Of a stretch of 64,000 nucleotides of DNA, positions 1-64,000 are shown in pieces. Numbering within the stretch: position 1 is the stretch's first letter; each line of letters starts with the position of its first letter. A model generated the notes under the pieces. It saw only the letters and a list, made by a program, of their open reading frames with translations. It was not told the DNA's origin and made no database searches. The position numbers and the translations under genes were made by a program. Origin of the DNA: an uncultured Acidobacteriia bacterium (GTDB lineage Bacteria; Acidobacteriota; Terriglobia; Bryobacterales; Bryobacteraceae); the NCBI GenBank assembly GCA_903907865.1, contig CAIVPR010000141.1, forward strand, positions 1 through 64,000, in the 5' to 3' direction.

Positions 1-138
1 CCCGTTGCTGGCAGTTGGCGCACCCCAAACATCCAGGTTGCCAGGTTCCGCACCAAAAGTCCAGGTCCGAAGCGAAGTTTTTTCAGACTTTTTTCGCCCG
101 GCACCTTCGCATGGCAATCCGCGGGGCTGAACTGTTAC
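1..138. mobile_element. possible IS66-like element end (partial, left edge)
   Basis: Read on the minus strand, the sigma gene runs normally to about position 139 and then continues as GTAACAGTTCAGCCCCGCG, after which the peptide no longer looks like a sigma factor. IS66-family elements are known to have termini beginning GTAA. The segment up to the window edge is non-coding in character (poly-A/T patches, no domain). I infer that an insertion sequence end lies here with its body outside the window. No transposase and no target duplication can be seen, so an ordinary rearrangement is equally possible. Confidence 0.3.
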
Positions 139-534
139 GGGGAGTTGCTCTTCAATGGAATCGGTGACGCGCTCGTTCTTGGTGCGCCGGTAGTGGTCGA
201 TCAACAGGTTGCGCGTCAGGCGGGTCAGCCATGTCGCGAAGGAACCCTCGGTGGAGCGGAAACCACCCAGTGCCCGGAAGACGCGCATGAAAACGTCCTG
301 GGTGAGGTCCTGGGAATCCGAATCGCGTCCGGTGAAGCGGTAGCAGATGCTGTAGACGCGGCGGGTGTGCAGGCGCACGAGGGCTTCCCAGGCGGTAGCC
401 TCGCCGCCCAGGCAACGTTCGACAAGTGTGCTGTCTTGATCCAAGCCGCTCTTCGTTATTGTCAGCCATGGGGTGCCGGGAGTTGTCCAACCCGGTATCA
501 CGCCTTGTGCCGTCGCCGTCGCCACGCCCAGCAT
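1..534 (-). CDS. ECF RNA polymerase sigma factor, region 2 only, interrupted
   Basis: Sigma-70 family factor of the ECF group. Region 2 is clear: LVERCLGGEATAWEALV, then SICYRFTGRDSDSQDLTQDVF (promoter -10 recognition) and LIDHYRRTKNERVTDSIEEQ. Full ECF factors then carry a linker and region 4, about 190 residues in all. Here, after about 102 residues counted from the TTG at 444, the frame stays open to the edge but encodes a Gly/Arg/Thr-rich tail with no helix-turn-helix, so -35 recognition is missing. The start is uncertain. ATG at 534 has AAAGG about 10 bases upstream but adds 30 unusual residues. TTG at 444 follows GAAGAG and matches the family N-terminus better. The gene diverges from the metal efflux operon. 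It is probably a broken gene. Confidence 0.6.
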   Translation of the reverse strand, partial: MLGVATATAQGVIPGWTTPGTPWLTITKSGLDQDSTLVERCLGGEATAWEALVRLHTRRVYSICYRFTGRDSDSQDLTQDVFMRVFRALGGFRSTEGSFATWLTRLTRNLLIDHYRRTKNERVTDSIEEQLPVTVQPRGLPCEGAGRKKSEKTSLRTWTFGAEPGNLDVWGAPTASNG

Positions 535-790
535 TGTCTGCAAACCTTTCCGTATGAAGGAACGACGGCATTCATTTGCAGGTTCAAGTTTTTTGCGGCG
601 ATGTGGAGCGGCGCGCAACCATGCGCGACGGATGACCGGTTCACGGGGGCGCTTTTGGATCATCCGATCTAGCCAAAAGATAACGTAACGGGCCCGGATA
701 AAGAGTCGCCTCCTCATGCAAAGACGATATCTCCTTGAGGTATTCCTAAGGCACCGCTTGCTACCATGGCGGTGCAACGTCAGTCTGCAA

Positions 791-1987
791 ATGCAAAAAT
801 ACACTCCTACGACTCTGGTCGCGCTAACGGTCGCGTTTTGCTTTTTGGCGGCCTGCGAGCACAAAGAAACTCCCGGAGACGCAAAATCAGCCCCGTCGGC
901 CACGGAAGTGAAGCCCGTTGATCCGGTCAAAGCCCCCAACGGGGAAATTGTTCTGGGCGCAGATTCCCCGGAAATGAAGGGCGTGTCCATTGAGGCGGTA
1001 CGGTCGGTGCCTCTGCCTGTGGACGAGGTGACGGCTCCGGCCAAGATCGAGGCGAATCCAAATCGCGTCTCGCACGCCGTGCTTCCCGTCCCGGGCCGGA
1101 TCGTCAAGGTGATGGCCAAGCTGGGGGATGCGGTGGTGAAGGGGCAGCCCGTGGTGGTCATCGAGAGTCCGGCTGCCGCGGAGGCCGAAACCACCTACTT
1201 GCAATCGGAATCCGCCGTCCGCCAGGCGCAATTGGCTCAAACGAAGGCCGAATCCGATCTGGCCCGGCTGACGGACCTATTCCAGCACGATGCGGTCGCG
1301 AAGAAGGAAGTACTGTCCGCCGAAACCACCCTGGGACTCAGCAAGGCCGCGGTGGAACAGTCTCAAAGCGCGCGCGAGCAGGCGAAACAGAAGCTCGAAT
1401 TGCTCGGCTTGACAGCTGGAAAGGTCCGGCAGCAGATCACTGTGACGTCGCCGATCTCCGGCAAGGTGCTCGAGGTGAGCGTGGTGGAAGGCGAGTTCCA
1501 CAACGAAATCAACGCCCCCATGCTCACCGTGGCGGACCTGAGCCGGGTCTGGGCGACGTCGGAAGTCCCCGAAAGCGACATTCGCCACTACAAGGCGGGC
1601 GGCGGTGCCGTGATCGAGCTGATCGCGTTCCCCAACCAGACTTTCCGCGCGACCATCACCCGCATCGCGGATTTGGTCGACAAGGAAACCCGCACCGTCC
1701 GGGTGAACGCCGAACTGGACAACGGCGCCGGTCACCTGATGCCCGAAATGTTCGGCAGGCTGAAGTACACGGGTGCGGTGGAACCGTCGCCGTGGCTTCC
1801 GGACATGGCTGTCATCCAGGTCGAAGGCCGCGACCATGTGTTCGTCGAAGTCTCCCCGGGCCACTTCCGGTTGACTCCGGTCACCCTTGGACGCCGGCAT
1901 GACGGGGGATCGGCAGTCGCCGCCGGCGTCAAGGCGGGCGACCGCGTGGTGACGCGCGGCACAGTCTATTTGAAGGCGGCCCTGTAA
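791..1987 (+). CDS. Efflux RND periplasmic adaptor, lipoprotein (CzcB/CusB family)
   Basis: Periplasmic membrane-fusion subunit of a heavy-metal RND pump, linking the inner-membrane transporter to the outer-membrane channel. The ATG at 791 is preferred over the one at 716 because it gives a clean lipoprotein signal peptide ending FLAAC (acylated Cys22). A biotinyl/lipoyl-like half-motif (GRIVKVMAKLGDAVVKGQPV) lies near residues 105-125, followed by a long alpha-helical hairpin (about 140-225) and a second lipoyl half with beta-barrel (SPISGKVLEV onward). Length is about 398 aa, usual for the family. It is first in a three-gene operon, six bases before the transporter. No His/Met-rich metal-binding extension is visible, so the metal cannot be assigned from this subunit. 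Confidence 0.9.
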   Translation: MQKYTPTTLVALTVAFCFLAACEHKETPGDAKSAPSATEVKPVDPVKAPNGEIVLGADSPEMKGVSIEAVRSVPLPVDEVTAPAKIEANPNRVSHAVLPVPGRIVKVMAKLGDAVVKGQPVVVIESPAAAEAETTYLQSESAVRQAQLAQTKAESDLARLTDLFQHDAVAKKEVLSAETTLGLSKAAVEQSQSAREQAKQKLELLGLTAGKVRQQITVTSPISGKVLEVSVVEGEFHNEINAPMLTVADLSRVWATSEVPESDIRHYKAGGGAVIELIAFPNQTFRATITRIADLVDKETRTVRVNAELDNGAGHLMPEMFGRLKYTGAVEPSPWLPDMAVIQVEGRDHVFVEVSPGHFRLTPVTLGRRHDGGSAVAAGVKAGDRVVTRGTVYLKAAL

Positions 1988-1993
1988 ACTCCC

Positions 1994-4900
1994 ATGCTGC
2001 GCAAATTGACGATGACGGCTATCGGACAGCCGTTGTTTCTCTTCCTGACGCTGGCGATGTTCATTGGCGCGGGCGTGTTCGCGTTCCGCACGCTGCCGAT
2101 TGAAGCCTTTCCAGACGTCACCGACATCCAAGCGACCGTCGTTACTTTATTCCCGGGGCACGCTCCCGAGGAAGTGGAAAAGCAGGTGACCATACCGGTA
2201 GAGATCGCGCTCAGCGGCCTTCCTCACGCCGTCCGCGTGTTTTCGCACACGATGTTCGGACTGTCCTCCACCTACATCACGTTCGACGACCAAGTGGACA
2301 ACTACTTCGCCCGCCAGCAGGTTCTGGAGAGGCTGGCGTCTGTGGACTTGCCGGATGGCATCCATCCCGATCTGGCGGCGCTGTCGAGCCCGGTGGGTGA
2401 GATTTTCCGCGTGTATCTAAAGTCGGACAAATACGACGCGATGGAGCTCCGGTCGATCGAGGAATGGGTTGTCGAGCGGAATTTCAAGTTGGTTCCGGGC
2501 GTCGCCGACGTGGTCAGCCGGGGTGGTTTCATCAAGCAGTACCAAGTGGAACCGGATATCACGCGCATGCGTTCGCGCGGGGTGACGGTGAAACAGATGT
2601 TCGACGCGTTGAACCGCGGCAATCTCAACTCCGGCGGCGGGTACATCGAGCGCGGCGAGCAGCAACTGGTGATTCGTGGCGTTGGTCTGCTGCGCAGCCC
2701 GTCGGACATCGAGAAGATCGTCATCAGTGAAAAAGGCGGTGTCCCCGTCCTGATCCGCGATGTGGCGGACGTCAAGACCGGGTTCCAGCAGCGGCAGGGA
2801 GCGGTCGGGCTGAACGGCAACGACGAGATCGTGACAGGCACGGTGCTGATGCGGACCGGGGAAAACCCGTCGATGGTGCTTGAAGGCGTCAAGGCAAAGA
2901 TGGAGGAGATGAACAAGTCGATCCTGCCGAAGGGGGTCGAACTGGTTCCTTATTACGACCGCTCCTGGCTGATCGACAGCACGCTCAAGACCGTCTTCAA
3001 GAACTTGGGCGAAGGGGCATTGCTGGTCGGCTTGGTGCTGTTCCTGTTTCTCGGGCAGTTCCGGCCAGCGGCGATTGTCGCGACCGTGATTCCGCTGGCG
3101 CTGCTCTCCACGTTCATGGGGCTGAAGCTGAAGGGCATACCGGCCAACCTGCTGTCCCTGGGGGCCATGGACTTCGGCATCATCGTGGACGGCGCGGTCA
3201 TCGTGGTGGAGAACATCTTCCGCCGCATCAGCGAGAGCCACAAGGCGGGGCACGAGTTCAAGGGCACCTTCAAGGAATTGGTGGGCGACGCTGCGATAGA
3301 GGTCGGGCGGCCGACGTTCTTCTCGATGTTGATCATCATCATCGCCCACGTGCCGATCTTCACGCTGCAGCGCCACGAGGGCCGCATTTTCGCGCCGATG
3401 GCGTATACGATCACGTCGGCGTTGATCGGATCCCTGCTGTTCTCGCTGACTCTGGTGCCGGTGCTGTGCATGTTGATGATGCGCAAGGGCGTGTCGGAGA
3501 AGGATAGTTTCATCGTACGGATGTCGCAAAAGCTCTACCGGCCCGTGCTGAAGGAAGCGTTGGCGCACCCGATTGGGGTCATGGTGATCGCGGTCGTGGG
3601 ACTTATCGCGAGTTTGACCTTGGTGCCCAAACTGGGCTCGGAGTTCCTGCCGGAATTGAACGAAGGCAGCATCTGGGCCAATTTCACGCTTCCCTCCGGC
3701 ATTTCGCCCACGGAGGTCAACAAATCCGTCCACAAGGCGCGCGCGGCCCTGCTGGCGATCCCGCAGGTGTACCGGGTTGTTTCACAAGCCGGACGACCGG
3801 ATGACGGCACCGACCCCAAGCCGATCAACAACGTCGAGATGCTGGTGGATCTGAAGCCCGACACGGAATGGCCGGTCGGAATGACGAAGGAAATGATCCT
3901 GGAGAAGATGGGCAAGGCGCTCGACGCGCTTCCGGGTGTGGAGTCATCCTTCTCCCAGCCCATTCGGGACAACGTGCTCGAATCCATCTCCCAGATCAAG
4001 GGCCAGATCGTGATCAAGATCTTCGGCGACAACTCGACGCGGGTCAAAGTGGAGGCCGGAAAGCTGATGCAGATCATCCAGCCGGTGCACGGGATTGCGA
4101 GGGCGTTCGTCGACCGGGCCGGCAATGTGCCGCAGTTGCAGGTGGAGGTTGACCGGGAACGCGCGGCGAGGTACGGCTTCAACATCGCCGACATCCAGGA
4201 TCTGATTGAAACGGCGCTCGGCGGAAAGACCGCGACCCAGATTTGGGAAGGCGAACGGCGGTTTGGCGTGGTCCTGCGTTTCCGGGAGAATGAACGCAGC
4301 GACGTGGACGCGCTGAAGAACCTGCTGCTCGACGCTCCGGACGGATCGCAGGTGCCGCTGGACCAAGTGGCCACCATCACGGTCCAAGAGGGCGTGATCA
4401 ACATCAGCCGCGAGGCCGGTCGCGCCATGGCGGCCGTGGGCATCTTCATCAAGGACCGCGACATGGGCAGCCTTGTGGCGGAAATGAAGCAGAAGGTTTC
4501 CGAAAACCTCAAGCTTCCCGAAGGCTACAACATCACGTGGGGCGGCGAATTCGAAAACCAGGAGCGCGCCATGAGCCGACTGATGACGATCATCCCCATC
4601 AGCATCCTGCTCATCTTTATCCTGCTGTTCCAAGCATTCAACTCGGTCAAGAGCGCGGCACTGGTGATCATCAACGTGCCGTTCGCGCTGATCGGGGGCA
4701 TTCTGGCGCTTTATGTAACCGGGATCCACCTCAGCGTCTCGGCGGCGATCGGGTTCATCGCGCTGTTCGGACAGGCCGTGCTGAACGGGGTCGTGATGGT
4801 GAGCCACTTCAACCAGTTGCAGGAGGGTGGAGCGCTTCCATACGAGGCTGTTCTGGAAGGGGCGATGACGCGACTCCGGACGGTGATGATGACATCCCTA

Positions 4901-5092
4901 CTGGCGATGTTGGGCTTGCTGCCGATGGCGCTATCGCACGGCATCGGGTCGGAAGTGCAGCGACCGTTGGCGGTGGTGATCATTGGCGGCCTGGTTTCGG
5001 CGTCCCTGCTGACGCTGATCGTGCTGCCGGCCGCATTCCTCCTTTTCCGTGCCGGTCCGGCGGCGAAGGTACAAGTACAGGTGCAGTCATGA
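1994..5092 (+). CDS. Heavy-metal efflux RND transporter (CzcA/CusA family)
   Basis: Inner-membrane proton-driven pump of the HME-RND family, 1032 aa, exporting divalent or monovalent metal cations through the adaptor and TolC-like channel. The start MLRKLTMTAIGQPLFLF is typical. Transmembrane segment 4 carries DFGIIVDGAVIVVE (Asp393, Asp399, Glu406), the acidic triad characteristic of Zn/Co/Cd/Ni pumps of the CzcA/CnrA branch. The Cu/Ag CusA branch normally lacks the full triad, so divalent-cation export is favoured. Two large periplasmic loops follow TM1 and TM7, as usual. It overlaps the next gene by ATGA, which suggests translational coupling. Substrate identity is an inference from the triad. 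Confidence 0.93.
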   Translation: MLRKLTMTAIGQPLFLFLTLAMFIGAGVFAFRTLPIEAFPDVTDIQATVVTLFPGHAPEEVEKQVTIPVEIALSGLPHAVRVFSHTMFGLSSTYITFDDQVDNYFARQQVLERLASVDLPDGIHPDLAALSSPVGEIFRVYLKSDKYDAMELRSIEEWVVERNFKLVPGVADVVSRGGFIKQYQVEPDITRMRSRGVTVKQMFDALNRGNLNSGGGYIERGEQQLVIRGVGLLRSPSDIEKIVISEKGGVPVLIRDVADVKTGFQQRQGAVGLNGNDEIVTGTVLMRTGENPSMVLEGVKAKMEEMNKSILPKGVELVPYYDRSWLIDSTLKTVFKNLGEGALLVGLVLFLFLGQFRPAAIVATVIPLALLSTFMGLKLKGIPANLLSLGAMDFGIIVDGAVIVVENIFRRISESHKAGHEFKGTFKELVGDAAIEVGRPTFFSMLIIIIAHVPIFTLQRHEGRIFAPMAYTITSALIGSLLFSLTLVPVLCMLMMRKGVSEKDSFIVRMSQKLYRPVLKEALAHPIGVMVIAVVGLIASLTLVPKLGSEFLPELNEGSIWANFTLPSGISPTEVNKSVHKARAALLAIPQVYRVVSQAGRPDDGTDPKPINNVEMLVDLKPDTEWPVGMTKEMILEKMGKALDALPGVESSFSQPIRDNVLESISQIKGQIVIKIFGDNSTRVKVEAGKLMQIIQPVHGIARAFVDRAGNVPQLQVEVDRERAARYGFNIADIQDLIETALGGKTATQIWEGERRFGVVLRFRENERSDVDALKNLLLDAPDGSQVPLDQVATITVQEGVINISREAGRAMAAVGIFIKDRDMGSLVAEMKQKVSENLKLPEGYNITWGGEFENQERAMSRLMTIIPISILLIFILLFQAFNSVKSAALVIINVPFALIGGILALYVTGIHLSVSAAIGFIALFGQAVLNGVVMVSHFNQLQEGGALPYEAVLEGAMTRLRTVMMTSLLAMLGLLPMALSHGIGSEVQRPLAVVIIGGLVSASLLTLIVLPAAFLLFRAGPAAKVQVQVQS

Positions 5093-6342
5093 GACGAGTC
5101 ATTGCTGCTGTTTTCTTGTTTGCGTCTAGCCTGAGCGCGCAGGTGACCTATACCGTGGAGAAGGCGGTCCAGGATGCGTTGGCGCGCAACTTGGACATCG
5201 CGGCGGCCCGGTACGGCGTTAGCGTCGCGGAAGCCAAGCGGATTACCGCCGCGCTCCGGCCCAATCCGGTGTTGTCGGCAAACGCGGACCACCTGGACAT
5301 TCTGGGAACGGGCTTCGACAACACGACCAACAACGGTGGACCCAGCGAGTACGGCATCCGCGCCGACTTCCTCTTGGAACGGGGCAAAAAGCGCGAAGCC
5401 CGGATGGAATTGGCGGCGGCCGACAAGTCCGTGGCGGCGTTGACCTTCGAGGATGTTCAACGGAAGCTGATATTCGACGTGGTGAACGCGTTCATTGACG
5501 TCCAGCTGGCGAAGGAAACTTTGGCGCTGGCGAAGGAGAATCTGGCCAGCCTGGCCCGCGTGGCCGAAGTCAACCAAGCTCGTGTGGCCACGGGCGACTT
5601 GGCCGTGGTCGAGCTGAATCGCTCAAGGGTGGCTGCCGCACAGTATCAAATGGCTGTCCGACAGGCCGAATTGCAGTTGGCCCAGGCGAAGAACCGCTTG
5701 CGTCTGCTGGTCGGCGAGGACTCCGGGGCCCTTGATGTCACCGGACCGATCCGGCGCGAGGCCGGACCCGCCGACCTGGCGAGCATTCGGGAGATTGCGC
5801 TGAAGCAGCGCCCGGATCTTCAGGGTGCCAAGCAGCTCCAGGCGCGGAATCAAGCCGATCTGCGGCTGCAGATCGCGCAGGGCAAGATCGACCTGACGGC
5901 GGGAACCGAAATCCGTCGCCAGCAGTCGCCATCGGCCCGTAGCAATTCGGTGGGGTTCTTCATCAGCGCTCCGCTGCCCATTTTCAACAAGAACCAAGGC
6001 GAGATCGCGCGTTCGGAACAGGAGATCGCGCAGGCCAAGGCACTGGCGAGGTCGATGGAAGCTCATATCCTGAACGAGGCCGCAGCCGCATGGGAGCAGT
6101 ACACCAGCGCCGGGGAATTGCTCAAGGAAATGGAGAGCGACCTGCTGACGAGGGCGAAGGACGTCCGGGCTGCGACGGAGTACTCCTACCGGCGTGGCGA
6201 GGCCAGTCTGATCGAGTTTCTGGATGCGCAGCGCGCGTTCAACGACACGGTGCAGAGCTACAACGCAGCGCGCGCGGATTATGCGCGGAGCTTGTATTTG
6301 ATTGATACCGTGATGGCGGTTCGGGTTCCGGGCCAGCCGTAG
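5089..6342 (+). CDS. TolC-family outer-membrane efflux protein (CzcC-like)
   Basis: Outer-membrane channel subunit of the RND pump, about 417 aa. The signal peptide ends near LFASSLSAQ, followed by the first OEP repeat with TVEKAVQDALARNLDI and RPNPVLSANAD. The second repeat contains RPDLQGAKQLQARNQADLRLQIAQGKIDL. The helical, Ala/Gln/Glu-rich pattern (coiled-coil hairpins) and the length fit the family. Its ATG overlaps the stop of the transporter (ATGA), so the tripartite pump is one operon. The ORF in this frame is open much further upstream, but that stretch is the shadow of the transporter. Confidence 0.9.
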   Translation: MRRVIAAVFLFASSLSAQVTYTVEKAVQDALARNLDIAAARYGVSVAEAKRITAALRPNPVLSANADHLDILGTGFDNTTNNGGPSEYGIRADFLLERGKKREARMELAAADKSVAALTFEDVQRKLIFDVVNAFIDVQLAKETLALAKENLASLARVAEVNQARVATGDLAVVELNRSRVAAAQYQMAVRQAELQLAQAKNRLRLLVGEDSGALDVTGPIRREAGPADLASIREIALKQRPDLQGAKQLQARNQADLRLQIAQGKIDLTAGTEIRRQQSPSARSNSVGFFISAPLPIFNKNQGEIARSEQEIAQAKALARSMEAHILNEAAAAWEQYTSAGELLKEMESDLLTRAKDVRAATEYSYRRGEASLIEFLDAQRAFNDTVQSYNAARADYARSLYLIDTVMAVRVPGQP

Positions 6343-6355
6343 GGTGCCAAGCGAC

Positions 6356-7084
6356 TCAGTTTTCGGCGGGTTTTTCGGCGTGGTCGACGACTAGATACGG
6401 GACCGGCGCTTTACGTGGTTCGAGGCGCAATCCGAGCTGCGCGACGGCGGGGAAAATGGAAGAGCCGTCGCCAAACCCCCAGTCCAAGGTGAAGTCGTAG
6501 AAGCCGTGGAGGCCAGTCTGGTCGAGAACCGGTCGGTCTGTGGGTGAGTTGGGGCTCTGCGGGGACAGGAAGAGAGCGAATTCTCCCATGGATCGATGGC
6601 CGAATTCGATGCGGCCGTCGTGGATTTGGAATGAGGGCGGGCCGGTTTCCGATACCTTGAGCTTGGGCATGGTTTTTGCGACCACGAGCGCGTAGGTGGA
6701 TTGTTCCCGCATTTCCCAGTGGACCTGTAGTTTGAAACGCTCGGCGAGGAATGCCTGGAGCATGGCTTCCGTCCTCCGGTAGAGCTTTTCATCGTCGGCG
6801 GGCATGCCGGGCGGGAGCTTTGCGGTGAAGTCCCAGGAGTCTTCCCGTATCCAGGCTGGTCCGCCGCTGATGCGTTCGCCCGGCAAGTCGGGGTAGGCGC
6901 TCATCAGGAGCATGGCGAGCGTGTGGGCGGTGCCGTGGAACTGGGCGCGGTCAAGTTTGGAGGTGACGCGCGTGCCGGGCGCGGTCGGCCTGATGGATAT
7001 GACTTCGAAGGACTCCGGCTGCTGCGCGGGGAGCAGTTCGGGCGTCATGGTCACGAGGAGTGCCGCTGCGAAGGCCGATTTCAT
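6356..7084 (-). CDS. TIGR03435 family secreted protein
   Basis: Member of the TIGR03435 ('soil-associated protein') family, greatly expanded in Solibacter-type Acidobacteria; function unknown. It has a signal peptide (about residues 1-20, ending LLPAQ), then the family hallmarks: FEVISIRP near the N-terminus, MLQAFLAERFKLQVHWE in the middle, and PVLDQTGLHGFYDFTLDW near the C-terminus. At 242 aa it is of normal length. It ends head-to-head with the efflux operon with only 13 bases between the two stops. The family is a useful taxonomic marker here. Confidence 0.9.
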   Translation of the reverse strand: MKSAFAAALLVTMTPELLPAQQPESFEVISIRPTAPGTRVTSKLDRAQFHGTAHTLAMLLMSAYPDLPGERISGGPAWIREDSWDFTAKLPPGMPADDEKLYRRTEAMLQAFLAERFKLQVHWEMREQSTYALVVAKTMPKLKVSETGPPSFQIHDGRIEFGHRSMGEFALFLSPQSPNSPTDRPVLDQTGLHGFYDFTLDWGFGDGSSIFPAVAQLGLRLEPRKAPVPYLVVDHAEKPAEN

Positions 7085-7107
7085 TGTTCGATTCTCTAGA
7101 AAAGGTC

Positions 7108-7725
7108 TCAGTTGGGGAACACTATCGCGACCGGGAGCGGAGAGTCGGGGGCCGCGAGGGGTGCGATGCTTTCGCCTTTACTATACGCTGCGACCTTCGC
7201 GTAGGTGCCGCCTGTCGGAATGCGGTGAACGATGATCGTACGGGATTTGACGTCAACCACCCAGTATTCCGGGATGTTGGCCCTTGCGTAGAGACGTGTC
7301 TTGGGGCCTTGGTCGAAGGCAAGGGTGGAATCGGAGACCTCGACTACAAGCCGGACATCGCTGGCGGGCGGATTGGAGCCGGGATACTACGTGGCCCGTT
7401 TGGACAGCAGGGCGATGTCGGGCTCTGGCTTGCTTGTGGGATTGTCCTCGGGTGCCACGTCGATGGCCGTTTTCGGGTTCAAGTATTGCGCCCCGAAGAT
7501 GGCCGCCAGCCACTTCATGAGCAGCACATACGCAATTGTGTGGGGACGCTTCTTGGGCATCTTGGTGACAAGTTCCCCTTCGATCAGTTCGAGGCGGTCG
7601 CGTTCCCAGATGCCCGTCGATTCGAGGCTCTGGCACTCGGCGCGGGTCCACCGCTTCCGCGGCGGGTAGATTGCAGGATCGACGGGCTGGACCGGGCTCT
7701 CGACCTGCGTGAGTTCGGCGGGCAT
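7108..7725 (-). pseudogene. Uma2-family (DUF820) nuclease gene with in-frame amber stop
   Basis: Uma2 proteins carry a PD-(D/E)XK-type nuclease fold. The frame from MPAELTQVESP reads through TRAECQSLESTG, LELIEGELVTKMPKKRPH and KPEPDIALLSKRAT, then meets TAG at 7389-7387. The same frame continues without any shift as PASDVRLVVEVSDSTLAFDQGPK, YARANIPEYWVVDV and a normal end before TGA at 7108. The halves contain the expected acidic residues (PEPDIALL, VVEVSDST), so the full 205-codon gene is intact apart from this codon, where relatives usually have Tyr or another residue. It is either a recent nonsense mutation, a sequencing error or readthrough. The two halves together are confidently Uma2. 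Confidence 0.85.
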
Positions 7726-7856
7726 AGTTGACCTTGCACCAATATTAGCGCGTTTTGCGACACGCCAAGATCGTCAGAAGGCCAACGTTGGAACGGCCAA
7801 TTGAGGCTCGCGCATGCGCAGTCATTAGAATTGAAAAGAAGGAGCGGTGCCCTGAC

Positions 7857-8351
7857 ATGACCTGTCCCTACTGTGGACATGCGGAAGACCGCGTCATCGA
7901 TTCGCGTGAAAGCAAGGAAGGCGACGCGATTCGGCGGCGTCGGCAATGCGAATCGTGTGAAAAGCGTTTCACTACTTACGAGAGGATCGACGAGGTCCCG
8001 TACATGGTCGTCAAGAAGGACGGCCGACGCGAGAAATTCGACCGCGAGAAGGTGCTTCGGGGCCTGATCAAGAGCTGCGAGAAACGGCCCATCAGCATGG
8101 GGAAGCACGCGGAGCTGGTGAACGCTGTAGAGGCGCTCGTGACCGATTCGGCGGACCGGGAAATCAGTACGACGGAAATCGGGGAGTTCCTGATGGACCG
8201 GCTGAAGGACTTGGACAAGATCGCCTATGTGCGGTTCGCGTCGGTTTACCGCGATTTCCAGGACGAACAGGCGTTCATGAACGAGTTACGGGCTTTGACG
8301 GGGCAGACGGGGACTTGGCCGGGTCGGGAGCGGGTGAAGCGGCAGGAGTAG
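7857..8351 (+). CDS. nrdR: Transcriptional repressor NrdR
   Basis: Zinc-ribbon, ATP-cone repressor of ribonucleotide reductase genes. The N-terminus MTCPYCGHAEDRVIDSR and the CESCEKRFTTYER pair form the zinc ribbon. The ATP-cone follows (VVKKDGRREKFDREKVLRGL, residues about 47-137), and the C-terminus has VRFASVYRDFQD. The ATG at 7857 is chosen because it begins the zinc ribbon and has GGAG upstream; an in-frame upstream extension has no support. 164 aa, normal. It stands alone on the plus strand; ribonucleotide reductase genes are not in the window. Confidence 0.95.
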   Translation: MTCPYCGHAEDRVIDSRESKEGDAIRRRRQCESCEKRFTTYERIDEVPYMVVKKDGRREKFDREKVLRGLIKSCEKRPISMGKHAELVNAVEALVTDSADREISTTEIGEFLMDRLKDLDKIAYVRFASVYRDFQDEQAFMNELRALTGQTGTWPGRERVKRQE

Positions 8352-8535
8352 ACGGGGCGAAATCCTGCGATTCCAAATCCGTGAAAAAGCGGCTTTGCCC
8401 TTGGCATTGGGAACGGGCTGCTGGGCGCAGGTGTTGGACGCGAGGTCGTTGCCGAACGTAAAGATGCCGAACCGCGACGGGTTGTGAGCCATTGGCGCCC
8501 GCCGCGGTCCGGCAAATCGACTTATCGGCTACCGG

Positions 8536-8910
8536 TTAGGCTGCGGCCTTGGCCGGAGTGGCCGCGGTTACGGCCGCAGTTGCCAACGCCGACTGTGCTT
8601 GGACTGCCGGGATGATCGACCTGATATCGGCTACCAGGGCCGCATCCAACGCCAGATTGACACCACCGGCACCGGCTGCAGCCTCGGCGTCCTGGATGGC
8701 CTTGATCGCCAGACCCAGGATGCCGAAGCCGATCCGCTCGATGTTGGCGGCATGGGGGCTGACCAACGCGGTTACGGATTCGATGGTGGCAGCGTTTGAG
8801 CTGGCCTTCTGAAGTTCCGGGAGTACCTTGGACTCGACGAACTTCGCAATTTTCACTACGTCGGTCGCCGCAGTGGCGAACGCGTGTTCCAGAGTGCTGA
8901 GTAGAAACAT
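8536..8910 (-). CDS. Small Ala-rich hypothetical protein
   Basis: Not recognised. 124 aa, rich in Ala/Val/Ile, predicted mostly alpha-helical, beginning MFLLSTLEHAFATAATDVVKIAKFV and ending in an Ala/Thr/Pro-rich tail. There is a weakly hydrophobic central stretch (ERIGFGILGLAIKAI) but no convincing signal peptide and no catalytic motif. It stands alone between NrdR and a membrane-protein gene, with about 180 bases on either side that hold nothing I recognise. Codon use looks like that of its neighbours, so it is probably real. Confidence 0.6.
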   Translation of the reverse strand: MFLLSTLEHAFATAATDVVKIAKFVESKVLPELQKASSNAATIESVTALVSPHAANIERIGFGILGLAIKAIQDAEAAAGAGGVNLALDAALVADIRSIIPAVQAQSALATAAVTAATPAKAAA

Positions 8911-9109
8911 GGATTATCCTTTCTCGATTTGGGCTGCGGATCTGTCCGCCCGTTGCTTGGGCGCGGATCTGTCCGCGCCACCGATAGTACGGGACCGCCC
9001 GCCGAATTCTGCCTCCAAAAAAACGTATGTCATTGAATCAAAAGGGAAGATAGCCGCAAGATTTTTGTGACTGGATTGGACGACACTGCCGTTTGCGACA
9101 ATTTGGGCA

Positions 9110-9712
9110 GTGCTACAGTATCGACGACTTGCCGCGCTCTTGCTCGGCGCATGGTTGGGAGCGGGTGTCTTCGTCGACATCGCCGTAACCCAGAACTTCC
9201 AGACGGTGGACCGCTTCCTCGCAAAGCCGGGCGCGATCCAGACGTCCATAGACTTGAACGAGGCCGGAAGGGCGAGGGCGCGCAACATCCTACGGCGCAA
9301 CGCTGGCGAGGAGAACAATTTCCTGTTTGACGTCTGGGAGTCCGCGGAACTGGTCATCGTGCCGATCTTGTTCTGCCTGCTGTTTTTCGGCGGGCGTCCG
9401 CAAAAGATACTGCTGGCGGGCACGGGGGTGTTGCTGGTGGTCGTCTGCGTGCAGCACTTCTGGTTGTCGCCGACCGTGGCGGAGATGGGCCGGAAACTGG
9501 TGGACTTGGGCCCCAAAGATCCGCTGAACGGGACCTTCTGGCAATACCACGGGGCGTATTCGGGCATCGAGATCGGCAAGATGCTGGTCGGATTGGCCAT
9601 GGGGGTCCGGCTGTCCATCAAGCGGACTGCGGATCCCGACCATTTTGCCCGCGAATTCGAGAAGAAGGCCGCGGCGGCGACTGGAGCCTCTGTCCCAAAG
9701 GTTGGGCGTTAG
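9110..9712 (+). CDS. Multipass membrane protein (possibly DUF4149-like)
   Basis: About 200 aa with four hydrophobic segments: LAALLLGAWLGAGVFVDIAV (about 7-26), LVIVPILFCLLFFGG, ILLAGTGVLLVVVCVQHF, and a weaker one around GKMLVGLAMGVRLS. The paired topology with a long first loop (QTVDRFL...RNILRR) resembles small DUF4149/TMEM205-like proteins, but I cannot confirm the family. The start is the GTG at 9110. The stop TAG is immediately followed by the GTG of the rhomboid gene with no gap, so the two are probably co-transcribed and translationally coupled. Confidence 0.65.
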   Translation: MLQYRRLAALLLGAWLGAGVFVDIAVTQNFQTVDRFLAKPGAIQTSIDLNEAGRARARNILRRNAGEENNFLFDVWESAELVIVPILFCLLFFGGRPQKILLAGTGVLLVVVCVQHFWLSPTVAEMGRKLVDLGPKDPLNGTFWQYHGAYSGIEIGKMLVGLAMGVRLSIKRTADPDHFAREFEKKAAAATGASVPKVGR

Positions 9713-10534
9713 GTGGACAACCGCAGAATGTGCCCGAACTGCCGGGCGTTCATTACCGCACGGGACCGCGTGTGCCCTTACTGCAGCGAGCCTGTCGGTC
9801 CGCGCTACACCGAACGGGTGCCCGGCGCGACGGCGCTGGGCGGGCTGATTCCGCAGGGGCAGTACACCACCTTCCTGATCCTGCTGATCAATCTTGGCCT
9901 GTTCGTTGCGACATACCTCTTGGAGGAGCGTTGGGGAGACCAAGGACAGGTGCTGTATGCGTTCGGCGCCAAGTTCGGCCCGAGCATCTGGCGGGCGCAC
10001 GAATGGTGGCGGCTGGTGACGGCCGGCTTCCTGCATGGCGGCTTCCTCCACATTGCCATGAACAGCTGGGTGCTGTACGGGTTGGGGGCACAAGTGGAGG
10101 AGGTCTTCGGCACTCCCCGGTACCTCTCGATCTATTTCGCGGGCACCGTTTGCGGCTTCTGGGTGAGCGCCTTCATGAATCCCGGGCTGTCAATTGGCTC
10201 CTCGGCGGGTATCACGGGCTTGCTGGGAGCCATGATCGCGTACGGGGTCGCGAACAGGTCGTCAATGGGCAAAGCAATTCGAAACCACTACATCGGCTGG
10301 GTCGTCCAGATATTGGCGTTGGGGTTGTTTCCGGGATTCCGGATTGACAACTGGGCGCACATGGGCGGTTTGGCAGGCGGTTTCGCGGTCGCGTACGTGG
10401 CCGGGTCTCCCAGCCGTTCCACCCGGACGGAGGACGCTGTATGGCGCGCCGTGGCTACCGGGTGTGTTTTGGTGACCGTGGGATGTTTTTTGCAGGTGTA
10501 CTTGCATTTCCCGACGCAGGATCAGTTAAGATAA
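9713..10534 (+). CDS. Rhomboid-family intramembrane serine protease with N-terminal zinc ribbon
   Basis: Intramembrane protease cleaving transmembrane substrates. The N-terminus has two CxxC knuckles (CPNC, CPYC), a putative zinc ribbon facing the cytoplasm. The rhomboid core follows, with WWRLVTAGFLHGGFLHIAMNS (the HxxxN region), GSSAGITGLLGA with catalytic Ser164 in the GxSxG motif, and NWAHMGGLAGG with catalytic His216. There are six or more hydrophobic segments; 273 aa. It starts at GTG directly after the stop of the upstream membrane-protein gene. The Ser/His dyad is intact, so it should be active; the substrate is unknown. Confidence 0.92.
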   Translation: MDNRRMCPNCRAFITARDRVCPYCSEPVGPRYTERVPGATALGGLIPQGQYTTFLILLINLGLFVATYLLEERWGDQGQVLYAFGAKFGPSIWRAHEWWRLVTAGFLHGGFLHIAMNSWVLYGLGAQVEEVFGTPRYLSIYFAGTVCGFWVSAFMNPGLSIGSSAGITGLLGAMIAYGVANRSSMGKAIRNHYIGWVVQILALGLFPGFRIDNWAHMGGLAGGFAVAYVAGSPSRSTRTEDAVWRAVATGCVLVTVGCFLQVYLHFPTQDQLR

Positions 10535-10541
10535 GGGCAAC

Positions 10542-10766
10542 ATGCGCATCGCATCCATTCACAGCAAGCTAGCCCTCGCAGCGTTGGCTCTCGGGTTGGC
10601 ACTCGCCCCGCAGGCTGCCGAGGCGAAGGGTCCCAAGACCAAGACCTCGGCAAATGCGCAGAAGCACGCAACGAAGTCAGCCAAGAACAAAGGCATGAAC
10701 GCCGCTGGCAAGAAGCGCAAGGCTCCCAAGCGGAAGGCTCCGAAGAGCGGCAAAGGCGCGAACTAG
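10542..10766 (+). CDS. Small secreted Lys-rich protein
   Basis: 74 aa. A signal peptide (about residues 1-28, LALAALALGLALAPQAAEA) is followed by a very basic, low-complexity mature part rich in Lys, Ala, Pro and Ser, including the repeat KRKAPKRKAPKSGKG. Nothing catalytic. It begins seven bases after the rhomboid stop. Function unknown; such peptides may bind nucleic acid or anionic envelope polymers, but that is only a guess from composition. Confidence 0.6.
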   Translation: MRIASIHSKLALAALALGLALAPQAAEAKGPKTKTSANAQKHATKSAKNKGMNAAGKKRKAPKRKAPKSGKGAN

Positions 10767-10791
10767 GCGATCGGATTCGATCAGGTGGTAG

Positions 10792-11049
10792 TTAGTCCGT
10801 CTGGTGGCGGAGGTTTTCGAGGTATTCGGTGGCCGCGTCAATGCCGTGCAGCTTCTTGATTTCGTGGAAGCGGTCCAGCGCGTTGTCGGTCGCTTTAGGG
10901 CGGAGCGAGACGCCGGTGGCAGAGGCACGTTTCCTCGCCTTCTCGGGCGGTGGAGGAGCGTTCTTGACGCGCTCGTCGATTTCACGGTTCTTGGAAATAC
11001 GGGCCGCGAGTCGTTCCGTCGGGCTCATCTCGTGGTAAGGTTTTGACAT
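10792..11049 (-). CDS. Small hypothetical protein
   Basis: Not recognised. 85 aa from the ATG at 11049, which has a good AGGAG six bases upstream; a longer form from 11088 adds residues with no such site. The sequence is charged and helical: MSPTERLAARISKNREIDERVK, then a proline patch (APPPPEKARKR), and a C-terminal helix RFHEIKKLHGIDAATEYLENL. No membrane segment or known motif. Likely a cytoplasmic small protein. Confidence 0.6.
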   Translation of the reverse strand: MSKPYHEMSPTERLAARISKNREIDERVKNAPPPPEKARKRASATGVSLRPKATDNALDRFHEIKKLHGIDAATEYLENLRHQTD

Positions 11050-11133
11050 TTGCGGCTCCTGGGTATTCAACGCCGGCCAATTGTTCATGGGCCTGTTATT
11101 AGTTTAGCTGGCTCAACGTGCTAGACTCCGGGC

Positions 11134-11670
11134 ATGGTCCGTTCTTCCTTGATTTTCATGGCATTTGCGCTCGCAGCGGCGGCTCGCCTGTCCGCGGCTT
11201 CCAGTATCTTTGACTTCACGATGGATTCGATCGACGGCAAGCCGACGCCCCTGTCTACGTTCCGGGGCAAGGTGACGCTCGTGGTCAATGTCGCCAGCCG
11301 TTGCGGATTCACGCCGCAGTATGAGGGCTTGGAGGCGGTCTACGAGAAGTTCCGCGACAAGGGCTTCGTCATCGCCGGATTTCCCGCCAACAATTTCGGC
11401 TTCCAGGAGCCGGGGACCAACGACGAGATCAAGCAGTTCTGCAGTTCCAAGTACAGCGTCAAGTTTCCAATGTTCGCCAAGGTGTCGGTGCTGGGGTCGG
11501 ACATGGTGCCGCTCTACCAGTTCCTGACGAAGTCGATGGGCGGCGACATCGAATGGAACTTCACCAAGTTCCTTGTAGGCAAGGACGGGAAGGTTATCGC
11601 GCGGTTCGCGTCAGACGTGGAGCCGCAGTCGCCGGCGTTGCTCGCTGCGATTGAGAAGGCTCTGAAGTAG
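11134..11670 (+). CDS. Exported glutathione peroxidase family protein (Cys type)
   Basis: Thiol peroxidase that reduces hydroperoxides, probably with thioredoxin. A signal peptide (about 1-21, ending ARLSA) places it in the periplasm. The catalytic tetrad is complete: Cys57 in NVASRCGFT (not selenocysteine), Gln in GFQEPG, and Trp-Asn in EWNFTKF. A second Cys in IKQFCSSKY is in the place of a resolving cysteine, pointing to a 2-Cys, thioredoxin-dependent mechanism. 178 aa, normal length with leader. Convergent with the VOC gene. Confidence 0.9.
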   Translation: MVRSSLIFMAFALAAAARLSAASSIFDFTMDSIDGKPTPLSTFRGKVTLVVNVASRCGFTPQYEGLEAVYEKFRDKGFVIAGFPANNFGFQEPGTNDEIKQFCSSKYSVKFPMFAKVSVLGSDMVPLYQFLTKSMGGDIEWNFTKFLVGKDGKVIARFASDVEPQSPALLAAIEKALK

Positions 11671-11689
11671 CGGCTACGCAGGGCTCCGA

Positions 11690-12079
11690 TTAGCGCGGAT
11701 CCAGCGGCATCGGGGGCTCGAACCACACCTCGACTTCGTAGCCGTCCGGGTCGGCGGCATACAAGTATGGCGCGCCGGGACAGAATTCGCCCTTGCTGAG
11801 GATGGTGCCGCCCGCTGCCACCACGGATTCCGCAGCCAAATCGATATCGACCGGATCCACCAGCCGGAAGCCGAAATGGGCGACACCGCCTGGCTTGCCG
11901 GCATCGGGTCTCTTCTCCAACACCAGCACGTCCCGGGCGTCCGGCGTTTGGAGTTGGATGAAGGTTTCCAGCCGATAGACGACCCGCATGCCGAACGCGC
12001 CCTCGTAGAAGGCGACGGAACGGTCGAGATCGTCAACCGAAAGCGCGAGGTGGGTGAGTCCGTGGGTAAGAACCGGCAT
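11690..12079 (-). CDS. VOC-family (glyoxalase-like) protein
   Basis: Vicinal-oxygen-chelate fold protein of 129 aa made of two beta-alpha-beta-beta-beta modules: LTHLALSVDDLDRSVAFYEGAFGM at the start and GGVAHFGFRLVDP plus YAADPDGYEVEVWFEP at the end. Candidate metal ligands are His in THLAL, His in AHFGF and Glu in YEVEVW. The arrangement fits glyoxalase I or dioxygenase/resistance relatives; the substrate cannot be told. It is followed 14 bases downstream by the DUF1501 gene on the same strand. Confidence 0.85.
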   Translation of the reverse strand: MPVLTHGLTHLALSVDDLDRSVAFYEGAFGMRVVYRLETFIQLQTPDARDVLVLEKRPDAGKPGGVAHFGFRLVDPVDIDLAAESVVAAGGTILSKGEFCPGAPYLYAADPDGYEVEVWFEPPMPLDPR

Positions 12080-12093
12080 AGGGGATGTCCCGC

Positions 12094-13350
12094 CTAGGTC
12101 CGCAACAGGCCCCGGAACTTCTCCGGGCCGCCGGTGTAGTTCGGGAACACAGACTGGATCGTCTTGTTGCCGAGGTGGGTGTGGACCGCTTCGCCGAGCA
12201 CGGCTCGGAAATCCGTCGTGAGCGCGAGGTCGCGCTTCTCGTAGAGCTGTTCGGCCGCGAGTCCGGGCCAGTCGCCGTAGACCTTGCCGCCCTTGACCGC
12301 GCCACCCATGACGAACATGGCGTTGGCGTGGCCGTGGTCGGTACCGCGGTTGCCGTTCTCCTTGGCGGTGCGACCGAATTCCGACATCGTCACGACGACG
12401 ACATCCTCCATCCGGTCGCCCATGTCCTGATAAAAAGCCGCCAGTGACGATCCGAACTCGTCGAGGCGGTTCGCCAACTGGCCGACGGACGCCTTCTGGC
12501 CGATTTCGTTGACATGGTGGTCCCAGCCGCCGAGGTCTGCGAACGCCACTTCGAGCCCGGCGTCGGCCTTGATGAGCTGGGCGATCTGCTTCAGGCTCTC
12601 GCCGAACTTGCCAACAGGGTAGCGCGCACCCGACGCGGGCTGGTAGGGGGTCTGCTGGATGCCCTTGAGGAGCGCCACGGCCTCGAAGGTCTCACGACCG
12701 GTGTTGCCGAGCAGCGCGTCCTTGGAACCGCCGTACATTGACTTCAGAACCTCGGCGGAAGCTTGGTCGCGGACACCGAAAGTCGAGATGTTGTCGAGAG
12801 CCACCACGCTGTTGCCGCCGCGGAGGGTGCGGGGCGTGGCGGGGCCGAGGCTGATGGCGCGGACCGGCGAAGGCTTCCCGATGGCCGGAGGCAGGGCGCG
12901 GTTGAGCCAGCCGTCGGCGGTCGCCTTTAGGCCTGGCGTGCCGGACTCCATGTAGTCTTGGGCGTCGAAGTGGGAGCGCGTCGGGTCGGGCGAGCCGGCG
13001 GCGTGGACGATGGCCAACTGGTTCCGGTCCCAGATGGGTTTCAGCGGCGAAAGCGCCGGGTGGAGGCCGAAGAAGCCATCGAGATCGACTGCGGTGTCGG
13101 CCTGCTTGGCGGCGTTCGGGCGCGGCACCGCGATGGACGGTCGAAGGCTGTAGTAGCTGGGATCGCCGTGGGGGACGACGATGTTGAGGCCGTCGGCCGC
13201 TCCGCGTTGGAAGATGGCCACGAGGACCTTCTTGCGTTTGCCGGTATTTTCGGCGGCCAACGCCGCCCGTTGGAGCCAGAGCGGGGCAGCGCCCGCGCCG
13301 ACCATCGTCACTGCGGAGCCGCGGAGGAAGATTCTTCTGGAGAGTGCCAT
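12094..13350 (-). CDS. DUF1501 (sulfatase-fold) Tat-exported protein
   Basis: DUF1501 proteins have an alkaline phosphatase/sulfatase-like fold and are found paired with DUF1800 in Planctomycetes and Acidobacteria; the reaction is not known. The N-terminus has a twin-arginine signal (SRRIFLRGSAVTMVGAGAAP). Typical features are FQRGAADGLNIVVPHGD, HSHFDAQDYMESG-like text (SHFDAQDYMESGTP), DLGGWDHHVNE and TMSEFGRTAKENGNRGTDHG, which would supply metal ligands. 418 aa, complete. It lies 20 bases downstream of DUF1800, so the two form one operon. Confidence 0.92.
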   Translation of the reverse strand: MALSRRIFLRGSAVTMVGAGAAPLWLQRAALAAENTGKRKKVLVAIFQRGAADGLNIVVPHGDPSYYSLRPSIAVPRPNAAKQADTAVDLDGFFGLHPALSPLKPIWDRNQLAIVHAAGSPDPTRSHFDAQDYMESGTPGLKATADGWLNRALPPAIGKPSPVRAISLGPATPRTLRGGNSVVALDNISTFGVRDQASAEVLKSMYGGSKDALLGNTGRETFEAVALLKGIQQTPYQPASGARYPVGKFGESLKQIAQLIKADAGLEVAFADLGGWDHHVNEIGQKASVGQLANRLDEFGSSLAAFYQDMGDRMEDVVVVTMSEFGRTAKENGNRGTDHGHANAMFVMGGAVKGGKVYGDWPGLAAEQLYEKRDLALTTDFRAVLGEAVHTHLGNKTIQSVFPNYTGGPEKFRGLLRT

Positions 13351-13370
13351 GTCGGTGGGTCCTTGGAGTG

Positions 13371-15263
13371 TTAGCGGCGTTGGAAGTCGGGGGAGCCGAG
13401 GGTCAGTCCGGCGATTGCGGGGCCGATACGGTCGGGACGCATTTGCGGTTGGGCGTCGAAACCGGCTTGGATGGCGCGTTTGGCGTCCTCGGTGGGGTCG
13501 GTGAGCAGGATGGAGCGTTCGATTTGGTCAGCTGCGCCGTTGAAGCGGGCGGGGTCGACCTTGATGCCGTTGAGGCGGCCCTGTGCGAGGCCGGACGCGA
13601 AGTTCATGCGGGCCACGAGCGAGGCCGAGTTCATCCAATCGGCACCGGTGTTGGAATAGCCGGTCGGTTCCTGCTTGCGGTAGAGAGGCTCGCCGAGATT
13701 CGTCATCAGGCCGATAACCTGTTGCGGGTTGTCCATGTCGGCGTCCACCGCACGGAGCGCGCTGACCACCATTTCCAGCGGCGACTTCACCTTGGAGCGG
13801 AAATTGTCGGCTGCCCAAAATTCGTCGGAACCCAGCATGGTCTTGAGGGTCTCGCGGATGTCGCCGTCGGTCGCGGTGAAGGTTTTGGCCATCTTGGCGA
13901 CGAGGGCCTCGGAAGGGTTGTCGGAGACGAAACGGGTGGCCAGCTTCTTGGAGATGAAGTGGGCGGTTGCGGGGTGGTGGAGCAGGATGTCGAGCACCTT
14001 GAGGCCGTCCCCCTTGCCACCACCAGCAGGGATGGTGACACCGAGAACGTGCTTCTCGCCGGGATCGTGCATGCGGGCCTCGAACGCGAAGCCCCCGCCG
14101 CGCTGGGGTTGGATGATGGTCCAGCCGGTGAAGCAGCGCGCGACTTCGGTGACGTCGGCCTGGGTGTAGCCGCCATCAACGCCGAGGGTGTGTAGTTCCA
14201 TCAGTTCGCGCCCATAATTTTCGTTCAGCCCCTGCTTCTTGCCGTTGCGCTTGTTGGCGGGGGACTCGACGCCCATCGACTGCCAGTTGTCGAGGTAGAA
14301 CATCATGGCCGGGCTCTGGGCGGTGGCGAGGAGTAGGTCCTTGAACTTGCCGAGCACATGGGGGCGGATGGCGTCGCGTTCGTAAGCCGTGGCCTGGAAG
14401 CGGTCGGCACCCTTGTCGAGGAAGACGTTGAAGTGGTTGAACCAGAAGTCGGTCAGCACTTCTTCGAGTTGGCGGTTGCTGTAGGTGGCGCGGTAGAGCT
14501 TGGCCTCGATCAGGTCCTGGTTGACGACCTGCTGCGGGCTGCGGAGGATCTGGATGTGGCGGCGCACGGCGGGGGGCATCTGGGCGGCGATGCCGCCTTG
14601 CATGGAACCGGGGAGGGCGTCGATGACGTCGAGGAGTTGTTCGGTGGACAGGGATGTCAGCAGCGATACCCGCTGTTCGCGCGTGCCGGAGCGCAGGGTC
14701 TGTTTCTGTTGATCCGTCAGGGGGAGCTTCTCGATGGCGGCGCGTTGGTCCTGCGGGCCGTTGGACTTGGCCTCGTCACCTTTTTCTCCTACACCCAGGA
14801 TATTCGCCTTCTGGGTTTTGGCGAAGCGGGCCATGGCGGCGTTGGCTGCGGCCTTGGCCTGAGGATCTTCGGGCAGCGGGAGTCGACCGTCGATCATGGC
14901 CTTGAGCATCTGCTGGCTGGGATAGTGCTGCAGCATGTCTTTGGTGGACATGCGGAGGGTTTCGAGCGGGGCCAGCTTGGCTTCGAGGACCGGGTTTTCG
15001 GCGATGGTTTCGGGGTGGAGTTGCTGGTCGATCCAAGCGTCGAGGCCGGTCTTGGCGATGGCTTCGGCGTCGCCGGGGCGGGCACCGAAGGCGAGGCGGT
15101 CGAGGGCGTGGACGATTTTCTGGTCGGCGGTGAGCTGGGGGATGGCCGGGGTGGCGGGCGTCGGGGTGCCGGGGGCGGTGGCGGGGGATTTCTTCTTCGC
15201 GGCTAGGCCGGTGGCGGCCAAGAGCGCGGCGAAGGCGAGGAGGGCAGGGAGCTTCCGCATCAT
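13371..15263 (-). CDS. DUF1800 secreted protein
   Basis: Large secreted protein of the DUF1800 family, the usual partner of DUF1501. The ATG at 15263 (MMRKLPALLAFAALL) opens a signal peptide ending near GLAAKKK. Family features are ALDRLAFGARPGDAEAI, WIDQQLHPE, a long helical insert (about 90-230), LTDFWFNHFNVF, NYGRELMELHTLGVDGGYTQADV and EVARCFTGWTI. 630 aa. An upstream in-frame extension to 15398 lacks a signal peptide and is rejected. Function unknown; a role in polymer breakdown at the cell surface has been suggested for such pairs, without proof here. Confidence 0.92.
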   Translation of the reverse strand: MMRKLPALLAFAALLAATGLAAKKKSPATAPGTPTPATPAIPQLTADQKIVHALDRLAFGARPGDAEAIAKTGLDAWIDQQLHPETIAENPVLEAKLAPLETLRMSTKDMLQHYPSQQMLKAMIDGRLPLPEDPQAKAAANAAMARFAKTQKANILGVGEKGDEAKSNGPQDQRAAIEKLPLTDQQKQTLRSGTREQRVSLLTSLSTEQLLDVIDALPGSMQGGIAAQMPPAVRRHIQILRSPQQVVNQDLIEAKLYRATYSNRQLEEVLTDFWFNHFNVFLDKGADRFQATAYERDAIRPHVLGKFKDLLLATAQSPAMMFYLDNWQSMGVESPANKRNGKKQGLNENYGRELMELHTLGVDGGYTQADVTEVARCFTGWTIIQPQRGGGFAFEARMHDPGEKHVLGVTIPAGGGKGDGLKVLDILLHHPATAHFISKKLATRFVSDNPSEALVAKMAKTFTATDGDIRETLKTMLGSDEFWAADNFRSKVKSPLEMVVSALRAVDADMDNPQQVIGLMTNLGEPLYRKQEPTGYSNTGADWMNSASLVARMNFASGLAQGRLNGIKVDPARFNGAADQIERSILLTDPTEDAKRAIQAGFDAQPQMRPDRIGPAIAGLTLGSPDFQRR

Positions 15264-15461
15264 GTTGGTATCAACACGATTGTATGCGAGGAGTTGCGGG
15301 GGGTGTGGGACGATGAACGTACGGATGCCGACGTTCGGGAAATCGACGAAGCCCGTGCGCGTCGGCGATGACGCACTGGATCGAGGCGAGTACTTCACTC
15401 AAGCCGAGGTGCGGGAGCGGATGCAGCAGTTGATGGCGAGATGCGTGTTGAATCGTATTAG

Positions 15462-16157
15462 CTACTGCGATTTGTCGGCACCGAGGTCGAGCCAGCGATT
15501 GATCCAGCCCATGAATCGAAATGCCGGTTCCGTGTCGGCCAGCAGGAATCTCTTCGTAACTGCGGCCCCCGTTCGACAGCCCGGTTCCTCCTGCCACGCA
15601 AGCCAAGTGTGCAGGAGGGCTTTTTCATGGTCGCGGTCCGCCCTGAACTTGCGGACGGAATCCGGCAGAGTGCGAACTACATCCGTCGCGTGAATCCACG
15701 CTGGCTCGTCGGCAGGCAACAAACGCCCGGCGAAAGTCTCAGTCATTCCTTCGGAGACATTGTCAGGCATGAGCCAGACACCGAGGGTGGGACTGCCTGG
15801 CTGGCGGTGGACAAGGCCCTCGGAAGGCAAGGCGCCGGGTAGCCCTTGGTAGTCGAACTCGGCACGAGCAAGAGTTCCGGCAATCGATTGCCACCTGTGT
15901 TCCGAGTGCGCATCCATGTCCGCAACGATTGCGATGGCGTCCATCTCGTCCGGTCGGTATTCCTCCTTCAGCTTTGGGGCAATCTTGTCGAAGCCCCCGC
16001 ACACGTGGATTTGAAGGCATCGACCGCGTGACTCGACCGCAAACTTCCCCTCAATCGCCAATCTGGACTTGCTGAATCCATGTTGTCGCAGGATGCTGTC
16101 AACAAAGGCCCGGTCGTCGACACCCTCAACGAATAGATGATTCGGGATCGAGGCCAT
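15462..16157 (-). CDS. TOPRIM-fold DUF3226 protein (partner of OLD-like ATPase)
   Basis: 231 aa. The N-terminus LFVEGVDDRAFV (Glu11) and IAIVADMDAH (DxD) are TOPRIM motifs, and the overall pattern, with RWQSI after the DxD, fits DUF3226. TOPRIM proteins of this sort can be metal-dependent nucleases and often act with an OLD-type ATPase. The gene begins three bases after the stop of exactly such an ATPase, so the two are co-translated. PARIS (AriA ATPase + AriB TOPRIM/DUF4435) is the best-known comparable pair; this one differs in its TOPRIM family. A defence role is an inference. Confidence 0.75.
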   Translation of the reverse strand: MASIPNHLFVEGVDDRAFVDSILRQHGFSKSRLAIEGKFAVESRGRCLQIHVCGGFDKIAPKLKEEYRPDEMDAIAIVADMDAHSEHRWQSIAGTLARAEFDYQGLPGALPSEGLVHRQPGSPTLGVWLMPDNVSEGMTETFAGRLLPADEPAWIHATDVVRTLPDSVRKFRADRDHEKALLHTWLAWQEEPGCRTGAAVTKRFLLADTEPAFRFMGWINRWLDLGADKSQ

Positions 16158-16160
16158 GAA

Positions 16161-17219
16161 CTATCGGAGTTCCGATCCGGATTCGCGGGCGTGGTCCAGT
16201 TCGTCCGTGTCGAAGGAGACGGCTTGGATCACGCCACGCCTGCTTTGGAGCCGAACCAGTTGACCGTCACTTTCAGGGTCCTCGTGCAGAACGATCCCGA
16301 AAGCGTTCACAGCATCTTCGCTGTGCGTGGTCGCGAAGATCTGGACGTTGAACTCTTTCGACAAGCTGGCAAGGAAGCGCCATAACTCAAGCTGGAGGGT
16401 ATAGTGAATGCCAATCTCGACTTCGTCAATCAGCAGCACCCCGTCGTGGGCGTTGGCGGCGGCAAGCGCCAATGAGAACAGGCGGCTGGCACCTTCCCCA
16501 AGACTCTTCAGCGTGACGGGGCGCTTGACTCCACGGACCTTGGCTACCGCACTGCCATCCGAAATTGACACAGACACCCGCTCAACCTCTGGGAAACATT
16601 CCCCAATCAGCCGGTTGATCCGATCTTCAAGGTCGGTGAGATTCACTCTGTCCCATAGAGCGGCCAACTCTTTCATGCCCACTCCGTTTGTCCCGACCAT
16701 CACACATCCAAGGAAAAGGTCGTCGGGCACTGCCCCTCTAGCTCGAAACAAAGGCCGGTCTAAGGGGATTGTCCGTAGACCGTTGTCCTGCCAGACCAAA
16801 AGGAGTCGAACTTGCATGTCGTCCGCAGGGAATTCGGCTGTTCTCACCTTGGGGTCCGGCCAGTCAGGCATCAAAGCGTACAAGGCTCTTGCAACAAGGG
16901 ACCGACCTCCCGCTGAGAGTTCGAACCCTTGATTGATAGGCGTACCTCGGTTGACAAGCGAAAAAAGCGGCGATGACTCAGGAAGGACCGGTCGCTGGAT
17001 ATTCTCTCCCCGACCCTCCAAGATCTCTCCAAATACATCATTGGCCCCACTGGTCGCCAGCAGCGCAACCGCCTCCAAAACCGACGACTTCCCCGTACCG
17101 TTGCGCCCCACAATCAGGTTCAACATCCCCAGCTTGGGGATCGTCAAATCGTCGAACATCCGGAACCGGCGGATGTGCAACTCGCCGTCCAATAACTTCT
17201 TGGGAGTCGGAGGTGTCAT
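16161..17219 (-). CDS. OLD/AAA_15-like ABC-type ATPase
   Basis: 352 aa SMC/ABC-like ATPase without a fused nuclease. Walker A is VGRNGTGKSS (Gly38-Ser45). The signature region is KSLGEGASRLFSLALAAA, Walker B is GVLLIDEVEIGIHY, and the switch His is in FATTHSED. The N-terminal LHIRRFRMFDDLTI is typical of OLD/RecF-type ATPases. It is followed by a TOPRIM protein (3-base gap) and preceded on the same strand by a caspase-fusion gene (17-base gap). Complete motifs suggest an active ATPase; the ATPase+TOPRIM pairing is the main clue to an anti-phage or DNA-processing role. Confidence 0.85.
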   Translation of the reverse strand: MTPPTPKKLLDGELHIRRFRMFDDLTIPKLGMLNLIVGRNGTGKSSVLEAVALLATSGANDVFGEILEGRGENIQRPVLPESSPLFSLVNRGTPINQGFELSAGGRSLVARALYALMPDWPDPKVRTAEFPADDMQVRLLLVWQDNGLRTIPLDRPLFRARGAVPDDLFLGCVMVGTNGVGMKELAALWDRVNLTDLEDRINRLIGECFPEVERVSVSISDGSAVAKVRGVKRPVTLKSLGEGASRLFSLALAAANAHDGVLLIDEVEIGIHYTLQLELWRFLASLSKEFNVQIFATTHSEDAVNAFGIVLHEDPESDGQLVRLQSRRGVIQAVSFDTDELDHARESGSELR

Positions 17220-17236
17220 AACGCTAGCGTATCGTC

Positions 17237-19948
17237 CTACGGGGCCGCCGCCACAATAGCCTGGAACTCCGCCGCCTTGGGCGAATTCGGATACAACGCC
17301 AAATACCGCTGCGCGTGCGTCCGGGCCTCGTCCCGCCGACCCAGCTTCATCAGTAGCTCCGCAATATTCCCGTGCGCCTCCTTGCGGTTGGGGTCCGCCG
17401 CCAGGGTCTTGTTCAGATAGTTCAGCGCCTCGTCGTACCGGCCCACCGTGTAGTACAGAAACCCGAGGTTGTTCAACAGCACCGCGTCGTTCGGCTTCAG
17501 CTCGACCGCAGCCTGGAAATCCCTCTCCGCCTCCGCATACTGTTGCGCCCGGTAGTGCTGCAACCCGCTGCGGTCCAGCGCGAACGCCCGACCCGCCTTC
17601 GACTTGTCCACCACCGCCTTCGCGGTCACCGGCGGCAGCGGGTGCCCCCCCTGCGCCTGCGCAAGCTTCGCGCTCTCGGACTGGATGCTCGCCTGCAACC
17701 TCAACAATTCCTTCTGCTTGGCCTCGATCTGCGACTCCAACGACGCCAAGGTCCGGTTCAACTGCATCGCTTTGCCGTCCTGCTGCTTCGTCATCGAAGT
17801 CAGCGGTTCCGGCTGTAGTTCGAACAGGAATTCCCCGCCCTCGCTACCCACCAGATTGCCCACTGCCGGCGTCTGACGCGCGAATTGCGACACGATCGGG
17901 CTCACATATGCGCCCAGCTCCGACGCCGTGATCACCCCGTTGCCGTCCAAGTCCGCCTGGCCTTGGAGACCCTGCAGCAGCGCCCACGTGAACACGGAAT
18001 GGCCGTCCGGACCGTCGTCCGCCACCTGCTGGTTGGCCCCGCCCGCAGTCAGAATCTGGCGCGACGCCCGGCGGCTGATCTCCTCCAAATAAGACGTGTC
18101 GCGTGAGAACGAGCCCGCAGCCCGCGTCATCGCGAGGCCGCTGTAGCAGGAATCCATCACGAAATAGATGTGCTTGGCGGGGATCAGATCGGACGCCTCG
18201 CGCAACGCCGTCATGCTGATGGCGGTCGAGTAGTAGTTCTCGGGGTCCGCGTCGACGGGCACGATGAAACCAAGTTGCCGACCGTCCTCCAGGGTGCGCG
18301 TGGCCCCGTGGCCGGCGAAGAAGAAGAACACCCGGTCATCGCGCTTGATCTTGCGACCGTCGGAAAACTCGTCGCCGATCACCTCCATGATGTGCTGTCG
18401 GGTGGCTTGGGCGTTGGTCAATTGGCGGATGTTCTCGGGCTTGAAGCCGTATTTCGAGACAAGGATGTCCCGCACCGAAGTCGCGTCGTGAACGGCGTAC
18501 CTGAGCTTCGGCCAGCGCTGGTAGTCGTTGATCCCGACCACCACCGCCCAACTTTCGCGGTAGTACTTCGACGGGCCAACCGGCGTCGCCTGCGTCACGG
18601 GCGCGGGGGGCAGCGCGGCGTCTGGGGACGGCGAGCGCTGGGGGTTGGGAGGAGCGTCGGTCTTGACGAACTTGCCGTCGGAGTAGCTCAGGAACGTGTA
18701 CTCCTGGCGCTGCAGTTCCTCGATAACCGGCGACAACGCCATCACGCTCTGCTTGTGGATGTCATGGAAGAGGATGATGCCCTTCTGCTTCTCGGCAAGC
18801 GCCTTGAACACGCGCTGGGCGATGGACTCTGGGATCGGGTCGGCCCAGTCGAGCGAATCGATGGTCCACATCACGGATTTCAGGCCGTCGGAACTTACCT
18901 TGTCGAGAATCTCCTTGTTGCGGGCCCCGTAGGGAGCGCGGAACAACTGGGTCGGCTGGCCGGAGATCTTGGCGAGCAGGACGTCGGTCCGGTCAATCTC
19001 GGTGGCTCGCTCGGCTTCGGGGAGCTTGGGCAACACGCGGTGCGAATAGGTGTGGTTGGCGATGGTGTGGCCGTCGGCGAGGATCTTGCGGGCCACCTCG
19101 GCGGTGGGGTAGAGCTTTACGTCGCCGGTCGGGCTCACACTGCCCAGGTTTGTGCCCAGTTCGAAGAAGACAGCTTTCAAGCCGTATTTGCGCAGTAGCG
19201 CCAAGATCTGCTCGGAGTAGCGGGGATGCGGTCCGTCGTCGAAGGTCAGCGCAACGGTCTTGGGGGCGAACTCGTTGCCGAAGATCTCGTTCGAAGGTCC
19301 GCGCGTGGGATCCGGCACGTAGGCGTCGGGCAGACGATCCCCCAGTTCCGCGAGGATCTTGTCGCTGGAGAGCGACAGCTTCAGGAACGCCACGTAGGCC
19401 GACCACTTTTCCCGCACTTCCGGGGCTCCGCGCATCCCGAAGGCCGCGAAGACCTTGGACACCTCCTCGCGATAGGAGAGTTGGTTGGCCTGCACGGAGT
19501 CGAGCAGGGTCCGAAACTGTCCGCCAAGCTCGGTTTTCGGGTCGGGGTTGGCAGCCTGGGCCTGTTCGACAAGACCGAGGAACGCGAGTTTGTCGGCGTC
19601 GCGCAGTGAAGGATCCTTGCCAATGAAGCGGGCGAGCTGGCGCGTCACGGGACCCGACGGGGCTTCCGCAATGGCCGCCGCGATCGAGTCCATGGTTTCC
19701 GTGCGGTGACGGAAGATCAGCCGCCCGGCGTCTGCGAGACGCGCGGACCCACCTTCGTCACCCGATGCGTCGATGGCGTCGGCCAGAACCACGACACGCC
19801 GGAAGTCGACCGCGATACTGGCAAGACGCGCGGCCACGGCCGGGTCGTCCGTGTCGGGACGGGTCCGGAAGATCATCAAATAGGAGAGAAGTGCCGCTAT
19901 GGCAGCGACAAAGGCCACGAGCGCGGCCTGCAGAAACCGGGGTTTCAT
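17237..19948 (-). CDS. Polysaccharide deacetylase-caspase-EF-hand-TPR fusion protein
   Basis: 903 aa chimera. It has an N-terminal membrane anchor (about residues 8-27) and a helical region (40-225). Next is a NodB/CE4 deacetylase domain (about 230-420) with TFDDGPH (Asp237/238), NHTYSH (His299, His303), RAPYG and LFHD, all expected for an active metal-dependent deacetylase. After a Pro-rich linker comes a peptidase C14 (caspase-like) domain (about 460-700) with His547 in FAGHGA and Cys601 in MDSCYSG. A canonical EF-hand loop (DLDGNGVITASE, 666-677) sits next to it, then a coiled coil (about 715-765) and C-terminal TPRs (about 785-900). The topology puts the enzymes outside the cytoplasm. The function is unknown; it is likely an envelope enzyme with Ca-controlled proteolysis. 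Confidence 0.88.
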   Translation of the reverse strand: MKPRFLQAALVAFVAAIAALLSYLMIFRTRPDTDDPAVAARLASIAVDFRRVVVLADAIDASGDEGGSARLADAGRLIFRHRTETMDSIAAAIAEAPSGPVTRQLARFIGKDPSLRDADKLAFLGLVEQAQAANPDPKTELGGQFRTLLDSVQANQLSYREEVSKVFAAFGMRGAPEVREKWSAYVAFLKLSLSSDKILAELGDRLPDAYVPDPTRGPSNEIFGNEFAPKTVALTFDDGPHPRYSEQILALLRKYGLKAVFFELGTNLGSVSPTGDVKLYPTAEVARKILADGHTIANHTYSHRVLPKLPEAERATEIDRTDVLLAKISGQPTQLFRAPYGARNKEILDKVSSDGLKSVMWTIDSLDWADPIPESIAQRVFKALAEKQKGIILFHDIHKQSVMALSPVIEELQRQEYTFLSYSDGKFVKTDAPPNPQRSPSPDAALPPAPVTQATPVGPSKYYRESWAVVVGINDYQRWPKLRYAVHDATSVRDILVSKYGFKPENIRQLTNAQATRQHIMEVIGDEFSDGRKIKRDDRVFFFFAGHGATRTLEDGRQLGFIVPVDADPENYYSTAISMTALREASDLIPAKHIYFVMDSCYSGLAMTRAAGSFSRDTSYLEEISRRASRQILTAGGANQQVADDGPDGHSVFTWALLQGLQGQADLDGNGVITASELGAYVSPIVSQFARQTPAVGNLVGSEGGEFLFELQPEPLTSMTKQQDGKAMQLNRTLASLESQIEAKQKELLRLQASIQSESAKLAQAQGGHPLPPVTAKAVVDKSKAGRAFALDRSGLQHYRAQQYAEAERDFQAAVELKPNDAVLLNNLGFLYYTVGRYDEALNYLNKTLAADPNRKEAHGNIAELLMKLGRRDEARTHAQRYLALYPNSPKAAEFQAIVAAAP

Positions 19949-20054
19949 CTAGGGTGGGACCGTCATTTAGTGTAGCTGGTCCAGGGGCTCGAAAAATCGT
20001 AGTTGCGTTTTTCTTCGCGTTCAGGCAAGATAGAGGGTTTTCCCCCCTTTACGA

Positions 20055-21008
20055 ATGCGGCTAAGAGTCCTCTACCACGACCACTGTTTCGACGGCGCCG
20101 CTTCGGCCGCGTTTTTCAGCCGTTTCATCCGCGCTGCCATCCATCCGGACGCCGAGTTTCAATACACCGGCATGGCCCATCGCGCCTCCCAGATCTTCGA
20201 GGACTCGCTGTTCGACGGCGACGAGAACGCCATCGTCGACTTCAAGTACTCGAACAACGAGCGGCTGACGTGGTGGTTCGACCACCACCAGAGCGCCTTC
20301 CTCACGCCCGAGGACGCGCGCCACTTCCAAGACAACCCGTCGCCTAGGAAAATGTTCGACCCGTCGTTCAAGTCGTGCACCAACTACATCTGCACCAAGG
20401 CGCGGGAACTTTGGAATTTCAGCGCGCCGGACCTCGACGAACTGGTCCACTGGGCCAACATCATCGACGGTGCCCAGTATCCCGATGCCAAGACGGCCGT
20501 TGACTTGGGAGCGCCCGCGATGCAGTTGACGCTGGCCATCGAGGGATCAAAGGGCTCCGGCACGGTGCAGCGGATCATCGACCTGATGACCCGGATGCCG
20601 CTGGGCGAAATCATCCAGCAGCCCGAGATCCAAGAGGTGTTCCTCCCGTTGTACGAGCGCCACAAGCGGTCGGTGGGGATTATCCGGGACAACGCCATGG
20701 AGACCAAGGGCGTGATCACGTTCGACCTGACTGGGCACGATCTGGAAGGCTACAACAAGTTCATCCCCTACTACCTGTTCCCGTCGGGCGTGTACACGGT
20801 GGCAGTGAGCCCGTCATCGTTCCGGACGAAGATCTCGGTGGGGTCGAATCCGTGGGCACCGGTCGAGCCGACCCACAACTTGGCGACCATCTGCGAACGG
20901 TACGGCGGAGGCGGGCACGCGCGCGTGGGTGCCATCAGCCTAGAGCCGGGGCAGGTCGACGAGGCGCGCCGGATCGCGGCGGAAGTCGCGGCGGAATTGC
21001 GCGGTTAG
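20055..21008 (+). CDS. DHH-superfamily phosphoesterase
   Basis: 317 aa phosphoesterase with an N-terminal DHH-like domain (YHDHCFDGAASAA, VDFKYSN, WWFDHHQSAF) and a C-terminal DHHA1-type substrate-binding domain marked by GGGGHARVGAI. The family includes nanoRNases, cyclic-dinucleotide phosphodiesterases and inorganic pyrophosphatases acting with Mn. The first motif is DHCFDG in place of the usual DxDG pattern, so it belongs to a divergent subgroup. It is followed three bases later by the Ldh-family gene. Substrate not assignable. Confidence 0.85.
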   Translation: MRLRVLYHDHCFDGAASAAFFSRFIRAAIHPDAEFQYTGMAHRASQIFEDSLFDGDENAIVDFKYSNNERLTWWFDHHQSAFLTPEDARHFQDNPSPRKMFDPSFKSCTNYICTKARELWNFSAPDLDELVHWANIIDGAQYPDAKTAVDLGAPAMQLTLAIEGSKGSGTVQRIIDLMTRMPLGEIIQQPEIQEVFLPLYERHKRSVGIIRDNAMETKGVITFDLTGHDLEGYNKFIPYYLFPSGVYTVAVSPSSFRTKISVGSNPWAPVEPTHNLATICERYGGGGHARVGAISLEPGQVDEARRIAAEVAAELRG

Positions 21009-21011
21009 CGG

Positions 21012-22061
21012 ATGCCCATCGTTTTCGCGCCCGAGTTGCGCGATTGGTCCACACGCGTGCTGGTTGCAGCGGGAGTTGCCGCGGAGCATGCCGCGCTGGT
21101 GGCGGATTCGCTGGTCGCAGCAAGCCTGCGCGGCGTCGATTCCCACGCCATTCACCTGCTGCCGAGCTATCTGGAACAGATCGAGGTCGGAGACGTCGAT
21201 GCATCGCAGACCGGTGGGATCGTGTCGGAATCCGCCGCCACCATGGTCTATGACGGGCGGAACGGCTTGGGCCAAGTGGTGGCCAACATCTGCGCTGGCC
21301 ACGCGATCCGTTTGGCGTCGGAGTATGGCATCGGGATCGTGTCGGCGCGGGAGTCGAACCACTTCGGGGCGGCGGCCTACTGGGCGATGAAGATGGCGGC
21401 GTCGGGCCAGATGGGCCTCGTGTTCTGCAATGCGTCGCCGATTGTCGCGCCTTGGCAGGGCCGCGAAGGCCGCTTCGGGACCAATCCGATTTGCATGGCG
21501 GTGCCGTGGCGCGAGGGCCTCGCCAACGAGCCGTGGCTGCTCGACATGGCCACAACCACCGTGGCCGCGAACAAGATCTTCAAGTCGCACGTCAACAAGG
21601 AGTCGTCGATTCCGGCTGGTTGGGCGATGGACAAGGACGGCGTTCCCACCACCGATACCGAGGCCGCGTACGCGGGCCTGCTGATGCCGCTGGGGGGCTA
21701 CAAGGGGTCGGGTCTGGCGATGATGGTGGAGATCCTCTGCGGCGCGCTGAGCGGCGGCGCGATGAGCACCGAGCTGGGCGGCCTGCGGACGCGAGGGAAG
21801 CGCTTCCGGACGAGCCAGCTGTACATGGCGATCGACGTGCGGCGCATGCAGCCGGAGTTTTCGGAGCGCATCGATTGGCTCATCGGGCATGTGAAGTCGG
21901 CAAAACCGGCGGTCGGGTACGACGAGGTGCTTGTAGCCAACGAGCCGGAGCTGCGGACGCGGCGGAAAAGGCTGGCGGAGGGGATTCCGATTCCCGACGG
22001 CACCTGGGAGGCGCTGGTTAAGGGCGCGGCCAAGGTGGGGGTCGGGGAACCGCAGCAATAG
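21012..22061 (+). CDS. Ldh/malate dehydrogenase-2 family oxidoreductase
   Basis: NAD(P)-dependent oxidoreductase of the LDH2/MDG2 family (which includes malate, lactate, sulfolactate and ureidoglycolate dehydrogenases). Seen: LVAASLRGVDSHAIHLLP, IGIVSARESNHFGAAAYWAM (catalytic His region), FGTNPICMAVPW, LDMATTTVA, and GGYKGSGLAMMVEIL. 349 aa, complete. Although AllD (ureidoglycolate dehydrogenase) is in this family, the ureide operon of this window is 16 kb away and already has a hydrolytic route, so I do not assign AllD. Likely co-transcribed with the DHH gene. Confidence 0.88.
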   Translation: MPIVFAPELRDWSTRVLVAAGVAAEHAALVADSLVAASLRGVDSHAIHLLPSYLEQIEVGDVDASQTGGIVSESAATMVYDGRNGLGQVVANICAGHAIRLASEYGIGIVSARESNHFGAAAYWAMKMAASGQMGLVFCNASPIVAPWQGREGRFGTNPICMAVPWREGLANEPWLLDMATTTVAANKIFKSHVNKESSIPAGWAMDKDGVPTTDTEAAYAGLLMPLGGYKGSGLAMMVEILCGALSGGAMSTELGGLRTRGKRFRTSQLYMAIDVRRMQPEFSERIDWLIGHVKSAKPAVGYDEVLVANEPELRTRRKRLAEGIPIPDGTWEALVKGAAKVGVGEPQQ

Positions 22062-22091
22062 ATCTGTATCTCGCGTGCTAATGTGTCGGGC

Positions 22092-23049
22092 ATGGGCTCC
22101 CTCACTAGGCGGACCGGCCTCGGGCTATTCGGTACCGCCGTTCTTCGCGGTCGTTTCCCCTTGTTCGCGCAATCTCCGCAGACCTACTCCGCGCGGGCGA
22201 TCCGGCTGCTGGAAGAATCGCCCGTGGTGGACCTTCTCAACCAGTTCCGCTTCGAGGACTTCGCCGAGAAACCGCCCCGGATCGAACGCTGGCTCCAGAG
22301 GCCCGAGACCTTCACTGCCGCCGACGCCGCCCCGTACCTCGCGTCCGGCATCAACGTATTCTCGCTCGGTGCGGGAAGCGGCAACTACGAGGACGCCCTG
22401 CGCTTTTTCGCTCGCTGGAACGGCTTCCTCGCCGCCCATCCCGACCTGCTGCAGCGGATCGGCAGCCTGGAGGACATCCAACGCGCCAAGCAGGCCCGTC
22501 GAGTCGGCGTCATGCTGACGCTCCAGGAATCGACCCACTTCCGTTCGCCCGCCGACGTGAACGAGTTCTTCGGCCTCGGACAGCGGATCTCGCAACTGAC
22601 GTACAACTTCAACAACCGGATCGGCAGCGGCTTTCTGGAGCGGCGCGACGGCGGCCTTTCGGTTTTCGGGTCGTCGATCATGAAGCGGATGGAGGAGGTC
22701 GGTATGGCCGTTGACATCTCCCATTGCGGCGACCAGACCACCCTCGACGCGCTGGAGGCGGCCCGCAAGCCGGTCCTGTTCACCCATGCCACCTGCCGGG
22801 CGCTCATGCCCAACCTGCTGCGCGCCAAGACCGGGGACGTAATGGGGATCGCAGCCCAATTTCGAGCGCTACGGATACCATGTGGACGCGCCAGACCACG
22901 TTGCGGTGACCGGCCTCGACCACCCCAAGCGCATGTTCGACCTCACCGAGGGCCTGATCCGGCGCGGCTACAGCGACGGGGATATCCGGGCGATCCTTGG
23001 CGGGAACGCGCTCCGGGTGCTGGGGACGATTTGGCCCAAGGGCGTTTGA
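22092..23049 (+). pseudogene. Membrane dipeptidase (peptidase M19), internal deletion and frameshift
   Basis: M19 dipeptidases are secreted zinc enzymes. The 5' part from ATG 22092 reads well: Tat-like leader (SLTRRTGLGLFGTAVLRG), MLTLQESTHFRS, AVDISHCGDQTTLDAL and PVLFTHATCRALMPN. After VMGI near 22850 the frame breaks. The other frame then gives QPNFERYGYHVD, TGLDHPKRMFDLTEGLIRRGYS and ILGGNALRVLG, the usual family C-terminus, ending at TGA 23047. The block normally between them, with the second His and the GSDxDG metal/substrate motif (very roughly 50-60 residues), is missing. A deletion with a net frame change explains this. The product cannot be active. Confidence 0.85.
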
Positions 23050-23100
23050 ACATGGAAATGGCAGTTGGCCTGGCCACGGCGTATCTCGGTCCCCGAACAA

Positions 23101-23126
23101 ACGCTCCTTCGCGGTCGCGGCTCGGC
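23101..23126 (+). repeat. REP-like intergenic repeat, single copy
   Basis: A 26-base unit (acgctccttcgcggtcgcgg and six more bases) that matches the arms of the inverted repeat at 31689-31767 at 24 of 26 positions. It lies in the short gap between the decayed dipeptidase and the fucosidase, a typical place for dispersed palindromic units. Here only one arm is seen. Confidence 0.65.
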
Positions 23127-23193
23127 GAAATCGATCTTTGCCGACACGCTGCTGATGGGCGTGGACTGGGCTCCTGCACGACTAGATCGTTCC

Positions 23194-24654
23194 CTACCGC
23201 GTCAGCTTCAACACCCAGGCCGGTTGCCGCATCAACCCCTCCGGCATCGTGGGCAAGTCCACCGTCACTCCGCCGTTCGCCGCCTGGAACTTTAGCGGTG
23301 CCGAATCCCCCAGCAGCGTCACAGACTTCACCGTCCCCACATCCTTCACGGTGAACTTCCCCGCAGTCCAGTGCGGCAGGATCGCGTAAACATCCTGCCC
23401 CTTGGCCGTGAAGAATGCCTCGATCCCCGCCTTGCCGCCCGACGGCTTCTCGGTCAGCTTGGTGATGTCGTACGCAGCCTCGAACTGCTTGTTGTAGTCC
23501 TGGCCCGGAACCTGGCCCGCGCTCCATTGACGGGTGTTCTTCCACGGCTTGGTCCCATAAATGGCGTCGCCGTTCACCTTCAGCCACTCGCCGATCTGCG
23601 TCAGCCGCTCCTCCATCACCACGGGAATCGTCCCGTCGCCGTTCGGCCCGATGTCCAGCAGCAGGTTTCCGCCCCGGCTAACAAGGTCCACGAGCATGAA
23701 CACCAGTTCGCGTCCCGAATGGTAATGTTCCAGCCGCTCGGCGCGGTTGTAGCCGTAGCTGAAGCCCATGCCACGGCTCTCTTCCCAGGGATGGTCGAGG
23801 CCGCTTGCCCCGGCGGTGTATTCGGTGGTCCAGTAGCCGCCGTGTTTGTGGCGCGAATCCTTGCCCCAGCGGTCGTTGACCACCACGTCGTCCTTCGAGG
23901 GCGATTCGTTGAACAGCCAAGATAGCAATGCCGGCGACCCCCAATCGGCCGATGGAAGATCCCACTCGCCATCGGCGAAGATCAGCGACGGCTTGTAGCG
24001 CGTCACCAAATCCTTGAACTGCGGCGTCATGTGTTCCCGGATGTAGCGGGGCTTGTCGGAGAGCCAAAGCGGGTTGTACCACTCGTAGAGCGAGTAGTAG
24101 AAGCCCATCTTGAGGCCCTTGGTGCGGACCGCGTTGGTCAGATCCCCCAGGATGTCGCGCTTGGGACCTGTATCGACGGCATTCCACGGACGCCCCCAAG
24201 TCTTCGAAGCCTCTGCGCTGGGCCACAGCGCGAAACCCTCGTGGTGCTTCGACGTCAGCACCACGTACTTGGCCCCGGAACGCTCGAAAACGTCCGCCCA
24301 ATGCGCCGGATCGTACAGCTCGGCGCGGAACTGCGGGGCGAAATTCTGGTACGGCGTGTCGGCCCCGTATTGCGACTTCTGGTATGCCCAGGTACCGGTC
24401 TGGATGCCGGTCGCCTTCGGGTTGTCCCGACCGTTGGTCATGGCGTTCCAATACCACTCGGCATACGCGAGCTTGCCGGGGATTACGGGAGCGTAGGCGG
24501 GCACCGAGTAGACGCCCCAGTGGATGAAGATGCCGAATTTCGCGTCGGTGAACCATGATGGCGTGGGCCGCTTGTCTACGGACTCCCAGGTCGGCTGGTA
24601 GGTCTGGGCGGACAGCCCTGTCACGATCAAGGCAAGGAGCGGGAGGCAGCGCAT
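23194..24654 (-). CDS. Secreted alpha-L-fucosidase (GH29)
   Basis: Glycoside hydrolase removing terminal alpha-L-fucose, acting outside the cytoplasm. The ATG at 24654 opens a signal peptide (MRCLPLLALIVTGLSAQ); an in-frame extension to 24690 is rejected. GH29 features are SWFTDAKFGIFIHWGVYSVPA, YVVLTSKHHEGFALW, MGFYYSLYEWYNP, IREHMTPQFKDLVTRYKP and LIFADGEWDLP, whose Asp is the likely nucleophile, followed by RGGNLLLDIGPNGDG. The C-terminal 90 residues form a beta domain. 486 aa, normal. It suggests use of fucosylated glycans; it stands next to an M20 peptidase gene on the same strand. Confidence 0.93.
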   Translation of the reverse strand: MRCLPLLALIVTGLSAQTYQPTWESVDKRPTPSWFTDAKFGIFIHWGVYSVPAYAPVIPGKLAYAEWYWNAMTNGRDNPKATGIQTGTWAYQKSQYGADTPYQNFAPQFRAELYDPAHWADVFERSGAKYVVLTSKHHEGFALWPSAEASKTWGRPWNAVDTGPKRDILGDLTNAVRTKGLKMGFYYSLYEWYNPLWLSDKPRYIREHMTPQFKDLVTRYKPSLIFADGEWDLPSADWGSPALLSWLFNESPSKDDVVVNDRWGKDSRHKHGGYWTTEYTAGASGLDHPWEESRGMGFSYGYNRAERLEHYHSGRELVFMLVDLVSRGGNLLLDIGPNGDGTIPVVMEERLTQIGEWLKVNGDAIYGTKPWKNTRQWSAGQVPGQDYNKQFEAAYDITKLTEKPSGGKAGIEAFFTAKGQDVYAILPHWTAGKFTVKDVGTVKSVTLLGDSAPLKFQAANGGVTVDLPTMPEGLMRQPAWVLKLTR

Positions 24655-24706
24655 AGACTCATGTCTATCCGGTTTGGCGGCCAAAGTCAATCAATCGGCA
24701 GGGCAA

Positions 24707-25978
24707 TCAATGATTCGACAGCGACACGGCCAGCGCCAGCAACGACTTGATGCCCGGAACAATGCTGTCGGCCTCCGCGTATTCCTCCAGCCGGTGCGGG
24801 AAGAACTCCCTCGCGGCTCCCACGGCAACCGCCGGAATACCCATGCTGACCGCGATGTTGGCGTCCGTCGAGCCCACGTCCATCGGCTGGATTTCGGGAC
24901 TGCCCGGCTTTCGGAAGTAATTCGACGTCCCGACCGCCGTCTGTACAACCGGCAAATTAAGGCGCTCGGCGCGCGGTTTGGCCTTGGAGTAGTCGGCCAT
25001 GACCTTCGATTCCATCCGGAATCCGACGCCCTCCTTTTCGCCGATCCCTTTCGCGGTCGAGACCACGGCGGTTTCCAGCTTGTCCTGCGTCGAGTTGTCG
25101 AGCGACCGCAGATCGACCGTGAACCACGCCTCGCGCGGGATCGCGTTGAACACCGTGCCGCCGCCGATCATCCCCACGTTGAGGACCGGTAGCTTGAACG
25201 AGTCGAGGCCTTTCTCGGCGGGCGGCAGCGGGATCTCGTACATGGCGTTGATCGCCTGCGCCACCGCTTTCGCCGGACTGGGTGCGCCCCGGCTTTCCAT
25301 CGTGTGAGCGCCGGGCGACGTGTAGAAGAACTTGAACTGGCTGATGCGCAGCGCCCCGTACCAGACTTGGTTGGCTGAAAGGTCAACGGCCACGAACATG
25401 TCGGGCTTGTAGCCGGAGGTTTCCAGCCAGTGCTTGGCCCCGAGCAACCCCACTTCCTCCTGCACCGAGGCGAGGAAGATCAGATCGCCCTTCGTCTGCA
25501 CGCCACCCCGGTTCAGAGCCCGGAACATCTCGAGCGTTGCCATCAGGTTCGCCGTATCGTCGCCCACGCCGGGTGCGGTCAGCGTGTTGCCCTCGCGCTT
25601 GACGTGGATCGGGGTGCCCTCGGGGAAGACTGTGTCCGTGTGGGCCGCGAAGACGATGGTCGGGCCGCCGCCGGTGCCCTTGCGGACGCCGGAGACGTTG
25701 GAGATATCGTCCACCCGGATGTCGTGCAGGCCGAGCTTTTCCATTTCGGCGCGGATAAACTGCGCGCGCACCTGCTCCTTGCCGGACGGTCCGGGGATTT
25801 CCACCAAATGGACCCAGTCGTCGACGATGCCAGCGGAACGGGCGTCCACGGAGGCTAGGGCCTTGGCCACGGTTGGTTGTTGGAGTAGCGCGGGCTGGAA
25901 CCAGTTGGTCTGGGCGGAGAGGAGTCCGCAGAAGGTGGCCGCCGTCGCGAGCGTGCGCGAGATGAGTGGGAATGCCAT
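24707..25978 (-). CDS. Secreted M20 family metallopeptidase (peptidase T-like)
   Basis: Di-zinc aminopeptidase/carboxypeptidase of the M20 family. The signal peptide ends near FCGLLSAQ. Metal and catalytic residues are seen in VFAAHTDTVFPEG (His, then Asp), APGVGDDTANLMA (bridging Asp), ASVQEEVGLLGAK (catalytic Glu-Glu), VAVDLS and the C-terminal FFPHRLEEYAE (His). The lid domain lies between about residues 220 and 330. 423 aa. With the fucosidase next to it, it fits a secreted degradative lifestyle. Substrate unknown. Confidence 0.9.
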   Translation of the reverse strand: MAFPLISRTLATAATFCGLLSAQTNWFQPALLQQPTVAKALASVDARSAGIVDDWVHLVEIPGPSGKEQVRAQFIRAEMEKLGLHDIRVDDISNVSGVRKGTGGGPTIVFAAHTDTVFPEGTPIHVKREGNTLTAPGVGDDTANLMATLEMFRALNRGGVQTKGDLIFLASVQEEVGLLGAKHWLETSGYKPDMFVAVDLSANQVWYGALRISQFKFFYTSPGAHTMESRGAPSPAKAVAQAINAMYEIPLPPAEKGLDSFKLPVLNVGMIGGGTVFNAIPREAWFTVDLRSLDNSTQDKLETAVVSTAKGIGEKEGVGFRMESKVMADYSKAKPRAERLNLPVVQTAVGTSNYFRKPGSPEIQPMDVGSTDANIAVSMGIPAVAVGAAREFFPHRLEEYAEADSIVPGIKSLLALAVSLSNH

Positions 25979-26089
25979 AAGGCCATTCTCGCAGTTCAGG
26001 CGTTTGAATTGCTGAACCCATGGGTGCCACGAAATCCCGGCGGGCGGACTACGTTCTTGAGTGCGGCCGGGCGATAATCTAGTAAAGTC

Positions 26090-27547
26090 ATGCTGACCAG
26101 ACTCCGCGTTTCCGGTTTCAAGAACCTGTCGGGCGTGGACGTGAGTTTCGGGCCATTCACGTGCATCGCCGGGGCAAACGGCGTGGGCAAGTCCAACCTG
26201 CTGGATGCCATTGTCTTTCTGGGCGCACTGACGGAAAAGACTCTAGTCGACGCCGCGCTCTCCGTCCGCGACCAAGGTGCGAGAACGGGCGACATCCTAG
26301 GCTTGTTCCAACACGTGGGGGGACACTTCGCCGAGGAGATGACATTTCAGGTGGAGATGATCATCCCCAAGGAAGGTGTAGACGATCTTGGCCAGAAGGC
26401 TAAGGCCAGTAGCACCTTCGTGGAATATACCTTGAAGCTCCGGCACCGGACTGACAATGGCATGAGAGCACTTGGGTCGCTTGAATTGGTCACGGAGGAA
26501 CTCAAACACATCACTCTGGGTCAGGCGGGCAAGCAGTTATCGTTCCATCCTTCCAAGGCTTGGAAGGACTCGGTCCTAAAGAACGAGCGGAGGACGCCCT
26601 TCTTTATTTCAACCAAGGGCGAGGGGGCTGATCGAGTGATCAACGTCCACCAGGACGGCGGCAGCAGCGGAAAACCCCAGAAGTTGAGCGCCGCAAACCT
26701 GCCGCGGACCGTGCTTTCAAGAGCAAATGCTGCCGAGTCACCGACGGCCACACTGGCACGAAGGGAGATGCAGTCGTGGCGGCTCCTCCAATTGGAGCCG
26801 TCGTCCCTGCGGGAACCGGACCGTTTCGACGCGCAGCCCTATCTCGGCAGCGCCGGTTCGCATCTGCCCGCCACGCTCTATCGGTTGGCTCATCATACCG
26901 GAGCGGATCCAGAGGCAATCTACGCCGAGGTCGCGAACCGGCTCGCCGAATTGATCGACGAAGTGCGGGCCGTGCACGTGGACCGCGATGAACCGCGCCA
27001 GCTCCTTACTATCTACGCAACGGATAAAGGGCAGACACAGTTTCCAGCGCGAGCGCTGTCGGACGGTACGCTGCGATTCCTGGCGCTGGCAGTGCTCGCC
27101 TTGGACACGGAGTCAGGGGGCGTTTTATGTTTGGAGGAGCCGGAGAACGGCATCCACCCGGCGCGGATCCCCGCGATCATCCGCCTGTTGAAGGATTTGG
27201 CATTCGATCCTGCCAATGAGGCCGACGAGCCGGGCCACATGCGGCAGGTAATCATCAACACCCACTCGCCTGCGGTGGTCCAGTACATTGATCCGGAAGA
27301 TTTGGTGGTGGCTGAAACCGTCTATCAAGGGTATCCGGTTCCCGCCAAGACATTGCGTCTCGGCTGCATGCCCCGTTCGTGGCGCGCCAAGTCGGGGAGC
27401 ATGGTCGCCGGTCACATGGGGCAGCTCCTCCCATATTTGAATCCGGTTCCGGCGCGCGATTCCTCCGACGCTGGGGGGCGGTCGCGGCGCTTGGTTGATC
27501 GCCCCGAGGTGAAAAGAGTGCTGCCGCTATTCGACCTTCACGCATGA
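26090..27547 (+). CDS. AAA_21-type SMC/RecF-like ATPase
   Basis: 485 aa ATPase. It begins LTRLRVSGFKNLSGVDV with Walker A GANGVGKS (Gly28-Ser35). A long lid region spans about 90-290. The signature region is ARALSDGTLRFLALAVL, Walker B is VLCLEEPENGIHP, and the His switch is INTHSPAVVQY. The last 80 residues are extra and basic. It belongs to the AAA_21/RecF-like ATPases that often pair with a small TOPRIM-like protein, and such a gene follows 10 bases later. It is not closely similar to the ATPase at 16161-17219 (different spacing and signature), so this is a separate module. Role unknown; defence is plausible. Confidence 0.85.
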   Translation: MLTRLRVSGFKNLSGVDVSFGPFTCIAGANGVGKSNLLDAIVFLGALTEKTLVDAALSVRDQGARTGDILGLFQHVGGHFAEEMTFQVEMIIPKEGVDDLGQKAKASSTFVEYTLKLRHRTDNGMRALGSLELVTEELKHITLGQAGKQLSFHPSKAWKDSVLKNERRTPFFISTKGEGADRVINVHQDGGSSGKPQKLSAANLPRTVLSRANAAESPTATLARREMQSWRLLQLEPSSLREPDRFDAQPYLGSAGSHLPATLYRLAHHTGADPEAIYAEVANRLAELIDEVRAVHVDRDEPRQLLTIYATDKGQTQFPARALSDGTLRFLALAVLALDTESGGVLCLEEPENGIHPARIPAIIRLLKDLAFDPANEADEPGHMRQVIINTHSPAVVQYIDPEDLVVAETVYQGYPVPAKTLRLGCMPRSWRAKSGSMVAGHMGQLLPYLNPVPARDSSDAGGRSRRLVDRPEVKRVLPLFDLHA

Positions 27548-27557
27548 GGCGCTACCG

Positions 27558-28166
27558 GTGAAATACACGCTGCTGGCGGACGGAACATCCGATGCCGTCC
27601 TGATTCCGATCATCACTTGGTTGCTGGCGAGACGCGGCGTTGGCGAGGTCGAGGCCCAACTGGCCGACAAGTACCGATTGCCCCAGGCTCGCGATCTGGG
27701 CGAAAGGATTGTCGATGTTCTTGAATACTACCCGTGCGACGTTCTCTTCATCCATCGCGATGCTGAGGCGCAATCGGTTTCAGACCGCAAGCGTGAGATC
27801 GCCACAGCAATCCGCTCGGTGGGAACCCGCCACATACCCGTGATTCCCGTTCGAATGACAGAGGCTTGGCTCCTTTTCGACGAGCGGGCCATCCGCCGGG
27901 CGGCTGGCAACCCGAACGGAAAAAATCCTCTTCAGCTTCCTCCAAGCACGAAGATAGAAAGCTTGGTGGACCCCAAGCAGGTGTTGCATAGCGCACTGCT
28001 GGAAGCCAGCGACCTGAACATGCGGAGGCGGTCCCGATTCCCGGTTCATGACCGGGTGAGGAGGATCGCGGACTACATCGACGACTACTCGCCTCTATTG
28101 GAGTTGCCCGCGTTCCAAGACCTCGAAAAGCAAATCGAGATGCTTGGGATCAATAGATCCGTCTAG
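27558..28166 (+). CDS. Small TOPRIM-like (DUF4276-like) partner of AAA ATPase
   Basis: 202 aa from GTG 27558. The N-terminal YTLLADGTSDAVLIPI has the shape of a TOPRIM entry motif (with Asp where Glu is usual), and VLFIHRDAEAQ supplies an acidic residue after the third strand. PVRMTEAWLLFDERAIRRAAGNPNG is typical of proteins encoded next to AAA_21 ATPases (DUF4276 and relatives). The family call is by pattern only. It is probably co-translated with the upstream ATPase. The acidic residues hint at a metal-dependent nuclease or phosphotransfer site, unproven. Confidence 0.6.
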   Translation: MKYTLLADGTSDAVLIPIITWLLARRGVGEVEAQLADKYRLPQARDLGERIVDVLEYYPCDVLFIHRDAEAQSVSDRKREIATAIRSVGTRHIPVIPVRMTEAWLLFDERAIRRAAGNPNGKNPLQLPPSTKIESLVDPKQVLHSALLEASDLNMRRRSRFPVHDRVRRIADYIDDYSPLLELPAFQDLEKQIEMLGINRSV

Positions 28167-28174
28167 GGTTTCGA

Positions 28175-29332
28175 TCAGTCCACCATAGGCGCAGGCATCT
28201 CAAAACTCCCGTCGCGGGCGAGGATCAAGTCCCGGCCCCGCCACTGGATCGTCTTTCCAAAGAATCCCAGCGCCCACGTGGCGAACGTTGCCAAGTCTTC
28301 CACAGGCAGAAGCCACCAGTAGCGCGCGATAGCCGGGTCCTTCAAGATTCGCACCGCCGTGTTCCACGCCACCAGCGCCCGGACCGCCACGGTCAAGAGC
28401 AGCACCGGCCACAGCGAGGGCACCGCCGCGCAACAAAACAAAGCCAGTGCCACCGGCTTGGTGAAAAGCTCCCCGACATATCCCCAGGGCCTCGACCGCC
28501 GCGTGCTCCGCGCCCAACGCAGCCTGTGCCGCCAGTTCTTCAGGAAATCGTCGTTGCCGATATGGTGCTCCACCACGTGTCGCGACAGGATCACCTTGCG
28601 CCCGCGTTCGAACATCATGTTACCCATGACGAAATCCTCGGCGAGATACCGCTGCAAGTGCGCCAAGCCGCCGATTGCCTCGAGCTCGCCCTGCCGCGTG
28701 GCGATGGTCGGCCCGATGGCGAAATCCATGCCGTTCAGGTACCGCTGCGTCAGCATGCCAGCCAGGAAGTCCGTATTGAGCCCCAGCGCCTCCACCCGCG
28801 ACCAGAATTTCGGCCCGCCGACCGCCCGGTACGGACACGTCACCAAGGCCACCCCCGGCTGCGACAACTCCTCCACCACGCCACGCAGGCAGTCGGGATC
28901 CAGCCGGACGTCGCTGTCGGACATGAGTAGGTTTTCGTGCCGCGCCTCCAGCATCAACGCGCGCAGGCTCCAGACCTTCGCGTTCGGCATTGGCGAAATG
29001 CCCGCCACCACCAGTCGCGACCGTACGCCCGGAAACGTCGCCATCACGCGCCGCGCCACCGCCGCCGCAGGGTCATCCGGCGTGTGGACCGAGAGCAGAA
29101 CCTCTAAATCGGGGTAGTCCTGGGAAAACAGGCTGCGCAGGTTGGCCTCCGTGTTGTCCTCCGCACCGGCCAACGGCCGCATCACCGTTACGGGCGGCCA
29201 CACCTCCAACGGCACCGCCTTGGCACGCAAATACGACCTCGCCCCCAGCATCGCCAGCACGCAATACACCAGCGACCCCGTGAGCAAGCACACCAACGGT
29301 ACCCCTAGTATGTACGATGAAAGCGGCGGCAT
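28175..29332 (-). CDS. hpnI: HpnI-like ceramide glucosyltransferase family protein (hopanoid biosynthesis)
   Basis: Family 2 membrane glycosyltransferase like HpnI, which transfers N-acetylglucosamine to bacteriohopanetetrol. An N-terminal membrane segment ([22 protein letters not shown]) is followed by [47 protein letters not shown] (metal-binding DxD), [11 protein letters not shown] and the QxxRW-like [13 protein letters not shown]-terminal membrane helices follow. The start at ATG 29332 overlaps the selB start on the other strand; a later start (TTG/GTG near residue 13) has a better ribosome-binding site (AGGGG). 385 aa from the first. Other hopanoid genes are not in the window, so the substrate is inferred. 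Confidence 0.8.
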
Positions 29333-31187
29333 GAAAGGCCTAAAGAACATTATCGTCGGTACCGCCGGCCACATCGACCATGGCAAAACGTCGCTGGTGA
29401 AGGCGCTCACCGGCACCGACGCCGACCGCCTGGCCGAGGAGAAGCGCCGCGGCATCACCATCGACCTCGGCTTCGCCCACCTGCGCCTCGCCGACGACAT
29501 CCAACTGGGCTTCATCGACGTCCCCGGTCACGAGCGCTTCGTCCGCAACATGCTGGCCGGGGCAGCCGGAATCGACATCGTGCTCTTCGTGGTGGCGGCG
29601 GACGAATCGATCAAGCCCCAGACCCGCGAGCATTTCGAAATCTGCCGCATGCTGGGCGTGCAATCCGGCGTGGTCGCCCTCACCAAGGCAGACATGTCAG
29701 ACCCGGATCTGGTGGACCTGGTGCGCATGGAGGTGGACGATTTTGTCGCGGGATCGTTCCTCGAAAACGCCCCGAAGATCGCCGTCAGTTCCGTCACCGG
29801 CCAGGGGTTGGACGAACTCCGAAAGGCGCTGGAAACCGCCGCCCGCCAAGCCCGCGAGAAGAGCGCCGGGGGGCTATTCCGCCTGCCCATTGACCGGGCG
29901 TTTTCCATGCGCGGTTTCGGCACCGTAGTCACCGGGACGCTGGTTTCGGGCACGGTCCAGCGCGAGGAGGAAGTCGAACTGCATCCGTCGGGCCGCCGTC
30001 TGCGGGTCCGCGGCCTGCAGGTCTACGGGGAACAGACCGACCGCGCCCGTGCCGGTGAGCGTACGGCCGTCAATCTGGCCGACATCGATCCCGGCGACCT
30101 CGCCCGCGGCATGGTGCTTGCCGCGCCGGGCCGCTTCGCCGCCGTCACAACCTTCGATGCAAGACTCGACCTTCTGGCCTCCGCCAAGCCGTTGAAACAC
30201 GAAGCGCCTGTCCACCTGCACTTGGGATCCGCCGAAATCGAGGCCGAGGTGAGGTTGCTGGACCGCAGCCCCGCCCTGCAACCGGGAAATTCCGCGTGGG
30301 TACGGCTGGTGTTGCGCGATTCGGCGCTGGTGCTGCCGGGCGACCGCTTCATCATTCGCATGTTCTCGCCTGTGGTGACCATCGGCGGCGGCATCGTGGC
30401 CGACATTTCCGGGCGCAAGTACCGCCGGGGAGACGACTTCGCCCCGCGCCTGGAGACCCTGCTCAACGGCACGCCGCGAGAGAGGGTGGAATTGTTGGTC
30501 CGCGAACAACCGGACGGCCGGACCGAGGCCGATCTCGTCCGACTTACCGGACTCAAGGATCTGCCCGCCACTCCCGCGCTCCACTCCGTCGGCAAATGGC
30601 GCATCGCCGCCGACCGGGTTGCGGACGCCTCGCGCGAACTTACGACGGCGGTCCGCCAGTTCCACAAGGACCACCCGTTGCTGCCCGGCTTCCACAAGCA
30701 GGACCTGAAGGGCCGCATCGTCCCCGACGCAGCTCCCGAGATCTTCGAACACCTCTTGGCCGCTGCTCCGGACGTCATTCGAGAGGGCGAATATGTGCGG
30801 CTCAAGAACCACAAGGTCGTCCTGCAGATCGACGAGGAGGAAGCTCGCCGCAGGATCGACACCGCGTTCGAAACGGCGGGACTGGCGGCGCCGGGGGTGC
30901 AGGACGTCCTCAAGGCTTCAGGCCTCGAACCGGCCCGCGCCCGAGCCATCCTGCAGATTCTATTGCGGGAGAAGCGGTTGGAGCGCATTTCCGAAGACCT
31001 GGTGCTGCACCGTACCGCCATTGCGGCGCTTCGTCAACTGATGGCCGGGCAGCGTGGACGCCGGTTCGCGATACCGGACTTCAAGGACTGGACCGGGGTG
31101 TCACGCAAGTACGCGATTCCGCTCGTCGAGTACCTTGACCGCGAGCACGTCACGCGGCGCGAAGGCGACGAACGGGTCGTCCTGTAA
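29331..31187 (+). CDS. selB: Selenocysteine-specific elongation factor SelB
   Basis: GTPase that delivers Sec-tRNA to recoded UGA codons. The start ATG 29331 gives [22 protein letters not shown] with the P-loop. RGITIDLGF (G2), [16 protein letters not shown] (G3) and LTKADMSD (G4) complete the GTPase. EF-Tu-like domains follow ([25 protein letters not shown]), then C-terminal winged helices for SECIS binding (about 430-618). 618 aa, normal. Longer in-frame ORFs upstream overlap the HpnI gene and lack support. It implies selenoprotein synthesis in this organism; no selA, selD or selenoprotein is seen here. Confidence 0.95.
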
Positions 31188-31360
31188 CCAAGTAACGATT
31201 CCATCTGGAACAGCAAACTTTTCGGCCCGAGTAAAACAAGTGTGATATCAATGATAAAAAGGCTGGAAGCATCCCTGCTCGCTTCTGCTGCAACGCTGGC
31301 TTCAACACCGCCAACCCGTGCCTGAACAGCTAACGCTTCCCCGTGCAGAAAGGAATGCCC

Positions 31361-31672
31361 GTGGAACCCACCAATCGGAAACTGATCCGACCGTCGTTCA
31401 ACGAAGTCAAGGAGAAAATGGAGCCACCCCGTAAAGCCGCCGCCCAGAAGCGACCGGTGCCGCCCGACCAGACCAACGCCGAGAACTTCTACTATGTCAA
31501 GCAGATGCAATCGAAGACCCCGATGGTCATCACGCTGAAGGACGGCGAAAAGTTGAAGGGCGTAATCGAGTGGTACGACCGCGGCTGCCTGAAGTTCAAC
31601 CGCATCGACGAGCCGAACCTCCTGCTCTACAAGAGCAACATCAAGTACATGTACAAGGACGAGGACGCGTAG
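31361..31672 (+). CDS. hfq: Hfq-like RNA chaperone with N-terminal extension
   Basis: Sm-like RNA-binding protein. The GTG at 31361 is chosen: AGGA is 6-7 bases upstream and the N-terminus [13 protein letters not shown] looks like a conserved start; GTG 31343 and ATG 31355 are in frame but less well placed. The Sm core occupies about residues 45-100: [40 protein letters not shown] (Sm1) and [12 protein letters not shown] (Sm2-like, replacing the usual YKHAIS). The first 45 residues (basic, Pro/Lys-rich) are an extension not present in enterobacterial Hfq. 103 aa. Riboregulation in small-RNA pathways is the expected role. Confidence 0.82.
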
Positions 31673-31688
31673 AGCGGTTCCGCAAGAA

Positions 31689-31767
31689 ACGCTCCCTGGC
31701 GGTCGCGGCTCGGCAAGTACCGTGGAATCACCGAAAATGTTTCCGAGCCGCGACCGCTAGGGAGCGT
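31689..31767. repeat. Palindromic REP/REPIN-like repeat (possible terminator)
   Basis: Two 26-base arms (31689-31714 and 31742-31767) that are inverted copies with two mismatches, separated by a 27-base spacer. They could fold into a long GC-rich hairpin between the convergent hfq and phosphoglucomutase genes. A third near-identical arm stands alone at 23101-23126, so it is a dispersed element and not only a terminator. No poly-T run follows, which argues against a simple intrinsic terminator. Confidence 0.75.
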
Positions 31768-31778
31768 AGCCGTTCGCC

Positions 31779-33431
31779 CTACGCCGCCAGAGCCCGCGAA
31801 ACCAGCGAGCCGGCTTCAGCAAGGATTTGCTCCAAGTGGGCGGCGCTGGTCAGGCTTTCGGCGTACAACTTGTAGATGTTCTCCGTCCCAGACGGGCGGG
31901 CGGCGAACCACCCCGCAGCCGTCTCCACCTTCAGGCCGCCAATGAGGGCGTTGTTGCCCGGTGCCCTCACCAGCCGTTCCGTGATTTTGTCGCCAGCCAG
32001 GAATTCGTCGGTGACCGACTCCGGCGTGAGCTTGCTGAACGCGGCCTTCTCCTCGGGTGTCGTCGGGGTGTCGACGCGCTTATAGTACGGCGTTCCGAAG
32101 CGCTGCGTCAGACTGCGGTAGTGCAGGCCGGGGTCTTTGCCCGTCACAGCCGTGATTTCCGCGGCCAGCAACCCCAGGATCAGGCCGTCCTTGTCCGTGC
32201 TCCAGACGCGTCCGTCACGACGCAGGAAGCTGGCCCCGGCGCTCTCCTCGCCGCCGAACACGCAGGTTCCATCGAACAACCTCTCCACAAACCACTTGAA
32301 ACCCACTGGCACTTCCCACAGCGTGCGCCCGAGGCTCGCCACAACCTTGTCGATCAACCGGCTGCTGACCAGCGTCTTCCCCACCACCGCCGACGTCGGC
32401 CAACCCTGACGATGCCCCAGCAAATACTCAATCGCCACCGCCAGATAGTGGTTGGGGTTGAGCAGGCCCTCGGAAGGGGTCACGATCCCGTGCCGGTCGG
32501 CGTCGGGATCACTGCCGAACGCGATATCGTAGTCGTCCTTCAACCCCACGAGGCTGGCCATCGCGTAGGGACTGGAGCAGTCCATACGGATCTTCAGGTC
32601 GTGGTCCAGCGTCATGAATGAGAAGGTCGGATCGACGGCCTTGTTCACAACCGTGAGGTTGAGTCCGTACTGGTCGGCAATCGGCTCCCAATAGCCGACC
32701 GACGCGCCACCCAGCGGATCCACGCCGATGCGGACGCCCGACGACCGGATCGCCTTCATGTCGATGATGTTGGCTAGGTCCTCGACGTAGGCGCGGGTGT
32801 AGTCACGGGTGCGGGTCGTCGGGGCGGCCAGCGCCTTCGCGTGGGAGAGGCGCTTGACGTCCTTCAGCCCATCGCGCAGGAGGCCGTTGGCGCGGCGCTG
32901 GATCCAGCCTGTGACGTCGGTGTCGGCGGGCCCCCCGTTGGTCGGGTTGTACTTGAAGCCGCCGTCCTGGGGTGGATTGTGCGAGGGCGTGATGACGATG
33001 CCGTCGGCGAAGGCGGTATGATCGCGGTTCCAGCCGAGGATGGCATGTGAGATGGCGGGCGTCGGCGCGAAGCCGTCGTTCGACTGGATGACGGTCTCGA
33101 CCCCGTTGGCGGCCAGCACCTCGAGCGCGGTGCGCTGCGCGGGGGCCGAAAGAGCGTGCGTGTCCTTGCCCATGAAGAGGGGGCCTGTGGTCTTGGCGAG
33201 TGTCCGGTACTCGCAAATCGCCTGGGTGGTGGCTAGGATGTGCTGTTCGGTGAAGGTGCCATCGGTGGCGGTGCCCCGGTGGCCGCTGGTGCCGAAGGAG
33301 ACCAACTGGGTCGGCTTCGAGAGGTCGGGCTTGTTTTCGTAGTAGGCCTTCTCGAGCGCAACGGGATCGATCAGGAAACTCTTGGGTGCGCGGTGACCGG
33401 GCTTGGCTTCTGGCAGCATGGCAGCCACCAT
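31779..33431 (-). CDS. pgm: Phosphoglucomutase (alpha-D-glucose phosphate-specific)
   Basis: Interconverts glucose-1-phosphate and glucose-6-phosphate in central and glycogen metabolism, cytoplasmic. The four conserved loops are visible: [12 protein letters not shown] (phosphoserine), SDPDADRHG (Mg loop), [11 protein letters not shown] (sugar binding) and [11 protein letters not shown] (phosphate binding). FGTSGHRG near residue 50 is also typical. 550 aa, full length. It is convergent with hfq, with a palindromic repeat between them. Confidence 0.96.
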
Positions 33432-33471
33432 TATTTCAGAGGGCGCTTCGGATTGGTGAAAGAGTGGGCGC

Positions 33472-33882
33472 TTACCTGCCGGGCAGGTGTTCTTCTCGCG
33501 TCCGTGATACGAACGAAATCGGATTCAGGCCGACACGATCCATCTCTTCGATGGTGGGACTCTGGATGCGGCGGGTCTCGTCGGATTCGCGGCGTGCCAA
33601 GCGCTGGGTTTCGGTCCGCAACTTCTCGATTTCCAGTTTCAATTTGTCGAGTTCGAAGCCTGACATCGTCTTGAGTCGGTCGATATCGATGTGTAGCTTG
33701 TCAACTCTCAAGGTCGCTTCCAACAGCGTTAGGATTGATGCCAGCAGCGTACCAATTGCCGACAGTCCGGCAGCAAACGCGGCTGCGAGCGCCTGAAGCT
33801 GGAGGTACCAAGTGAGGATGAGGAACGTTGCGGCAAAGACGGCGATGGCGGCTAGTGCTTGCTGGACGAAGAAATCGCACAA
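33472..33882 (-). CDS. Small membrane protein with coiled coil
   Basis: Not recognised. 136 aa with two hydrophobic stretches at the N-terminus ([19 protein letters not shown] and [23 protein letters not shown]), followed by a charged helical, probable coiled-coil segment (residues about 60-105: [30 protein letters not shown]). The C-terminal 30 residues are polar. It is probably a membrane-anchored protein with a cytoplasmic coil. It lies 40 bases downstream... on the same strand as, and upstream of, the phosphoglucomutase gene. Confidence 0.55.
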
Positions 33883-33955
33883 GGCTCCTTGGAACTGCGA
33901 TCTCGGACCGGGACCACGGCCAAGCGATCCCGGACCGTTGCAAGTAGGCGAACGG

Positions 33956-34198
33956 TCAGACTTTTTGGAGGGGAAGCGCCGCTACGTTTTCGATTGATGG
34001 CATCACGAGTTCTCGGACGCGATGCTCATCGTCGACAGAAGCTATAATCCTTCCAGCTTTTTTTGCCTTTACGGCCCACATGAACAGCGTGAGCGCGTTG
34101 TTGAATAGGTCTTTCCGCGTGGTGATGCGCGTTTCCTCCATCAGACTGTCGAGTTCTGCTACCTGATCGTCTGGTAGATCAAGTTGGATTCGAACCAT
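33956..34198 (-). CDS. Ribbon-helix-helix (CopG-like) protein
   Basis: 80 aa. It begins VRIQLDLPDDQVAELDSLMEETRITTRKDLFNNALTLFMWAV, a beta strand followed by two helices as in MetJ/Arc/CopG DNA-binding proteins. The C-terminal half (KKAGRIIASVDDEHRVRELVMPSI) resembles that of small regulators rather than a toxin-binding tail. No toxin gene follows; the nearest neighbour is a coiled-coil membrane protein. Likely a DNA-binding autoregulator or orphan antitoxin. Confidence 0.7.
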   Translation of the reverse strand: MVRIQLDLPDDQVAELDSLMEETRITTRKDLFNNALTLFMWAVKAKKAGRIIASVDDEHRVRELVMPSIENVAALPLQKV

Positions 34199-34219
34199 AT
34201 GTTCTGCCTCAGCCTGACG

Positions 34220-34273
34220 CTACCTGCCATCTGAATCCAAGAGCAGCAAGTTCATGATGTCTTCCGCAGTCAT
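34220..34273 (-). CDS. 17-codon ORF with strong Shine-Dalgarno (leader or gene remnant)
   Basis: The ATG at 34273 is preceded by AAAGGAG with five bases of spacing, the best ribosome-binding site in this area, and encodes MTAEDIMNLLLLDSDGR before TAG. It ends 21 bases before the ribbon-helix-helix gene. The frame is open upstream too (…EYVAYALRKGVP), so it may be the stump of a longer gene. The peptide resembles the start of some Uma2 proteins, but it is too short to be sure. It might be a leader peptide for the next gene. Confidence 0.3.
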   Translation of the reverse strand: MTAEDIMNLLLLDSDGR

Positions 34274-34365
34274 TGGCACTCCTTTCCGTAGCGCATACGC
34301 CACGTACTCATTATACGAGGGAATAGCGAGGAGTCAAGGAGCGCGCCCAAGTGATCGCCAACCCC

Positions 34366-35712
34366 CTACAACGCCAACTGCGCCAACTTCCCCGTGCTAT
34401 CCCCAATCGATTCCGGCCGCACCTCCATATGGTCCAGCAACGCCATATACAAATTCGTCAGCGGAGTCCCGTTCGGATACACCACATGCCGACCGCCCTT
34501 CAGCTTCCCGTTCCCCTTGCCCAGTACCAGCGTCGGAACATTCTCGTGCTGATGCCGGTTGGGGTCGCACAGCCCCCCGCCGTAGACCAGCATCGAGTGG
34601 TCGAACAAGCTCCCGTCGCCATCCTGCGTCGCCTTCATCCGGTCGAGGTAGTAAGCGTACAGCTGCGTGTGGAACTCGTTGATCTTGGCCACCTTCTCGA
34701 GGAAATCCGGCTTGTTCTGGTGGTGCGTGATCGGGTGGTGCGGGTCCGGCACGCCGATCTCCCCGTATGTCCGCACGCTGCCCTCGCGCCCGATCATGAA
34801 CGTCGAAACGCGCGTCAGGTCCGCCTGGAACGCCAGAATCTGCAGGTCGAACATCAACTTCGCGTATTCCGAGAACTCCACCGGTACGCCCGCAGGCGCC
34901 TCAATCCCCGGCCTGAACTTGCTGGCGTCCGTCTCCGACATCTGGATGCGCCGCTCCACCTCGCGCACGCCCGTCATGTATTCGTCGAGCTTGCGCCGGT
35001 CAGACGGCCCCACTTCGCCCATCAACTGCTTGCTGCGCTCCCCGACCACATCCAATATGCTGGTCCGCAGCAGCGTCCGCCGCGCCTTCGTCGCCTCGTC
35101 GACTTTCAAATTATCCGTGCCGAACAAGCGCTCGAACACCACCCGAGGGTTGGTCTCCGGCGGCATCGGCATCGTCGGATTGCGCCACGAAATACTGTTC
35201 GTATACGCGCAGCTGAACCCGGAATCACAGTTGCCGACCGTCCTCGAATCCTCGCAGCCCAGCTCCAACGACGTCAGCCGCGTCTTCTGCGCCTGGGCCG
35301 CGATCTGGTCCGCCGAAACGCCGCCGTGGATGTCAGCCCCGATAGTCTTCTTGCAGTGGACGCCGGTCAGGTACGACGCCCCGGCGCGCGCATGGTCGCC
35401 GCCGCCGTCGCCCAGCGCGTTGCCGTTGTGGATGTCGAGGCCGGTCAACACCAGCATGTCCTCGCGGAACTTTTCCAAAGGCTTCAGAATGCGGCTCATC
35501 TGGTAGCCCGCGCCCTCGCCGACCGGCCGCCAATGCGCGTAGTTCACGCCGTTCGGAATGTAGGTGAACGCGAGGCGCGTCGGTGCTGCAACCGCCCCGT
35601 TGGTTGTCGCGCCGAACGCCGGGACCATGGCGTCCAGCAGAGGGAGCGCGAGGGTGGTCCCGAAACCCCGCAACAGGGTCCGGCGAGACAGGTGCTTCTT
35701 GGTGATGATCAT
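34366..35712 (-). CDS. DUF1552 Tat-exported protein
   Basis: DUF1552 proteins are related in fold to DUF1501 and usually sit beside DUF1592/PSD1-type cytochrome-like proteins; function unknown. The Tat signal is SRRTLLRGFGTTLALPLLDAM. Family features are RLAFTYIPNGVNYAHW, LKPLEKFREDMLVLTGLD, GGDHARAGASYLTG, SLELGCEDSRTVGNCDSG and HHPITHHQNKPD. 448 aa, complete. It follows the DUF1592 gene with a 4-base overlap (start 35712, upstream stop 35709), so the pair is one operon. Confidence 0.92.
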   Translation of the reverse strand: MIITKKHLSRRTLLRGFGTTLALPLLDAMVPAFGATTNGAVAAPTRLAFTYIPNGVNYAHWRPVGEGAGYQMSRILKPLEKFREDMLVLTGLDIHNGNALGDGGGDHARAGASYLTGVHCKKTIGADIHGGVSADQIAAQAQKTRLTSLELGCEDSRTVGNCDSGFSCAYTNSISWRNPTMPMPPETNPRVVFERLFGTDNLKVDEATKARRTLLRTSILDVVGERSKQLMGEVGPSDRRKLDEYMTGVREVERRIQMSETDASKFRPGIEAPAGVPVEFSEYAKLMFDLQILAFQADLTRVSTFMIGREGSVRTYGEIGVPDPHHPITHHQNKPDFLEKVAKINEFHTQLYAYYLDRMKATQDGDGSLFDHSMLVYGGGLCDPNRHQHENVPTLVLGKGNGKLKGGRHVVYPNGTPLTNLYMALLDHMEVRPESIGDSTGKLAQLAL

Positions 35713-38171
35713 TTGGAACGCCTTTGTTGAAACGGCAGGCTCTCGACGATGCCCGTTACCAGTGTAGAAAATTTATAGTCTCCGGCGGCCAGCTTCGCGG
35801 TGATTTCTTTGACCGCGGGTCGGTCGAAGCGCTCGATGCCGCGCCCCAGTGCGTAGGTGAGCATCTTTTCGGTGATGCAGTCGGCGAAGGCGTCCTTGTT
35901 CTGAAGCAGGATCGCCTTGAGCTGGTCGGACCCTTGGAACGCGCGACCGTCGGGCAGCACGCCGGAGGAATCGATGGGGAACTGGCCGTCCTTGTCGCGC
36001 CATTCGCCGATGGCGTTGAAGTTCTCGAGCCCGAAACCCAGCGGATCCATCTTCGAGTGGCACGACGCGCAGAGGGCGTTGGCGCGGTGGGTCTCCATAA
36101 CTTGCCGCAAAGACGCCGACGTGCCCGCCTTCGCCTCTTCCAGCGGCGGCACGTTTGGCGGAGGCGGCGGGGGCGGGGCGTTCAGAAGATTTTCCAGCAC
36201 CCACTTGCCGCGCAGCACCGGCGACGTGCGCGTGGCATAGCTGGAAACCGTCAGCACGCTCGCCTGGGTCAGAATGCCCCCGCGACGAGTTCCCGCCAGA
36301 TCCACCTTGCGGAATTCCGGTCCGTCCACGCCCTTGATCCCGTAAAACTCCGCCAACCGCTGGTTCAGGAAGCTGTACTTGGCGTCGAGCAGGACGAGGA
36401 TCGGCCTGTCCTCGCGCATCATATTTTGGAAAAAGAGCTCTGTCTCCTTGCGCATGGAGATCCGCAGGTACTCCTCGAACTGCGGGAACTTGTCGCGATC
36501 CGGAACGGCGGATTCGAGCCGCCGCAGTTCCAGCCATTGGCCTGCGAAGTTGTCAATCAGCGCGCTCGACTTCGGATCCCGCAGCATGCGCCGCACTTGA
36601 GCCGGAAGCACGCCGGGTTGGCGCAACCGGCCTTGATCGGCCAGCCGGAGCAACTCGTCGTCCGGCAGCGACGACCACAGGAAATATGAAAGCCTCGCCG
36701 CCAATTCATGCTGGTTCACCGGACTCGCGCTTGTCTGAGCGCCAGGCCTGTCCTTTTCGATCCGGAACAGGAAATCCGGCGAGACCAGGATCGCTTGGAC
36801 CGCGGTCGCCACCCCGTCGTTGTACGAGCCGCCCTGTGTCCGCGCCAACGCCGCTAGCTTGAGATATGGTGCAACCTCCGCGTCGGTCACCGGCCGCCGG
36901 AACGCCCTACGGGCCAGCGCCGCGATGTTGGTGCGGTCGCACGCCGCCGTATGGTGGCCGTCCAAATGCCCGCAGGCGAAAACATGCTTCAAACTCTCAG
37001 CCGACGGCCCCTTTGCCTGGTCATACGGCCCCATCACTTCCATGTAATGGATGTAGGCACGGTTAGCCGGAGCCCGGAGCAGCGCGATTTTCAATTGCGC
37101 CTCTTTACGGAGCTTCGCGGCCTGCTCCGGTGTGGCGTTTGGCGGGAGCCTCAAGAAACGCGAGACATCCGGCACCGGCGGCTCCGGCTTGTCGGAAGGA
37201 TTCGGTCCGCCGTAGCTTTTCGGCAACCCCTCGTAAATGTGGAGCACCGTGCCCGCCAGCCAATGCTCGCCCGCCGGGACCCGCATGCGGAACTCGCGCG
37301 CCATACCGAAGAGGTCGAGCGTGTTGCCCTCCTGCGGCGCGTCCACGTCCAGCGTCTGGACCAGTTTCCCGTCCAGCCAGACTCCCATCTCGATATTCGC
37401 GGAACCGGTCGGACGCCGCCCTTCCGGCACGATGCGGATCAGATACTCGGCATCCACCGGAAATCGGTGCATCCAGTGCAGCGATTGCGGCATGCTCAGG
37501 CCGGTCTTGTCGTACTCGAATTCCGGTTTCTGCGAAAGCTCGTACTCGCGGTAGGGTGGCTGGTAACGCTCCACCAAGGGCTTCGAAACCGGCATCCCGA
37601 AGAGCGCGATCTGCGACACCTTCTCCGCCGCCACCATGTACTTCTCCATCAGGACCGGCGACAACGACAGCGTATCGGCGATGTTGTCGAAGCCGAAGAC
37701 GGAATCGTCTTGAGGAAAGTCGTCGGCTGGCCGGAAATCGACGCCGAGGAGGTCGCGGATCGAGTTGTTGTACTCGGCGCGGTTGAGGCGGCGCGCAGTA
37801 ATGCGGCCCGGATCGGGCTTGGCGGCCTTCTCCTCGCGGTCGAACTCGGTCTCGATCCAGTGCGCGACCGCATTGACCTGCGTCTGGTCCGGCCGTGGCA
37901 GCCCCTTGGGCGGCATCTCGCCGGTGCGGATCTTCTGCAGGATCTTGGACCACTCGGGATTGGCCCCGGAGACGGAATCGGCGGTCTTGAAGGCCGTGAC
38001 GTCGAGATCCGCGGTCTTCAGCTTCCCGTTGTGGCATCCGACGCAGTTTTTCGCGAGGAAGGGTTGGACGGTTTTGTCGAAATCGGCCTTGTTGGCAGGG
38101 GGCACCGCCGCATCAAGGATGGCGGCAACGCCGAGGGCGACAAGGAGGTACGACAGCGGGCGCGTGGGCAT
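35709..38171 (-). CDS. DUF1592 domain protein (DUF1587/1592/1588/1585) with haem-binding motifs
   Basis: 820 aa secreted protein of the Planctomycete/Acidobacteria type. The signal peptide is about residues 1-20. A cytochrome-c-like CVGCHNG (near residue 42) and a late CASCHSKMDPLGFGLENFNAIG are haem c-type motifs. Between them are DUF1587 (RRLNRAEYNNSIRDLLGVDFRPA), DUF1595, DUF1592 (ELAARLSYFLWSSLPDDELL), DUF1588 (GGILTQASVLTVSSYATRTSPVLRGKWVL) and DUF1585 (the C-terminus). Operon with DUF1552. A role in polymer oxidation has been proposed for such systems but is not established. It diverges from the xanthine dehydrogenase operon. Confidence 0.92.
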   Translation of the reverse strand: MPTRPLSYLLVALGVAAILDAAVPPANKADFDKTVQPFLAKNCVGCHNGKLKTADLDVTAFKTADSVSGANPEWSKILQKIRTGEMPPKGLPRPDQTQVNAVAHWIETEFDREEKAAKPDPGRITARRLNRAEYNNSIRDLLGVDFRPADDFPQDDSVFGFDNIADTLSLSPVLMEKYMVAAEKVSQIALFGMPVSKPLVERYQPPYREYELSQKPEFEYDKTGLSMPQSLHWMHRFPVDAEYLIRIVPEGRRPTGSANIEMGVWLDGKLVQTLDVDAPQEGNTLDLFGMAREFRMRVPAGEHWLAGTVLHIYEGLPKSYGGPNPSDKPEPPVPDVSRFLRLPPNATPEQAAKLRKEAQLKIALLRAPANRAYIHYMEVMGPYDQAKGPSAESLKHVFACGHLDGHHTAACDRTNIAALARRAFRRPVTDAEVAPYLKLAALARTQGGSYNDGVATAVQAILVSPDFLFRIEKDRPGAQTSASPVNQHELAARLSYFLWSSLPDDELLRLADQGRLRQPGVLPAQVRRMLRDPKSSALIDNFAGQWLELRRLESAVPDRDKFPQFEEYLRISMRKETELFFQNMMREDRPILVLLDAKYSFLNQRLAEFYGIKGVDGPEFRKVDLAGTRRGGILTQASVLTVSSYATRTSPVLRGKWVLENLLNAPPPPPPPNVPPLEEAKAGTSASLRQVMETHRANALCASCHSKMDPLGFGLENFNAIGEWRDKDGQFPIDSSGVLPDGRAFQGSDQLKAILLQNKDAFADCITEKMLTYALGRGIERFDRPAVKEITAKLAAGDYKFSTLVTGIVESLPFQQRRSK

Positions 38172-38200
38172 TTGGGAATCGGTACTGGTCTGATTATATT
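38172..38200 (+). promoter_or_regulatory. Candidate sigma-70 promoter for the purine operon
   Basis: TTGGGA, 17 bases, TATATT: a 4/6 and 5/6 match to the consensus with ideal spacing, about 90 bases before the xdhA start. On the opposite strand the overlapping TATAAT (38198-38193) could be the -10 box of the divergent DUF1592 gene, so the two transcription units may share this 120-base region. Confidence 0.45.
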
Positions 38201-38289
38201 GCGTCGGAAGGGGCGGCGGGATGGTGATAAATCACTCGCACGCAAGAACCCCGCCCAAGCACAGGCACTACCCTGAGGTAAAATTCATC

Positions 38290-39657
38290 ATGGAGTCAGC
38301 GACCGCCGACTTTGAGTTCGTGCTCAACGGAATCACGGTCCGGGAGCACGCCGTCGCGCCGCAAACCACGCTCCTCGACTACATCCGGAACCGCGGCCTG
38401 ACTGGGGCCAAAGAAGGGTGCGCGGAAGGCGAATGCGGTGCCTGTGCCGTCCTGCTCCTCAAATCCGCGTCTGGAAATACCTCCACCTACCAGTCCATCA
38501 ATAGCTGCCTCGTGCCGCTTCCCGCAGTCTCCGGCTGCGAAATTGTGACGGTGGAGGCGTTGGCCGAATCTGGAAAACTGTGCGACGTCCAACGCGAGAT
38601 GGCGCAGCGCGGCGGTTCCCAGTGCGGTTACTGCACGCCCGGCTTCGTGGTCAGCATGTTCGCCGAACAACTGCGCGCGGACGGTCGACCGGTCGATCCC
38701 CACAACCTCGGCGGCAACCTCTGCCGCTGCACGGGCTACCGACCCATCCGCGACGCCGTCGAAGCTCTCGGCGCACCGCCCGACACCCCGCTGCGCCGCC
38801 GTTTGGACCAGCCAGCCCCCACGCTGTTACCGGTCCATTACGAATCCGCCGAGGGCAAATTCTGGCGCCCTTGCAGCTTGGCGGATTGCCTGGAACTTGC
38901 CGACGACGACTCCCGGTTTGTGGCTGGAAACACTGATCTCGGCGTGATGACCAACCTCCGCCACCAGCGCTTCCGGCACCTTGTCAGCCTCGAAGGCATT
39001 CCCGAGTTGCGGGTGTTCGAAGACGGCCCGGACCATGTCGAGATCGGTGTCGGCCTAACCCTCACCGAGATCGGCGAACGCTGGCTCCATGCGCCCGACG
39101 TGTTCCGCGAATGGCTTTGTCTTTTCGCCTCGCCCTTGATCCGCAACCGGGCTACCCTCGGCGGAAACTTGGCGACGGCCTCCCCCATCGGCGACTCGGC
39201 CCCGTTGCTCCTCGCCCTGGACGCCGAATTGGTGGTGGCCAGCCGCGCGGGTGATCGAACGGTCCCGCTAAACGGCTTCTTCCACGGCTACCGACAGACG
39301 TTGCTGGCTCCAGGCGAGATCATCCGGTCTATACGCATCCCGAAGCCGCTCCCGGAATTCGCGCGCTTCTACAAGGTCGCCAAGCGGCGGGTCGACGACA
39401 TTAGCACCATCGCGGCCTGCATTGCCATCGGCGCCGATGGATCCGCCCGGATCGCGTTCGGCGGTGTGGCCGCGGTCCCGTCGCGCGTCATGGATGCCGA
39501 ATCCGCAATCGCCGCCGGGGACATCAGGACGGCCAAGGACATCCTCCGCCGCACCCTCCATCCCATGAGCGACCATCGCGGGTCCGCCGAATACCGGCTC
39601 GCCATGGCCTGCAGCTTGGTGGACAAGTTCTTCTGGGAACGGGGGCAGTCGAAATGA
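38290..39657 (+). CDS. xdhA: Xanthine dehydrogenase small subunit (Fe-S/FAD)
   Basis: Electron-transfer subunit of xanthine dehydrogenase, combining the two [2Fe-2S] domains and the FAD domain. It has EGCAEGECGACAV plus a downstream Cys (first cluster), QCGYCTPGFVVSMFA and NLCRCTGYRPI (second cluster), and an FAD-binding domain from about residue 185 (FVAGNTDLGVMTNLRHQ, RNRATLGGNLATASPIGDSAP). 455 aa. The ATG at 38290 begins MESATADFEFVLNG; GAGG lies about 10 bases upstream. It overlaps the large-subunit gene by ATGA. First step-enzyme of the purine operon (hypoxanthine/xanthine to urate). Confidence 0.94.
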   Translation: MESATADFEFVLNGITVREHAVAPQTTLLDYIRNRGLTGAKEGCAEGECGACAVLLLKSASGNTSTYQSINSCLVPLPAVSGCEIVTVEALAESGKLCDVQREMAQRGGSQCGYCTPGFVVSMFAEQLRADGRPVDPHNLGGNLCRCTGYRPIRDAVEALGAPPDTPLRRRLDQPAPTLLPVHYESAEGKFWRPCSLADCLELADDDSRFVAGNTDLGVMTNLRHQRFRHLVSLEGIPELRVFEDGPDHVEIGVGLTLTEIGERWLHAPDVFREWLCLFASPLIRNRATLGGNLATASPIGDSAPLLLALDAELVVASRAGDRTVPLNGFFHGYRQTLLAPGEIIRSIRIPKPLPEFARFYKVAKRRVDDISTIAACIAIGADGSARIAFGGVAAVPSRVMDAESAIAAGDIRTAKDILRRTLHPMSDHRGSAEYRLAMACSLVDKFFWERGQSK

Positions 39658-41927
39658 TCGCCCACGAAAGCGCCCACCTGCACGTCACCGGCGAGGCGCT
39701 CTACACGGACGACCTCGTCCAGCGCTATCCCGGAATCCTGCATGCGTGGCCCGTAACCGCGCCCCACGCCCACGCCCGCGTCCTGAGTCTGGACGTAGCG
39801 CCAGCGCTGCTGGAACCCGGAGTGGTCGCCACCCTCACCGCCGCCGACGTCCCCGGCGAGGGCAATTCCGGTGCCAACCGCCACGACGAGCCCCTTTTCC
39901 CCGACGAAGTCACCCACCATTCCCAAGCCGTCGCCTGGGTGTTGGCGGAGTCCCTGGAATCCGCGCGCCTCGGGGCCGCCCGCGTTGCCGTGGAATACGA
40001 GCCCCTGGCTCCCGTCCTCACCATCGAAGACGCCATAGCGCAACAAAGCTTCCACTCCGGCCCCTTCCAAATCCGACGGGGTGACGCGGCGACGGCTCTC
40101 TCCGAAAGTCCCCACCGCATTGCCGGACAGCTGTTCATCGGCGGCCAGGAGCATTTCTATCTCGAAACGCAGTGCGCCATCTCGCGCTTGGACGAGACCG
40201 GCGACATGATCGTCGATTCCTCCACCCAGCACCCCACCGAGACCCAGGAGATCGTGGCCCGTGCCCTCGGCATTGCGCGCAACCGGGTTACGGTCCAGTG
40301 TCTACGGATGGGCGGGGCCTTCGGCGGCAAGGAGGTGCAGGCAAATCCCTGGGCGGCGATCGCGGCGCTGGGCACTTGGAAGACCAAACGTCCCGTCCGC
40401 GTCCGGCTGCCCCGCCATCTGGACATAGCTCTCACCGGTAAACGCCATCCGTTCCTAGCCAAGTTCGAGGCCGGTTTCGACAACGAGGGCATTCTGCGCG
40501 GCGTCGATCTGCAACTGTACTCCGACGGCGGCTGGAGCCTCGATCTTTCGGACCCCGTCCTCTGGCGCGCGCTCTTCCATTGCGACAACGCCTACCTGAT
40601 CCCTACGCTGAACGCCTCGGGCTGGGTCTGCAAGACGCACAAGACTTCGCAGACCGCCTTCCGCGGCTTTGGCGGACCGCAGGGGATGATCGTTATCGAG
40701 GACATCCTCGACCGCATCGCCCGCAGCTTGGGACTGCCCCCGCACCTCGTCCGCGAGCGCAATTTCTACCGCGAGGGCGACACCACCCACTACGGCATGC
40801 CGGTGAAGGACGTCGGGCGGATCACGCGGATCTGGAACGAGTTGAAGCAATCCAGCGATTTCGACACCCGCCTAACGGCGGTCCGGGCATTCAACGCAGC
40901 TAGCCCGCACACGAAACGCGGGATCGCGATCACGCCCGCCAAGTTCGGCATCTCATTCACGGCGACGTTCTTCAACCAAGCCGGGGCGCTGGTGCTCATG
41001 TACCGCGATGGCAGCGTGCAGGTCAACCACGGTGGCACCGAAATGGGGCAGGGCCTGAACACCAAGATCCGCCAAATCGCAGCCAAGAGCCTAGGCGTGC
41101 CACTGGAATCGGTCCGGACCATGCCGACCCGCACCGACAAGGTTCCGAACACCTCGCCAACTGCGGCCTCTGCCGGTACCGATCTCAACGGCGCGGCAGT
41201 ATTGGACGCATGCCGCCAAATCCAAGCGCGGTTGGTCCCTGTTGCCGCCGAACTCCTGGGCTGCGATCCGGCCAACGTCCGATTCGACAATGGGAGGGTG
41301 TGGAACGGGGATCTTGGCAACATCGAAATCGCCAAAGTCTTGGATGCCGCCTACCGGAACCGAATCCCGCTCTTCGCCCGGGGCTACTACCGGACGCCGG
41401 ACATCCATTTCGACCCCAAGACCGCCACCGGCAAGCCATTCCATTATTTCGCCTACGGCGCAGCGGTCTGCGAGGTCGAGGTCGACGGCTTCACGGGCGA
41501 ACACCGCACCCTTCGCGCCGACCTGCTTCAGGACGTCGGCGATTCCTTCTCCCCCCTGGTGGACCTCGGGCAGGTGGAGGGCGGTTTCATGCAGGGCGTT
41601 GGCTGGCTGACGGTCGAGGAACTGCTGTGGGATTCGCAGGGCCGGGTCGCGACGTCGGGCGCGTCCACCTACAAGCTGCCCTCGTGGCCGGAAATGCCGG
41701 AGGTCTTCCGCGTGGACTTCCTGCAACGCGCGACGGAGCCGGGCGTGGTGTTCGGCAGCAAGGCGGTCGGGGAACCTCCGTTCATGCTGGCATTCGCGGT
41801 GCGCGAGGCGCTCCGGGCGGCCGTCGCGGCCTTTGCGCCGGACGGGAAACCCGCTGCCCCCGTCGTTCTGGATAGCCCCGCCACGCCGGAACGAATCTAC
41901 TGGGCACTGGAGCGCGCTCGGTCGTGA
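39654..41927 (+). CDS. xdhB: Xanthine dehydrogenase large subunit (molybdopterin-binding)
   Basis: Molybdenum-cofactor subunit, 757 aa, that hydroxylates hypoxanthine and xanthine. Molybdopterin-contacting motifs are QEHFYLETQ, RMGGAFGGKEVQANP, FRGFGGPQGM and HGGTEMGQGLNTKI. The catalytic Glu is in FGSKAVGEPPFML near the C-terminus. The short N-terminus starts directly in the first Mo-binding domain (SAHLHVTGEALYTDD), as expected for a split XdhA/XdhB enzyme. Translational coupling at both ends (ATGA with xdhA, GTGA with guaD). No xdhC-type maturation gene is seen in the window. Confidence 0.94.
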   Translation: MIAHESAHLHVTGEALYTDDLVQRYPGILHAWPVTAPHAHARVLSLDVAPALLEPGVVATLTAADVPGEGNSGANRHDEPLFPDEVTHHSQAVAWVLAESLESARLGAARVAVEYEPLAPVLTIEDAIAQQSFHSGPFQIRRGDAATALSESPHRIAGQLFIGGQEHFYLETQCAISRLDETGDMIVDSSTQHPTETQEIVARALGIARNRVTVQCLRMGGAFGGKEVQANPWAAIAALGTWKTKRPVRVRLPRHLDIALTGKRHPFLAKFEAGFDNEGILRGVDLQLYSDGGWSLDLSDPVLWRALFHCDNAYLIPTLNASGWVCKTHKTSQTAFRGFGGPQGMIVIEDILDRIARSLGLPPHLVRERNFYREGDTTHYGMPVKDVGRITRIWNELKQSSDFDTRLTAVRAFNAASPHTKRGIAITPAKFGISFTATFFNQAGALVLMYRDGSVQVNHGGTEMGQGLNTKIRQIAAKSLGVPLESVRTMPTRTDKVPNTSPTAASAGTDLNGAAVLDACRQIQARLVPVAAELLGCDPANVRFDNGRVWNGDLGNIEIAKVLDAAYRNRIPLFARGYYRTPDIHFDPKTATGKPFHYFAYGAAVCEVEVDGFTGEHRTLRADLLQDVGDSFSPLVDLGQVEGGFMQGVGWLTVEELLWDSQGRVATSGASTYKLPSWPEMPEVFRVDFLQRATEPGVVFGSKAVGEPPFMLAFAVREALRAAVAAFAPDGKPAAPVVLDSPATPERIYWALERARS

Positions 41928-43201
41928 AGATCCTTCGCTCCACAATCCTCCACACCCCGAGGAACGCGTTTCGCCATGCCGACGCCCTCGCCGCATACTC
42001 CGACGGCGCGCTAGCCGTTGACAACGGCCGGATTGTCGCATGTGCAGACTACGCCGAAGTTCGCGCGGCGCATCCCGATGCCGACGTCGAGGATCTGCGC
42101 GGCGGCTACATCCTGCCCGGCTTCATCGATACCCACGTGCACTTCCCCCAAGTCCGCATCTTGGGCGGACTCGGCTACAGCCTCCTCGATTGGCTGGACC
42201 AATTGACGCTGCCCGAGGAAGCCCGGCTCGCCGACTCCGCCTACTCCTCCACTATTGCGCGCGAATTCACCCGAGCGCTGGCAGCGCACGGCACCACGAC
42301 GGCCCTCGTCTTCGGCTCGCATTTCGGCGATGCCACGGCCAGCCTCTTGGAAACCGCCAACACACGCGGTCTCCGCGTGTTCGCCGGCATTGTGCTGTCC
42401 GACCGGAAGCTGCGGCCCGAACTGCACCAGACTGCCGAAGCTGCCTATCGAGACTCCAAGACCTTGATCCAGCAATTCGGCGCCGACCGGTACGTGGTCA
42501 CCCCGCGATTCGCCCTCTCGGCCTCGGAGGCGATCCTGGACGTTTGCCAGACGCTGGTCGGCGAGCACCCCGGCGTGCGGTTCACGACCCACATCAACGA
42601 GAGCCCCAATGAGATCGCCGAGGTCGCGCGGCTATTCCCGTGGGCGGACGACTACCTGGGTGTCTACGAGCGCTTCAACCTCGTCGGGCCTCGCTCCCTG
42701 TTGGCCCACAACATTCATGCCAGTGCGTCCGAACTTGCCCGCCTGTCGCTGCGAGGCGCCTCGGTGTCGCACTGTCCGTGCAGTAACGCGGCGCTCGGAA
42801 GCGGGATTCTGCCCATGCGCCGACATGTCGAGGCCAACGTGAGGGTATCTTTGGGCAGCGACGTGGGCGGCGGAACGGGTTTCGGTATTTTGAAGGAAGG
42901 TTTGCAGGCATATCTGATGCAACGCCTTGCTGCGGAGCCGATGACGCTGGCTCCAGCGCAGATGCTCTATCTGGCCACCAGGGCGGGGGCCGAGGCGCTC
43001 GAAATCGACGACGAAACGGGCGACTTCGCCCCAGGCAAGTCGGCGGACTTCGTGTACCTTCAGGCTCCGGAAAATAGCGTGCTAGCGGGCGTGTTGGGTC
43101 GCTTGGAGGATCCCGAGCGGATCCTCGCCGCCCTCTTTACCATGGCCGGGACGGAAAGCATCAAGGAAGTGCGCGTGGGGGACCGCGATATTCTCCATTA
43201 G
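41924..43201 (+). CDS. guaD: Guanine deaminase
   Basis: Zinc amidohydrolase converting guanine to xanthine and ammonia, feeding the dehydrogenase. It starts at the GTG that overlaps the xdhB stop. Metal and substrate motifs are PGFIDTHVHFPQVRILG, TTHINESPNEIAEVARLFP, LAHNIHAS, VSHCPCSNAALGSGILP and SLGSDVGGGTGF (final Asp). 425 aa, complete. Its stop overlaps the probable ATT start of the OHCU decarboxylase gene. Confidence 0.93.
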   Translation: MKILRSTILHTPRNAFRHADALAAYSDGALAVDNGRIVACADYAEVRAAHPDADVEDLRGGYILPGFIDTHVHFPQVRILGGLGYSLLDWLDQLTLPEEARLADSAYSSTIAREFTRALAAHGTTTALVFGSHFGDATASLLETANTRGLRVFAGIVLSDRKLRPELHQTAEAAYRDSKTLIQQFGADRYVVTPRFALSASEAILDVCQTLVGEHPGVRFTTHINESPNEIAEVARLFPWADDYLGVYERFNLVGPRSLLAHNIHASASELARLSLRGASVSHCPCSNAALGSGILPMRRHVEANVRVSLGSDVGGGTGFGILKEGLQAYLMQRLAAEPMTLAPAQMLYLATRAGAEALEIDDETGDFAPGKSADFVYLQAPENSVLAGVLGRLEDPERILAALFTMAGTESIKEVRVGDRDILH

Positions 43202-43691
43202 CGCCCTCAACACCTGCGCCAAGGATGAGTTCGTCGAAGCCCTCGGCTGGGTTTTCGAGCACTCGCCGTGGGTGGCGGAGCGCGCCTGGCAGCGAAGGCC
43301 TTTTTCGTCGCTCGACGACCTGACCGCAAAGATGAGCGCCGAGGTTGCCGCCGCCTCGACCGCCGAGCAACTGGCCCTCCTCCGCGCCCATCCCGATCTT
43401 GGCACGCGCGCCAAGGTCAGCCCCAGTTCCGCAAACGAGCAGGCGGGGGTTGGCTTGGACCGCCTCACAGCGGAAGAGTTCGACCGGCTTCTTCGCCTCA
43501 ACCAGGACTACAAGGACAAGTTCACGTTCCCGTTTCTCTACGCAGTCAAGGGCAGCGACAAGAACGCCATCCTGGCGGCGTTGGAACACCGGCTCGCATC
43601 CACGCCGGACGCCGAGTTCCACGAGGCCCTGCGGCAGGTCTACCGGATCGCCCGTTTTCGTCTTGAAAGTATCGTGGAAGGACAGACTTAA
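43197..43691 (+). CDS. OHCU decarboxylase (probable non-canonical start)
   Basis: Converts 2-oxo-4-hydroxy-4-carboxy-5-ureidoimidazoline (OHCU) to S-allantoin. Conserved family text is FVEALGWVFEHSPWVAERA, RAHPDLGTRA and FTFPFLYAVKG. The first ordinary start, GTG 43272, falls after FEHSPW and would remove about 25 conserved residues. The frame is open upstream with no ATG, GTG or TTG back to the guaD coding region. The ATT at 43197, overlapping the guaD stop (ATTAG), gives ISALNTCAKDEFVEAL, the expected N-terminus, and a family-typical 164 aa. I therefore propose an ATT start coupled to guaD. It is followed at once by urate oxidase. Confidence 0.8.
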   Translation: MSALNTCAKDEFVEALGWVFEHSPWVAERAWQRRPFSSLDDLTAKMSAEVAAASTAEQLALLRAHPDLGTRAKVSPSSANEQAGVGLDRLTAEEFDRLLRLNQDYKDKFTFPFLYAVKGSDKNAILAALEHRLASTPDAEFHEALRQVYRIARFRLESIVEGQT

Positions 43692-44507
43692 ATGCACCAG
43701 TTCAGCAGCGGATGGAAGAAGAGCTACTACGGCAAGGGCGACGTCACCGCCTACCGCCTGCATCGGGATGCGTGCCACGGCTCCGTGTTCGGGGCCAACG
43801 TGCTGATCCTGATCTACGGGGACGCCTTCTGGCCCACCTACACCGAGGGCGACAACTCCAACCTCGTCGCCACCGATTCGATGAAGAACTTTATCCAGCG
43901 CGAGACCCTGAATTTCACCGGGGACGATCTGGAGTCCTATGTGCGGTTCCTTGCCCAGAAGTTCCTCGACACCTACCCGCAAGTGGAAGGCGCGCAGGTC
44001 ACCGCCACCGAGGTCCCGTACGCCCCGCTGACCGACGCCAACGTGGCCTTCGCGCCCTCGGGGCCGGACCGCGCTTGGTCGCGGATCGAGATCACCCGCG
44101 GAGGCGTCGCCGAGCAGCGTTCCGGCATCAGCGGCTTCCGATTGCTGCGCCTCAACGGCAGCGCATTCAAGGGTTTTATCCGCGACCAGTACACCACGCT
44201 CCCAGACATCGCCAACCGTCCACTCCACATGTGGCTCGATCTGGATTGGTCCGGTACCGACCCGGTTGCGGGGACGGTTCGCAAGCTGGTCCACGGCGTC
44301 TTCAACGGCTTCGAGTCGGGCAGCATCCAGCAGATCATCTACCAGATCGGCACCAAGATGCTGGAGGAAATGCCGTCCATCGCGGAAGTGAATCTGGAAG
44401 CCAACAACCGCACTTGGGACACGATTCAGGAGCAGGGCGACTCCATTGGCGTCTATACCGACGCCCGCCCCCCGTACGGCTGCCTCGGGCTGTCCTTGAA
44501 AAGGTAA
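43692..44507 (+). CDS. Factor-independent urate oxidase (uricase)
   Basis: Cofactor-free oxidase turning urate into 5-hydroxyisourate. Two T-fold halves are seen: YGKGDVTAYRLHR (catalytic Lys and Thr region), SNLVATDSMKNF (Thr), SGISGFRLLRLNGSAFKGF and VNLEANNRTWD (Asn). 271 aa, near the usual length of about 290; the peroxisomal SKL-like end of eukaryotic enzymes is absent, as expected. The ATG follows directly after the OHCU decarboxylase stop with no gap. The catalytic residues appear intact. Confidence 0.92.
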   Translation: MHQFSSGWKKSYYGKGDVTAYRLHRDACHGSVFGANVLILIYGDAFWPTYTEGDNSNLVATDSMKNFIQRETLNFTGDDLESYVRFLAQKFLDTYPQVEGAQVTATEVPYAPLTDANVAFAPSGPDRAWSRIEITRGGVAEQRSGISGFRLLRLNGSAFKGFIRDQYTTLPDIANRPLHMWLDLDWSGTDPVAGTVRKLVHGVFNGFESGSIQQIIYQIGTKMLEEMPSIAEVNLEANNRTWDTIQEQGDSIGVYTDARPPYGCLGLSLKR

Positions 44508-44510
44508 GCG

Positions 44511-44846
44511 ATGGCCCGCATCTCCACCCATGTTCTCGATATCGCCAAGGGTGCCCCAGCGGCGGGGATCGGTGTGGAGTTGCGCTCGGCGGGCGACCTG
44601 ATCCGGGAGTCAACAACCAATTCCGACGGGCGCACCGACGCGCCTATGGTCGTGGCGGACCGCATCGCGCCAGGCTACTACGAGATGGTCTTCCATGTGG
44701 AGGCGTACCTGCGTGCGGAACGACCCTCGGAACCCGCCTTCTACGACGACATCACCATCCGCTTTCTGGTCGACAACGAAACCGGTCACTACCACATTCC
44801 GCTCCTGCTGGCCGCCCACGGCTATAGCACCTACAGGGGATCATGA
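44511..44846 (+). CDS. 5-hydroxyisourate hydrolase (transthyretin-like)
   Basis: Hydrolyses 5-hydroxyisourate to OHCU. 111 aa with the family markers: STHVLDIAKGAPAAGIGVEL (N-terminal His), NSDGRTDAPM (Arg), HYHIPLLLAAHGYSTYRGS, ending in YRGS as in HIU hydrolases and unlike transthyretin. Three bases after the uricase stop; the stop overlaps the next start by ATGA. The protein normally works as a tetramer. Confidence 0.93.
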   Translation: MARISTHVLDIAKGAPAAGIGVELRSAGDLIRESTTNSDGRTDAPMVVADRIAPGYYEMVFHVEAYLRAERPSEPAFYDDITIRFLVDNETGHYHIPLLLAAHGYSTYRGS

Positions 44847-46018
44847 TCGAGCTGGCGAACAAGGTCATCCAATACTGCCGCGACTTGGCGCTCTGCACCG
44901 AGGAGCCTGGCCGCACCACGCGCACGTTCCTTTCGCCGCCGATGCGCGAGGTCCACGCGAAACTTGGGGACTGGATGCGGTCGGTCGGGATGGCGGTTTC
45001 CGTCGACGCGGCGGGGAATCTGCGCGGTGTCAAGCCCGGTAGCGGTCCCGGACGCCTCCTGATCGCCTCGCATCTCGATACCGTTCCCAATGCCGGTGCC
45101 TTCGACGGCATCTTGGGGGTGGTGATGGGGGTGGCGCTGGTAGAGGCGCTGAATGGAGCCGGGCCAACCATTGAGGTCATCGGCTTTTCGGAGGAGGAAG
45201 GTGTCCGCTTCGGCTTCCCGTTTATCGGTAGCCGCGCTGTCGTGGGAACTTTGGACTCCGTCCTCACCCCTGCGGTCTTGGAATCCATCGGAGCTTTTGG
45301 CTTGGACCCGGCGGGTCTTCCCGACGCGCGTCTCTCCCCCCACACAACTGCCTGCATCGAATTCCACATCGAGCAGGGGCCTGTTCTGGAAGATCTCGGC
45401 CTGCCCGTGGGAGTAGTGGACGCCATCGCGGGCCAGAGCCGTCTGATCCTGACCTTCCGCGGCAAGGCCAACCACGCCGGGACGACGCCGATGCGTTTGC
45501 GCAGGGATGCCCTCGCCTGCGCGGCGGAGTGGATCGGAATTGTGGAGAAGATCGCGGGGGAGGAACCCGGCTTGGTGGCGACCGTCGGATCAATCACCCT
45601 GGAGCCCAATGCGACTAACGTGATTCCGGGAGTTGTGAGGGCCAGTCTGGATGTTCGGCATGCGTCGGACAGCATTCGGGAAGAGACGGCCGCGGAAATA
45701 CTGCAGGTAGCAGCCAGGCTGTCGGAGCTCCGGGGCATTTCGTTCGAGTACCAGTGGAAGTTGAACCAACCGGCAGTGCTGCTCGACCCCGGCTTGCGCG
45801 ATACGCTGGCGAGCGCGGTGGAGGCGACCGGCAATCCGGTTCACCGTATGACCAGCGGCGCAGGCCACGACGCCATGGTCCTGGCCCCGCACGTACCCAC
45901 CGTGATGCTGTTCCTGCGCAGCCCCGGCGGCATCAGCCACCATCCGGAGGAAGCTGTGATCGCGTCCGATGTCGAGGCGGCCCTCAGGGTTGGCTTGGAG
46001 TTCATCCACAATGTCTGA
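44843..46018 (+). CDS. allC: Allantoate amidohydrolase
   Basis: M20-type, Mn-dependent amidohydrolase splitting allantoate into S-ureidoglycine, ammonia and CO2. Metal ligands are in ASHLDTVPNAGAFDG (His and bridging Asp), GFSEEEGVRFG (Glu), IEFHIEQGPVLE (His) and GGISHHPEEAV (late His). 391 aa. Of the two related genes in the operon, this one is assigned to allantoate because the other matches ureidoglycolate amidohydrolase motifs better; the two could be swapped, and only assay would settle it. It overlaps HIU hydrolase (ATGA) and allantoinase (8 bases). Confidence 0.82.
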   Translation: MIELANKVIQYCRDLALCTEEPGRTTRTFLSPPMREVHAKLGDWMRSVGMAVSVDAAGNLRGVKPGSGPGRLLIASHLDTVPNAGAFDGILGVVMGVALVEALNGAGPTIEVIGFSEEEGVRFGFPFIGSRAVVGTLDSVLTPAVLESIGAFGLDPAGLPDARLSPHTTACIEFHIEQGPVLEDLGLPVGVVDAIAGQSRLILTFRGKANHAGTTPMRLRRDALACAAEWIGIVEKIAGEEPGLVATVGSITLEPNATNVIPGVVRASLDVRHASDSIREETAAEILQVAARLSELRGISFEYQWKLNQPAVLLDPGLRDTLASAVEATGNPVHRMTSGAGHDAMVLAPHVPTVMLFLRSPGGISHHPEEAVIASDVEAALRVGLEFIHNV

Positions 46019-47378
46019 AACGATTCGTGGCGCAGGCATTCCAGCCTGCCGAGACCTAGTGATCCGCAACGGCCAAGTCGTCACCCTGCACGGTGTCGCC
46101 ACCGCCGACATCGCCATCTCCGGCGACACCATCTCCGCCGTCGGTGGCCCCATCCCCCCGTGCCCGGACGAAATCGACGCCACCGGCCTCCACATCCTAC
46201 CGGGCCTCATCGACATCCACCTGCACTTCAACGAGCCCGGCCGCACCGACTGGGAAGGTGCCGCAACCGGCAGCCGTGCGCTCGCGGCGGGCGGCGGCAC
46301 GCTCTTCTTCGACATGCCGCTGAACTCCTCGCCTTGCACCACCAACGCGCGGAACTTCGACCTCAAACACCAAGCTCTTGCGACATCCTCCATCACCGAC
46401 TTCGCCCTCTGGGGTGGCATCATTCCCGGCAACCTCCCCGATCTCGCAGAACTGGCGGACTGCGGCGTCATCGGCTTCAAGGCCTTCCTGTGCGACTCAG
46501 GCCTGCCCGAATTCCCACGCGCCGACGACCTAACGCTCTATGAAGCGATGGTCGCAGCGGCCCGTCTCGGACTGCCTGTCGCCGTCCATGCCGAGAGCGA
46601 CGAGATCACCCGCCTCCTGTCGCAGCGCATGGCGAGTGAGGGACGCCAAGACATCGCGGCATTCCTCGAATCGCGCCCCGTCGTCGCCGAGACCGAGGCC
46701 ATCACCCGCGCCGCCCTCCTCGCCCGCGAGGCCGGATGCAAGCTCCACATCGTCCACATCAGTTCGGGAAAGGGCGTTCTTGCCGCGCTGGAGGCGCGCT
46801 CGCTCGGCACCGACATCACCATCGAGACCTGTCCCCACTACCTCCACTTCACGGACGACGACCTCCACCGCATCGGGGCCCTCGCCAAATGCACGCCGCC
46901 CTTCCGCAATGCCGCCGAGCGCGACGCCTTGCGGGCGCAAGTTTTGGGCGGCCAAGTGGACATGGTCGGGTCCGACCATTCGCCCTGCCCGCCGGAAATG
47001 AAACAGAGTTCGAACTTCTTCGGCATATGGGGCGGGATTGCGGGCGTCCAGTGGACCGTGCCGGCGCTTATGGACCTCCAGCCCGACCCCGTGCGTTTGC
47101 TCCAGCTCACCTCGTCGAACGCCGCCGCGAGGTTCGGCATCGCCCGGCGGGGAGCAATCGAGCCAGGTGCCTATGCCGACTTGATGCTGCTCGATCCCCA
47201 CAGCCCGCAGACCGTGAAGCCGGAATCACTCTTCCAACGCCACAAGGACACCCCTTATCTCGGGACTACGCTCCGCGGCGTCGTCCGCCAGACCATCCGG
47301 CGCGGCGAAGTGATCTATTCTGAGGGAACCCTGACCGCGCAGACACCGGGCAAACTCGTCAAGCCCGCAAGGACCTAA
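46011..47378 (+). CDS. allB: Allantoinase
   Basis: Di-metal dihydroorotase-like amidohydrolase opening allantoin to allantoate. Visible: GLIDIHLHFNEPGRTDWEGAA (metal His pair), GFKAFLCDSG (carboxylated Lys), AVHAES, HIVHISSGKG and MVGSDHSPCP (Asp). 455 aa from ATG 46011. The first 16 residues (SETIRGAGIPACRD) come largely from an inserted palindromic repeat; GTG at 46060 (VIRNGQVVTL) is an alternative start that begins at the normal family N-terminus. It overlaps allC by 8 bases. Catalytic residues are complete. Confidence 0.92.
   Translation: MSETIRGAGIPACRDLVIRNGQVVTLHGVATADIAISGDTISAVGGPIPPCPDEIDATGLHILPGLIDIHLHFNEPGRTDWEGAATGSRALAAGGGTLFFDMPLNSSPCTTNARNFDLKHQALATSSITDFALWGGIIPGNLPDLAELADCGVIGFKAFLCDSGLPEFPRADDLTLYEAMVAAARLGLPVAVHAESDEITRLLSQRMASEGRQDIAAFLESRPVVAETEAITRAALLAREAGCKLHIVHISSGKGVLAALEARSLGTDITIETCPHYLHFTDDDLHRIGALAKCTPPFRNAAERDALRAQVLGGQVDMVGSDHSPCPPEMKQSSNFFGIWGGIAGVQWTVPALMDLQPDPVRLLQLTSSNAAARFGIARRGAIEPGAYADLMLLDPHSPQTVKPESLFQRHKDTPYLGTTLRGVVRQTIRRGEVIYSEGTLTAQTPGKLVKPART
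46032..46049. repeat. Palindromic repeat inside the allantoinase gene
   Basis: A perfect hairpin GCAGGC-attcca-GCCTGC within the longer unit ggcgcaggcattccagcctg. In frame it encodes GAGIPACR; in another frame AQAFQPA. I recall both peptides as recurrent in Acidobacteria and Planctomycetes proteins, which suggests a dispersed repeat. It lies in the poorly conserved N-terminus of allantoinase, so the insertion is tolerated. Confidence 0.55.
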
Positions 47379-47381
47379 GAC

Positions 47382-48104
47382 ATGCAACATCTCGGACACA
47401 CACGCAGCAGCTACCAGCGCGACCACCTTCTCCACACGCCGGACACCTTCGTCCGCGCCCCGCTGCCCGGCATGCTGAATGCCACGGCCATCGTCCACGC
47501 CGCCCCCGCCATGGGCGCGCGCTTCACCCAATACACCGTCGAATTGGACGGCGGCGGCAGTTTTGAAATCGGCCGCGCCCAGTGCTTCCTCTATGTTTTG
47601 GATGGCGTGGTGGAACTCGGCGACCACAAACTCTCGCCCGGCCAATACGCTTGGCTCCCCCCGGACTATTGTGCCCGGATCCAGGCCGAAGCACCTTCCC
47701 GTGTCGCCGTGATCGAGAAGGCTTACACCCCCGGCAACGTGCCGGTGCCAGCAGCGATCTTCGGCGACGAGAGCAGCGTTCCACCCAAACCGCTCTCCGC
47801 GGGCGACGACACCATCGATGTCCGCAACCTGCTGCCCGACGACTTCAGATTCGACTGTGCCGTCAACACCATGACCTACTTGCCCGGGGCCGCCCTGCCT
47901 ATGGTGGAAATCCACATCATGGAGCACGGACTGCTCATGCTCGAAGGCGGCGGCATCTACCGGCTCGGCGACCATTGGTACCCGACCCAGGCGGGCGATT
48001 TCATCTGGATGGCGTCCTACTGCCCCCAGTGGTTCGGCGCCTTGGGCAAGGTGCCCGCGAAATACCTCATTTATAAGGATTGGAACAGGCACCCGCTCCC
48101 ATGA
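47382..48104 (+). CDS. allE: (S)-ureidoglycine aminohydrolase
   Basis: Bicupin, Mn-dependent enzyme converting S-ureidoglycine to S-ureidoglycolate and ammonia. It has two cupin halves: FTQYTVELDGGGSFEIGRAQCFLYVLDG (first) and LPMVEIHIMEHGLLMLEGGGIYRLGDHWY (second), whose Glu and His with the later Gln in YCPQWFG are the metal ligands of the family. 240 aa, complete. It begins three bases after allantoinase and overlaps the next gene (ATGA). Its presence makes the pathway the urea-free ureide branch. Confidence 0.9.
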   Translation: MQHLGHTRSSYQRDHLLHTPDTFVRAPLPGMLNATAIVHAAPAMGARFTQYTVELDGGGSFEIGRAQCFLYVLDGVVELGDHKLSPGQYAWLPPDYCARIQAEAPSRVAVIEKAYTPGNVPVPAAIFGDESSVPPKPLSAGDDTIDVRNLLPDDFRFDCAVNTMTYLPGAALPMVEIHIMEHGLLMLEGGGIYRLGDHWYPTQAGDFIWMASYCPQWFGALGKVPAKYLIYKDWNRHPLP

Positions 48105-49339
48105 CACTGAAGATCGACACTGCCCGCCTCACAGACGAATTGCAGGTTCTCGCCGCGTTTTCAGACGTTCCTTCGCCCGCAGTTACCCGCGTAGTCTTCT
48201 CGGACCAGGACCTCCGGGCGCGCGCCTGGCTCCGCAGCCTCTACTCCGAGGCTGGACTCGATGTCCGGGAGGACGCCGTCGGCAACACCTTCGCGCGATG
48301 GCAGGGCAGCGACCCGTCGTTGGGTGCGGTCGGGACGGGCTCCCACACGGACGCGATCCCGCATTCGGGCATGTACGACGGCACGGTCGGCGTACTCGGA
48401 GGCTTGGAGGCGATCAGGGCGCTTCAGAGGAGCGGATTCCAGCCGCGGCGGTCCATCGAGCTATTGATGTTCACATCCGAGGAGCCGACGCGCTTCGGCA
48501 TCGGGTGTCTGGGGAGTCGGCTGCTCTGCGGGTCTTTGAGTCCGGAATCAGCAGCGATTTTGAAGGATTCGGAAGGGATGTCGCTAGAGGAAGTTCGAGC
48601 CGCCGCCGGGTTTCCCGGCCAGTTGGACAGTGTGGCGTTGAAACTGGGCTACTACTCGGCCTTCGTCGAACTCCACATCGAACAGGGGCCGCTGCTGGAG
48701 CGCCGCGAAGTTCCGATCGGCGTTGTGACCGCGATCGCCGCCCCGGCGAGCATGATGGTGACCGTGCACGGCGAAGGCGGACATGCCGGCGCGGTCCTGA
48801 TGCCGTATCGCAAGGACGCGCTGATGGCCGCCGCCGAGATCTCGCTGGCCGTGGAAGCCGCAGCCCGCACGACGGGGGCCATCGACAGCGTCGCCACCAT
48901 CGGCCTCTGCGATGTCTTCCCCGGAGCGATCAACAGCATCCCGAGCCGCGTGCGTCTGGGGCTGGACATCCGGGACATTGACGCCGACCGGCGTGATCGC
49001 ATTATCGCCGACTTGGAGCGGTCCTGCCGGGACGTGGAGACCCGGCGCGGCGTCCGCACGGAAATCCAGACCATCAACCGCGACCTCCCCGCCACATGCG
49101 ATCCGACCATTGTCAGCGCCGCCGGTGCCGCGTGCGACAAGTACGGGCTGTCGTACGACCGGATGGTGAGCCGCGCCTATCACGATTCGCTGTTCATGTC
49201 GCGCATCTGTCCGACCGCAATGGTCTTCATCCCGTGCCGGGCGGGCGTCAGCCATCGGCCGGACGAGTACTCGACACCTGAAGCAATCGCGCAAGGGACG
49301 TTGGTCCTCGCCGAGACTTTGGCCGCGTTGGCTGCTTGA
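48101..49339 (+). CDS. Ureidoglycolate amidohydrolase
   Basis: M20-type amidohydrolase converting S-ureidoglycolate to glyoxylate, ammonia and CO2, the last ureide step. It resembles plant UAH: GTGSHTDAIPHSGMYDGTVGVLG, LLMFTSEEPTRFGIGCLGSRLL, VELHIEQGPLLE, GEGGHAGAVLMPYRKDAL and CRAGVSHRPDEYS supply metal and substrate residues. The ATG 48101 overlaps the stop of the aminohydrolase; an in-frame extension to 48080 is less likely. 412 aa. It is related to allC in the same operon, probably by an old duplication. Confidence 0.85.
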   Translation: MTLKIDTARLTDELQVLAAFSDVPSPAVTRVVFSDQDLRARAWLRSLYSEAGLDVREDAVGNTFARWQGSDPSLGAVGTGSHTDAIPHSGMYDGTVGVLGGLEAIRALQRSGFQPRRSIELLMFTSEEPTRFGIGCLGSRLLCGSLSPESAAILKDSEGMSLEEVRAAAGFPGQLDSVALKLGYYSAFVELHIEQGPLLERREVPIGVVTAIAAPASMMVTVHGEGGHAGAVLMPYRKDALMAAAEISLAVEAAARTTGAIDSVATIGLCDVFPGAINSIPSRVRLGLDIRDIDADRRDRIIADLERSCRDVETRRGVRTEIQTINRDLPATCDPTIVSAAGAACDKYGLSYDRMVSRAYHDSLFMSRICPTAMVFIPCRAGVSHRPDEYSTPEAIAQGTLVLAETLAALAA

Positions 49340-49419
49340 GAACGCCTCGGCACCAGCCTGGCGAACTGGCTTCCCGGCCCAATTTGCTATCCTCTATAGA
49401 GAAGCTGGAGATTTTCCTT

Positions 49420-51222
49420 TTGACTCACCTAGACGCACCGCCCGCTCCCACGGACCTAGCCACCTCGGATTTGGACCGCCACCACAATCAGGTTGTCCGC
49501 ACTGAAATCGAGGAGTTCCGCGCCAAGGCCCAGGACTACCTCGCAGGCATCGTCAGCGAAGACGACTTCCGCCCCTACCGCCTCCGTTTCGGCTGCTACG
49601 GCCAGCGCCAAGCCGGCGTCCAAATGATGCGCACCAAAGTTCCCGGCGGCATGCTCACCGCGGACCAGATGGACCGCCTCGCCGACGTCTCGGATTTCTG
49701 CGCCGGCGGCAAGGGCCACCTCACCACCCGCCAGAACATGCAGTTCCACTTCGTCCCGCTTGGCCAGTTCGCGGACGCGATGCACATGCTGCACGACGTC
49801 GGGATGACCTCGCGCGAAGCCTGCTACAACACTGTTCGCAACGTCACCGCCTGCCCCTACGCCGGCCTGACCCGACACGAAGTTTTCGACGTCCGTCCCT
49901 ACTCCCAGCGCGTCGCCTACGCGTTTCTGCGCCGGAGCCTGACGGACGCCATGCCCCGCAAGTTCAAGATCGCCTTCGACGGCTGCACGGATTCCGATTG
50001 CACCATCGCCGCCATCCACGATGTGGGTGCCAAGGCCGTGATCCGCGACGGCGAGCGCGGGTTCCGCGTCGTCGTGGCTGGCGGACTGGGCCCGCTGCCT
50101 GTTGAAGCCCGTGTCCTCGACGAATTCCTCCCTGCGGAACGCATCGTCAACCGCATTGAGGCCGTCCTCCGCGTCTTCAACCAGTACGGCAACCGCAAGA
50201 ACCGCAACATGGCGCGCCTCAAGTTTGTGATGCGCGAGCGCGGCTTCGACTGGCTGAAAGAGGCTATTGACAAGGAATACGCCGACATCTTGGCGCACCC
50301 GGAAAATGCCATTCCGACGCCGGATTCGGTGCCGGAGGGTTTCGGCGGCTTCACCGGCAACGTGATCCCGCTCGGGAATGGCGCGCAGTTGCCTGTCGTC
50401 GGCAACCCGGGCTCGGGCGACAAGGCATACGACCGCTGGTTGGAATCGAATATCCGGGAGCAGAAGCAGCCCGGCTACGCGATGGTGATCGTGAAAGTGC
50501 AGCAGGGGAATATGACTGCGGCGCAGATGCGCGGGATCGCGAAGATCGCGCGCGAGGCGGGCGACGGCTGCCTTCGCGTGACTGTGGAGCAGAACCTGGT
50601 GCTCGGTTTCGTGCAGTTGGCGTTCCTGCCCGGCGTGTACACGGCGCTGAAGGGGATCGGGCTGGAAGCTTCCGGTGCCCGCGAAATCCAGGACGTGGTG
50701 ACCTGCCCGGGCGCGTATTCGTGCAATTTGGCCCTGACGAAGTCGATGAACCTCGGCGACGCCTGCGAGGAGGCCGTCGCGGCTTACGACGACCCGGCGC
50801 TGCGCGATCTCCAGATCAACATCAGCGGTTGCCCGAATTCCTGCGGCCAGCACTGGACGGCCGAGATCGGCTTCTATGGCAACGCGAGGAAGATCGACGG
50901 TAGGGAAGTGCCACACTACCAGATGCTGTTGGGCGGCGGCTACGACGAGACAGGGGTGATGCGTTTCGGCCTGCAGGTGATGAGCCTCCCAGCCCGCCAT
51001 GCCACCATCGCGATGACCCGCGTGCTGGACCACTACAAGGCCAACCACGTCGCGGGCGAGACTTTCCGCGCCTACGTGATGCGCAACAAGATCGAGTTCT
51101 TCAAGAAGGAACTGCTGGCGGACTTGGCCAAGCCTTCGCCGAACAATCCCGAGATGTTCAAGGATTGGGGCGACGAGGATAACTTCTCGCTGCAGCTGGG
51201 CCGCGGGGAGTGCGCGGCGTAG
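49420..51222 (+). CDS. Siroheme nitrite/sulfite reductase
   Basis: Ferredoxin-type assimilatory reductase reducing nitrite or sulfite by six electrons. It has two ferrodoxin-like half-domains (FRPYRLRFGCYGQRQAGVQMMR, then LPVVGNPGSG) and siroheme/[4Fe-4S] domains with GHLTTRQNMQFHFV, TACPYAG, and the cluster Cys set TCPGAYSCNLALTKS and ISGCPNSCGQHW. About 600 aa. The TTG at 49420 has GGAG eight bases upstream; a longer form begins at 49336, overlapping the amidohydrolase stop, but lacks such a site. Nitrite versus sulfite cannot be told. Its place next to the ureide genes would fit nitrogen assimilation. Confidence 0.88.
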   Translation: MTHLDAPPAPTDLATSDLDRHHNQVVRTEIEEFRAKAQDYLAGIVSEDDFRPYRLRFGCYGQRQAGVQMMRTKVPGGMLTADQMDRLADVSDFCAGGKGHLTTRQNMQFHFVPLGQFADAMHMLHDVGMTSREACYNTVRNVTACPYAGLTRHEVFDVRPYSQRVAYAFLRRSLTDAMPRKFKIAFDGCTDSDCTIAAIHDVGAKAVIRDGERGFRVVVAGGLGPLPVEARVLDEFLPAERIVNRIEAVLRVFNQYGNRKNRNMARLKFVMRERGFDWLKEAIDKEYADILAHPENAIPTPDSVPEGFGGFTGNVIPLGNGAQLPVVGNPGSGDKAYDRWLESNIREQKQPGYAMVIVKVQQGNMTAAQMRGIAKIAREAGDGCLRVTVEQNLVLGFVQLAFLPGVYTALKGIGLEASGAREIQDVVTCPGAYSCNLALTKSMNLGDACEEAVAAYDDPALRDLQINISGCPNSCGQHWTAEIGFYGNARKIDGREVPHYQMLLGGGYDETGVMRFGLQVMSLPARHATIAMTRVLDHYKANHVAGETFRAYVMRNKIEFFKKELLADLAKPSPNNPEMFKDWGDEDNFSLQLGRGECAA

Positions 51223-51241
51223 ATGGAGCCAATCGTTTGCT

Positions 51242-51270
51242 CGGCGCTACGAAGAGACGCCGTAGCGCCG
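51242..51270 (+). terminator. Hairpin after the nitrite/sulfite reductase gene
   Basis: Perfect 10-base stem (cggcgctacg / cgtagcgccg) with a 9-base loop, 20 bases after the stop codon and followed by the T-rich aactctttgagctttt. A reasonable intrinsic terminator for the operon. Confidence 0.6.
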
Positions 51271-51296
51271 AACTCTTTGAGCTTTTAACGGAGATT

Positions 51297-51315
51297 CTTG
51301 CCCGATAAGGGCAAG
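51297..51315. repeat. Short perfect inverted repeat
   Basis: cttgccc-gataa-gggcaag, a 7-base stem with a 5-base loop, 27 bases after the first hairpin and just outside the truncated P-loop gene on the other strand. It may be a second terminator or a relic of the rearrangement that cut that gene. No T-run follows on either strand. Confidence 0.4.
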
Positions 51316-51340
51316 AGCCGCTTTCGCGCGTTTGGAGACC

Positions 51341-51574
51341 TCAGACTGTATTCTCGAAGACTGCCATCTTGAATTCGTCCAGAGCGTTCACGCCGAACAA
51401 CGACACATAGGAGTATCGTGTCAAGCCGATATCCTGCGCCTTCTTCGCGTCCTTAAGGTATTCGTTCCAAGCGTACGTCTTCCCTGTACCCCAGTGTCCG
51501 GCTATGCACAAGACCTCCGGCTCCACGCTTCCAAGAAAGCGGCGAATCTCTTGCTCAACCAGGACCAATGACAT
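51341..51574 (-). pseudogene. Truncated P-loop NTPase (N-terminal fragment)
   Basis: 77 aa with a clear Walker A, IAGHWGTGKTYAWNEYL, and a normal-looking start (MSLVLVEQEIRRFLGSVEPEV), then YSYVSLFGVNALDEFKMAVFENTV and a stop. P-loop NTPases of this look (KAP/STAND-like) are several hundred residues long. Walker B and all later domains are missing, so this is the stump of a larger gene, cut close to the hairpins at 51242-51315. It lies in a small accessory patch. Confidence 0.65.
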
Positions 51575-51668
51575 GACTCGTTCCCTCCGTTTGCGTTACG
51601 GGTTTCAGGTCTCCATCTCGGACTTTGCATTGACCCTGACCTCAGCTTAGCAATGTGGCGAAGCTGTT

Positions 51669-52091
51669 TCATTTCCAGATCAACAATCCCTCCAGCCAAT
51701 GGTCGTGGCGAAGACTGGGCCGGATTCCGCCGTTGAAATCCAGAAGCTTCGCGGTGGCTCGACCGATTGGGGTCAGTCCGACGATGTCCAGCGCATCAGA
51801 CGCGCTGCGACTCTGACGAATGTCAAAATGGTCCGGCCACCGGTCGCGCCGGGGATGGAACAGCGCCACCAAGTCCGCAGTCTCTGAATCGATGCCCGCG
51901 AGATTCGGCCCCTTCCTCAGATTGCAGGTCCAACATGCAAGCGCCAAGTTGCCCGATTCGGTCCTGCCGCCATGCTGTCTCGCCACAATGTGTTCCATGT
52001 GGAACGACCGACGAAAACCGGCCTGCGGGGCGCGGCAGTACTCGCAAACGTTCCGCGCCCGTTGCCGGACCTCGACCACCCAGTCGCTCAT
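51669..52091 (-). CDS. HNH endonuclease
   Basis: 140 aa. Cys pairs ARNVCEYCRAPQ and LACWTCNLRKG bind a structural zinc, and HMEHIVARQHGGRTESGNLALACW is the HNH core (His, His, Asn). The C-terminal half (HFDIRQSRSASDALDIVGLTPIGRATAKLL) is typical of stand-alone HNH proteins of this small type. ATG 52091 overlaps the upstream stop by ATGA, so it is translated with the small partner; a start at 52133 would lie inside that gene. Homing, defence or DNA repair roles are all possible. Confidence 0.85.
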   Translation of the reverse strand: MSDWVVEVRQRARNVCEYCRAPQAGFRRSFHMEHIVARQHGGRTESGNLALACWTCNLRKGPNLAGIDSETADLVALFHPRRDRWPDHFDIRQSRSASDALDIVGLTPIGRATAKLLDFNGGIRPSLRHDHWLEGLLIWK

Positions 52092-52366
52092 GCCGAAATC
52101 TGGAGAGTCTGGCGGGCCTTCGATTGCCACCAAGCGAGCAGATCACCGACGTTCACGTAGGCTTCCAATTCCGCCGATTCTTCCGGGGTCATCGCGCCCT
52201 CATTGGCCTTGACGTTGAGCTCATCGATTCGAAGGGCATCCCGCTCCGGGAAGTCCAGCGCGAGGACGCTTTCGGCCAAGGATCGTGTCATGCCCCGACC
52301 CGGCAGATCTAGAACGCGGCGAAGCAGGTCCGCATGCGGGGCAGGGGCAAATTGCGAAGCGACCAT
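52088..52366 (-). CDS. Small helical partner of HNH endonuclease
   Basis: 92 aa from ATG 52366. It reads MVASQFAPAPHADLLRRVLDL, then SLAESVLALDFPERDALRIDELNVKANEGAMTPEESAELEAYVNVGDLLAWWQSKARQTL. I recall this helical family as often encoded beside HNH endonucleases, but know no function. The ATGA overlap with the nuclease gene implies fixed stoichiometry, as for an immunity or antitoxin protein; that is an inference. A longer ORF start at 52423 has no support. Confidence 0.65.
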   Translation of the reverse strand: MVASQFAPAPHADLLRRVLDLPGRGMTRSLAESVLALDFPERDALRIDELNVKANEGAMTPEESAELEAYVNVGDLLAWWQSKARQTLQISA

Positions 52367-52432
52367 AGAGACTAGTCTACTGCAATTCAGGCCGAATCGC
52401 GTACCCGCATGCAGTCGGGCCATCCAGGACCA

Positions 52433-52460
52433 TTTTGATCCGCGATCCCTTTGCTATAAT
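52433..52460 (+). promoter_or_regulatory. Candidate promoter of the FTR1 operon
   Basis: A perfect TATAAT at 52455-52460, with a weak -35 (TTTTGA, 52433-52438) 16 bases upstream. The -10 is 24 bases before the FTR1 start codon. The weak -35 would fit an iron-controlled gene. The palindrome at 52465-52481 lies just downstream. Confidence 0.6.
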
Positions 52461-52464
52461 GAAC

Positions 52465-52481
52465 TTGCAACTGAGTTGCGA
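52465..52481. promoter_or_regulatory. Candidate operator palindrome before FTR1
   Basis: TTGCAAC-TGA-GTTGCGA: two 7-base arms with a single mismatch and a 3-base centre, between the -10 box and the start codon, where a bound dimer would block transcription. It is the size expected for a Fur or DtxR-type dimer. It does not match the classical DtxR or Fur consensus, so the binder is unknown. The operon itself encodes a DtxR-like domain. Confidence 0.55.
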
Positions 52482-52483
52482 AA

Positions 52484-53749
52484 ATGCTCCAGACCTTCAT
52501 CATCGTCCTGCGGGAAGGCGTCGAGGCCGCTCTCGTCATCGCAATCGTCCTTTCGTACCTCCGCAAGACCGGTCGCGCCGACTTCCTCCCAACCGTCTAC
52601 AAAGCTCTCGCCGCAGCCGTAACCGCTTCATTTGCAGCAGCTTGGGAACTCGGACGACTGGGCATCGGCGAGGACTCTTTCGGTGGCTGGACGCTCCTGC
52701 TCTCTGCCGCGTTCGTGCTCTCCATGGTTGTCTGGATGAACCGCCATGGCAAGACCATGAAAGCCGAAATTGAAAGTCGTTTGCAACAAGGGCACACCCA
52801 TGCATCCTCGCCACGGGCCCGGTTTGGCATCTTCGCCTTCGTCTTCCTGATGATCTTTCGGGAGGGCGTCGAGACCGTCCTGCTCCTCATGGCCGTCCGC
52901 CTCGACACCGCCGGGCTACTCCAATGGGTCGCTGCGCTCGCCGGTGCCGCCCTCGCCGCGCTCTTCGGTGTGAGCTTCGTACGAGGCACGTTCCGGGTCA
53001 ACCTGCGCCAGTTCTTCCAGATGACAACGGTCATCATGATGGTCGTGGTGGTGCAACTCTCGATCACCGGCCTGCACGAGCTCTCGGAAAGCGGCGTTCT
53101 GCCCAGCAGCGAGTCGGAAATGGCGCTGATCGGGCCCATCGTCAAGAACGACATCTTCTTCTTCATCGTCATCCTCGCCATGGCTGCTGCAATGATGCTG
53201 CTCGAATGGCGCAAACGCTACGCCCCGGATACCAAGGGTCTCGAAGGCGCGATGCTCCGCAAGGCGCTCTGGACGGCGCGCCGCGAAAGGACGTGGATGG
53301 TCGGCTCGTGCGTGGCCTCGTGCGTCTTCATCCTGTCGATCACGGCGGAGTTCATCTACGCCCGCGAGGCGTCGGCGCTTTCCGCCCCGACACCGGCGGT
53401 TTTCGAACGGCAAGCCATCCGCATCCCCGTCTCCGCAGTGGACGACGGCAAACTGCACCGCTTCTTGGTCGACGACCAAGGAGTCCACGTCCGCTTCATT
53501 GTGATCCGGAAGCCGGACAACTCGCTCGCCACCGCCCTCGACGCCTGCAACATCTGCGGCACCCAGGGCTATCTCCAAAAGGGTTCCGAGGTGATATGCC
53601 GAAACTGCGCCTCGAACATCCTGACTGGGACCATCGGCACCGAGGGCGGCTGCAACCCGGTGCCGCTTGCGTCCCACGTCGAGGGACCGACCCTGGTGAT
53701 TGACGAATCGGCGTTCGAGCGGGGCGTCAAGGTGTTCAGGAAAGGGTAA
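52484..53749 (+). CDS. FTR1 iron permease fused to DUF2318
   Basis: Inner-membrane iron permease, 421 aa. The FTR1 part (about 1-290) has seven or so hydrophobic segments and both iron-binding motifs: REGVE at 10-14 and IFREGVETVL in the middle. The C-terminal DUF2318 domain (about 315-421) carries CNICGTQGYL and VICRNCASNI (two CxxC pairs) and GGCNPVPL, thought to bind a metal or Fe-S centre outside the membrane. In Campylobacter the two are separate genes (Cj1658 and Cj1660), with P19 between them; here P19 is missing. First gene of the iron operon. Confidence 0.9.
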   Translation: MLQTFIIVLREGVEAALVIAIVLSYLRKTGRADFLPTVYKALAAAVTASFAAAWELGRLGIGEDSFGGWTLLLSAAFVLSMVVWMNRHGKTMKAEIESRLQQGHTHASSPRARFGIFAFVFLMIFREGVETVLLLMAVRLDTAGLLQWVAALAGAALAALFGVSFVRGTFRVNLRQFFQMTTVIMMVVVVQLSITGLHELSESGVLPSSESEMALIGPIVKNDIFFFIVILAMAAAMMLLEWRKRYAPDTKGLEGAMLRKALWTARRERTWMVGSCVASCVFILSITAEFIYAREASALSAPTPAVFERQAIRIPVSAVDDGKLHRFLVDDQGVHVRFIVIRKPDNSLATALDACNICGTQGYLQKGSEVICRNCASNILTGTIGTEGGCNPVPLASHVEGPTLVIDESAFERGVKVFRKG

Positions 53750-53761
53750 TCGCGACTCCCG

Positions 53762-55006
53762 ATGCTGGTCCGCTTCGTCCAGGATTCGATCCGCCGCGCG
53801 CCCCGTCGCAAGGCCATGCTCGTCGCCGCAATCGCGATGGGCTCCGCCGTAGCGGCTTCGATGCTGGGTGTAATGCTGTCGATCGGCGACAAGGTGAACC
53901 GGGAATTGCGCTCCGCCGGTGCCAACATCGTGGTGCGGAAGCGTGCGTCGGTAGTGACCGGCGGCGTTGGCGGCGTCACGACGTCGGCGACCGGCGCGGC
54001 CAACTACATGGCGGAAGAGGATGCGGTCAAAGTCCGGAGCATCTTCTGGGGGCTGGCGATCACGGGCTTCTCCCCCTCTCTTACGGCACGCGACGGCGAT
54101 GTCCCGGTTGACGGCGTCTGGTTCAACCACGAATACAAGGATCCCGGCGGGAATATGGTGCGGACCGGCGTCCGCGACGTCAACCCCGCATGGCGCGTTC
54201 AGGGGCGCTGGGCTGCGGACGATTCCTCCGAGTGCCTGACAGGACAAGGCTTGGCCAAGCGCAAGGGCTGGGCGGAGGGTGCGTCCGCCACTGTCTTCGG
54301 AGAACCGTGCCGGATCGTCGGCATCCTCTCTTCCGGCGGCGACGCCGACGACCATGTCCTGATGCCGCTACACACTTTGCAACGCCTGACCGGCAAAGCG
54401 GGTCGGATTAACCTTATTGATGTTGCGGCGAATACCAAGCCCGAGGACGATTTCGCCCGTCGCGACCCGAAGACCCTTTCGGCCTCCGAGCTCGAGCGCT
54501 GGAGCTGCACCAACTACGTGCTCTCCATTGCATATGAGATTGAGCAGGCGATCCCCGGAACCGTCGCGCGCCCCGTGCGCCGCGTGGCCGATTCCGAGGG
54601 CAAGATCCTCGACCGCGTGGGCGGCCTGATGGCCTTGATCGCGCTGGCGGCGTTGGTTTCGGCAGGCTTGACGGTCTGGAGCCTGACTGCCGCGGCGATG
54701 ATGGAGCGGCGCGGCGAGATCGCGATCATGCAGGCTATCGGCGCGGCCCGGTGGATGGTAGCGTTGCTGTTGGGGATCGAGGTGGCGCTGGTGGGACTGG
54801 TCGGCGGCATCGTTGGCGCAGCCGCCGGAGTGGGCTTGGCGAGTTTCGTGGGAGAAGCAGTCTTCGGCGACGCCGTTGAGGTATCCCCCGTTCTCCCGTT
54901 CGCGGTCGTGGTGGCGGCGGTGCTGGTCTCACTCGCGGGGGCATCGCAACCGTTGAAGAAGGCGCTGGATTTGGAACCCTCGGTGATCCTCAGGGAGGGC
55001 GTCTAG
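53762..55006 (+). CDS. ABC transporter permease (FtsX/MacB-like), first subunit
   Basis: 414 aa membrane permease with one N-terminal helix (AMLVAAIAMGSAVAASMLGVML), a large periplasmic domain (about 45-270) that contains ANIVVRKRAS and CLTGQGLAKRKGW, and three C-terminal helices (LIALAALVSAGLTVWSLTAAAM, VALLLGIEVALVGLVGGI, VVVAAVLVSLAGAS). ERRGEIAIMQAIGA between them is the FtsX hallmark that contacts the ATPase. It corresponds in place to Campylobacter Cj1661. Probably helps move iron or electrons across the envelope with FTR1-DUF2318. Confidence 0.88.
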   Translation: MLVRFVQDSIRRAPRRKAMLVAAIAMGSAVAASMLGVMLSIGDKVNRELRSAGANIVVRKRASVVTGGVGGVTTSATGAANYMAEEDAVKVRSIFWGLAITGFSPSLTARDGDVPVDGVWFNHEYKDPGGNMVRTGVRDVNPAWRVQGRWAADDSSECLTGQGLAKRKGWAEGASATVFGEPCRIVGILSSGGDADDHVLMPLHTLQRLTGKAGRINLIDVAANTKPEDDFARRDPKTLSASELERWSCTNYVLSIAYEIEQAIPGTVARPVRRVADSEGKILDRVGGLMALIALAALVSAGLTVWSLTAAAMMERRGEIAIMQAIGAARWMVALLLGIEVALVGLVGGIVGAAAGVGLASFVGEAVFGDAVEVSPVLPFAVVVAAVLVSLAGASQPLKKALDLEPSVILREGV

Positions 55007-55008
55007 CC

Positions 55009-56052
55009 CTGTTCCTCCGATTCATCCTCCGCGCGCTGGTCCATCGGAAGCAGCGCCTCATCCTGGCCTTTTCCGCCCTGACCGTCGCAGCCACCCTTGC
55101 GACCGTCCTCCTCGGGATCTACACCTCCGTAGAGCGTCGGCTGCGCAACGAGTTCCGTGCCTACGGTGCCAACATCGTCGCGGTTCCGACGACCGGCACC
55201 ACGATCCCCGCCGCCATCGTCGACGCCGCCCGCAACCTCGGAGCCGAAGCCTCGCCATTCCTTGTGACAGCCTCGGGCGGCGTCCCGGTGGTCGAATTCG
55301 ACCCCAAGTCCGCCGCCCCCATGACCGCCTACTGGCACGTAACCGGCACACGCGACCTCGGCCCTGGGGAGTGCGTGGCCGGAGAACTTCTCGCCACCCA
55401 ACGGTCGCTGAAAATCGGCCAGCCCGTGGCGATTGCCAACAACTGTGTCCTGCGCGGCATCCTCGCCACCGGCGGGCCCGAGGACCAGGAAATCCTCCTC
55501 CCGTTCCCGGCCCCCGCGAATGAAGTCAGTCTGATCCAAATCCGCGCGCCCGGAGACCGCATCGATACCGTTCGTGCCCAACTGGCTTCGAATTTTCCCG
55601 GTACCGACTTCCGTACGGTGCTGGCGGTGGCCGCCACGGAAACAACCGTGATCCTGAAAGTCCGCGCCGCCCTGCTGGCCCTGATCCTGGTCATTCTTGG
55701 GATCACCACCCTCTGCGTTACCAGTAACTTCACCGAGATGGTGGTGGAGCGCTCCAAGGAAATCGGCATCCTGAAGGCGCTCGGCGGCACCGACGGCCTG
55801 ATTGGCGCCTTCTTCATCGCCGAATCCGCAGCCTTGGCCACCGCCGCCGCCATCACCGGCTACGCGCTCGGAATTGCCGCCTCGGGAGCCATCGGACGAG
55901 GCATCTTCGGTGGCGCTTTCCGCGTCGAATCCAATTGGACGGTGTTCGGTGGGGTCACGCTGGTGATCCTGCTGGTTGCGGTGCTGGCAACCGCCGTCGC
56001 CGCATCGCGCATCCGCCGCATCGACTCCGCTGTCATCCTGAGAGGTGAATAG
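55009..56052 (+). CDS. ABC transporter permease (FtsX/MacB-like), second subunit, probable CTG start
   Basis: 347 aa. It has the same architecture as the previous gene: first helix (RLILAFSALTVAATLATVLLGIY), periplasmic domain with ANIVAVPTTG, and three C-terminal helices with MVVERSKEIGILKALGG. The first ordinary start, GTG 55264, would cut off the first helix and part of the domain. The frame is open upstream, with no ATG/GTG/TTG until the previous gene. The CTG at 55009, two bases after the previous stop, follows GGAGG with about 10 bases' spacing, so a CTG (or coupled) start is proposed. It corresponds to Cj1662. Confidence 0.82.
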   Translation: MFLRFILRALVHRKQRLILAFSALTVAATLATVLLGIYTSVERRLRNEFRAYGANIVAVPTTGTTIPAAIVDAARNLGAEASPFLVTASGGVPVVEFDPKSAAPMTAYWHVTGTRDLGPGECVAGELLATQRSLKIGQPVAIANNCVLRGILATGGPEDQEILLPFPAPANEVSLIQIRAPGDRIDTVRAQLASNFPGTDFRTVLAVAATETTVILKVRAALLALILVILGITTLCVTSNFTEMVVERSKEIGILKALGGTDGLIGAFFIAESAALATAAAITGYALGIAASGAIGRGIFGGAFRVESNWTVFGGVTLVILLVAVLATAVAASRIRRIDSAVILRGE

Positions 56053-56053
56053 A

Positions 56054-57199
56054 ATGCCCGCCTTCATCGAGTTGAACGACGTCCGCAAGGTCTACGGAAA
56101 GGGTCCCGCCGAAGTCCGTGCGGTCGACGGCATCTCGTTCCGCGCCCACCAAGGCGAGTGGATCGCCATCATGGGCCCGTCCGGATCCGGCAAAACCACG
56201 CTGCTCAACCTGATCGGCTGCCTCGACCAGCCGTCGTCCGGCTCGCTGGTGATCAACGGCACCGACACGGCAACCCTAACGCGTTCCGAATTGGCCCGGT
56301 TTCGCTCCGAGACGCTGGGATTCATCTTCCAGCAGTTCCACTTGGTGCCGCACCTCTCGGCTCTCGAAAACGTCATGCTGGCGCAGTACTTCCACAGCAT
56401 GACGGACGAAAAAGAGGCGCTGGCGGCGTTGAGGCAGGTCGGCATGGAGGGCCGCGCGAAGCACCTTCCGTCGCAGCTTTCGGGCGGCGAGCAGCAGCGC
56501 GTCGCCATCGCCCGCGCTCTGGTGAACGACCCGCGCATCATTCTCGCCGACGAGCCCACCGGCAACCTTGATGCCGAAAACCAGCGCATCGTTTTCCGAA
56601 TTCTGGGGCAACTGCACGAGCAGGGGCGCACCATCGTCATGGTCACCCACGACGAGAACGCTGGCAAGCTGGCCGACCGCCGTTTGAACCTCGAGCACGG
56701 GCGCATCAAAGAGAACCTGGTGTTCTCGGCGGAAGAGAACCAGGACTTCGACGAGATCCTGGAGCATCTGTGGATGCGCACCGAGGACAGAAGCCATGAT
56801 TTCGGCCATGTCGAGGCACACGAGTTTACGCCCGTGCAGTGGCGGCGGATCGTGGCAACGATGGAGGGGATCGGACTGGTAACAGTGCAGGACGGCGTCG
56901 AGCAGTTCACGCCGAAGGGCGAGGCCCGCGCGCGCGACGTCATTCGCCGCCACCGGCTCGCCGAACGCCTATTCATGGACGTGCTGAACATCCACGACGA
57001 GGACGAGGTGGAGCAGAGCGCCTGCAAGTTTGAACACATCTTGAGCCCTGAGGTCACGGACAAGATGTGTACGCTGCTGGGGCATCCAAACGCATGCCCG
57101 CACGGCAGCCGAATCCCGCGCGGGGAGTGTTGCGAGGAGGGTCGGGTGTTGCCCGCGGCAGAGGCGGCGGGGGTTTTGCAGGGTTTGCGGGTGTCGTAG
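56054..57199 (+). CDS. ABC transporter ATPase fused to DtxR-type metalloregulator domain
   Basis: 381 aa from ATG 56054 (GAGGTG upstream). The ATPase (1-220) has GPSGSGKTT (41-49), [27 protein letters not shown] and [12 protein letters not shown], typical of MacB/LolD ATPases. Then comes a winged-helix-like stretch (about 229-290: [47 protein letters not shown]), followed by a DtxR/MntR dimerisation domain (about 290-355: [21 protein letters not shown] with Cys324, Glu327, His328, and CPHGSRIP with His350). These are the metal-ligand positions of DtxR. The fusion is unusual and suggests metal-sensing control of transport or of transcription. Confidence 0.88.
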
Positions 57200-57224
57200 G
57201 TGGGCGACGCCAGGGACGGCGATC

Positions 57225-57698
57225 TTACGATCTGGGGAAGTCGGGATCGCGGCGGCGAAGCCTGTGGTCATACCGAAACGGTATCGGAGGCTCGAACCGG
57301 ATCAACTTGAACTCGGGATGATTGGGATTTAGGATGACACAGCATTCGCCCGGAACGACGATGCTCGGAACTCTGATCACAGCAGCTTTCCCGTCGGCGA
57401 GGATTTCTCCTCCTACCAGCTGTGTTGCGCTCGTCTCAACTGGGTTGTCCCACCCCTCCGGGAGATCGCACGGGTCCACGGTGGCCGTGGAAACGTCGTC
57501 TGGAATGTGGATTTCGGTGAACGCCTCGTCGATGGGCAGGCGGACCAAATGCACCAGTCGTTCGAGGACACACAGTGCCCGGCTTTCAGCAGCATAGACA
57601 GCTGGGATTCCGACCGGGTTCCAGCGCCCACCAAACCGTTTGGCACCTTCACCGCTGGACGCGGGGTAAGAGATTCCGCAAAGTCGGTAAGCCAACAT
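57225..57698 (-). CDS. RES-domain toxin (NAD+ phosphorylase type)
   Basis: 157 aa. RES-domain toxins degrade NAD+. Here [50 protein letters not shown] shows the family's Arg, Tyr, Glu, and Arg/Ser positions, with [24 protein letters not shown] near the end as in RES proteins. Only 3 bases separate it from the small antitoxin-like gene upstream, so the two are co-expressed. The active-site pattern appears intact. Confidence 0.87.
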
Positions 57699-57700
57699 CG

Positions 57701-57937
57701 TTAGAAGATGCCGTGTTCAACTCTGCCGAGGATGGTTGAGACACGGATTCGATCAGACTCCGAGCCTCGAATCAGGTCGGCAGGACGTCGACCGCCCAAC
57801 GAGGGGATGGGTTCCGTCAGCCATTCCTCGGCTCTGGCCGAATCCCCAAAGACGCGGAGCACTTCTTCGCGGAAACGGGACTCCTCCGGAACAAGGCCAC
57901 GCACCTCGGTTGGCACGTCCAAGATTAAGGCGGGCAT
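57701..57937 (-). CDS. Short Xre/MbcA-type (DUF2384) antitoxin partner
   Basis: 78 aa. The C-terminal EEWLTEPIPSLGGRRPADLI matches the DUF2384 signature (W…xPxxxLxGxxPxxLI) that binds RES toxins. Ordinary Xre/ParS antitoxins have about 120-140 residues with an N-terminal helix-turn-helix; here the N-terminal half is only about 40 residues (LILDVPTEVRGLVPEESRFREEVLRVFGD) and has no clear HTH. It is either a short subtype or a worn one. The next gene is the toxin. Confidence 0.75.
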   Translation of the reverse strand: MPALILDVPTEVRGLVPEESRFREEVLRVFGDSARAEEWLTEPIPSLGGRRPADLIRGSESDRIRVSTILGRVEHGIF

Positions 57938-58040
57938 TGCGTTGGACCTCCTGAAATCAGTTTAGCTCGCCTAGGCTCTGCCCCGATTCCTCCGCAGTAG
58001 GCCTCGGCTGGCGTGCGCATGACTACGCTCTCGAAGAAAC

Positions 58041-58201
58041 CTAGGGCAGTTCAAGCGACGCCAGTTTGAGCGCATGATTGACCCGGCTTTGCCAGTCAAC
58101 ACCTGTTGCCCGAAAGCGCGCGACGACATCGCTGTCAATCATCGTCGCTCCAAACCGGATTGTCTCGGTCAGGCCTGATGGGACGTATCCGCATTTGCAA
58201 C

Positions 58202-58202
<1 letters not shown>
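58041..58202 (-). pseudogene. BrnA-like antitoxin C-terminal remnant
   Basis: Directly after the carB stop, a minus-strand frame reads SGLTETIRFGATMIDSDVVARFRATGVDWQSRVNHALKLASLELP and stops. The pattern (ID.DVVARFRATG.DWQSRVNHAL) looks like the ribbon-helix-helix C-terminus of BrnA-type antitoxins. No start codon with a ribosome-binding site precedes it except ATG in GATMIDSD, giving 33 residues. Between this and the antitoxin gene (57938-58040) I see nothing. Probably a remnant. Confidence 0.35.
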
Positions 58203-61405
<3,203 letters not shown>

Positions 61406-61406
61406 C

Positions 61407-62552
61407 CTAGCGGTCACCCGCTTTCGGGTTGAAGTCGGTCATCAGGTGGATGAAGTCGTCGAACAGATAATGCGAATCGTGGGGTCCGGGGGCGGACTCG
61501 GGGTGGTACTGGACACAGAAGACCGGCTCGCTGCGGTGGCGGAAGCCCTCGCACGTCTGGTCGTTGAGGTTGACGTGGGTCTGCTGGATGTCGGTAGCCG
61601 AAAGCGAGTCGGGATCGACCGCGAAACCGTGGTTGTGCGAGGTGATCTCCACGCGCCCGGTGAGGTGGTTCAGCACCGGGTGGTTGGCGCCGCGGTGGCC
61701 GAACTTCATCTTGTAGGTCTTGCCACCGAGTGCGAGGCCGAGGATTTGGTGGCCGAGGCAGATGCCGAAGACCGGCGTCTTGCCGATCAGGCGGCGCACG
61801 TTGTCGATCTGGGGCACTAGGGGCTCGGGGTCGCCGGGGCCGTTGGAGAGGAAGACGCCGTCGGGCCGGAGGGCCAAAACGTCGGCGGCGGAAGTCAGTG
61901 CCGGAACGACGGTGACGCGGCATCCGACGTGGGCGAGGCGGCGCAGGATGTTCTGTTTGATACCGAAATCGTAGGCGACCACGTGGAATCGCGGCGCTGC
62001 ATCGGCCTTCACGCGTTCGGAGGGCGAACAGGGCAGCACGCCAGAGGTCCATTCGTAGGAATGGGGGGTGGTGACGCGGCTGGCGAGGTCGAGTCCCGAC
62101 ATGGACGGGCTGCGGCGCGCCTTTTCGACGAGGCTCGCCGGGTCTTTGTCGATGGACGACAGGACGCCGCGCATGGCGCCCATGCTGCGGATGTGACGGA
62201 CGAGCGACCGGGTGTCGAGGTCGGTGACGATGGGGATTCCGGCTGCGGAAAGAAAGTCACGGGCCTCCTCTTCGGAACGCCAGTTGCTGGTGATCCGGGA
62301 AAACTCACGGACGGCCAGACCCTCGATGTAGGGTTTGGCGGCCTCGTTGTCGGAGGGCGTCGTTCCGTAGTTGCCGATCTGTGGGTAGGTGAGAACGACG
62401 ATTTGACCGGTGTACGAGGGATCCGTGAAGATCTCCTGGTAGCCGGTGATGGCGGTATTGAAGACTACTTCGCCAGAACGTTCGGCGGGCGCACCAAAAC
62501 TCCGACCCTCGAAGACGGTGCCGTCTTCCAGGGCGAGGATAGCAGAATCCAA
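61407..62552 (-). CDS. carA: Carbamoyl-phosphate synthase small subunit
   Basis: Glutamine amidotransferase subunit, 381 aa. The class I glutaminase domain contains [17 protein letters not shown] (nucleophile Cys), GHRGANHPV, and [19 protein letters not shown] (His and Glu). The N-terminal domain reads [17 protein letters not shown] and [22 protein letters not shown]. The TTG at 62552 ([10 protein letters not shown]) is chosen for its ideal AAGGAG seven bases upstream; the longer frame to 62654 adds a Pro/Thr-rich lead with no site. Operon with carB. Confidence 0.96.
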
Positions 62553-62559
62553 AAAAGCG

Positions 62560-62565
62560 CTCCTT
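62560..62565 (-). promoter_or_regulatory. Shine-Dalgarno that sets the TTG start of carA
   Basis: AAGGAG on the minus strand with seven bases to the TTG at 62552-62550. It decides in favour of a TTG start rather than the longer ATG-initiated frame. Confidence 0.7.
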
Positions 62566-62675
62566 GGCGTGGGATAAAGACCATTGTAGCGCGTCGGGGC
62601 GGGTGGTGGCGCGGTCGAAATGCTTGTCGCGGTCACGCCCGCAGGTCCGGACAAAACAGCCTTCGGGGTTTTCGG

Positions 62676-62704
62676 TTGACCAAAAACGGGACTGGCTTTA
62701 TGAT
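62676..62704 (+). promoter_or_regulatory. Strong sigma-70 promoter
   Basis: TTGACC, 17 bases, TATGAT: five of six matches in each box with ideal spacing, 22 bases before the ATG at 62726. It gives a very short leader (about 15 bases) for the secreted-protein gene. The best promoter-like site I see in the window. Confidence 0.7.
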
Positions 62705-62725
62705 TTAGGTCGAGTCACGAAATCC

Positions 62726-63373
62726 ATGCGCAGCAGAAACATACTCATTTTGGTCGCCGCCCTAATCCTCGGAAGTGCCGTCGGCTTCAGGCACACGGTC
62801 GCCGGATTGTCTGCCCAGGCCAGTTTCAACGGTGTGACCGTGGTCCAGAAGGTCTATTACAACTGCACGCCGGGTCAGAGCGGTTGCGAGGTCGCGGCGA
62901 TCCAGACGGACGCTTACGACAGCGGCCTCGCCCACGTCACAATGCTTGCAACCAAGGGCGATCTGCTGCCAACCGAGCGCTTGATTGATATCGGAGAGCA
63001 ACAAATCCATGTCTTCCCGGCGGTCAACGAATACTTCACACTCAACCTAAAGCGACTGCCGGCGCGTCCGCCAGACACAACAGGCCAATGCACGGCCTTC
63101 CTGCAGGCCGGCATGGTCGCAGCCGGAACCAGAAATATCGGAGGCTACCGGGCGCTCAGATTCAAGGACTCCAACGGCTTGATCGTCAACTACCTCCCGG
63201 ATTTGGGCTGCGTCTCCATAGTGGAGAGCGCGTCGAGGGCCGCGCAGCCGGGCCAACCCCCTGCGACCACCATCTATGTGCCGGAGAGCATCACGCCGTC
63301 GGTGGACCGTGCGTTGTTCGCACCGAATCCGGGGATGGTGGAAACCCTCCCTAGCAAGGCGCTACACGACTAA
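62726..63373 (+). CDS. Secreted protein of unknown function
   Basis: 215 aa from ATG 62726. The N-terminus has a signal peptide or anchor (ILILVAALILGSAVGF, about 5-20), then beta-rich text: FNGVTVVQKVYYNCTPGQSGCEVAAIQT, VFPAVNEYFTLNLKRLP and YRALRFKDSNGLIVNYLPDLGCVSIVES. Four Cys (in YNCTPGQSGCE, GQCTAF, LGCVS) may form disulfides. No known family recognised. The strong promoter upstream means it is likely well expressed. Its TAA overlaps a small ORF (TAATG). Confidence 0.7.
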   Translation: MRSRNILILVAALILGSAVGFRHTVAGLSAQASFNGVTVVQKVYYNCTPGQSGCEVAAIQTDAYDSGLAHVTMLATKGDLLPTERLIDIGEQQIHVFPAVNEYFTLNLKRLPARPPDTTGQCTAFLQAGMVAAGTRNIGGYRALRFKDSNGLIVNYLPDLGCVSIVESASRAAQPGQPPATTIYVPESITPSVDRALFAPNPGMVETLPSKALHD

Positions 63374-63453
63374 TGGTCGGAAGAATCGTGGCGGGCGGCA
63401 ATCCGCCTCCGCCGCCGAAGCAGTCTGGAGTAGCCAAGTGGCACCTGCAATGA
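63373..63453 (+). CDS. 26-codon ORF overlapping the upstream stop
   Basis: ATG at 63373 inside TAATG, the usual sign of re-initiation. It encodes VGRIVAGGNPPPPPKQSGV and seven more residues before TGA at 63451-63453. The Gly/Pro run is the only feature. No function can be given; it may be a small coupled peptide or chance. Confidence 0.3.
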   Translation: MVGRIVAGGNPPPPPKQSGVAKWHLQ

Positions 63454-63494
63454 CCCAGATGCTGGACGACAACTGGAAGAAGCACCACCAGTAG
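63450..63494 (+). CDS. 14-codon ORF overlapping the previous one (ATGA)
   Basis: ATG 63450 overlaps the stop of the 26-codon ORF (ATGA) and encodes MTQMLDDNWKKHHQ. Too short to judge by composition. It ends just before the terminator palindrome, so it would be the last cistron of the transcript. Confidence 0.2.
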   Translation: MTQMLDDNWKKHHQ

Positions 63495-63497
63495 GAC

Positions 63498-63521
63498 CCT
63501 TGGCGGGAGCTCCCGCCAAGG
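63498..63521 (+). terminator. Intrinsic terminator (perfect 24-base palindrome)
   Basis: A perfect palindrome, centred between 63509 and 63510, with arms ccttggcgggag / ctcccgccaagg. Directly after it come ctgtttgctttt (63522-63533). It closes the transcript of the secreted-protein gene. Confidence 0.8.
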
Positions 63522-63525
63522 CTGT

Positions 63526-63553
63526 TTGCTTTTCCGCGGTTTGGCGCTACAAT
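63526..63553 (+). promoter_or_regulatory. Candidate promoter for the right-edge gene
   Basis: TTGCTT, 16 bases, TACAAT, overlapping the T-run of the terminator and about 140 bases before the GTG at 63694. The long leader contains a small hairpin (cggcac-cgt-gtcgccg-like). Moderate match only. Confidence 0.4.
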
Positions 63554-63693
63554 ACAGAAGTCGGCACCGTGTCGCCGACCGCGGCCCCGCAAGCCCCCAT
63601 CTTGGCTCCGCCCAGCCAAAGCTTACCGTCCTGTCCAACGGAAAGTCTTTCCCCCGTCCGGTTTCGATCCTCAAAACCAAACGAGAGTCAAAC

Positions 63694-64000
63694 GTGAGCA
63701 TAACCATGCTCGGCAACAGGGCCTTGCAAATGGCGATCCGCGGGAATCTGGTTTCGTTCCCGTCACAGGCGCCCATCTTCGGAAAACAGCCGCGACGCGA
63801 CCTGCAATGGCGCCTCGCAGTCCTCTACTTCATTAGGGGGTGGTCCACCCGCGAGATCGCGCGCCGCTACGGCTTGACGCGCGAACGCTGCGGACAGATC
63901 ATTTCCGACTGGCGCATCCGCGCGGTCAACATGGGGTATATCGAGGACGTGACGCCAGCGGACTCGACCGCTTTGGCGGAACTGGCGCGGTACTCGGACC
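63694..64000 (+). CDS. HTH (sigma region 4-like) DNA-binding protein, partial
   Basis: At least 102 codons, running off the right edge. The N-terminus is MSITMLGNRALQMAIRGN; then WRLAVLYFIRGWSTREIARRYGLTRERCGQIISDWRIRAV, a helix-turn-helix like region 4 of sigma factors or ECF-associated regulators. It resembles acidobacterial proteins of that shape that I recall only in general terms. The start is GTG 63694 (GAGAG upstream) or ATG 63706. Probably a transcriptional regulator. Confidence 0.65.
   Translation, partial: MSITMLGNRALQMAIRGNLVSFPSQAPIFGKQPRRDLQWRLAVLYFIRGWSTREIARRYGLTRERCGQIISDWRIRAVNMGYIEDVTPADSTALAELARYSD

Follow-up and report, generated by a model that had tools for sequence, protein, structure and literature searches.

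A single open frame at 56054-57199 on the plus strand of the window, the 64,000-nucleotide stretch of acidobacterial DNA analyzed here, encodes a 381-residue protein in which an ABC ATPase is followed by a C-terminal metal-sensor domain (a fetD-dtxR fusion). With somewhat better than even confidence, drawn from sequence comparison, a structural model, and analogy, this protein is taken to be FetD, the ATPase subunit in an iron-uptake system of the fet type, furnished with a cytosolic sensor from the DtxR family, which would respond to Fe2+ (or Mn2+) and act posttranslationally on the transporter motor as a brake when iron is replete. Feedback on bacterial iron uptake is usually told as a matter of transcription, exerted by Fur or DtxR. 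The posttranslational reading proposed here draws on the invariance of the metal ligands, the decay of the helix-turn-helix (HTH), the position of the closest relatives beside FeoB, the apparent assignment of transcription to Fur, and the precedent of MetN and ModC.

The fused gene, its operon, and its distribution

Pfam assigns residues 25-169 of the protein to ABC_tran (E 7e-36) and residues 286-356 (56909-57121) to the metal-binding and dimerization domain Fe_dep_repr_C (PF02742; E 2.2e-26, with 92 bits where the cut-off is 27), a level of significance that rules out a chance match and bears out the prediction, made in a first-pass annotation, of a DtxR metal-binding and dimerization domain behind an ABC ATPase. 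The tail also matches solved DtxR and IdeR proteins, at E 2.3e-17 and weaker. The ATPase part (residues 1-223, 56054-56722) has a MacB/LolD fold; its closest profiles are of LolD/MacB type, with every match under the curated cut-offs. An AlphaFold2 model of the fused protein as a monomer (mean pLDDT 84.8, pTM 0.59) was used in a fold search, in which MacB was the closest structure for the ATPase part among the best 50 of 1702 matches; these 50 were ABC-transporter chains throughout and are uninformative on the tail. Lys47, Ser143, Asp166, Glu167, and His199 of the ATPase are invariant in an alignment (A2) of 42 fused proteins, comprising the window and 41 of 48 fused loci, and this invariance of catalytic residues counts in favor of the posttranslational reading.

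The fusion is the fourth and last gene of a plus-strand operon. The first gene, fetA-like (52484-53749), combines an FTR1 iron permease (residues 1-204; PF03239, E 7.6e-35) with an FtrD-like/DUF2318 domain (residues 319-418; PF10080, E 7.3e-29). It is followed by a fetB-like gene for a MacB/FtsX-type permease (53762-55006; PF02687, E 2.7e-15; PF12704, E 2.6e-12) and a fetC-like gene for an FtsX-type permease at about 55009-56052 (PF02687, E 2e-14 on 55012-56049), the uncertain start of which was set by eye, with the sequence and the profile matches of relatives as guides. Where homology would place the start, the codon is CTG instead of ATG, GTG, or TTG, and the list of open reading frames begins this gene only at 55264. 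The ATG of the fusion gene lies one base past the stop codon of the preceding permease gene. With FTR1 and FtrD, two FtsX-type permeases, and an ATPase among its predicted products, the operon is a fet-type iron system.

The genes flanking the operon lie on the opposite strand. Downstream, at 57225-57937 (minus strand), a RES protein (PF08808, 6.6e-27) adjoins an Xre/MbcA/ParS-type antitoxin (PF09722, 1.4e-14); this RES/Xre pair, immediately past the operon, is probably a toxin-antitoxin pair. Upstream are an HNH gene and an ORF devoid of Pfam matches. A short frame at 51341-51574 (minus strand) gives a weak, below-cut-off match to KAP P-loop NTPases (0.0032) and is possibly a truncated gene.

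A join of the frame by an assembly error near 56740, which the first-pass annotation had raised as a concern, is excluded. Eighteen other genomes of the genus were compared: in 13, matches run through this position into the tail, and five have no fused match. Outside the genus, matches reach the tail in 3 of 42 genomes (G037, G060, and G024, the last as two pieces flanking a run of N). A scan of GTDB species genomes yielded 70 loci, 48 of which carry the identical in-frame fusion, ruling out an artefact of assembly or frame. The fetC-like permease gene is directly upstream in 42 of these 48. Among the other six, four begin at a contig edge within the ATPase, a run of N interrupts L050, and L041, labelled Xanthobacteraceae and kept in the counts, shows no fet genes in the 5.8 kb upstream and may lie on a chimeric contig. 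Apart from L041 and L076, which is labelled Planctomycetota, the titles of the fused loci all name Acidobacteriota. L068 was scored as unfused since its contig starts inside the gene, yet its tail groups with the fused ones.

A survey at phylum level found the FtrD domain in 45 of 247 genomes, and the fet loci from 40 of these comprised 18 with fused and 14 with unfused FetD; for eight, contig ends or other contexts prevented a decision. At one locus (L163, G207:C36), fetABC has no FetD-like ATPase within 10 kb, and the FUR match in that genome is marginal. In the phylum to which L076 is assigned, the tail profile finds matches at E 1e-15 in 46 of 246 genomes, and these fall into two groups of at least 110 bits or at most 70 bits; four of the 20 loci examined there are ATPase fusions after fetC, including L076 itself, recovered again as L250. 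That the fusion is kept so widely (48/70, 18/40, and 4/20) counts for the reading of the protein as FetD with a sensor.

Relatives beside FeoB and the history of the tail

The unfused relatives place the metal domain beside a different iron importer. At 15 of the 22 unfused loci in the scan, the metal domain belongs to a free protein that carries FeoA at its C-terminus, and a FeoB gene is nearby in every case; a Pfam check covered five of these DtxR-FeoA proteins and five FeoB neighbors. Among the 20 loci examined in the phylum of L076, 16 are FeoA-linked (among them L269, a 369-residue frame that is FeoA-linked rather than fused to an ATPase), again all beside FeoB, and the combined 31 of 31 may be 30, as the metal domains of L081 and L255 are identical and the two probably represent a single locus. 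None of six free DtxR-FeoA proteins matched PF01325, five being scanned to E 0.01 and L075 to E 10. The seven other unfused loci are the truncated L068 and six with a canonical DtxR placed outside the clade in the tree, four of which are also near FeoB. Three loci (L093, L085, and L090) show FeoB-like matches in two or three separate frames beside the DtxR-FeoA protein, as in a split FeoB, and L093 also has an FTR1 permease in the cluster. A FeoB_N search of the window's own genome gave weak matches, the best at 69 bits, in frames taken for other GTPases.

In a tree of metal domains, the fused tails and the FeoA-linked proteins form one clade (99/97) apart from canonical DtxR. The nearest kin of the fused tail, as judged from this tree, are the DtxR-FeoA proteins beside FeoB; the tree has 100 rows and 81 shared columns, its bootstrap did not converge, and it is compatible with one fusion event or several. 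FeoA is reported to stabilize GTP-bound FeoB (PMC8980893), so that in both systems the sensor adjoins the NTPase step. A broader proposal, which we put forward tentatively and at slightly less than even confidence, is that a DtxR-derived sensor devoid of DNA binding serves as a general posttranslational brake on iron importers. Acidobacteriota and Planctomycetota would have it as the FetD tail, and many other lineages as a fusion with FeoA next to FeoB. If so, DtxR would be a family of sensors employed on transporter NTPases as well as on DNA.

The tail is not indispensable to the operon. In a tree of the ATPases, nine unfused FetD proteins of one genus are nested in a group of fused ones that has 96/92 support, and five other unfused proteins sit at or near the base. 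In the nested nine-genome clade, the tail was thus probably lost while the operon was kept, and the persistence of the operon in a clade devoid of the tail, like the five genomes of the genus that show no fused match, marks the tail as dispensable, which counts against the sensor reading.

The DNA-reading half and control of transcription

Between the first sensor helix and the metal-binding domain lies a degenerate winged-helix remnant (residues 244-285, 56783-56908), recognized as such from the model, the absence of PF01325, and relaxed conservation. In the model, the ATPase is followed by a helix (residues 226-243), a low-confidence loop (244-259), a second helix (260-272), and a wing of two strands, after which come the metal-domain helices; HTH helix 2, the one that precedes the recognition helix, is replaced by the loop, with a pLDDT of about 60. 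Three fused tails were scanned for PF01325 at E 10: the window and L076 gave no match, and L055 gave a weak one (E 0.04; 14.6 bits, below the cut-off of 26). In the window's own genome, the ordinary DtxR matches the same profile at 4.7e-12.

Conservation of the recognition-helix segment was compared between 48 fused proteins (the window plus all fused loci except the truncated L095, 47 of 48) and 30 canonical DtxR proteins of related genomes. Because the canonical set comes from the same order and the fused set from a wider range, the two were matched by metal-domain identity. Recognition-helix identity in fused versus canonical pairs was 0.16 versus 0.68 in the 0.6-0.7 bin, 0.38 versus 0.75 in the 0.7-0.8 bin, 0.61 versus 0.85 in the 0.8-0.9 bin, and 0.79 versus 0.96 at 0.9 and above; the pairs are non-independent and the alignment of this segment is gapped in some clades. 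Within the genus, where 10 genomes have both proteins, the ratio of HTH to metal-domain conservation is 0.70 for fused and 0.81 for canonical proteins, and the recognition-helix segment is fairly conserved, with two basic residues. The small size of this within-genus contrast counts against decay. On balance, the sequence comparisons and the predicted structure indicate that the DNA-reading half is decayed in the fused tail.

The ordinary DtxR of the same genome (G000:C53, L031:4790-5473) has DPHG, with Asp for the Cys of the CPHG found in the tail, and, as in MntR, a Glu at the position of Cys102; these features suggest that it may be a manganese regulator.

Transcription of the operon seems, from its promoter sequences, to belong to Fur, apart from the tail. 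The probable -10 box of the promoter, TATAAT (52455-52460, plus strand), is preceded by an inverted repeat, GGACCATTTTGATCC (52427-52441), and separated from the fetA start codon by the palindrome TTGCAACTGAGTTGCGA (52465-52481), a probable Fur operator. The GGACCATTTTGATCC repeat resembles what we take to be sites of the Rrf2/IscR type and may belong to an Rrf2-type regulator; related GACCAATTTAGTC-type sites precede unfused fet operons. The palindrome belongs to a Fur-box-like family found also in front of operons that begin with fur. Its form TTGCAACTGAGTTGC occurs exactly in 11 of 38 fetA upstream regions, that of the window included, and other lineages have TTGCAAATGATTTGCAA or TGAAATTGAATTTCA-like sites. 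At 12 loci a fur gene adjoins fetA on the same strand, with a fused FetD in view at 11; Pfam confirmed FUR for two of these genes. Some fur genes of such fur-fet operons are preceded, just after a -10-like box, by TGAGAATGATTATCA (L173 and L174) or TGAGACTGAGTTGCA (L179, L182, and L183), which have the classic Fur-box shape. It is these fur genes next to fetA, together with the Fur-box-like sites at several fur-fet promoters, that point to Fur as the regulator of the operon. The window's own genome encodes two FUR proteins, and one of them, L102, falls in the operon-type Fur group (92/91, short of full support) in a tree built from 29 of 40 PF01475 matches.

Within that genome, 52465-52481 is the sole site with at most one mismatch to the operator pattern, and this near uniqueness counts against Fur, as a global Fur should have more sites. 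With up to three mismatches, the pattern occurs at seven places, against three for a control pattern, and none of the six other places, read as ORF lists, was assigned an iron role; use of the operator as a regulon marker was therefore dropped.

These observations bear on the possibility that the tail is a true repressor of the fet promoter, either attached to the ATPase or cleaved from it as in Chlamydia YtgCR (PMC7755916), so that sensing, transport, and gene control would be united in one polypeptide. The first-pass annotation had suggested such a union, with the palindrome at 52465-52481 as the DNA to be bound. Besides the YtgCR precedent, a helix and the wing of the winged-helix fold remain in the model, L055 retains its weak PF01325 match, the helix segment within the genus keeps its two basic residues, the operator is nearly private to the fet operon, and Acidobacteriales and Bryobacterales differ both in the operator and in the helix segment. 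Yet the window tail has no PF01325 match, helix 2 is missing from its model, and its recognition-helix segment is far less conserved than that of canonical DtxR; these features make binding of the tail to 52465-52481 unlikely and, with the membership of the palindrome in a Fur-box-like family, leave gene control by the fusion unsupported. Moreover, L083 and L084 retain TTGCAACTGA half-sites though their helix segment is unlike that of the window, and fused operons may bring their own fur gene and Fur-box-like sites. Release of the tail by separate translation also lacks a conserved internal start: some start codon occurs near helix 1 in 35 of 49 genes, with no position above 13 of 49. As a whole, we regard a repressor tail as distinctly improbable.

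The clade that has lost the tail offers evidence of a more equivocal kind. Operator and tail are both missing there: no Fur-like palindrome was found in the 160 bp upstream that were examined, and operon-type Fur was absent among the 10 of 19 FUR matches, from ten unfused-clade genomes, that were included in the Fur tree. Joint loss of tail, operator, and Fur fits the loss of iron control over the whole operon, and it fits equally an operator-binding tail.

Metal ligands, a possible mechanism, and comparison with known systems

In contrast to the HTH, the metal-binding half is kept. His300, Glu304, Cys324, Glu327, and His328, all in the Fe_dep_repr_C domain, occur in every one of the 48 fused proteins. 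Cys324, Glu327, and His328 align, in an alignment to IdeR, with residues of the DtxR primary site, presumably Cys102, Glu105, and His106. The first sensor helix (residues 226-243, 56729-56782), placed by the model and by profile alignment to IdeR, bears Glu234 and Glu237; Glu237 is found in 46 of 48 fused proteins and Glu234 in 40, with His in six. The family profile aligns with IdeR from this helix onward, Glu234 falling at Met10 and Glu237 at Arg13 of IdeR, positions that we take to be the ligand places of Asp8 and Glu11 in MntR. Glu320, located at DtxR His98, is kept in 38 of 48 fused proteins and is thus not invariant, a hint of possible change at the second DtxR site. The tail ends in a Cys/His-rich segment, CPHG...CC (57095-57133), whose Cys348, His350, Cys359, and Cys360 occur in 48 of 48 fused proteins. 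We know of no DtxR or IdeR ligand at the CPHG loop (Cys348 and His350). The ligand list of the first-pass annotation (Cys324, Glu327, His328, Cys348, His350) hence stands for its first three members; the last two are invariant but have no known ligand counterpart in DtxR, and the list omitted the invariant His300 and Glu304 and the first-helix residues Glu234 and Glu237.

The conserved CPHG...CC end admits another interpretation, in which the tail is an iron acceptor or chaperone that takes entering Fe2+ and passes it on, with no role in sensing. The columns of this segment are at least 90% conserved in a 41-row alignment that includes 13 FeoB-linked relatives, and the fet and FeoB contexts are both those of iron importers. 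Nevertheless, the tail is attached to the ATPase, whereas the FTR1 permease should be the component that passes iron; the helix-plus-dimer architecture typical of a sensor is kept; and one FeoB-linked relative, L087, lacks these cysteines. An acceptor function is accordingly considered unlikely.

Extra tails that have no sensing role exist on other ABC ATPases, and PF02742 is itself a dimerization domain. The tail could by this token be a mere scaffold that joins the ATPase subunits or recruits a partner, any metal being structural. The invariance of the metal ligands and the recurrence of the same domain beside FeoB, which ties its role to iron, speak against such a module, and we give it little credence.

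A posttranslational sensor could work as follows. A FetD homodimer would sit beneath the two FtsX-type permeases, with its tails paired through the DtxR dimerization domain. When cytosolic Fe2+ (or Mn2+) is high, the metal would bind His300, Glu304, Cys324, Glu327, and His328 together with Glu234 and Glu237. In the model, the helix bearing the two glutamates begins three residues past the last ATPase strand, so metal capture there would have a direct influence on where the ATPase sits. The helix would be drawn onto the sensor dimer, altering the spacing of the two ATPase domains and slowing the ATP cycle, and iron uptake would be braked with no need for new gene expression, transcription being handled separately by Fur. 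Metal binding by the tail, the identity of the metal, the effect on the ATPase, and the inhibitory sign of that effect are what we infer in this scheme. The substrate of FetBCD is described as not established (PMC6083913), which counts against a sensor acting as a brake.

The sensor of a transcription factor seems here to have been transferred to the motor of a transporter and to have shed the part that reads DNA, while in parallel a close relative took a place next to FeoB. If this is true, the fusion would represent a direct case of fast iron feedback on transport and a handle on the function of FetBCD. It would also mean that proteins encoded next to feoB or fet genes and annotated as an "iron-dependent repressor" need not be repressors.

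Among known systems, the fetMP-fetABCDEF cluster of Campylobacter jejuni resembles the operon in its FTR1 and DUF2318 components, two permeases, and an ATPase, clustered downstream of a Fur box (PMC10783030; PMC6083913), and deletion of fetA, fetB, fetC, or fetD impairs growth (PMC10783030). It differs in that FTR1 and FtrD form one protein here and no P19 or thioredoxin genes were found among the flanking genes inspected; the main texts of the two C. jejuni papers make no mention of DtxR. DtxR, IdeR, and MntR share with the tail the metal-binding and dimerization domain and the primary-site ligands, and the tail carries acidic residues at the presumed places of MntR Asp8 and Glu11; the fusion to an ABC ATPase, the degenerate HTH, and the absence of a FeoA/SH3 domain set the tail apart. 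The DtxR-FeoA proteins, an architecture mentioned briefly in PMC8980893, have the same degenerate N-terminus and metal domain and belong to one clade with the fused tails, but they are free proteins with a FeoA domain, encoded beside a GTPase importer.

The first-pass annotation knew of no standard example of such a protein. For an ABC ATPase joined to DtxR this holds, insofar as no description was found in the literature searched, most subscription journals lying outside its reach. It does not hold for transporter fusions at large: in Chlamydia YtgCR, one polypeptide holds a component of an ABC transporter together with a DtxR domain that depends on iron, with the differences, as described in PMC7755916, that the partner is a permease instead of an ATPase, that the protein is cleaved, and that its DtxR domain is a working repressor on DNA. 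An ABC transporter component fused to a DtxR domain is therefore already known, and the ATPase as partner is what differs here. The closest functional parallel would be MetN and ModC, in which C-terminal domains bind the transported substrate where they dimerize and restrain the transport cycle (PMC10710835). These proteins are likewise ABC ATPases with a C-terminal dimerizing domain, for which the mode of action proposed here is the same by analogy; their domains have other folds and other ligands, and the present ATPase is of MacB/LolD type. In its domain order and retained ligands, the fused protein matches this MetN/ModC-type plan, with a predicted ligand-binding dimerization domain placed after the ATPase.
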